This document shows, piece after piece, positions 1 to 20,083 of a stretch of 20,083 nt of DNA. The DNA comes from a virus. The translations under genes and the position numbers were made by a program. Every line of letters starts with the position of its first letter. Within the stretch, counting starts at the first letter, position 1. The DNA lies in IMG/VR virus record IMGVR_UViG_3300042905_001969, positions 1 to 20,083 of that record. One strand, written 5' to 3'. The notes below the pieces were generated by a model. That model made no database searches. It was not told where the DNA came from and saw only the letters and a list, made by a program, of their open reading frames with translations.

Positions 1-23
1 TTCTTCCGAGCGGCCACCTGCCG
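1..23 (-). tRNA. possible tRNA 5' end, cut by window edge
   Basis: Read on the minus strand from 23 to the edge, this matches the first part of a tRNA: a seven-base acceptor strand (CGGCAGG), the spacer TG, a D-stem start GCCG and a D-loop with the expected GG. The intact tRNA at 63-145 begins with a very similar arrangement. The rest lies outside the window, so neither amino acid identity nor folding can be tested. Inference only; it would make a second tRNA in a cluster. Confidence 0.3.
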
Positions 24-62
24 AATGCGTTTAATCGCTGTTGTGTATTTGAAATCCACTTG

Positions 63-145
63 CAGTCAGAACAGGATTCGAACCTGTAATCGGGTTTCTA
101 ACTGGTGTCCCGGCCCCAGAGCGTCTACCATTCCGCCACCTGACT
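63..145 (-). tRNA. tRNA, class II (Leu-like) body, anticodon uncertain
   Basis: An 83-nt cloverleaf on the minus strand. A seven-pair acceptor stem (AGTCAGG with TCTGACT, one G-U), spacer TG, a D-arm GCG/CGC with loop GAATGGTAGA, a perfect five-pair T-arm (ACAGG TTCGAAT CCTGT) and discriminator G are visible; CCA is not encoded. The variable region is 14 nt, which suggests a class II tRNA, and the D-arm resembles tRNA-Leu. The anticodon arm is odd: only CTGG/CCAG pairs firmly, leaving ten bases (GGCCGGGACA), or an eight-base loop after a G-A mismatch. Position 33 is not U. Candidate anticodons CGG or GGG would read proline codons, at odds with the Leu-like body. It sits 10 nt after the stop of the neighbouring gene and may be cut from the same transcript. 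Confidence 0.72.
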
Positions 146-155
146 GTGTTCTTGA

Positions 156-395
156 TTACCCTCTTGCTTCTTCTGTTTCACATACTTCGCTTAACTCCTC
201 TGCATTAAAATAGTCAGGAGCATAAATTTTGCCAATTTCAAGAGGTCTTTTGATGTACTCTTGCAGTTCCGCCATTGCCTCCCGATTGGTATCAAAGGCA
301 AACAACCTGCATCCAACCTTTATGATACACCCTCTGTCTAAGAATGTAATTTCAACAGGATTTACTTTTAGCTGAGTAATTTCTTCTCGTTTCAT
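156..395 (-). CDS. hypothetical protein, 79 aa
   Basis: An acidic soluble protein of 79 residues with no family I recognise. A predicted beta-rich first half (about residues 10-35, containing GCIIKVGCRLFAF) is followed by a helical, Glu-rich second half. No signal peptide or membrane segment. The ATG at 395 is chosen because the leader CCTAAACCAAACCAAAACAA lies directly upstream, matching the start-associated element found before many genes here, and a -7 box (TATATTTG) lies about 24 nt further up. It is the last protein gene before the tRNA and may share its transcript. Confidence 0.7.
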   Translation of the reverse strand: MKREEITQLKVNPVEITFLDRGCIIKVGCRLFAFDTNREAMAELQEYIKRPLEIGKIYAPDYFNAEELSEVCETEEARG

Positions 396-418
396 TTGTT
401 TTGGTTTGGTTTAGGTTA

Positions 419-426
419 CAAATATA
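419..426 (-). promoter_or_regulatory. putative -7 promoter box (TATATTTG)
   Basis: On the minus strand this reads TATATTTG, an exact match to the Bacteroidota -7 consensus TAnnTTTG. It lies in the short gap between the gene ending at 428 and the gene starting at 395. A start site a few bases downstream would leave a leader of about 15-20 nt that consists mostly of the A/C-rich start element. No TTTG is found at the expected -33 distance, so the call rests on one element and its position. Confidence 0.4.
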
Positions 427-427
427 A

Positions 428-619
428 CTACTTTTTAGCAATTTCACCCTTAATCTTCTCAATGTAAACCACCGCATCCATCAACTCCTCCTGCAAGTGC
501 TGAATCCACTCGGCGAATGTCAGGTCATCGCGTTCCATTGTCGTGCCGTACTTGCGCTTGCCCTGTTCCGCTCTTGTCCTAAATTGGTCAATAACTGACT
601 CGACTATCTTATCGCTCAT
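428..619 (-). CDS. MazG-like small helical protein
   Basis: A 63-residue all-helical protein. It has the pattern QGKRKYGTTMERDDL near residues 19-33, then WIQHLQEELMDAVVYIEK, in which EELMDA fits the EExxD metal-binding signature of the all-alpha NTP pyrophosphohydrolase (MazG) superfamily. Phages often carry such proteins, thought to hydrolyse or sense nucleoside triphosphates. This copy is much shorter than a catalytic MazG domain and shows only one EExxD, so activity is doubtful; it may be a degenerate or regulatory member. Its start overlaps the end of the RyR gene by 11 nt, implying translational coupling. The family assignment is from motif reading only. Confidence 0.65.
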   Translation of the reverse strand: MSDKIVESVIDQFRTRAEQGKRKYGTTMERDDLTFAEWIQHLQEELMDAVVYIEKIKGEIAKK

Positions 620-968
620 GATTGTCTTTTAGCGCGTTCACAATTGCGCAAAATAAAGCGTCTTTTTTTTGCTGAAATTCAGGTAATTGCTCGAATGGGA
701 CGATACAAGGGTGCGTTTTTTTAACGGTATCCTTTACCTCCCCATACACCCACCCATCTGAAATCTTTTCCTGCATCCATGCGTTATGCTGTGCATCTTC
801 TTTTGCGTCAGGGTTGTTTAATTTAAAGGCAACACCAGAAATGGCGCTGTCTCGCTGCCATTGTTCGGCATCATCCCAATGACTTTGACTAAAGTCCCCG
901 TTTGCTTGGCACCATACTCTATTAGCCTCATGGCATGCCTTGGCGATATACTCTATTTTTTTATCCAT
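609..968 (-). CDS. RyR domain-containing protein
   Basis: A 119-residue protein whose C-terminal half (about residues 62-115) reads as a RyR domain: WMQEKISDGWVYGE, then KKTHPCIVPFEQLP, then a closing helix. GWxYG followed by HPC.VPFE.LP is the hallmark of this fold, first seen in ryanodine receptors and widespread in bacterial and phage proteins, including Bacteroidota phages. The N-terminal half is helical with conserved-looking Trp residues (WCQANG, SHWDDAEQWQRD), a common arrangement in phage RyR proteins. No enzyme activity is known; ligand binding, perhaps of a nucleotide, is assumed. Starts at ATG 968; its stop lies inside the next gene. Confidence 0.85.
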   Translation of the reverse strand: MDKKIEYIAKACHEANRVWCQANGDFSQSHWDDAEQWQRDSAISGVAFKLNNPDAKEDAQHNAWMQEKISDGWVYGEVKDTVKKTHPCIVPFEQLPEFQQKKDALFCAIVNALKDNHER

Positions 969-978
969 TTTCAGTTAT

Positions 979-1266
979 TTAGGCAAACAAAAATTGGTGC
1001 AGTTCCTCCACCGTGCGGCAAATCTCCTTCCCATCCTTGTCCCACATTTGTAAATCCTCACGCCTGCCGAAATCCTTCTCGTACATCCACCAACATAAAG
1101 TTTCGTACTGGTCTTCATTTAAGACGCGCTTCAATAAAATGCTGATGACTTCCTGTTTTGGCTCATCGAACTCGGATAAGTCGATGCCAAGTTTGTAGGC
1201 ATTCATTTTGCGCTTGTAATCCGTATCTATAAGGTTCAGCAGGTGTTGTAGTTCGGGTAGGGTCAT
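979..1266 (-). CDS. hypothetical protein, 95 aa
   Basis: A 95-residue soluble, acidic, mainly helical protein beginning MTLPELQHLLNLIDTDYKRK. I prefer ATG 1266 to the upstream ATG at 1302: the extra 12 residues are a hydrophobic run (MFFSFQTISFII) that overlaps the small membrane gene in another frame, and ATG 1266 lies 2 nt after that gene's stop codon. The middle contains LNEDQYETLCWWMYEKDFGRR. No family recognised. Neighbours (small terminase, RyR) suggest an accessory phage protein. Confidence 0.72.
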   Translation of the reverse strand: MTLPELQHLLNLIDTDYKRKMNAYKLGIDLSEFDEPKQEVISILLKRVLNEDQYETLCWWMYEKDFGRREDLQMWDKDGKEICRTVEELHQFLFA

Positions 1267-1268
1267 AA

Positions 1269-1424
1269 TTATAAAGGAAATAGTTTGAAAAGAAAAAAAC
1301 AAATTTTATAGGAAATTATAAAAACAAAAGTAGCCATAATAGTTATAGAAATTGCAATGACAAAAACTTGTATCAGCGTTCCTAAAATTTCGTAAATGAA
1401 GCGTATAATATCTCGTAGTATCAT
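1269..1424 (-). CDS. small single-span membrane protein, 51 aa
   Basis: A 51-residue frame easily missed because of its size. It starts with ATG at 1424, whose last two bases with the next A form the stop of the small terminase gene (ATGA junction), and ends with TAA two bases before the start of the next gene. The product begins MILRDIIRFIYEILGTLIQV and is almost wholly hydrophobic from about residue 13 to 48, with a short basic N-terminus, so one long or two short membrane spans are predicted. The DNA is clearly AT-richer than its neighbours, as expected for a membrane segment. The exact fit between two genes is the main support. Function unknown; phage small membrane proteins include holin-like and host-modifying proteins. 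Confidence 0.68.
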   Translation of the reverse strand: MILRDIIRFIYEILGTLIQVFVIAISITIMATFVFIISYKICFFLFKLFPL

Positions 1425-1840
1425 AGGTCGTCATTAAATAGCGGCTGTTCGATGTGTACCTTCTGCTCTTGCTTGTCGGCCAGTCCCAGCACTCGCACTG
1501 CGATGGCACTGTTGTACACATTCGCGCCACTGCCCTCAACCATATCGCGGTCACAAGTCGCTCGTATGCGGGTAAGGATGGGGCGAAATGCTTCGTGATG
1601 CTCGCCTTCTTCCCTTTGATAGTGCGACAAGTCAAAGCACCAACCTTCTTCTGCAAGGTAGCCTTCAAACCCCCTAAACGTCAATGGCCGCTCTTTGTCG
1701 CGATACACCATTGCACCATCCTTGCCCACGTAATCTTGTACCCTGTACGGATTTGCTTTCGTCCACGCTTTGTACGTGCAGAACAAGTCCCACAACTGCT
1801 CAGGACTTTCAAACGCGGGTGGCCTTCCTACTTTCTTCAT
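1421..1840 (-). CDS. phage terminase small subunit (DNA-packaging protein)
   Basis: A 139-residue protein of the small terminase / DNA-packaging type found in Bacteroidota phages. Readable hallmarks are the N-terminus KVGRPPAFESPEQLWDLF, the segment ANPYRVQDYVGKDG followed by a basic ERPLTFRGFEGYLAEEGW region, the helix FRPILTRIRATCDRDMVEGS, then YNSAIAVRVLGLADKQE and a C-terminal tail ending IEQPLFNDDL. Small terminase binds the packaging site and hands DNA to the large ATPase subunit, which is not in the window but may lie further left on this strand. Start ATG 1840 forms an ATGA overlap with the preceding gene, and the stop forms another with the small membrane gene. Length fits the family. 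Confidence 0.8.
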   Translation of the reverse strand: MKKVGRPPAFESPEQLWDLFCTYKAWTKANPYRVQDYVGKDGAMVYRDKERPLTFRGFEGYLAEEGWCFDLSHYQREEGEHHEAFRPILTRIRATCDRDMVEGSGANVYNSAIAVRVLGLADKQEQKVHIEQPLFNDDL

Positions 1841-2031
1841 ATTTCCACGCTGTTCATTATGTCGATTATCTTCTCGCAGATGGCCACCTTCGCGTGCAGT
1901 GCGTTGGGTGCATTGCAGTCGTTCAGGCTGTCCAATATGTTGGCCATATCGGTCATAAGCGCGCCAATGTTCACGAGCTTGCTCATATGCAAGTTGTGCT
2001 GTTCTTCGATGCTAATCTTTGCTGTTGCCAT
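1837..2031 (-). CDS. hypothetical protein, 64 aa
   Basis: A 64-residue helical protein (MATAKISIEEQHNLHMSKLV...) with a probable coiled or two-helix structure and no cysteine pair or membrane span. It ends in an ATGA junction with the small terminase gene and its first codons overlap the last codons of the preceding zinc-knuckle gene by 20 nt. The coupling with terminase suggests co-expression, but nothing in the sequence shows its role. Confidence 0.68.
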   Translation of the reverse strand: MATAKISIEEQHNLHMSKLVNIGALMTDMANILDSLNDCNAPNALHAKVAICEKIIDIMNSVEI

Positions 2032-2275
2032 CTCCGTTTACATTAAATACCACTTGCCCCTCTTTTACACAATGCTCGGCGTGAGCCACCAGTTCCGAAA
2101 GCCTGCCAACAGCACAGGTTGCGCACCACCAATCGGTGCGCGGAATGCCAAGGCTAATCGCCGCTGCTTGCAGTGTGTTCACCTCCGCAGGGGTCAGCCG
2201 TAGCGACTTGGTCGAATGATACAGTTCAAGTTTAGGCTTGATGGCAAGCACTTCGCTAATTAGGGTTGCGTTCAT
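2012..2275 (-). CDS. hypothetical protein with Cys/His zinc-knuckle motif
   Basis: An 87-residue protein. The middle holds TDWWCATCAVGRLSELVAHAEHC (split: WWCATC, then HAEHC about 15 residues later), that is CxxC followed by HxxHC, spacing that suits a small structural zinc site. The N-terminal part is helical and includes LTPAEVNTLQAAAISLGI, reminiscent of a short DNA-binding helix pair. The start at ATG 2275 overlaps the stop of the upstream membrane gene by 4 nt. Possible DNA or protein adaptor; function not known. Confidence 0.68.
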   Translation of the reverse strand: MNATLISEVLAIKPKLELYHSTKSLRLTPAEVNTLQAAAISLGIPRTDWWCATCAVGRLSELVAHAEHCVKEGQVVFNVNGDGNSKD

Positions 2276-2505
2276 TCGGTTAGCTTTATGATGATGATAG
2301 CCAACGCCGCAGATGCCAAGCCAACAAACGGCGCGTAGTATAGCGGTTGGTCAAAAAGTGACAAGCCAAATCCTGTCCAAAAGGCAAGGCAGGACTGGCA
2401 AGATAGTGGTTTAAAGCGACTGATGCGGTAGTACCAAGTGGGCAGTACGTTATAGCGTTCCATCGCCAATGCTGTCAAAGCCGCCAATAAAATCGTTGTA
2501 ATCAT
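2272..2505 (-). CDS. small membrane protein with SCxxC-AFW motif (DUF1360-like)
   Basis: A 77-residue membrane protein: an N-terminal span (about residues 2-18), a short loop with SCQSCLAFWTGFGL (residues 35-48), and a C-terminal span (about 55-75, APFVGLASAALAIIIIKL). The pairing of a Cys-x-x-Cys with a following aromatic W at the start of a helix resembles DUF1360-type proteins. The start used (ATG 2505) overlaps the previous gene by 56 nt; ATG 2463 would cut the overlap to 14 nt but remove most of the first span. Inner-membrane location inferred; role unknown. Confidence 0.62.
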   Translation of the reverse strand: MITTILLAALTALAMERYNVLPTWYYRISRFKPLSCQSCLAFWTGFGLSLFDQPLYYAPFVGLASAALAIIIIKLTE

Positions 2506-3010
2506 CTTGTAGTGCTTGTTTTAGTCGTTGCCTGCAAAGGTCAATCGTGTAGCAGATTGACCGATATGGAATGCCTGTGTTTCGATTGATAAGCTTCTTG
2601 TTGCCCAATTCCAGCCATAGAAGGAATAGGTTCTTGTCGTATGGATATTTCCCTGCCGCCGCCCACTTGTCCATCTCTGCTTCCGCTTTGCGATACAGGT
2701 GGTCAGGAACTGTGCTATACTTCTCATCCACCTGCTCAACTTCACCCAAAGCCACGCGCTCTTCGTTGTGCCGATACTTGCGTTGAAATGGCGATGTCTT
2801 GCCTCTGAATAAGTTAATAGCGGCGCGCACGATGTAGAACGTGAGTGCGCCTGATGCGTGTAGCTGTTCAACGCGTTCTGGTCGGTCGTAGCAGTAGATG
2901 ACCAGTTCGTGTTCGAGGTCATCGGCATAGTCGCTTGTCGCGATTTGCCTTGCCACTTGTCGGAACACTCCGTCATTGTACAGCTGGTGTATGATTTCGT
3001 TTGCATCCAC
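2450..3010 (-). CDS. sigma factor-like phage regulatory protein
   Basis: A 186-residue basic, helical protein resembling the short ECF-type sigma-like proteins of Bacteroidota phages. An N-terminal sigma region 2-like part contains YADDLEHELVIYCYDRPERV followed by LTFYIVRAAINLFR and the basic stretch SPFQRKYRHNEERV. The C-terminal third (LINRNTGIPYRSICYTIDLCRQRLKQAL) has the look of a region 4 helix-turn-helix. If correct, it would redirect host RNA polymerase to phage promoters. The similarity is by pattern, not by a firm signature, so a simple DNA-binding protein is the alternative. It overlaps the upstream DnaA-like gene by 38 nt; a TATATTTG sequence lies just upstream at 3019-3026 but is also codons of that gene. 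Confidence 0.55.
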   Translation of the reverse strand: MDANEIIHQLYNDGVFRQVARQIATSDYADDLEHELVIYCYDRPERVEQLHASGALTFYIVRAAINLFRGKTSPFQRKYRHNEERVALGEVEQVDEKYSTVPDHLYRKAEAEMDKWAAAGKYPYDKNLFLLWLELGNKKLINRNTGIPYRSICYTIDLCRQRLKQALQDDYNDFIGGFDSIGDGTL

Positions 3011-3317
3011 ATTGTGGGCAAATATAGTCAGAGTCTTCTATTGTTTGTATAAATTTAAAGCGCGAATCATTATTGTGCAACGCCCAGTCCACGACCTGCA
3101 CCCCGTGATAAACGCTCGTGTGGTTGCGGTTTAGCATTATGCCAATCGCTGTCAAGCTGTATTTGTAGTGATGCTTGCGATACAAATACCACATCAGCGC
3201 GTGCCTCGCTCGCGTTACTTCGGCCTTTCGATTGCCTGTGCAAATCTCTTCGTACGTCACGCCTGTAATGGCTTCGATGCGATTGGCAATTTCAGTGATA
3301 AAGGTTGGTGTTTTCAT
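2973..3317 (-). CDS. DnaA domain IV-like DNA-binding protein
   Basis: A 114-residue protein matching the C-terminal DNA-binding domain (domain IV) of the replication initiator DnaA, without the AAA+ ATPase part. Residues 12-28 (NRIEAITGVTYEEICTG) correspond to the first helices, residues 33-50 (EVTRARHALMWYLYRKHH) to the basic helix, and NHTSVYHGVQVVDW (65-78) to the DnaA signature in which the HTT/HTS-V-H turn contacts the DnaA box. The C-terminus adds a possible zinc knuckle, CPQCGC with a following His (residues 100-109), not present in DnaA. The leader AAACAAACCCTTAACTT before ATG 3317 matches the recurrent start element. It could mark a phage origin or interfere with host DnaA; the TGTAGTCA cluster at 5059-5284 is one possible target. 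Confidence 0.8.
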   Translation of the reverse strand: MKTPTFITEIANRIEAITGVTYEEICTGNRKAEVTRARHALMWYLYRKHHYKYSLTAIGIMLNRNHTSVYHGVQVVDWALHNNDSRFKFIQTIEDSDYICPQCGCKRNHTPAVQ

Positions 3318-3640
3318 AAGTTAAGGGTTTGTTTAAATTCTTCAAAGGTTCTGATTATGACGTAGCGGTAGCCTGCCGCTTCGATGACAGCCTGCCATTC
3401 CTTTTGAGCAGGTGACTGCCTGCCTGTTGGCGTTTTAAATTCCAAGGCGATAAGTCCAGCATCCGACAGGTACATCATATCCGCAACGCCTGCAACCACG
3501 CCCATCGCTTTCATTATCGCGCCTTCAAACTTGCCGCCACTGTTGTTGTTGACCGTGAATAAGCGGCCACGTTCCTGCGGCCTTTCATTCCAGTGGTAGC
3601 GGAAGCACTCCGCTTGTAGTTTAAATTCTTCTAATCCCAT
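3314..3640 (-). CDS. VRR-NUC domain nuclease
   Basis: A 108-residue protein that is essentially one VRR-NUC domain of the PD-(D/E)xK superfamily. The expected residues are visible: an early Glu/Gln pair (E5, Q9), the G-V-A-D turn at 51-54 with catalytic D54, IALEFKTPTG with E67 and K69, and the following glutamines Q79 and Q83 in RQSPAQKEWQ. These enzymes cleave branched or flapped DNA, like Holliday-junction resolvases. The start is ATG 3640; the frame is open further upstream but that part lies entirely inside the helicase gene and is not protein-like. It overlaps the helicase stop by 10 nt and its own stop forms an ATGA junction with the DnaA-like gene, so it belongs to the replication operon. 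Confidence 0.85.
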   Translation of the reverse strand: MGLEEFKLQAECFRYHWNERPQERGRLFTVNNNSGGKFEGAIMKAMGVVAGVADMMYLSDAGLIALEFKTPTGRQSPAQKEWQAVIEAAGYRYVIIRTFEEFKQTLNL

Positions 3641-5067
3641 TTGAATCCGTGTAGTTCTTGAAGTTTGTAGTAAAATCCTGATGCATAGCCGCAATGTCGT
3701 AGCAATTCCCTGACATCCGATTCTCGCTTGACTATGTTGTGAAGCACGAAAAATAGCTTTATTTTCTTTGCGCGAATCATCGCCGCTATTTCTGCAAGTG
3801 AGGAATCTTTTGCCAGCTGTCGCCATTGGTATGGCGTGTAGTTGTCGCGTTGCAGGATGACTTCTTCACCCATCTGCGATTCTTTGACAGGAGCGACAAA
3901 TCCGCACGAAGGGCAAATCACAGTTGAGGATGCCATCATATATCCGCACTTGCGGCACGTCTTGACAGGCGCGACCCCTTTGCGTTTCTTCTCCTTTTTT
4001 TCCAAAGACCACGGCCTTTCTACCTCCCAGCCGCCGTGTTGCTGTCGGTTATTGCCAAAGTCAAGAATGGTGAACTCGGTCTTTGTTGGCGTTACCCTGC
4101 TACCTCTTCCGCACATCTGCAAGTATAGCGGTAGCGACTTGGTTGCCCGATACAGGATAACGACTTCCACGTTCGGGTCATCGAAGCCAGTGGTGAGAAT
4201 GCCGCAGTTGCACAGGATTCCGTTGGTGCTGTTCTTAAACCACGCCAGCACTTCCAAACGCTCATCGCCTTTCATCGTGCTATCCAAATGCCTCGCAGGT
4301 AGTCCAGCACCTTGCAACTCTTCGCACAGTTCGCGACTGCTTGCAATGGATGGCGCGAATGCCAGCGCTTTCTTCCCTGCCGTGTATTTGTTGTAGTTTG
4401 TGATAACTCCGCGAAAGACCTTCTGCTTGCTGAACGCTTGCCCCATCTGATTCGCATCATAATCGCCATTGTACATCCGTACGCCTGATAAGTCAACAGG
4501 AACGCTATACATTGTCGGGATTGCAAGGTAACCAGCATCCACCAACTCGCGGATAGTCACAGGCTCTACAATGGCCGTGTAAAATTCTTTGAGTGCTTTC
4601 TGATTGCCCTCGCGATGCGGCGTAGCAGTCGCACCGATGACCGTTGTAGTTGGCTGGATGAATTTAAATAGCTTGTCAAAACTCGCCTTGTGCGCCTCGT
4701 CAATGATGACAAGGTCGATGCCTTTTAGCCAATTCGCGTATTCATCGTTTTTAAGCCTGTGGTTGAGAGATTCTACCATTGCTATATACGAGGTAGCCTC
4801 AGGCAGTTTGCGTGTCCCTTGTTTGATGTAAGAGGGCAAAATCGCGAAACGTGTAAGTGCGCCATCCGTTTGCGTCAGCAGTTCAATGCGGTCGGTGATT
4901 ATCAGCACCTTCTTTCCTTTGGTCAGTGCGGCCTGAACCATCGATGAAAACATAACGGTCTTACCTGCGCCAGTTGGTGCGCACAGGATGATGCGCCTAT
5001 TTCCTTTCCGCATAGAATCGCGTAGCAGTTCAATGGCGTGTTGTTGGTATGGTCTAAGTGTAGTCAT
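3631..5067 (-). CDS. DEAD/DEAH-box (SF2) helicase with C-terminal zinc ribbon
   Basis: A 478-residue superfamily 2 helicase. Motifs in order: LRPYQQHAI Q-motif at about residue 4, Walker A APTGAGKT (30-37), DEAH box (123-126), motif III ATATP (146-150), motif V LTTGFDDP (291-298) and motif VI QMCGRGSR (317-324) with its arginine fingers. Residues 371-388 form a CRKC...CPSC zinc ribbon, and a C-terminal extension of about 90 residues follows. The arrangement resembles phage UvsW/RecG-like or type III restriction-like helicases used in replication and branch processing. The start codons ATGACTACA contain the first copy of the TGTAGTCA repeat, so the repeat cluster runs into the gene. Partner nuclease follows directly. 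Confidence 0.92.
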   Translation of the reverse strand: MTTLRPYQQHAIELLRDSMRKGNRRIILCAPTGAGKTVMFSSMVQAALTKGKKVLIITDRIELLTQTDGALTRFAILPSYIKQGTRKLPEATSYIAMVESLNHRLKNDEYANWLKGIDLVIIDEAHKASFDKLFKFIQPTTTVIGATATPHREGNQKALKEFYTAIVEPVTIRELVDAGYLAIPTMYSVPVDLSGVRMYNGDYDANQMGQAFSKQKVFRGVITNYNKYTAGKKALAFAPSIASSRELCEELQGAGLPARHLDSTMKGDERLEVLAWFKNSTNGILCNCGILTTGFDDPNVEVVILYRATKSLPLYLQMCGRGSRVTPTKTEFTILDFGNNRQQHGGWEVERPWSLEKKEKKRKGVAPVKTCRKCGYMMASSTVICPSCGFVAPVKESQMGEEVILQRDNYTPYQWRQLAKDSSLAEIAAMIRAKKIKLFFVLHNIVKRESDVRELLRHCGYASGFYYKLQELHGFKWD

Positions 5068-5284
5068 TGTAGTCAGTTTGTAGTCAGTTTTTTGCGATCA
5101 AAGTGACTACAAAAAAAGTGCCTTGGCGATACCTGCAAGGGCGTTTTTTCGGTTTGTAGTCAGTGTAGTCACTTTTTTTTAATAAAAAGAGTATATATTA
5201 TATGTATACGAATATTGAATATTACACACGCTATAGAGTTTCAAAGTTGTTTTTGCAGTGACTACACCGACTACATTGACTACA
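5059..5284. repeat. nine-copy TGTAGTCA repeat cluster with AT-rich core (origin or operator candidate)
   Basis: Nine 8-bp units lie between helicase and primase. Same orientation on the plus strand: TGTAGTCA at 5059, 5068, 5079, 5155 and 5164. Opposite orientation: TGACTACA at 5104, 5259 and 5277, and CGACTACA at 5268. Adjacent units are mostly 9 bp apart. Units 5101-5111 and 5164-5174 extend to a perfect 11-bp inverted repeat (AAGTGACTACA). The two flanking groups point toward each other across an AT-rich core (about 5172-5258, TATATATTATATG-like). Iterons beside an AT-rich unwinding region between helicase and primase genes is a classic origin layout. A repressor operator is the alternative. 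The outermost units overlap the helicase start codon and the primase stop codon. Confidence 0.75.
5111..5143 (-). terminator. weak intrinsic terminator-like hairpin
   Basis: On the minus strand CCTTG pairs with CAAGG around a ten-base loop, followed three bases later by seven T residues. The stem is only five continuous pairs, extended to six or seven with one bulge. A T-run also follows on the plus strand, so it could act either way. It would reduce read-through from the primase gene into the helicase gene. It sits inside the repeat cluster, so the hairpin may instead belong to an origin structure. Confidence 0.35.
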
Positions 5285-7466
5285 AAAGAGGCGAATGTTG
5301 TGCTTGAAGTTCACTGACATTGATTTGCCATTTCCTTACAGGAACTGCGCAATTGCCATCCCTGCGACTTTTTTGGTTGTATCCCAACGCTCGAAGTTGC
5401 AGTCCAAGTTTGTGCAGGCTCATTGATTGGCGTGAGTTCATATCAATGTAAACTTTAATTGCACTGGTGGTCATCCAGTTTGTACAGTACTGACTTGGCG
5501 GTTCAAAGTATTTGACAATCAGCTCTCGCTCTAAACTCGGCTGTTCGTTGCCCATCGTGTTTTGGTTCAACACTGCAATGTCTTGACCACTTAAATACCA
5601 GCCTTGTGGATTGGCTCTCCATTCGTTGTATAGTTCAACTAATAGTTCGGTTTTGTCAATTGCCTCGTACTTCTCCCAGTCGATTTTTATGACATCAATT
5701 GGAATGATGCGGCGATTTCCTGTGGGGTCGTTAATGATTTCGGATTCGTTGCTCGTGCCGCATAGCACGGCCAACCTGCGCAGTTCCTCGTGTACCTTTC
5801 CATAAGGCTTGCGAATTGTAAACGTTTTACGACTTGACAGCTCCTTCAACTTTTTCGCCTCCTGCTTTGACTTTCCACCAAACTCATCATCGCATAAGAT
5901 TATTTTTTTGCACATCAGAATCTCATCATCCTTACCCGCGTCAAGTTTGGTTTCACCGTAGTAGCCTTGCAGTTCATCGGGTAGTAGTTGTCGAAAAAAG
6001 TTTGTTTTGCCAATGCCTTGCGCGCCTGTCAGCACCAAACAAATCACTGAATAGTCGTAGTGCATTGACCCGATAATGCTCAAAAGCCACTTTCGTAAAA
6101 AGGTTGCGATGTAAAAAATATCGTGGTTGTTGCTTTCGATGCAGGTAATTAACTCATCGATAAGGCCCTTCGGTCGCTTGGATGCATTTGCCGCAAAGAA
6201 GTCCACGAATGGATTATATCGCGCTGTATTTTCAGAATCAATGATATCGAACACCAGTTGCTTTTTGACCTTTGATCCGTAGGCGTGAACGGCTTGCAGG
6301 TAGATGGTGTTCAATTCGCGGTCGGTCAATGGCTCGCCTGCCTTCTCGTAGTTGCGCGTCACCTCGTTCATCTTGATGTTAAAGCCTGCGATAAAGGTTT
6401 TAAGCGCGTCCAGCATCTCATCTGCTGATGGCTTTTCTACGTCTTTTTCTTGCAATGCAAAGGCTTGGGTGACGCGCTCTTCTACGTCTTCTAAACCTTC
6501 GACTTCGGTTAGGTATGCGATTGTTTCATTCCGAGCATCATCGGTTGACTTGAATCCACCAGCGACACCAACGCGTGAGCGGTTGACCAGTGATTGCTTT
6601 TCGATGCGCTTTGTTTCAGGAGTTTGTACCTCTACCCCTGCGCACTTGGCCATATAGACAAGGGTTGCGAAGGTGATTTCTCCGCGTGTTGATTTCAGCA
6701 GTTCATCGTATTTGCTGTCGCATTTGCGGCTGTCGTACTTTGCGCTGACTGATGACAGCGCGTGAAACATTGCCCTCCCTTCGGGTGAATCTTTGTACTT
6801 ATTGATGACGGCACAGCCAACGCGATACCAGTCGTGGTAACCTTCGCATAGGTTTATGCCTCGGCTAATGATTTGCGAAAGCATATAGTTGCTGTCGCTT
6901 TCGTTACCTACATACTGCGCCCGCATTGGTGCTGATGGCTTCGGCAGGTAGTCCTTAAATCGTGGTATTTTTTTCGCGGCTTGGTACAAGTCAGGGTCAT
7001 AGCTGACGAACCGAAGGCGCGCCACGTCCTTGCAGGATTTGTCGCAGATTAGTTCGTACCTATCAGCAAGTCGCTTTTCAAGAGCAAGGTAAGCGTCAAG
7101 GTGTCGGTTCGGGTCGATGGGAAATATGGCGCAGTAGCCTTGACCGCCAACGCTTACGAACATCGCGTAGAGAGCAGGGTCTTCGCGAAGCTTGGCGATA
7201 CCTTCTTTGATGTTCGGGTTGTCATTGGCATCTATGTCGATTGCGATAAAGCCACTGTGTTCAATCAGGTGTTCTTTTTTGCGTTGCTTAAACTCGCCGC
7301 TTGTGGTGAATGCAGGTAGGTTGTCTTTTGTGCCTTTGCCTGTTCGATATGCCAGCACTTGGTCTTGCCACCTTCCATCCTTGATGTTCATCAGCAAGGT
7401 GTTGAGGTCGCTTGTCTGCGAAGGCGTTACGGCTTTGTTATTGGCAAATACGGATACTTTTATCAT
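5280..7466 (-). CDS. primase-helicase: BT4734-like primase, PriCT and VapE-type helicase domains
   Basis: A 728-residue replication protein. The N-terminus (about 1-170) is a BT4734/BF3469-like primase domain with the acidic pair in FIAIDIDAND (D77, D79) that in archaeo-eukaryotic primases binds metal. Residues about 190-265 (YHDWYRVGCAVINKY...) fit a PriCT-type helical domain. The C-terminal half is a virulence-associated E (VapE) SF3-like helicase: Walker A GAQGIGKT at about residues 480-487, a Walker B-like IILCDDEF, and the conserved GTSNESEIINDPTGNRR segment. It would prime and unwind phage DNA. The stop codon TAG lies in the last TGTAGTCA unit of the repeat cluster. Upstream is the small RNA / terminator region, leaving an unusually short leader. 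Confidence 0.9.
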   Translation of the reverse strand: MIKVSVFANNKAVTPSQTSDLNTLLMNIKDGRWQDQVLAYRTGKGTKDNLPAFTTSGEFKQRKKEHLIEHSGFIAIDIDANDNPNIKEGIAKLREDPALYAMFVSVGGQGYCAIFPIDPNRHLDAYLALEKRLADRYELICDKSCKDVARLRFVSYDPDLYQAAKKIPRFKDYLPKPSAPMRAQYVGNESDSNYMLSQIISRGINLCEGYHDWYRVGCAVINKYKDSPEGRAMFHALSSVSAKYDSRKCDSKYDELLKSTRGEITFATLVYMAKCAGVEVQTPETKRIEKQSLVNRSRVGVAGGFKSTDDARNETIAYLTEVEGLEDVEERVTQAFALQEKDVEKPSADEMLDALKTFIAGFNIKMNEVTRNYEKAGEPLTDRELNTIYLQAVHAYGSKVKKQLVFDIIDSENTARYNPFVDFFAANASKRPKGLIDELITCIESNNHDIFYIATFLRKWLLSIIGSMHYDYSVICLVLTGAQGIGKTNFFRQLLPDELQGYYGETKLDAGKDDEILMCKKIILCDDEFGGKSKQEAKKLKELSSRKTFTIRKPYGKVHEELRRLAVLCGTSNESEIINDPTGNRRIIPIDVIKIDWEKYEAIDKTELLVELYNEWRANPQGWYLSGQDIAVLNQNTMGNEQPSLERELIVKYFEPPSQYCTNWMTTSAIKVYIDMNSRQSMSLHKLGLQLRALGYNQKSRRDGNCAVPVRKWQINVSELQAQHSPLL

Positions 7467-7483
7467 CGTTAAAATTTAGAAGT

Positions 7484-7518
7484 AAAAAAAGCCCCGACAG
7501 GTAGGAGGCTGTCGGGGC
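7484..7518 (-). terminator. strong intrinsic terminator
   Basis: On the minus strand a perfect ten-pair stem GCCCCGACAG / CTGTCGGGGC closes an eight-base loop CCTCCTAC and is followed at once by seven T residues. This is the best terminator in the window. It ends the transcript coming from the early small genes and from the adjacent -7 box, only 18 nt before the primase start, so primase expression would depend on read-through, antitermination or a start site very close to the gene. Confidence 0.88.
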
Positions 7519-7578
7519 AAGCCAAAGGTAGCGGCTCGTCTTCCGTTGATACCGTTCTCCTACAAACAGCATCAACTC
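7484..7578 (-). ncRNA. candidate small RNA with two loop-complementary hairpins
   Basis: A compact unit in the 136-nt gap before the primase gene. A -7 box at 7591-7584 predicts a start near 7578. Hairpin 1 (7576-7545) has eleven pairs, GTTGATGCTGT with ACGGTATCAAC including two G-U, and shows GTAGGAG in its ten-base loop. A linker of 26 nt carries a possible AGCC/GGCT stem. Hairpin 2 (7518-7491) is the terminator stem, with CTCCTAC in its loop, the exact seven-base complement of the first loop. The RNA would be about 95 nt and could form a kissing-loop fold or dimerise. It contains no open reading frame of note. Alternatives: a regulated leader of the primase gene, or chance complementarity. 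Confidence 0.6.
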
Positions 7579-7583
7579 TGTCA

Positions 7584-7591
7584 CAAATATA
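7584..7591 (-). promoter_or_regulatory. putative -7 promoter box (TATATTTG) of the small RNA
   Basis: Exact TAnnTTTG match on the minus strand, positioned so that transcription would begin at the foot of hairpin 1 of the small RNA candidate. The expected -33 TTTG is missing: the upstream sequence lies in the end of the gene at 7603 and shows no match. Support therefore comes from the box and its exact placement. Confidence 0.45.
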
Positions 7592-7602
7592 GAAATTATT
7601 CG

Positions 7603-7809
7603 TTACGATTCGTCCTCTCTATACCTTTCCTCAGCAATAGTGTTCATTGCCTTGTAGCAGGTTTTTTCCGTGAACGTTTGCCCCACCATCAAGCCAACAA
7701 ACGCTTCGATGATTTCGGTAGCCGTGTGTTCGTTTCCTTCCATTTCGGTGGAACAAACGCGCCCATCAATTTGCAGGCTAATCTTGGTACACTGGTTAAA
7801 ATGGGTCAT
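7603..7809 (-). CDS. hypothetical protein, 68 aa
   Basis: A 68-residue protein starting MTHFNQCTKISLQIDGRVCS. The first half is predicted beta strand, the second half helical (IIEAFVGLMVGQTFTEKTCYKAMNTIAEER). ATG 7809 is preferred over an upstream codon at 7875, which would place 22 low-complexity Thr/Ser/Lys residues inside the preceding gene. The start overlaps that gene's end by 14 nt. No family recognised. It is the last gene before the small RNA and terminator. Confidence 0.68.
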   Translation of the reverse strand: MTHFNQCTKISLQIDGRVCSTEMEGNEHTATEIIEAFVGLMVGQTFTEKTCYKAMNTIAEERYREDES

Positions 7810-8029
7810 TGCCTTGGTCGTATTGGTTGTAGGTGTTAGCGACTGGTGCTTGCTTCGGCTGGACGCTTCCTGCAAGGAATTCGCCCTTCGCTCCGTTCTT
7901 GACCCACAGGCTTACGCTGTATTCCTGTCCGTTCAGTAGCAGACTGCCCTTCCATCGCGGAGCGTTGGCGTTGGCTGATTGGTTGGTGAACACGCTGATG
8001 TCACCGTCTTTTTTTTGGTAATTGCTCAT
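7796..8029 (-). CDS. small beta-rich phage protein (DUF736-like)
   Basis: A 77-residue protein from ATG 8029: a polar N-terminus, then WKGSLLLNGQEYSVSLWVKNGAKGEFLAGSV, alternating strands typical of the short phage proteins related to DUF736, and a disordered Gln/Asn/Pro-rich tail ending QYDQGNDPF. The strand pattern with Trp residues is compatible with an OB-like or nucleic-acid-binding fold, but that is inference. The leader TTAAACCAAACCAAATT immediately precedes ATG and at the same time encodes the last residues (NQTKL) of the upstream gene, with an ATGA junction. Confidence 0.7.
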   Translation of the reverse strand: MSNYQKKDGDISVFTNQSANANAPRWKGSLLLNGQEYSVSLWVKNGAKGEFLAGSVQPKQAPVANTYNQYDQGNDPF

Positions 8030-8265
8030 AATTTGGTTTGGTTTAAGGTTTGTTTGCAATATCGTTTAATAATGTCATAATAGCTGTTTTGGCTTTTTCT
8101 TCCGTTCCTGCGCCCATCCTTGCCAAATTCTGCAAGCCTCTCCTGCAATTTAGTTAAGGCTTCATATACTGGAATTTCAGGCGAATAAACAGCGTTGTTC
8201 ATTTCGTATTTGGCCTCCTCTAATGCGCTGGCCAAAATGTACGCTTCGTCTTTTGTGATTCTCAT
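8026..8265 (-). CDS. hypothetical protein, 79 aa
   Basis: A 79-residue helical protein (MRITKDEAYILASALEEAKYE...) with a basic C-terminal third (KDGRRNGRKSQNSYYDIIKRY) that might touch nucleic acid. Its start is preceded by TTAAACCCAACTAATCT, a member of the recurrent start element, and its stop is the TGA of an ATGA junction. Small helical proteins of this kind are common in early regions of Bacteroidota phages. Function unknown. Confidence 0.7.
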   Translation of the reverse strand: MRITKDEAYILASALEEAKYEMNNAVYSPEIPVYEALTKLQERLAEFGKDGRRNGRKSQNSYYDIIKRYCKQTLNQTKL

Positions 8266-8278
8266 AGATTAGTTGGGT

Positions 8279-8428
8279 TTAAGGTTTAAGATTTATGTTT
8301 TTTTCACAAATTGGAAGTTTAAGCAGTATTTGTGAGGAGTGTATAATACCGCAAAAATCACATACATAATAATTGTCGCGTATTTCAATCCATTTGTGAG
8401 AATTAAATCTTAATTCTCTCCAATACAT
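8279..8428 (-). CDS. small CxxC protein, start uncertain
   Basis: A 49-residue frame from ATG 8428 (MYWRELRFNSHKWIEIRDNY...) containing CDFCG and a later Cys, a likely zinc knuckle. It ends 13 nt before the next start, and the stop TAA is the first part of that gene's leader element, which supports it as a real gene. The frame is open back to the stop of the preceding gene at 8492, and the extra part (including IELTQEQEEA) looks like genuine protein, yet holds no ATG, GTG or TTG. Either translation starts at the internal ATG, a rare start such as ATA or ATC is used, or the original start has been mutated. Confidence 0.5.
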   Translation of the reverse strand: MYWRELRFNSHKWIEIRDNYYVCDFCGIIHSSQILLKLPICEKNINLKP

Positions 8429-8491
8429 TGCTTCTTCTTGCTCTTGTGTTAATTCAATTGATTTTTTCTGTACTATGATATCGTTGTAAAA

Positions 8492-8749
8492 TTAAGCATT
8501 GTGACTTTCCCACCAGTCGGCCGCTTTCTGCATCGCGCTCAACAGGCCGCCATCGTGTTCGGTGCCTTTCATCCTAATCAGGTCGTGAATGATGTACTTC
8601 TGATGCTGGTCAAATCCAGTGTCGGTGTAGTGAACAGCAGGGATGTCGCCACTGTCATCGTCAAACCATTCGTGTGCGGAAAAGTACATTGGTACTTCGA
8701 AGCTACCTGCTTCGTCTTCAATTTCAAATACAAATTCAATGTCGTTCAT
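8492..8749 (-). CDS. acidic hypothetical protein, 85 aa
   Basis: An 85-residue strongly acidic protein (MNDIEFVFEIEDEAGSFEV..., later HEWFDDDSGDIPAV) with a helical C-terminus ending KAADWWESHNA. The acidity recalls DNA-mimic inhibitors, but many phage proteins are acidic and no family is recognised. The leader ACTAAACCCAACT directly precedes ATG 8749; the T-A-A within it is also the stop of the upstream small membrane gene, so the two genes are separated by eight bases. Confidence 0.7.
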   Translation of the reverse strand: MNDIEFVFEIEDEAGSFEVPMYFSAHEWFDDDSGDIPAVHYTDTGFDQHQKYIIHDLIRMKGTEHDGGLLSAMQKAADWWESHNA

Positions 8750-8757
8750 AGTTGGGT

Positions 8758-8895
8758 TTAGTTTAATATCGCTATAAAAATCTGCTTAATGAGGTAAATT
8801 AGCATCGCCTGTACAAGCAGCACGCCCAATGCAATTGTTGTATAAAGCACAAAAGTTGGTAATGCTTCAATTAAGTCTTTTAATTTATTTTTCAT
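8758..8895 (-). CDS. small single-span membrane protein, 45 aa
   Basis: A 45-residue frame that fills the gap between two larger genes. ATG 8895 overlaps the stop of the alanine-rich gene (ATGA) and the stop TAA at 8758-8760 begins the leader of the next gene. The product starts MKNKLKDLIEALPTFVLY and has one clear membrane helix from about residue 14 to 42, preceded by a basic, amphipathic N-terminus, so an inner-membrane protein with its N-terminus in the cytoplasm is expected. The start is preceded by ATAAACCCAACCCAACT. Role unknown. Confidence 0.68.
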   Translation of the reverse strand: MKNKLKDLIEALPTFVLYTTIALGVLLVQAMLIYLIKQIFIAILN

Positions 8896-9491
8896 AGTTG
8901 GGTTGGGTTTATAATTGAATTAACTTTTTGGATGATTAGGTCGCCGATGTATTGGCGGCAAATGTCAGCTGTTTGCAATCGATTTGCATCACGGGCAGCA
9001 GTATCGGCATCGGCATCGTAATAGGCATCGGCAGCGGCAGCGTAAATGGCATCGGCAGCAGTATCGGCAGCGTCAGCGTAAGTGGCATCGGCAGCGTAAT
9101 AGGCAGCGGCAGCGGCAGCGTAATAGGCAGCGGCACGGGCAGAGGCAGCGGCACGGGCAGAGGCAGCGGAATAGGCACGGGCAGAGGCAGCGGCATCGGC
9201 ACGGGCAGCATCTAACTCCTCACGTGTTGCCGTGCCTTCGCCAAAAGCAATCGCGGTGTCAACTGCTTTAAGGCTTCTACCGTCATTCATCAAGTGCCTA
9301 ACGGTGTTGGCGCAGTGCCCTTTTGCAAGGGTTAATGGTTGCAGTCCGATGTCGCATTTATATGCGAGCCACAGCAACCAATCGCCGCGGTGGCAGGTAG
9401 CAACAACCTCTTCGATTGTTTTACTTTCTGCCCACTCAATTGCGTTGGAGCAGGCGTTAACAATTTTTTTTAGATATTCTGTAAATGTCAT
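8892..9491 (-). CDS. alanine-rich repeat protein, copy 1 (putative immunity-like family)
   Basis: A 199-residue protein in two parts. Residues 1-93 form a globular helical domain with TCHRGDWLLWLAYKCDIG, then LTLAKGHCANTVRHLM, then AVDTAIAFGEGTATREEL. Residues 94-169 are more than half alanine with Tyr, Asp, Ser and Arg, a long predicted helix or coiled rod; the C-terminus (170-199) is again ordinary. This layout resembles proteins annotated as putative immunity proteins (Imm-5-like), a label I give only tentatively. The rod is encoded by a hexamer-like repeat (GCC NNT). A second copy lies at 11369-11887. The last codons (NPTQL) are the leader of the next gene. Start ATG 9491 follows TTTAACCCAATCCAATT. 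Confidence 0.82.
   Translation of the reverse strand: MTFTEYLKKIVNACSNAIEWAESKTIEEVVATCHRGDWLLWLAYKCDIGLQPLTLAKGHCANTVRHLMNDGRSLKAVDTAIAFGEGTATREELDAARADAAASARAYSAASARAAASARAAAYYAAAAAAYYAADATYADAADTAADAIYAAAADAYYDADADTAARDANRLQTADICRQYIGDLIIQKVNSIINPTQL
8992..9212. repeat. hexanucleotide-periodic coding repeat (GCC NNT)
   Basis: On the minus strand, alternate codons are almost all GCC and the codons between them mostly end in T (GCT, TCT, CGT, GAT, TAT), giving a six-base period over about 220 bp. Units such as GCCGCTGCCTCTGCCCGT recur. Changes in unit number keep the frame, so the alanine-rich rod can lengthen or shorten by slippage or unequal recombination; the second gene copy is shorter by 27 residues in total. 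Confidence 0.8.
9074..9279. repeat. 206-bp exact direct repeat, copy 1
   Basis: Identical base for base to 11473-11678, a displacement of 2399 bp in the same orientation. It covers part of the alanine-rich segment and the conserved codons just before it. Flanking parts of both genes are similar but carry many substitutions, so the identity ends sharply. This suggests recent gene conversion or recombination between two older duplicates, and would allow deletion of the genes between. Confidence 0.9.
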
Positions 9492-9503
9492 AATTGGATT
9501 GGG

Positions 9504-9755
9504 TTAAAGGTTATCGGTTTGTTTTATGCGATACGCTCTCGCAAACTTGCGACGAATGTGTTCGTCGTTCGAATAGTAGCCAGTTGGGTCGTTGCAGTCC
9601 AAGATTTGATACCAATCAATGTTGTTATCATCGCACTCCACTAATTTATCACCCGCCTCAAATGCTTCGTCCAAAGTGTCGTAGGTTCCTGCATAATCTT
9701 CCAGTCCGTGGCAACTGTCGTAGTTGTTGCCTGCGATTAGCAAAAATTTATTCAT
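9504..9755 (-). CDS. acidic hypothetical protein, 83 aa
   Basis: An 83-residue acidic protein (MNKFLLIAGNNYDSCHGLED...) with an N-terminal strand, a helix containing TLDEAFEAGDKLVE, and NNIDWYQILDCNDPTGYY, ending in a basic stretch. Short phage proteins of this strand-helix type are often called hypothetical. ATG 9755 is preferred to an upstream ATG at 9836 because the leader ATCTATACCCAACCGAACT lies directly before it and it overlaps the previous stop as ATGA. The final codons and the leader of the alanine-rich gene are adjacent. Confidence 0.7.
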   Translation of the reverse strand: MNKFLLIAGNNYDSCHGLEDYAGTYDTLDEAFEAGDKLVECDDNNIDWYQILDCNDPTGYYSNDEHIRRKFARAYRIKQTDNL

Positions 9756-9982
9756 AGTTCGGTTGGGTATAGATATGTTTCGTTGTAGTATAATTCTGCA
9801 TAAGTTGTCCGCATCTCTTTGATAGCAGTACTCCAAGTATCTCCATCTATTCGAGCATTAATAATTTGCATTTTCTCTTTTTCCATCAAAGATTTAATCT
9901 TTTCTTCAATAAGCAGTACTGCATCCAAGTCCATCGGCATTGTTGCCCTAACCCACTCTAACATTTCTTGCATAGCTGTCAT
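9752..9982 (-). CDS. hypothetical protein, 76 aa
   Basis: A 76-residue helical protein (MTAMQEMLEWVRATMPMDLD...) with a lysine/glutamate-rich central helix (IEEKIKSLMEKEKMQII). It begins in an ATGA junction with the upstream gene and ends in another with the downstream gene, so its start is well set even though a second Met follows at residue 4. No family recognised. Confidence 0.7.
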   Translation of the reverse strand: MTAMQEMLEWVRATMPMDLDAVLLIEEKIKSLMEKEKMQIINARIDGDTWSTAIKEMRTTYAELYYNETYLYPTEL

Positions 9983-10170
9983 ACTCCTGCCTCCTTCCTG
10001 ATTTGGCGGCTGTCAAGTTCCGCCAAGACCAGCCGCAGTTTATCTGCGGCTGAATCTCGAACGGTGTGGTTGATGGCGATGCGCATCACCAACTCGCAGT
10101 TGGCTTGCTCCACGTGAAGGTTGGCAAGGCTCAGCCCTGCCAACCAAACTTTATAGGCTAATGGTGTCAT
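9979..10170 (-). CDS. hypothetical protein, 63 aa
   Basis: A 63-residue all-helical protein (MTPLAYKVWLAGLSLANLHV...) with a basic end (RQIRKEAGV). Translationally coupled on both sides by ATGA overlaps, between the 145-residue protein of the recombination block and a small hypothetical. Function unknown. Confidence 0.68.
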   Translation of the reverse strand: MTPLAYKVWLAGLSLANLHVEQANCELVMRIAINHTVRDSAADKLRLVLAELDSRQIRKEAGV

Positions 10171-10604
10171 TTGAAGGTTACGGTTAAAGTGGTTTTATTG
10201 GGTTTCATCGGTAGCACTGGAACAATCTCGCCAGTGTCAGGGTCAACAATTACGGCCTTTCCATTCATCCTGAACGCCTGTTTCAGCAGTTCCTGACGCG
10301 CCTTCAATTGCACGGCGAGGTTGTTGCATACTTCATCCTGCGTGAAGTCGGGCATTCCGTTGCCTTCGCGTAGTACAACGTTAGCACCTTCGATGCTGAA
10401 CGCACCTTTGTAATGGTAAGCCTCGTCAATGGCTATGTCTTGCGTGTTGTCCAAGATGCCTTCCAGTGCCTTTATTAAGGCTTTACAGCGGACGTGTACG
10501 CTCAAAGGTGATATGTTGCCATCAAGCACTTGCGAGGTCACTGATTCGATAAATTCGCTTATGTCAGCCTTGCTGATGTTAGCGGGTAGTTGCAGGTTAG
10601 CCAT
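10167..10604 (-). CDS. hypothetical protein of recombination block, 145 aa
   Basis: A 145-residue protein. Residues 1-60 are helical (ISKADISEFIESVTSQVLDG...), followed by AYHYKGAFSIEGANVVLREG and a second helix pair (VCNNLAVQLKARQELLKQAF), with a short beta-rich C-terminus (KAVIVDPDTGEIVPVLPM). I recall similar proteins near single-strand annealing proteins in Bacteroidota phages, which fits its place two genes after the annealing protein, but I cannot name a function. It overlaps the upstream gene by 8 nt and the downstream gene by 4 nt. Confidence 0.72.
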   Translation of the reverse strand: MANLQLPANISKADISEFIESVTSQVLDGNISPLSVHVRCKALIKALEGILDNTQDIAIDEAYHYKGAFSIEGANVVLREGNGMPDFTQDEVCNNLAVQLKARQELLKQAFRMNGKAVIVDPDTGEIVPVLPMKPNKTTLTVTFK

Positions 10605-10872
10605 TGGTGTCTTGCAGGATTTGAAGTGAAGAACGGATGAGGGATTCGGCGCGTGACAAATTGCGCAGGGCCTTTGTCACGTGGGCCTGTGGAAGCTTCG
10701 GCGTTGAGTTGTACTTGTTGTTGTCTCGACCGAAAAGCAGGTATACGGATGATGCTCGCCACGCACAGCCGCGCTTGGTGGTGATGCCTGCTTTGTTGAG
10801 TTCCTCGGCCATCTGCCGCAGTGAAGTGCGGCGATGGGCAGGAAGGGTGTAGATAAATTCGATGGGTGTCAT
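10597..10872 (-). CDS. small protein resembling the 'recombinase' helix of serine recombinases
   Basis: A 91-residue basic protein. Residues 18-47 (LRQMAEELNKAGITTKRGCA, then WRASSVYLLF) match the pattern LNxxGIxTxRGxxWxxSSVxxIL that marks the DNA-binding 'recombinase' domain of large serine recombinases. No catalytic resolvase domain is present, and the gene is too short to hold one. It is probably a stand-alone DNA-binding protein, a regulator or a relic of a recombinase. It overlaps the upstream annealing protein gene as an ATGA junction. A weak leader (TTAAATCCAACAAAAA) precedes ATG 10872. Confidence 0.65.
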   Translation of the reverse strand: MTPIEFIYTLPAHRRTSLRQMAEELNKAGITTKRGCAWRASSVYLLFGRDNNKYNSTPKLPQAHVTKALRNLSRAESLIRSSLQILQDTNG

Positions 10873-11372
10873 TTTTTGTTGGATTTAAGTTGTGATTTAA
10901 CGTATTCAATGCCTTTGGAAAACTTGGCCGCATCCCAGTGTGGTTGCGGAAGTAACCGCGCCATCTCGGCAGGGTCTAACGCTTCGATCAGGATGCAGTA
11001 ATCGGTGCGCAGTTTCTCCAGTTCGTTCTCCTTCGCCAGCGCAAACTGCATCTCATCAGCGGTGGCGATGGCATCCTTCAATCCGATTCCGAAGTTGCCG
11101 AGCGCACGCCCCCACGCACTGCTCTCGCAGTTCTCCACGTAGGAAGTTTTGTTGATGTTTGAACTGGTGCGGTCTTCCTGTGCCAGTCCTGTCGCAACGA
11201 TGCGGCCAGTTGGGTCGGTGATGATAGCGTTCAGCACTACGAAGTCGGGTGTCAATTGCACCACTTCGGTAGTCAGGCAATGGTCGGCGAAGTTCTCGCG
11301 GAAATACTTGATTCTTTCCACGACTTCCACATAAGGCTTGCCCTTGATGTTGATTGTTTTTAGGTTGGTCAT
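10869..11372 (-). CDS. Rad52/ERF-like single-strand annealing protein
   Basis: A 167-residue protein of the phage annealing-protein group related to Rad52/DdrA and ERF. Residues 13-70 (YVEVVERIKYFRENFADHCL..., VVLNAIITDPTGRIVATG) form the beta-beta-alpha core, and SYVENCESSAWGRALGNFGI (77-96) is the strongly conserved segment of this family. After about residue 110 a charged helical tail follows. Such proteins anneal complementary strands during recombination-dependent replication and repair. The leader ACTAAACCCTTAAATCA precedes ATG 11372 and is shared, base for base, with the leader of the alanine-rich gene at 11887; it also encodes that gene's last residues. Confidence 0.8.
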   Translation of the reverse strand: MTNLKTINIKGKPYVEVVERIKYFRENFADHCLTTEVVQLTPDFVVLNAIITDPTGRIVATGLAQEDRTSSNINKTSYVENCESSAWGRALGNFGIGLKDAIATADEMQFALAKENELEKLRTDYCILIEALDPAEMARLLPQPHWDAAKFSKGIEYVKSQLKSNKK

Positions 11373-11887
11373 TGATTTAAGGGTTTAGTAATTGAATTAA
11401 CTTTTTGGATGATAAGGTCGCCAATGTACTTTCGGCAAATGTCAGCTGTTTGCAATCGATTTTCGATAGCGGCAGCGTAAGTGGCATCGGCAGCGTAATA
11501 GGCAGCGGCAGCGGCAGCGTAATAGGCAGCGGCACGGGCAGAGGCAGCGGCACGGGCAGAGGCAGCGGAATAGGCACGGGCAGAGGCAGCGGCATCGGCA
11601 CGGGCAGCATCTAACTCCTCACGTGTTGCCGTGCCTTCGCCAAAAGCAATCGCGGTGTCAACTGCTTTAAGGCTTCTATCGTCATCCATCAAGTGCCTAA
11701 CGGTGTTGGCGCAGTGCGCTTTTGCAAGTGTAAGCGGTTGCAGTCCAATATCGCATTTGGATGCGAGCCACAACAACCAATCGCCGCGGTGGCAGGTAGC
11801 GACAACCTCTTCGACTGTTTTACTTTCTGCCCACTCAATTGCGTTGGAGCAGGCGTTAATGGATTTTAAATATTCTGTAAATGTCAT
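11369..11887 (-). CDS. alanine-rich repeat protein, copy 2 (putative immunity-like family)
   Basis: A 172-residue paralogue of the protein at 8892-9491. The N-terminal domain aligns almost residue for residue (MTFTEYLKSINACSNAIEWA..., TCHRGDWLLWLASKCDIG, GEGTATREELDAARADAA). The alanine-rich rod is shorter by 26 residues, with one further residue lost near the N-terminus, and the C-terminal part (NRLQTADICRKYIGDLIIQK) is kept. A 206-bp core is identical in DNA to copy 1, whereas the rest differs by scattered substitutions. Keeping two copies so close together suggests either dosage or separate partners. The tentative immunity label is the same as for copy 1. ATGA junctions at both ends. Confidence 0.82.
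   Translation of the reverse strand: MTFTEYLKSINACSNAIEWAESKTVEEVVATCHRGDWLLWLASKCDIGLQPLTLAKAHCANTVRHLMDDDRSLKAVDTAIAFGEGTATREELDAARADAAASARAYSAASARAAASARAAAYYAAAAAAYYAADATYAAAIENRLQTADICRKYIGDLIIQKVNSITKPLNQ
11473..11678. repeat. 206-bp exact direct repeat, copy 2
   Basis: Second copy of the exact repeat at 9074-9279, same orientation. It lies in the matching part of the paralogous gene, including the shared hexamer-periodic segment. Confidence 0.9.
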
Positions 11888-12048
11888 TGATTTAAGGGTT
11901 TAGTTTGTGTTTGGTTGGCAGCGTAGTTTAACGCGGCGCGAATCGTGCCAAATCGCGCGCGGCATAAGTTGAGGGTGTCAGCCTCGCAGTAAACCGAAGT
12001 AAGTTGCATAAGGGGTTTAGTGGTTTTGGTTTTGGTTGTGTTTTTCAT
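11884..12048 (-). CDS. small hypothetical protein, 54 aa (or 41 aa)
   Basis: A short frame ending in an ATGA junction with the second alanine-rich gene. Two starts are possible. ATG 12048 follows ATAAACAAACACG and a -7 box at 12067-12074. ATG 12009 follows ACTAAACCCCTT, directly after the stop of the overlapping membrane gene. The N-terminal 13 residues (MKNTTKTKTTKPL) of the longer form are mostly leader-like codons, so the 41-residue form (MQLTSVYCEADTLNLC...) may be the true one. It is a Cys-containing helical protein with RARFGTIRAALNYAA, not a known family. The C-terminal codons (TKPLNQ) again are the next gene's leader. Confidence 0.58.
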   Translation of the reverse strand: MKNTTKTKTTKPLMQLTSVYCEADTLNLCRARFGTIRAALNYAANQTQTKPLNQ

Positions 12049-12190
12049 CGTGTTTGTTTATGAGCGCAAATATATATATAAATATGAATGTTTGCGCGTA
12101 GGCGGTGAAATACCACCAACCAGCATCGGTGTGGATGGCGCAGACGAAGCAGGTCATAAAAAGGAACGCGGTGTAGGTCAGGGCTTTCAT
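12017..12190 (-). CDS. small membrane protein, 57 aa
   Basis: A 57-residue frame: ATG 12190 overlaps the stop of the upstream gene (ATGA). The product starts MKALTYTAFLFMTCFVCAIH and has two hydrophobic stretches, about residues 5-19 and 32-44, separated by DAGWWYF, then a polar Asn/Gln/His tail. A two-span membrane protein or a signal-anchored one is likely. The second hydrophobic stretch is coded by an ATATATAT run that also contains a -7 box for the next gene. Last codons overlap the next frame if its longer start is used. Confidence 0.6.
   Translation of the reverse strand: MKALTYTAFLFMTCFVCAIHTDAGWWYFTAYAQTFIFIYIFALINKHDEKHNQNQNH
12064..12097 (-). promoter_or_regulatory. -7 box inside an inverted repeat (GCGCAAA...TTTGCGC)
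   Basis: The minus strand reads TATATTTG at 12074-12067, an exact TAnnTTTG, with no -33 TTTG at the proper distance. The box is partly inside a perfect seven-base inverted repeat, GCGCAAA at 12064-12070 and TTTGCGC at 12091-12097, with an AT-rich centre. This could be a promoter with an operator, placed within the coding sequence of the small membrane protein. Confidence 0.35.
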
Positions 12191-12384
12191 ACGGCGAATA
12201 GGTCGTAAAAATTTTCAAGGGGTTGCTGGAAGTACATACATATCCAGCGTGCGTGCGAGTAGGGCGTTTCAAAAATGTACTCGCTACGGGTCAGCCAATA
12301 GGTAGCACGTTCTTGCTGGTCGTCTGGCAACGCGTTCAGTTTGGCGCGCATTTCGGGTTTAAGTTTGTCAAGTAGGGTTGTCAT
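12187..12384 (-). CDS. hypothetical protein, 65 aa
   Basis: A 65-residue protein: MTTLLDKLKPEMRAKLNALP, then a helix with ERATYWLTRSEYIFETPYSH and a hydrophobic end (WICMYFQQPLENFYDLFAV). Soluble, helical, no family recognised. The leader TCTAAACCCCAAACCA stands directly before ATG 12384. Ends in an ATGA junction with the small membrane gene. Confidence 0.7.
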   Translation of the reverse strand: MTTLLDKLKPEMRAKLNALPDDQQERATYWLTRSEYIFETPYSHARWICMYFQQPLENFYDLFAV

Positions 12385-12395
12385 TGGTTTGGGGT

Positions 12396-12983
12396 TTAGA
12401 ATTTAATGATTGGTATTACAATGACTTGCAGTTCACCTTTGTCTTCGGTGTCGCTGTAATTCATAACGCAGGCGCGTTTATCGGTGCGGAAGTTCATAGT
12501 TATACTGCCACCTGCGAAAATCTGCATTGCATCTGATAGCCTCTTGGCATCAATGTGGAATTGGCCGTTGTTCAATTCGGTTGCCTGTGTTGGAATGATG
12601 CAGGCATAGTCAGGGTATCTATGCACATAATTGTAAGCTTCTGCATTCATATACAACATCGTGTCATACACGTCACCGTTTTTGTCGTGAAGCAATACTA
12701 CCATCGATTCTTTGTTGAAGGTTACATATTGGAGTTTGCTTTGGCACAGCTTTTTGAACTGAACATTGTGGATGTAAAATTCAGCGGGTAGGTCAGTCGT
12801 TTCGACATAAAAGTCCACAGGTGTCCACGCTAATACGTGCGCATCAGTGGCGGCCATATACAAACCTTCCCTGCCTTGGTTACCTGCTGGCAGTGTCTTG
12901 AACTGAATGTAGTTTAGGTTTTCGCGAATCTTGTCGTTTGAAGCGGCAAGGTGCAATTTGGGAAATGATGTGATTTGAATCAT
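12396..12983 (-). CDS. DNA polymerase sliding clamp-like protein (DnaN-like)
   Basis: A 195-residue protein with features of bacterial beta-clamp domains. ATDAHVLAW at residues 45-53 corresponds to the ATDGHRLA element of DnaN, and the C-terminal part (FHIDAKRLSDAMQIFAGGSI... ending GELQVIVIPI) matches the final clamp domain, including the hydrophobic strand near the C-terminus. At 195 residues it could hold fewer than three DnaN domains, so it would need to assemble as a larger oligomer, or be a divergent clamp. It would hold a polymerase on the phage template. Leader AAAACCCCAAACCA precedes ATG 12983. Confidence 0.62.
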   Translation of the reverse strand: MIQITSFPKLHLAASNDKIRENLNYIQFKTLPAGNQGREGLYMAATDAHVLAWTPVDFYVETTDLPAEFYIHNVQFKKLCQSKLQYVTFNKESMVVLLHDKNGDVYDTMLYMNAEAYNYVHRYPDYACIIPTQATELNNGQFHIDAKRLSDAMQIFAGGSITMNFRTDKRACVMNYSDTEDKGELQVIVIPIIKF

Positions 12984-13074
12984 TGGTTTGGGGTTTTAAT
13001 TGGTTTGGGATTAAGGTTGAATTTAGTTCTTGAAGTTTATCATAGATGATGATGAGGTCGGCGACCTTGTGCAT
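12880..13074 (-). CDS. doubtful overlapping frame, 64 aa
   Basis: The 12984-13158 gap has one frame of interest: ATG 13074, MHKVADLIIIYDKLQELNST, which looks like a real helix. But the frame then runs 104 nt into the clamp-like gene, through its leader element, and its remainder is rich in Arg, Ser, Asn and Gln. It may be a short gene whose true stop was lost by a frameshift, or a chance frame. The rest of the gap is AT-rich with no hairpin that I can support. Confidence 0.28.
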   Translation of the reverse strand: MHKVADLIIIYDKLQELNSTLIPNQLKPQTNDSNHIISQIAPCRFKRQDSRKPKLHSVQDTASR

Positions 13075-13158
13075 AGTGATGGAGTTAAATAAAAAGCCTT
13101 GCTGACCGTTTCCAATTGAATTTTTGTGAAGGGAAAACAAAAAAAAGCCACCAAACTT

Positions 13159-13404
13159 TTAAATATCAAGAACATCAAATATAGCATCCTCTATATCTTT
13201 AACAATGTGCATTGATTCTGGGTATCGCAACACAGTTTTAGATTCAATTATGTTAGTCAATCTCTGTCTAAAATTTTCACTTTTAAAAGCATCTTTAATG
13301 TTTTGTTCCTTTTCCACAACTTCAGAAACAGCATTTTCTAGTGACTTCTTTTCAGCATGATGATATTGTTCATTAGCCCATTTTTGCAATTCAGTTGTTA
13401 TCAT
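13159..13404 (-). CDS. hypothetical helical protein, 81 aa
   Basis: An 81-residue helical, charged protein (MITTELQKWANEQYHHAEKK..., then VSEVVEKEQNIKDAFKSENF) ending VKDIEDAIFDVLDI; a short coiled coil is likely. Its DNA is AT-richer than neighbours and its leader (AACAGAATAAAAA) lacks the usual TAAACCC element, so it may be a separate acquisition. No family recognised. Confidence 0.65.
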   Translation of the reverse strand: MITTELQKWANEQYHHAEKKSLENAVSEVVEKEQNIKDAFKSENFRQRLTNIIESKTVLRYPESMHIVKDIEDAIFDVLDI

Positions 13405-13438
13405 TTTTTATTCTGTTTAATGTTATGTTAAAATATTC

Positions 13439-13507
13439 TTAATCTTTTTTAATGCTTATAAAGTTTCTGGCGGCAGTTAAAAACATTTCTTTTGTGTATA
13501 GTTTCAT
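13439..13507 (-). CDS. very small peptide, 22 aa
   Basis: A 22-codon frame, MKLYTKEMFLTAARNFISIK plus two residues, that starts directly after the leader ACTAAACCAAACCAACCT; the first TAA of this leader is the stop of the gene before. The leader element is the main evidence for translation. The peptide is basic and amphipathic. It could be a leader peptide or a degraded gene. Nothing else is visible in 13405-13438. Confidence 0.42.
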   Translation of the reverse strand: MKLYTKEMFLTAARNFISIKKD

Positions 13508-13520
13508 AGGTTGGTTTGGT

Positions 13521-13676
13521 TTAGTTGGTTAGGTGTTTGGCTTGAAGGATGCGGCCGTACAACGCCCAGTCGAAGCGCAGGGGTTGTTTGATTTCCGCAG
13601 ATGTTGGTGTTGGTGTGGTGCGCAGTTGCTTGCGGATGTGAGCGAACCACGCGTCAAGGGTGAAGGTGTGTTTCAT
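13521..13676 (-). CDS. small basic hypothetical protein, 51 aa
   Basis: A 51-residue frame: ATG 13676 overlaps the previous stop (ATGA) and follows CTAAACCCACCAACCA. Its sequence, MKHTFTLDAWFAHIRKQLRT, then PTPTSAEIKQPLRFDWALYG, is basic with aromatic residues and ends AKHLTN. Its stop codon begins the leader of the 22-residue frame. No family recognised; the close fit between leaders supports it as a gene. Confidence 0.62.
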   Translation of the reverse strand: MKHTFTLDAWFAHIRKQLRTTPTPTSAEIKQPLRFDWALYGRILQAKHLTN

Positions 13677-13927
13677 TGGTTGGTGGGTTTAGGCATTGGA
13701 AGGGGAGTTGAAGAACGCTGGAAGCGGATGAACCTGAACCAGTCGCGGTGTTGCTTGCGCCACAGTGCTTCGGCAATCTGCTTTGTTCGGGTTGAATTGG
13801 TGTTCGCTTCAAAGATGTAATTCACGTGAAGCGCGTACATTCCGCTGGGTTGCTTGTGGATGTACGCATCCACCACCTTGCCATTGTCAAGCGTGATGGG
13901 TGTGTGAGCGATGATGTCGTGTTGCAT
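13673..13927 (-). CDS. hypothetical protein, first gene of early operon, 84 aa
   Basis: An 84-residue basic protein: MQHDIIAHTPITLDNGKVVD, strands through MYALHVNYIFEA, then a basic helix TRTKQIAEALWRKQHRDWFR and a Pro-rich tail (PLPMPKPTNQ), whose last codons are the next gene's leader. It is the first gene downstream of the best promoter in the window, so it is likely expressed early. A DNA- or RNA-binding role would fit its charge but is not shown. Confidence 0.7.
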   Translation of the reverse strand: MQHDIIAHTPITLDNGKVVDAYIHKQPSGMYALHVNYIFEANTNSTRTKQIAEALWRKQHRDWFRFIRFQRSSTPLPMPKPTNQ

Positions 13928-13971
13928 TTGGTTTGGGTTTAGAGGGTTAGTTGCTACCGAATTGGTATATG

Positions 13972-14004
13972 CAAATATACATACATATATATATATGTTC
14001 CAAA
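13972..14004 (-). promoter_or_regulatory. Bacteroidota-type promoter with palindrome between boxes
   Basis: Minus strand: -33 box TTTG at 14004-14001, a 21-bp spacer, -7 box TATATTTG at 13979-13972. This fits the Bacteroidota housekeeping consensus TTTG / TAnnTTTG, and no gene covers it. Transcription should begin near 13966, giving a leader of about 40 nt for the early operon. The spacer contains the perfect 14-bp palindrome CATATATATATATG (13984-13997), a possible repressor site. Confidence 0.7.
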
Positions 14005-14024
14005 TGTTTTTTTATTTTTTTTTC

Positions 14025-14047
14025 TGCGTTTCCAGCGCGTAAACGCA
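14025..14047. repeat. inverted repeat upstream of early promoter
   Basis: TGCGTTT (14025-14031) and AAACGCA (14041-14047) form a perfect seven-pair inverted repeat with a nine-base centre. On the minus strand the A-run, not a T-run, follows it, so it is not a simple terminator. It lies about 20 bp upstream of the -33 box, a place suited to an activator or repressor. The remainder of 14048-14092 holds an eight-T run on the minus strand (about 14052-14059) after the spanin gene, with only a very weak hairpin before it. Confidence 0.45.
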
Positions 14048-14092
14048 CTTTCCAAAAAAAAGTTTAGAAACGACCCCTTCGCGAAGCCTTGA

Positions 14093-14509
14093 TTACAGGC
14101 GCATCAAGCGGAAAGCCAAGATGGACAGCACCAATCCGAGTGCCACTCCGAACCAAACAAACACCATCCGATTCTTGCGCTTTGCAGGCTCGACTTTCAC
14201 CACGCGCTCAATCGTTACCGTGTCGCGCTTTACGAAGCGTTGTATGACCGTATCTCTCCGCAGTTGGATGCGAATGCCGCCCCGATAATTTGATGCGCTT
14301 AAAACGCTTGATTTCGTGCTATCCGTGAATCGGAATTGCCGCAGGATGCCCGCACTGTCGCAGGGGTTTTCGATGTACAGCTCGGTATAGCGAGGCACCT
14401 CAATCAATACGCTGTCCTTCTGCACCACTGTTGTCGTGCGAACCTCCACTGCCTTTCGACAGCACCCAGCCAATAGCAGGCTAAATATGAGCGTACTCGC
14501 TTTTTGCAT
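14093..14509 (-). CDS. unimolecular spanin-like lipoprotein (lysis)
   Basis: A 138-residue protein with a lipoprotein signal at the N-terminus (LIFSLLLAGC, acylated Cys at residue 16) and a single membrane helix at the C-terminus (about residues 115-135, VFVWFGVALGLVLSILAF). Between them is a periplasmic stretch of about 95 residues with predicted strands (TTTVVQKDSVLIEVPRYTEL). An outer-membrane lipid anchor plus an inner-membrane C-terminal span is the exact layout of u-spanins such as T1 gp11, which fuse the two membranes at the last step of lysis. Its place directly after the endolysin supports this. Start overlaps the endolysin gene by 29 nt. The alternative is a plain Rz-type protein. 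Confidence 0.72.
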   Translation of the reverse strand: MQKASTLIFSLLLAGCCRKAVEVRTTTVVQKDSVLIEVPRYTELYIENPCDSAGILRQFRFTDSTKSSVLSASNYRGGIRIQLRRDTVIQRFVKRDTVTIERVVKVEPAKRKNRMVFVWFGVALGLVLSILAFRLMRL

Positions 14510-14891
14510 CGAAGGAAGGACAAGCTTTGTTTACGCGTGGGAAGTCGCGGTGGCCTTGAATCTGGGCGTTGGGGTACTTGGCACGCCACGCGTGCAGGAC
14601 TTGGCTGAGCGCATCCTTTTGGCCTTGCGTGCGATTGTCAAGCGGATTGCCGCGCGAATCAATGCCGCCAATATAGCTGACGTGCAGGCTAACGCTATTA
14701 AACCCAGCCACCCCATTGCAAACCGCATCATCCTGCGCCAAAGTGATAACCTCGCCATTTGCTTTTACGATTTTGTGGTAACCATTCGCTTTCCACCCTA
14801 AACGCTCGCGCCAGTGACGCTGGATGCTTTCAACGTTTGTCGTCTGCGGTGTCGCGGTACAATGCACGACTAAGTACTTTATTGTCCGCAT
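14481..14891 (-). CDS. N-acetylmuramoyl-L-alanine amidase (endolysin, Amidase_2)
   Basis: A 136-residue enzyme of the T7 lysozyme/PGRP type that cuts the bond between muramic acid and the stem peptide of peptidoglycan. Zinc ligands are H10 (LVVHCTAT), H114 (QGHRDF) and C124 (KACPSFDA); Y38 in GYHK and K122 match T7 lysozyme Y46 and K128, which take part in catalysis. No signal peptide, so it needs a holin to reach the wall. Length is that of a single catalytic domain. TGATG overlap with the metallophosphoesterase gene and overlap with the spanin gene place it in one lysis operon. Confidence 0.9.
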   Translation of the reverse strand: MRTIKYLVVHCTATPQTTNVESIQRHWRERLGWKANGYHKIVKANGEVITLAQDDAVCNGVAGFNSVSLHVSYIGGIDSRGNPLDNRTQGQKDALSQVLHAWRAKYPNAQIQGHRDFPRVNKACPSFDAKSEYAHI

Positions 14892-15787
14892 CAGGTCGTG
14901 TGGAATTTAGCGTCTATTATTCGGGTGTCTTTCATTTTGTCGTTCACCTTAATAATTATTCGCTCGACGTTTAAGGTCATCCAATATCCGCCCAGTGGCT
15001 TGACTGCTCTGCCACGCTCGACGTGGAAGCCGCCTTCACCTGCGCCAAACTCCTCTTTATAGGTGCTTGTCCGCAGTTGATGCACCCTGCGATGCGATAT
15101 CATCTTGCGCAATCTGTTGTAATGGTGAACCATGTTAATGTGGTGGTACAGCTCGTGAACGTGACCTTGCCACGTTAGGTCGTAGCCTTCGGTGTTGGCC
15201 ATCATCCGTTGGTCTTGGATTACGCCCTTTGTCACTGGGCCACCTCCGCCTGATCCGTGAAAGTAGTGGATGATAAATGCCGTGTTCCGAGAATGTTCAT
15301 CTCCGTCAGTACTCGTGTCCATGTTGATTTGAATAGTGCCACCATATCCGCCAATCTGCACGTTAGTGCCGTGCTTGTAATTAAATATGGCTTGGAACTG
15401 CCGAAGCGCATCGAACTCCGTGTGTCGCAGTACGCTCGTTTCGTGGTTGCCATAACCAATCAAAGCAAGGTGCTGAGCGTAAGGTGCGAACCATTCTACC
15501 GCATCTTCGACCACTGCTTGCAGGTAGTTGCCTTTGTTGTGTTCAGGTCGAATCTCATCCTTGCTGCGTCTTGGATCTCCCTTTCCCTGCATTAAGCAGA
15601 AGAAGTCGCCATTGACGATGATGGGTGCGTTACGCTCAACCGCTTGATCCAAGTGCTTTTTCAGCAGTGCGCGGTCGCACTTCGGGTTGTCCCAGTGAAG
15701 GTCGCTTATCAGCAGAAATTCAGCGGTCTTGCCATCGACTTCAATCAGGTGTATGTTCGGCTGAATCTGCTTGAATTGGTGTAGCAT
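14891..15787 (-). CDS. calcineurin-like metallophosphoesterase
   Basis: A 298-residue metallophosphoesterase. Signature motifs are visible in order: LLISDLHWD (about residues 26-34), VNGDFF (58-63), GYGNHET (112-118), a His-rich IIHYFHGSGGGGPVTKG and WQGHVHELYHH. These residues bind two metal ions and hydrolyse phosphate esters. Phage members are variously linked to nucleic acid or cyclic nucleotide hydrolysis; the substrate here is unknown. Insertion between holin candidate and endolysin is a notable position. The start ATG 15787 is preceded by ACTAAAAACCCTAA, a leader of the recurrent type that lies inside the upstream coding sequence. Confidence 0.85.
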   Translation of the reverse strand: MLHQFKQIQPNIHLIEVDGKTAEFLLISDLHWDNPKCDRALLKKHLDQAVERNAPIIVNGDFFCLMQGKGDPRRSKDEIRPEHNKGNYLQAVVEDAVEWFAPYAQHLALIGYGNHETSVLRHTEFDALRQFQAIFNYKHGTNVQIGGYGGTIQINMDTSTDGDEHSRNTAFIIHYFHGSGGGGPVTKGVIQDQRMMANTEGYDLTWQGHVHELYHHINMVHHYNRLRKMISHRRVHQLRTSTYKEEFGAGEGGFHVERGRAVKPLGGYWMTLNVERIIIKVNDKMKDTRIIDAKFHTT

Positions 15788-16061
15788 TTAGGGTTTTTAG
15801 TAGTTTGGCTTCAAGAACTTCTGCAATCTTCACGCCTGAAAATCCGACAAGGAACGCCAAGCCGTACTGGATGTTGGGTGCGTTGATGTTCAGAAAGCCA
15901 ATTAGCACAGGCGCGAGGTAGGTGGCGCATAGTGAGCCGCTGAACACGCTGACCAACTGCATCTTCCAATTGCGTTGCTTGGGTAGAAGCAGAAGCGAGC
16001 CAAGGAAGCCTGCAATCGTCAGGCCGATGTTGATGCCGATGCTATTCAGAAATTCTTTCAT
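15741..16061 (-). CDS. holin-like small membrane protein
   Basis: A 106-residue protein with three predicted membrane helices: about residues 7-26 (IGINIGLTIAGFLGSLLLL), 33-54 (QLVSVFSGSLCATYLAPVLI) and 61-80 (IQYGLAFLVGFSGVKIAEVL), then a polar tail. Size and topology suit a class I holin, and endolysin and spanin genes follow. Holins are too diverse to call by sequence alone. ATG 16061 is preferred; another ATG at 16085 would add eight polar residues. Overlaps the metallophosphoesterase start by 47 nt. Confidence 0.68.
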   Translation of the reverse strand: MKEFLNSIGINIGLTIAGFLGSLLLLPKQRNWKMQLVSVFSGSLCATYLAPVLIGFLNINAPNIQYGLAFLVGFSGVKIAEVLEAKLLKTLNATPIQADSAEHTPD

Positions 16062-16296
16062 TATAGTCTTTTGTGTATTGTTCATCCCAACCAAGGTATG
16101 TATGCACGCCCACGGGAGGCGGCCACGTTTCAAACTGCTCCCAATCTGCATTGGGTTGGTCATCCCACAGCAGGTCCACGCAGTAGGTGTTGTCGATGTC
16201 GCCCAACTCAACGCAGGTGGCATCGGGTTGCGATAGTTGATAGAAAGCCTCGAATTCGGCTTTTGTGTTCCATTTGTACTTTCGGAAGGTAGCCAT
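16042..16296 (-). CDS. hypothetical protein, 84 aa
   Basis: An 84-residue acidic, Trp-rich protein (MATFRKYKWNTKAEFEAFYQ..., LLWDDQPNADWEQFETW, PPPVGVHTYLGWDEQYTKDY). ATG 16296 forms a TGATG overlap with the appendage gene; a GTG at 16299 is a possible alternative. Proteins of this kind follow tail genes in Bacteroidota phages, but no role is known. Possibly an appendage chaperone, by position only. Confidence 0.68.
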   Translation of the reverse strand: MATFRKYKWNTKAEFEAFYQLSQPDATCVELGDIDNTYCVDLLWDDQPNADWEQFETWPPPVGVHTYLGWDEQYTKDYNERISE

Positions 16297-18314
16297 CACG
16301 TTAGTCGGGTTATATTGGCGAGTTGGTCATTCGATAGCCTTGTGGTGTAGATAGCGGCGGCACGGATGCGAGCGTTCCATTGTTGTGTGTCTGCAAAATC
16401 TTCTCTTTTTCCAAAAAAAACTTCTTTTAATGCCGAAGGAAAAGTTCCTGCCGTCCCTGAAACTACTGCGCCTCCATCTAAACTTGCGAATAAAGTACCG
16501 CTAACACCGCTTTGCTGATACGCAAAGGCTACTTTATGATAACCAGCAGCAGGATTGCCTAAGGAAATATCTGTACTTTGAATTTGCGCTCTTAATGCGT
16601 TACTTGTGTAATATAAAAAAACTCTATTTGATTGAGTGCCGTCACTTAGACCAAAAAGCCTTCTTGTTGTTGAATCGCTTCGTATCTCAAACTCCGCATA
16701 AATCGTACCTTCGGTTTGGCCGATATACCCACTCACCCCCGACACTGTGCAAACCTCCGCGGCGCGGGTTGCAGAGCCTGTTGTCGTGGGGATGTACGAA
16801 GTCGGGATTGCGCCTGTTTCAAGTTGTGGTAATGCCGTAAGGAAGCCCTGCCCTGTTGATAAAGCCGCAGGTAATCGCATCAAATATGTTACAGGCGAAC
16901 CCGAAGGCGATGCTCCTGTCGTTATTCGTACCGCCACCCGATACCATCCGTTGCCGTAATTCTCAACGCTACCTGTGCAACTTGTACTCGTGCCAAGCGT
17001 TACGCCTGATGAAGCGATATTGATGACTTGATTCCAAGCTGTTCCACCCCATTGTGCAATATTATTATACTCCATACTCGTGGCAAAATCAACGCCATCG
17101 TACTTGAAAAAGCGGCTAATGGTGTATGTTGTACTGCCTGCCAATGCGGATGTACTGCAATTTTGCCAAGCATATCGAATCGTACCACTCGCCTCATTCT
17201 TTGTAATTCTCGCGCTGTTAATGCTGACCGCAGGTGAATCGCTTACAGCCGTGTCGTATAGCACCCCTGCCGCCGAATTAAAGACCAACCCACTTGGCAC
17301 TAAATTCTGCGCACTCGGCTCAATCAACCCCGCAGGGCAACCGCCTGTCACAGGGTAATCCAAGCGAAGCACTCCCGAAGCGACCGATTCAATCAAGCCA
17401 CTCGCATTCACTCGCGTGGCGGTGGTCGCTCGCGTGAAGGTGAAGTCAGGCGGTGCGCCATCTCTCGCCACTCCAAGCATATCAACGCTCACAAAGCCAC
17501 TCGCCGTTCGGATGACAGGCGTAGCAACACTACCCTTCTCCAACTGCGGAGATGCTATGCGAATCGTGTAGTTCAACACCTGACCGCTTGCTATGGCGTG
17601 TCCATAGCGCGTTCTAATTCTATCAGCACCGCCTGTGCCTGCAATTGGTCGTGTGACGCTATACCTTGTAAGATTTGATGTAATCGCCGATAAATCTAAT
17701 GAAGTACCAGACACAAATGTTGTTCCTGAAACTTCTTGAATTTGATAGTTAGGACTAACTCCCGAAACCGAACCTGACAATAAAGACATATAGAAACTGG
17801 CCGTGTACGTCATCCCTGAGGCAAATAACAAATTACCGCTGACAGTTGAAGTCACAGGTTCAGGCCGCAAATTAAAATTACCCGAAGTCAATGCCGTGCC
17901 GCTTACCGTTACGTCAATGTAGTCCACCAACGTGCCATCAGCCGCAGTCGTCTGACCGCTCGCTGAATAGCCAATAGTAATCCCCAAAGGTGGGGCGACA
18001 ACACTCCAAGTTGTAGGTGCTACCGAACCAGTCGCACCTGTCATCGTGTTGTTTTGGATGAAGTTGGTGCGGGTGTCAGGAAGTTGGTTTAGAACAACGC
18101 CATTGCGCGTCAGTTGCGGCACAACCAAAATGGAAGGCTGAACAACCGTGCGCTGTTGCACCTCCAACGCCCGCGCATCCAAGCAACTGCCCGCCGCTTC
18201 CTTTGTTGCGCCATCAGCAGTTGCGCGAATGGTAGCGTCAGCAGTGTTCTGCGCCAGCACGCCCGTGCGCCTCAATGCCTCGAAAGGCAATGCATATCCG
18301 TGCGCTAATGCCAT
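16296..18314 (-). CDS. virion appendage protein with LamG-like C-terminal domain
   Basis: A 672-residue protein, probably a receptor-binding or decoration appendage. Residues 1-60 are a helical, Ala-rich attachment region. Two similar carbohydrate-binding-like beta modules follow, about 83-272 (from TRTNFIQNN to SPQLEKGSVATPVIRTASG) and 334-515 (from AQNLVP to LPQLETGAIPTSYIPTTTGS). The second is preceded by the phage motif FTFTRATTATRVNASGLIES (291-310). The C-terminus (about 520-672) is a concanavalin/LamG-like domain. The two modules suggest internal duplication. It is rich in VSG/ASG turns. No catalytic motif is seen. TAATG overlap with the upstream structural gene. Confidence 0.75.
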   Translation of the reverse strand: MALAHGYALPFEALRRTGVLAQNTADATIRATADGATKEAAGSCLDARALEVQQRTVVQPSILVVPQLTRNGVVLNQLPDTRTNFIQNNTMTGATGSVAPTTWSVVAPPLGITIGYSASGQTTAADGTLVDYIDVTVSGTALTSGNFNLRPEPVTSTVSGNLLFASGMTYTASFYMSLLSGSVSGVSPNYQIQEVSGTTFVSGTSLDLSAITSNLTRYSVTRPIAGTGGADRIRTRYGHAIASGQVLNYTIRIASPQLEKGSVATPVIRTASGFVSVDMLGVARDGAPPDFTFTRATTATRVNASGLIESVASGVLRLDYPVTGGCPAGLIEPSAQNLVPSGLVFNSAAGVLYDTAVSDSPAVSINSARITKNEASGTIRYAWQNCSTSALAGSTTYTISRFFKYDGVDFATSMEYNNIAQWGGTAWNQVINIASSGVTLGTSTSCTGSVENYGNGWYRVAVRITTGASPSGSPVTYLMRLPAALSTGQGFLTALPQLETGAIPTSYIPTTTGSATRAAEVCTVSGVSGYIGQTEGTIYAEFEIRSDSTTRRLFGLSDGTQSNRVFLYYTSNALRAQIQSTDISLGNPAAGYHKVAFAYQQSGVSGTLFASLDGGAVVSGTAGTFPSALKEVFFGKREDFADTQQWNARIRAAAIYTTRLSNDQLANITRLT

Positions 18315-18586
18315 CAGGAATAAGCAAATACGTTGCCGCCTGACACTGTGACCGCCGCCAACTTCAAGCCATTACGCGCGCGCACAATCATCCCTGTCAT
18401 CACCGTGATGCCACTCAACCCCAAATAAGTCAGCGCGTTGTTGCCTTCGCTGTCGGTCAAAGTCGTGAAGCTCGTTGCGGCGTTCACCACAAGAAATTCA
18501 AACGCCTGACCTGTCACCGCGCCTGTGACTACGGTTATCGCGCCGTAGCCTCCCAGCATCGCGTCTAATTGTTGCCCAATGTTCAT
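18314..18586 (-). CDS. small virion structural protein
   Basis: A 90-residue Gly/Ala/Thr-rich protein starting MNIGQQLDAMLGGYGAITVV. It has a short N-terminal helix, then beta strands (AFEFLVVNAATSFTTLTDSE, then LSGITVMTGMIVRARNG). A short helix with a beta-domain suits a head-fibre or decoration protein, and the next gene is the appendage. ATG 18586 is preferred over a start at 18718 because the additional residues lie inside the upstream gene in another frame. No family name assigned. Confidence 0.68.
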   Translation of the reverse strand: MNIGQQLDAMLGGYGAITVVTGAVTGQAFEFLVVNAATSFTTLTDSEGNNALTYLGLSGITVMTGMIVRARNGLKLAAVTVSGGNVFAYS

Positions 18587-18611
18587 ATCGCTATTTTTAG
18601 TTAAATACCAC

Positions 18612-19115
18612 TTATGTCGGAACTTCGCAAGAATTGTGCGGATATTCAAAGTCAAAGTTGGCAGTCGCCTGCCATCCAGCAACCTTGTCATCCCTCGCCT
18701 CCACGAATCGCGTTGCACTCACCGCATCCTGTAAGGTGTAATCCTTCGCAGGGTCATTCGTGAACTTGCTGATAAAGTCACGCATTATATATAAAGTGTC
18801 GTTCAGCACCTCGTCTTCGTTGTCAGTCCACCGCGCCACTACGCTACCTGTGACCGCCGTTGATAGGTTGCGGCTATCCTCAACGCGGTCCATCACAAGC
18901 ACACTCACGCCAAGCGTAAGCGCACCAACATTCGCGGTCATCGATTGCAGGTCAGCAAACAGCAAAGGGTAAACAACCCTATCCCTGTCCGTTGTCCGCA
19001 GGTTTATCGTGTTGTCCGTTCCTATCGCCAGCGGGTCGCCGAAGCCCACGCTGTTGATTTGTGGATGTGCCGCCGCAAAGGTCAGCAGGTCGTTCTTTAA
19101 TTGCACCCAACTCAT
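18612..19115 (-). CDS. probable neck or tail-completion protein
   Basis: A 167-residue protein (MSWVQLKNDLLTFAAAHPQI...). An N-terminal helix is followed by strands with RVVYPLLFADLQSMTANVGA and SVLVMDRVEDSRN, then a helix (VLNDTLYIMRDFISKF) and a final strand. This helix-strand arrangement with YPLLF is like tail-terminator or completion proteins that sit between connector and tail genes. The assignment is from position and fold pattern. It lies one gene after the connector-like gene. Confidence 0.6.
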   Translation of the reverse strand: MSWVQLKNDLLTFAAAHPQINSVGFGDPLAIGTDNTINLRTTDRDRVVYPLLFADLQSMTANVGALTLGVSVLVMDRVEDSRNLSTAVTGSVVARWTDNEDEVLNDTLYIMRDFISKFTNDPAKDYTLQDAVSATRFVEARDDKVAGWQATANFDFEYPHNSCEVPT

Positions 19116-19154
19116 AGTACTGCTTTAATTTGTTAATGTTCTTCGCGTGTGCCA

Positions 19155-19721
19155 TTAAAAAGGATAGAATCGTTTTTCGGGATAATCCAATGGGTCACGG
19201 AAGCGTCCACGCTTTCCCAATGCCATCCCTGTTTGGTAACTACTGCCGTTCGGGTAAATCGTGTCAATCGCCGTTGGTGGGTTGTCAAACAATGGGTAAC
19301 TGGCGTGGTTCTCCTGCAAGTAGCGGGTAATGCGCTCCGTGTACCACTCCGCATCGTTCTTCACCTTGTCCATCAGTTTGAACACCTCATCCACGCTCAT
19401 CGGGTTGCTTTCAGTGCTGGTCCTGCGGTCCATCCCTTTGTTCATATACTTGAAGGAAAGCACCATCGGAAGTTCAAAATACATCCATTGCACGATAGCA
19501 GGTTGGATGTAATCTTCAAGCAGGGTCGTGTTTAGCGCGGTCACCGAACCGCTCACCACTTGCGTCTGCACTTCTTTGTACAACGCACTGCCAAGCGCAG
19601 GTTGGATGTGCATATCCTGAACCTTGACCAACGTGGGCCTGATTTGGGTATAGGCTACGTTCTCGTTGATGACGCTGTTTTCCAGCAGGTATTCTTCCGA
19701 TACAAATAGGGCGATGCTCAT
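19155..19721 (-). CDS. head-tail connector-like protein (DUF6712-like)
   Basis: A 188-residue helical protein. The segments FVSEEYLLENSVINENVAYT, IRPTLVKVQDMHIQPALGSA and LLEDYIQPAIVQWMYFELPM follow the pattern of DUF6712-type proteins found in structural clusters of Bacteroidota phages, where they are thought to be head-tail connectors. C-terminal part holds a helix (FKLMDKVKNDAEWYTERITR) and a disordered tail ending KRFYPF. TAATG overlap with the upstream structural gene. The 19116-19154 gap after it holds nothing I can support. Confidence 0.72.
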   Translation of the reverse strand: MSIALFVSEEYLLENSVINENVAYTQIRPTLVKVQDMHIQPALGSALYKEVQTQVVSGSVTALNTTLLEDYIQPAIVQWMYFELPMVLSFKYMNKGMDRRTSTESNPMSVDEVFKLMDKVKNDAEWYTERITRYLQENHASYPLFDNPPTAIDTIYPNGSSYQTGMALGKRGRFRDPLDYPEKRFYPF

Positions 19722-20083
19722 TACACTACACGTTTAACTGTTGTTCCTTTTTTTACGACTAACTGCTGAACCCACATATGTCTGCAACTTGGCCTGTGGT
19801 TGCCGTTCGGAAGGGTAAACCAACCGCCTCTGCGCTCCCAAACATTCCAGCCAACCAACTGCCCGATGTCGTTTATATCGCTCCTTGTGTACAACTTTGT
19901 CGCGCTCAAATCCAGCATTGTTTGGCAGAACTTGCGGCTTTTGTCGTAGCCATCCGCCTTGCTCAATCCTGCATATTCTGGCCGCCAATCGTAGCGATAG
20001 CGCACCTCCACCACTTCCTCCTCAACTGGCGTTTCTTTCGTTGCGATGTCAATATCGCGGCTAATCGGGAAGCGGTTTTTTTC
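19721..20083 (-). CDS. partial virion structural protein, C-terminal region (P5-like)
   Basis: The frame is open to the right edge, so the N-terminus is missing; 120 residues remain. The visible part begins EKNRFPISRDIDIATKETPV and contains YRYDWRPEY, then a conserved helix SRKFCQTMLDLSATKLYTRS and GNHRPSCRHMWVQQLVVKKG, with Cys and His that could bind zinc. This matches the C-terminal domain of capsid-associated or P5-like structural proteins of Bacteroidota phages. GTG codons near 20014 could act as starts but the frame upstream is continuous and protein-like, so a longer gene is favoured. Confidence 0.72.
   Translation of the reverse strand, partial: EKNRFPISRDIDIATKETPVEEEVVEVRYRYDWRPEYAGLSKADGYDKSRKFCQTMLDLSATKLYTRSDINDIGQLVGWNVWERRGGWFTLPNGNHRPSCRHMWVQQLVVKKGTTVKRVV

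Follow-up and report, generated by a model that had tools for sequence, protein, structure and literature searches.

The locus examined here raises the question of what occupies the 136-nt gap between a VapE-type primase/helicase gene and the small gene upstream of it, and of what the occupant may do to the operon behind it. The window, meaning the whole stretch of DNA that was analysed, is a 20,083-base virus record, and the element housed in this gap lies on the minus strand, from 7591 to 7484. It begins with a -7 promoter box, TATATTTG (7584..7591), recognised by motif as having the TAnnTTTG form of Bacteroidota sigma-A. Folding places hairpin 1 at 7545..7576, with a 12-pair stem and an 8-nt loop, UGUAGGAG (or 13 pairs and a 6-nt loop in the MFE fold); a weak middle hairpin 2 at about 7519..7537, with conserved GAGCC..GGCUU, whose core AGCC..GGC is kept in 30 aligned relatives; and a terminator hairpin (hairpin 3) at 7491..7518, in which 7518-7509 form 10 pairs with 7500-7491 around the 8-nt loop CCUCCUAC. 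A T7 tract (7484..7490) completes the intrinsic terminator. The loop of hairpin 1 carries GUAGGAG (kissing segment 1, 7557..7563) and that of the terminator CUCCUAC (kissing segment 2, 7501..7507), which are exact complements; two random 8-nt loops would share a 7-nt Watson-Crick match with p = 0.00025. A first-pass annotation had described the box, two hairpins, the exactly complementary loops and the seven T, all of which are present where it placed them; its 11 pairs for the stem of hairpin 1 have to be corrected to 12 (13 in the MFE fold), and it did not mention hairpin 2.

In Flavobacterium the sigma-A consensus is TAnnTTTG, and in F. psychrophilum this box lies at -12 to -5 (PMC9723704). 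At that spacing we infer a transcription start at about 7579, so that the RNA would begin practically with hairpin 1. Promoter spacing and terminator, together with the fold and the covariance model R1, predict an RNA of ~96 nt (7484..7579, minus strand), a leader or small RNA, and so agree with the self-contained unit of about 95 nt proposed earlier. The RNA folds at -44.3 kcal/mol (z = -4.8), with equally stable folds in none of 200 shuffles, and R1 scores 111 bits at the window element. The full-length RNA was found by this model in a single copy per phage genome in the records searched; an apparent second copy in one genome (G004) was traced to the duplicated end of a circular contig, and short opposite-strand matches are the terminator read in reverse. 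No Rfam family matches the element, the sole match in the window being a tRNA, and a relaxed threshold added only sub-threshold chance matches to unrelated families, none of them on the element. A tRNA-Pro (GGG) gene marks the window's left end (62-145, minus strand). We regard the structure of the RNA unit as firm.

Whether the two loops pair was addressed with related phages. Family 1, to which the window element belongs, comprises ~40 distinct sequences from pattern and protein scans. Among the 43 pattern matches, two (L163 and L195) were not this RNA and one (L164) was clipped at a contig end. The pattern scans demanded TATATTTGT, AGAGT and ACGNAAG, or a core piece, so that these letters are necessarily conserved among their matches; relatives selected by protein (L017-L028 and L082-L111) carry nearly identical letters without that requirement, and TATATTTGT is invariant in them. 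In the 30-row alignment used for covariation (A3), 99.5% of 206 cells of the loop-loop helix are standard pairs, six of its seven pairs show changes on both sides, and the covariation score is 0.663 against 0.149 +/- 0.028 in shuffles, none of 500 reaching it, with cells counting sequences rather than events, such that kinship inflates the pairing and covariation figures. When the partner segment was slid along, the score fell to 0.105 or less. In the hairpin 1 stem, 9 of 12 pairs changed on both sides among the relatives, and in the terminator stem all cells are paired and 7 of 10 pairs are invariant.

Nine loop pairs occur in family 1: GUAGGAG/CUCCUAC, GUAGCAG/CUGCUAC, AUACCAG/CUGGUAU, GUGCCAG/CUGGUAC, GUGGUG/CACCAC, UUCGCAG/CUGCGAA, UUCGCAC/GUGCGAA, GUCGAAG/CUUCGAC and GUCGUAG/CUACGAC. 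A single compensated pair separates types T6 and T9, T1 and T2, and T7 and T8, and one relative (L089), changed on one side only, stands midway between two loop types. Nine loop types would need many separate compensated changes, despite the inflation by kinship. In a cross-type matrix, 7-mers of the same type pair best or equal best, and RNAduplex gave a mean of -8.6 kcal/mol for own pairs and -1.7 kcal/mol for cross pairs; computed cross-pairing is weak for most types, with T3/T5 and T6/T9 as exceptions. Because both loops change together in many relatives, comparative analysis shows that the hairpin 1 loop and the terminator loop pair. The covariation test in stems and loops that the first-pass annotation had proposed was thus strongly positive, and the resemblance that it saw to an anti-Shine-Dalgarno sequence is not borne out, CCUCC being absent from eight of the nine loop types.

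The same architecture was found outside family 1. One locus, L127, gave a weak covariance-model match (16.7 bits, E 0.25), with the same plan in a different sequence. A scanner was set to find TANNTTTG, a hairpin loop with at least 7 nt exactly complementary to a segment in the following terminator, and a T tract. In a first set of loci, mostly chosen by protein (0.84 Mb, both strands), it returned 13 elements, the L115 element being counted twice through a second promoter reading, against 1 with direct and 1 with reversed words. All loci together gave 46 distinct matches, and the controls with direct and reversed words 2 and 1; as patterns of these RNAs had guided part of the choice of loci, 46 is no unbiased rate. 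Family 2 (L124, L137, L141, L145, L153 and L214-L227) is built on a backbone of its own, with five loop pairs. Covariation of its loop-loop helix is 0.529 against 0.160 in shuffles, with counts of pairs and pair types not above shuffles. This family was located by a scan that did not require the -7 box, and its box mostly retains TA and TTTG with variable nn, L216 and L218 deviating. Families 3 (L115 and L117), 4 (L116) and 5 (L127) have a single loop pair each, and a pattern scan for family 3 returned just three contigs with one loop type.

A candidate with the same plan is also present in a cultured muminvirus, the Flavobacterium phage mumin6-1 (MN812220.1, 11666-11760, plus strand; L230), with its box, TACATTTG, at 11666-11673. 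It is identical in 34 records of the phage group infecting strains LMO6/LMO9, and hence offers no covariation. A linker like AAAACATT between hairpin 1 and the terminator is common to families 2 and 3 and the mumin candidate. Two more scanner matches in mumin6-1, at 1339 (plus) and 22968 (minus), were judged spurious, being AT-rich and within a gene. The scanner found no element in the complete cultured phages P12024L, phi46:1, BT23 and 6H, nor in the portions searched of several further phages, most of them from the Bacteroides group. One scan for spread into bacterial genomes gave a single match, in Caulobacter, which was taken as chance. A common plan is present in at least four phage groups of unrelated sequence: a -7 box, a 5' hairpin, a complementary segment in the terminator, and a start codon 3-36 nt further on.

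The position of the element suggests what it may do. In all elements read far enough, an ATG follows the T tract by 3-36 nt, and in the window the primase ATG lies 17 nt past it. An intrinsic terminator sits between the promoter and the first ORF of the operon, both signals being recognised by their sequence, a placement typical of an attenuator. With such short spacing there is scant room for a separate promoter between terminator and start codon, which leads us to prefer a leader/attenuator reading, and since expression of the operon would then need read-through, an attenuator with a stable small RNA as its product. A terminator controlling the primase operon had been ranked in the first-pass annotation as the main alternative to its leading idea; the constant position ahead of the operon's first ATG now favours it over that lead. 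Several observations count against the attenuator model: a search of the leader for a base-paired antiterminator brought up only partial matches of 7-8 pairs, none of them a convincing rival to a terminator arm; a clear -33 TTG box is absent from its usual place upstream of the -7 box; and the element is missing from several cultured Bacteroidota phages. On balance, a leader/attenuator role is likely.

The operon behind the RNA is mostly a replication module in family 1. In the window its first gene encodes the VapE-type primase/helicase (5280..7466, minus strand; Pfam VapE-like, BT4734-like_N and PriCT_2) and its second an SF2 (ResIII) helicase (3631..5067, minus strand). Across the family the cargo is a swappable module, either VapE primase with SF2 helicase (two lineages) or DUF6291/DUF7833 with DnaB, sometimes headed by an MT-A70 or N6/N4 methyltransferase or a DUF3223 gene. 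The small upstream gene (7603..7875, same direction, from the ORF list) has a relative that also precedes the RNA in four loci with the other module type (L036, L042, L045 and L064). Locus L200 (contig 3300042507_003448, type T6) is an exception, in which the first ATG opens an ORF of 60 aa or more that does not resemble the customary replication genes. Families 2-5 often have an SF2 helicase directly behind the RNA, with other or uncharacterised genes found there as well. One primase stands behind T1, T3 and T4 and another behind T6, T7 and T8; a link between loop type and payload was thus ruled out, as the same payload occurs with several types.

The genes of the window resemble those of Bacteroidota phages, and relatives of the primase occur in Nonlabens and Cellulophaga phages. 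The RNA appears at both ends of contig 3300035703_000285 (L210/L211), the genome of which is probably a closed circle of ~33.3 kb. Further along the minus strand, after VRR-NUC-like and DnaA-like genes, the ORF at 2450-3010 encodes a possible phage sigma-like factor with no PHROGs match; a sigma-70 region 2 protein lies near the corresponding position in Nonlabens phage P12024L. A small protein with a DnaA C-terminal DNA-binding domain (2973-3317, minus strand) has a counterpart in the circular relative. The ORFs at 8892-9491 and 11369-11887 (both minus strand) are paralogous, starting with MTFTEYLK and ending in long Ala-rich repeat tails of unequal length.

The reading to be weighed most seriously against ours is that the loops kiss only within one molecule, compacting the RNA or tuning the terminator, and are free to drift as long as they match, without any recognition in trans. 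Intramolecular kissing alone is the strongest of the rivals, and we consider it possible, if rather unlikely. Because both loops lie on one RNA, it can by itself account for the covariation, and it sits easily with the occurrence of a candidate in phages described as virulent and with a 5' hairpin that, in most of the elements looked at, starts near the predicted transcription start, as is typical of stable RNAs. What it fits less well is the unequal turnover of the parts. Relatives retain the frame of the RNA but exchange both loops together with the first stem: between types, ~41-43% of sites differ in the kissing segments and 53% in the hairpin 1 stem, against 6% in the terminator stem. The window and L003 have a different hairpin 1 and two different loops, although their primases are 96% and their upstream DNA 92.6% alike. 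The geometry would also be tight with hairpin 2 folded, a stack of ~29 pairs having to be bridged, by a rough estimate, by 7 nt plus hairpin 2. Such rapid turnover between near-identical phages, as for the loops of ColE1, suggests selection for recognition of the own type, which would act in trans.

We therefore prefer to read the element as a replication-operon leader and small-RNA gene in one, an attenuator with an allele-specific kissing pair, a reading that, taken whole, we hold to be evenly poised. Under this attenuator model, the majority of transcripts would end at 7484, leaving a stable RNA of ~96 nt, and the operon would be expressed by read-through of the terminator. The 5' loop, being first to emerge, would be captured by its own terminator loop or, at high levels of the small RNA, by the terminator loop of a different molecule, and the partner bound would set the level of termination. 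The operon would thereby limit itself in a dosage-dependent way. An established phage may in addition shut down a newly arriving phage that carries its own loop type, and this would account for the favouring of new loop pairs. Type specificity in trans, suggested by the loop turnover and by analogy with P4 immunity and plasmid copy control, is the more doubtful part, and we propose it tentatively. Lysogenic immunity proper is unlikely, since muminviruses were described as virulent (PMC7077304) and the 20 ORFs that were scanned in the circular 33.3-kb relative include no integrase or repressor.

According to a second alternative, the RNA is a stand-alone regulatory or assembly RNA, forming a dimer or ring through its loops; its site would be merely convenient, the terminator constitutive, and read-through provided by a phage antitermination factor. 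The pRNA of phi29 is a phage RNA with complementary loops, variable in sequence between relatives, and in this respect our element is like it. The unit is self-contained from promoter to terminator, two complementary loops permit a closed dimer, and phage RNAs joined through kissing loops exist in ROOL and GOLLD (PMC12286853). Those RNAs are large and ornate, hundreds of nt long with multiple pseudoknots, and lie near tRNA islands, whereas the phage leader RNA has a size of just ~96 nt and three simple hairpins. Every element found lies strictly 3-36 nt ahead of a start codon, and family 1 adjoins replication rather than packaging genes. The packaging RNA of the phi29 type that was suggested in the first-pass annotation is not supported, given these neighbours and the lack of an Rfam match, and unlike pRNA the element closes with a terminator ahead of an ORF. 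We consider a stand-alone RNA improbable. That an ordinary intergenic terminator, present by its letters, acquired complementary loops by chance is hardly credible, given a likelihood of ~0.00025 for a single sequence, covariation in two unrelated families and the scanner controls.

Several known systems share parts of the plan. The CI RNA of P4 derives from the leader of a replication operon and pairs with segments of the same transcript, prematurely stopping transcription of replication genes (PMC4825925). Like P4 CI and the C4 RNA of P1/P7, our element has same-strand complementary segments upstream of replication genes, but it matches neither P4 CI nor C4 (Rfam RF01695) in sequence or in Rfam. 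Its complementary segment sits within the loop of its own terminator rather than in seqA/seqC flanking the RNA as in P4, and, unlike P4, the phages concerned are described as virulent, as for the muminviruses, or showed no integrase among the ORFs scanned, as for the circular relative. In plasmid copy control, loop changes in ColE1 RNAI/RNAII make new compatibility types (PMC9458437), and attenuation follows loop-loop contact in pT181 (PMC4878617). As in these plasmids, the kissing loops of the phage RNA diversify by matched changes; in the plasmids the partner is an antisense RNA of the opposite strand, whereas here both loops lie on one minus-strand transcript, and in contrast to the pT181 attenuator the phage leader yielded no antiterminator helix.

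A search of the literature, largely outside subscription journals, returned no description of such an element, and as no Rfam family was found, the RNAs apparently form an undescribed class of phage RNA. Their loop-loop covariation is unusually clean and repeated, and the nine natural loop pairs of family 1, on two related backbones, constitute a ready series of RNA pairing parts. At its widest, the finding may mean that Bacteroidota phages carry widespread RNA "compatibility" genes, in which one self-complementary pair in an early-operon attenuator would act in trans on its own type, diversify in a frequency-dependent manner and control superinfection without lysogeny; we offer this as a speculation that is probably too broad. 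It poses a testable question: whether an RNA lock-and-key may limit a phage's own replication, and exclude its own type, in phages without lysogeny.

Follow-up and report, generated by a model that had tools for sequence, protein, structure and literature searches.

Gene content around the two alanine-rich genes

The window analyzed here, 20,083 bases long, makes up an entire virus record and is a metagenomic virus contig. Its primase most resembles the primases of Nonlabens phages P12024 and Cellulophaga phage phi46:1 (40 to 42% identity), and a Bacteroidota host is therefore likely. A scan of a genome collection with the alanine-rich gene described below returned seven loci, most of them distant, and no host is therefore named.

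Two alanine-rich open reading frames (ORFs) are present at the positions given in a first-pass annotation of this sequence and, like every feature described here, they lie on the minus strand. Copy A (8892-9491) encodes 199 aa with the family motifs CHRGDWLLWL and ADICR, and copy B (11369-11887) encodes 172 aa. Each contains a six-base alanine array, which comprises 75 codons in A (8982-9206), with third bases alternating between T and C, and 49 codons in B (11459-11605). Copy A is followed by a small gene of 45 aa (8758-8895) and then by a gene at 8492-8749, while B is preceded by a gene at 11884-12048. Between the two copies we counted six ORFs (9504-9755, 9752-9982, 9979-10170, 10167-10604, 10597-10872 and 10869-11372) rather than the seven originally annotated.

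In an alignment of 54 family members, the N-terminal domain, with CHRGDWLLWL, is conserved, the alanine-rich part varies in length, and the C-terminal motif is ADICRKYIG. The predicted structure is all helical, with both ends well determined and the array not. Two adjacent copies occur in contigs L008, L079 and L033, and seven occur in the contig of L057 and L058. No function for the alanine-rich proteins emerged from searches of Pfam, PHROGs and NCBIfam; phrog_18326, a family of unknown function, is weakly matched by A and B. Foldseek comparison of B with PDB and BFVD yielded nothing under E 0.001, a profile of the 54 members matched no solved chain, and a tblastn search with B matched no record in the phage collection.

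The alternation of T and C at third codon positions of the array was seen in 31 of the 53 members tested, at the floor of the shuffle test. The arrays of A and B use only GCC and GCT plus one GCA (27 GCC, 14 GCT and 1 GCA in A), whereas all four alanine codons are used elsewhere. Plain codon usage was rejected as the cause of the array in this phage, since ten other window genes use all four (GCG 88, GCA 86, GCC 50 and GCT 46). In other lineages (L052 to L059), by contrast, GCT or GCC makes up nearly the whole array, and codon usage could explain it there. A diversity-generating retroelement, with codon positions 1 and 2 varying and the third fixed, was considered from a reading of the sequence and set aside: the array is nearly all alanine, and a repeat search of the window showed no third copy of it. 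The array appears to fit growth in six-base steps.

The ORF directly downstream of B (10869-11372; 167 aa) had been called an annealing protein. Its predicted fold may fit that call, but no informative family match was obtained. The protein matches only PHROG families without known function, including phrog_11717, and a Pfam search with 22 members of its family gave no sensible match at E up to 1. The predicted structure (mean pLDDT 78.9, pTM 0.51) is nearest to human RAD52 (Z 7.4, rmsd 2.8 over 92 residues), a score below the level that the structure tool calls safe. Mgm101 (Z 6.7) and Sak of phage 80alpha (Z 6.1 and 5.8) were also matched in the same comparison, and an unrelated Hsp70 chain (Z 7.0) matches the C-terminal helices of the model. 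From this modeled fold, we regard the protein as a putative RAD52-like single-strand annealing protein. The next gene but one (10167-10604) may encode a Mu Gam-like end-protection protein, as suggested by a weak match to phrog_2205 (E 0.0034).

Leaders at gene starts and insertion joints

Many start codons in the window are directly preceded by a short G-free stretch, here called the leader, with a consensus of about TAAACCCAACCCAACTATG; it frequently overlaps the last part of the gene before it. By a simple definition made on the window itself, the leader stands before 16 of the 361 ATGs on the coding strand and before none of the 294 on the other strand. It is also present before 38 of 62 alanine-family genes, and 39 of the 57 complete family genes end in ATGA, with the stop overlapping the next start. 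In Nonlabens P12024L (6/654 and 9/406 ATGs on the two strands) and Cellulophaga phi46:1 (2/426 and 4/268), the leader is not concentrated on one strand, and it is therefore not general to such Bacteroidota phages.

Copy B is a clean insertion relative to near relatives of the window. Where the slot is empty, the gene upstream of B is joined directly to the RAD52-like gene by one leader, and the missing unit consists of B plus one leader. The slot is empty in 13 of 14 near relatives (distinct sequences in which the RAD52-like protein matches at 94% or more, with the window left out); L004 is the filled one and carries an alanine gene there. The raw count for near relatives is 14 empty and 2 filled, but it includes the same contig twice, as L075 and L155, and counts the window itself among the filled slots. 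Across all distinct contigs, the slot is empty in 34 (33 without the double) and filled in 4; in L007 it is filled by a distant paralogue. In the window, the ends of B form a 22-bp direct repeat that takes in the leader and the start of the gene, with one arm before B (11883-11904) and the other before the RAD52-like gene (11368-11389).

Copy A and the small gene at 8758-8895 are absent together in L075, where the gene before A is joined to the gene after 8758-8895 via one 21-nt leader. Leaders occupy both joints of this pair in the window, before A (9492-9509) and, at the far end, before the gene at 8492-8749 (8750-8768). A further leader before the small gene (8896-8914) overlaps the 3' end of A, with stop and start sharing ATGA. 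In L069, L079, L096 and L101, a 9504-type sequence directly precedes the 8749-type gene. At both the B and the A joints, then, the same short sequence is found at the two ends of a module that can be present or absent, as is characteristic of boundary sequences.

Breaks in homology between related contigs cluster at leaders. When the window was compared with 18 contigs, 14 of 37 distinct break positions fell within leader zones, which make up 3.2% of the sequence, and other gene starts held 4 of the 37 (p 0.07). In an all-against-all comparison of 23 contigs, 168 of 454 breaks were located at leaders, with 18 expected, and other starts were also above chance (54 breaks versus 23 expected); since the contigs are related, these breaks are not independent events. 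Counted by start, breaks were found at 132 of 187 leader starts versus 46 of 287 others. A leader is held by 75 of 118 simple insertion junctions, with a median overlap of 19 nt. Another recurrent joint, before the gene at 10597-10872, contains a similar G-free stretch that the leader definition misses.

Such clustering could also arise if the leaders were only translation signals in a host group that does without Shine-Dalgarno pairing, with genes joined at random and leader-keeping joints surviving selection. The position of the leaders right before starts on the coding strand is what this explanation predicts, and the part of PMC10783764 available to us states that Bacteroidota generally do not use Shine-Dalgarno pairing. 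Because BLAST matches stop where similarity stops, a leader kept for expression would gather match ends as well. However, among short genes packed closely behind a neighbor, breaks were found at 112 of 152 leader starts but at far fewer of the leaderless ones (40 of 190). Moreover, B is flanked on both sides by the exact 22-bp leader of its downstream neighbor, as pairing between like leaders would give. We consider a purely translational role possible but on the unlikely side. Leader-bounded exchange of cassettes in such phages was not named in the literature listings searched. The first-pass annotation had proposed that shared leader elements may have helped the duplication of the alanine gene, and the empty sites, the leader repeats and the clustering of breaks support the guess that leaders helped; it turned out to be the stronger part of that interpretation.

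The 206-bp core shared by A and B

The annotation had also pointed to 206 bp that A and B share without a single change, including the repeat part, and exact matching, alignment and shuffling all confirmed it. The core (9074-9279 in A and 11473-11678 in B) runs from the last part of the N-terminal domain into the alanine array, of which it takes in 124 nt, and the next longest exact blocks measure 44, 31, 30 and 27 bp. A global alignment of the two genes has 519 columns and 37 differences, all outside the core. When the 37 differences were placed at random, none of 200,000 shuffles reached an identical run of 206, and the largest was 174. Immediately beside the core, A has 78 nt of extra alanine array.

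An exact repeat of 206 bp exceeds the usual assembler k-mer. In a metagenomic contig such as this one, two slightly different copies could have been merged into one consensus within the repeat, and only a few differences would have had to be lost. Yet the assembly retained the 37 differences in the flanks as well as the longer array of A next to the core, and a like patchwork is seen in independent contigs such as L011, L012 and L096, which against A and B reach 77 to 82% in the 5' part versus 95 to 96% in the core. An assembly product is thus an improbable source of the identity.

Distances to relatives differ from one segment of the gene to the next. Over the 5' 209 nt, the closest relative of A is L008_6545 (96.2%) and that of B is L079_3762 (94.7%), with A and B themselves at 90.9%. 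In the 82 non-repeat nucleotides of the core, A equals B, and 96.3% is the highest value for any relative. Over the last 78 nt, B is identical to the copy in the B slot of L004 (78/78), the closest match to A is L008_6001 (76/78), and the two window copies differ from each other at 8 sites. By these comparisons, A and B are alike in the middle and are different alleles at both ends. Given the identity of the B end with L004 and its 8 differences from A, each slot appears to have carried its own allele until the core became shared.

These distances also bear on whether the pair arose when a single gene underwent a simple, recent duplication of tandem type and then changed faster outside the core. 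The two copies do belong to one family, and L008 has two closely similar adjacent copies, but the 3' end of B is matched exactly by the L004 copy, whereas that of A is closest to L008. Nor is there a sign of slower evolution in the core: across its 82 non-repeat nucleotides, the seven nearest relatives (chosen by the 5' part) are 3.7 to 7.3% different from A/B, and no relative among those listed differs by less than 3.7%. Because these nucleotides vary, the core, judged from these relatives, is not just a better conserved part of the gene. A duplication of this kind is very improbable, and A and B probably arose in some other way than by simple local duplication.

Phylogeny by gene segment, which the first-pass annotation had suggested, gave mixed results. 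The segment distances disagree with one another, and the 5' tree groups A with L008_6545 (support 90/91), but A and B as sisters in this tree were not rejected (p-AU 0.142). The core tree has few sites and adds nothing further. The reading of the patchwork as recent conversion or recombination stands as far as the patchwork itself and the recent sharing of the core are concerned, while the sister test on the 5' part does not help it. Recent conversion or recombination is likely the best reading of the core.

A recombination test was positive for the alanine family and also for the control gene at 10869-11372, so mosaicism appears to be general in these phages and not special to the alanine genes. 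In a GENECONV-like test, the 20 pairs listed were all at the floor of p = 0.0005, and A/B was not among them, because the array was left out of this test and most pairs look recombinant.

With exchange between phages this pervasive, A and B might each have obtained the core from one third phage in separate events, with no transfer from slot to slot. A single donor would then have had to contribute twice. Among other viral contigs, none carried an exact copy of a 39-nt piece of the core array and one carried a 56-nt piece, which gives little sign of such a donor. We hold a common third donor to be quite improbable and infer instead that the patch was copied within the genome represented by the window.

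Recombination between the copies had further been expected to delete or amplify the block between them. Neither outcome was seen among the contigs listed, in none of which is an alanine gene preceded by the gene upstream of B and followed directly by the genes that come after A; this null result is weak, as several contigs, including L008, end within the region.

A proposed cassette exchange and its known counterparts

How single genes are exchanged in phages without damage to their neighbors is an old question, for which two proposals have been made: illegitimate joining plus selection, and the pairing of short conserved sequences. For the present phages, we find it reasonably probable that leader-bounded cassettes are exchanged by annealing and that a patch was later copied between A and B. 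Genes of the recombination and accessory region would travel in this phage group as one- or two-gene cassettes, and the joint between cassettes would be the G-free leader directly before the start codon. The RAD52-like protein encoded beside the copies would pair leaders, allowing a gene to enter or leave between two of them with its neighbors undamaged. Copies A and B would be cassettes of one family that arrived at two different sites of this kind. With the two present in the same genome, the similarity between them, most of all in the six-base alanine array, would offer a further substrate, and a patch 206 bp or more in length would be copied from one copy to the other. In this step, the array would give similar copies an even pairing substrate. 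Annealing as the mechanism, and the 10869-11372 protein as its agent, are what we infer from the joints and from the predicted fold.

A broader version of this idea is speculative, and as a whole we think it rather unlikely. The leader would be a plug-in joint that serves both as a translation start signal without Shine-Dalgarno pairing and as a pairing site for the RAD52-like protein, so that any gene carrying it could be inserted or removed between neighbors. The alanine genes would be its most mobile cargo, diversified by recombination along the array, in which the constant third bases would act as a homology scaffold and the encoded residues would vary, perhaps tracking toxins or defenses. 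If the leader does also start translation, one sequence would explain both the expression and the mobility of cassettes. This phage group offers a testable case, as it combines numerous filled and empty sites with a single recurring joint and an adjacent candidate annealing protein, and the leader idea is the part worth following.

The possible cargo function can be compared with Imm5_like proteins (PF21805), although any immunity-like role for the alanine genes is a lead only. One of the 54 family members, the distant L063, matches PF21805 weakly (E 5.7e-4, 20.2 bits versus a cut-off of 25), and a structure search of viral proteins placed a viral Imm-5-like protein at rank 4. The best solved structure, found in a second look, is 7jtu_B (Z 6.7, rmsd 4.4 over 126 residues, 9% identity; next best Z 4.6), a score and identity within the chance range for helical proteins. 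In the available part of PMC7901873, 7jtu is the deaminase toxin SsdA in complex with the all-helical immunity protein SsdAI; chain B is taken to be SsdAI from its length and the helical match. In contrast to L063, copies A and B of the window have no match to the PF21805 profile.

The joints resemble the boundary or linker sequences of lambdoid phages, where modules of related phages are exchanged via short conserved intergenic sequences (reference 9 in PMC2327257, as far as that source was available). Here, however, a single recurring leader lies right before starts and would serve the exchange of single genes, and the phage group has a Bacteroidota-type primase and no Shine-Dalgarno-like leaders.

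Relaxed recombination by Rad52-like phage recombinases is described in the portion of PMC3945230 available to us, and the same portion gives minimal pairing lengths of 31-34 bp for RecA and 23-27 bp for Red-beta. The window is similar in that a protein of predicted RAD52-like fold is encoded beside a mosaic region. The 22-bp leader repeat is close to the length reported there for Red-beta. Unlike the proteins treated in that portion, the window protein belongs to a family without assigned function, phrog_11717, and its RAD52 likeness is one of predicted fold. The joints also differ, being short repeated leaders here rather than long diverged genes.

Finally, an unchanged patch inside two diverged copies is also what gene conversion produces between paralogues in phages and bacteria. 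Unlike in ordinary conversion of paralogues, the copies in the window are movable cassettes as well, and the patch they share includes a six-base array.

Alanine-rich paralogues and their arrays

The alanine arrays of the two minus-strand, alanine-rich paralogues, at 8982-9206 (within the gene at 8892-9491) and at 11459-11605 (within that at 11369-11887), are built on a six-base unit, in which the third bases of the codons are nearly fixed and alternate between T and C while the first and second bases vary. The alanine arrays of other lineages consist almost entirely of GCT or of GCC. The family reaches at least seven paralogues, arranged as tandem groups, on a single viral contig of 70,939 bases that comprises two of the related loci (L057 and L058).

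Leaders and G-free stretches

A leader, the short G-free stretch that directly precedes many start codons, is followed by a start codon at ~13507, with no gene of at least 35 aa downstream. The segment 12390-13516 is absent from three related loci (L072, L073 and L004). Another G-free stretch, before 10872, is without the AACC core, yet it occurs repeatedly at insertion junctions of other contigs. The 91-aa gene at 10597-10872, which adjoins the RAD52-like gene (10869-11372, minus strand), weakly matches PF07508, the Recombinase domain, with an E of 0.00085 that falls short of the cut-off for that domain.

Product of the gene at 609-968

The 609-968 product presumably resembles the RyR-type domain proteins known from phages.
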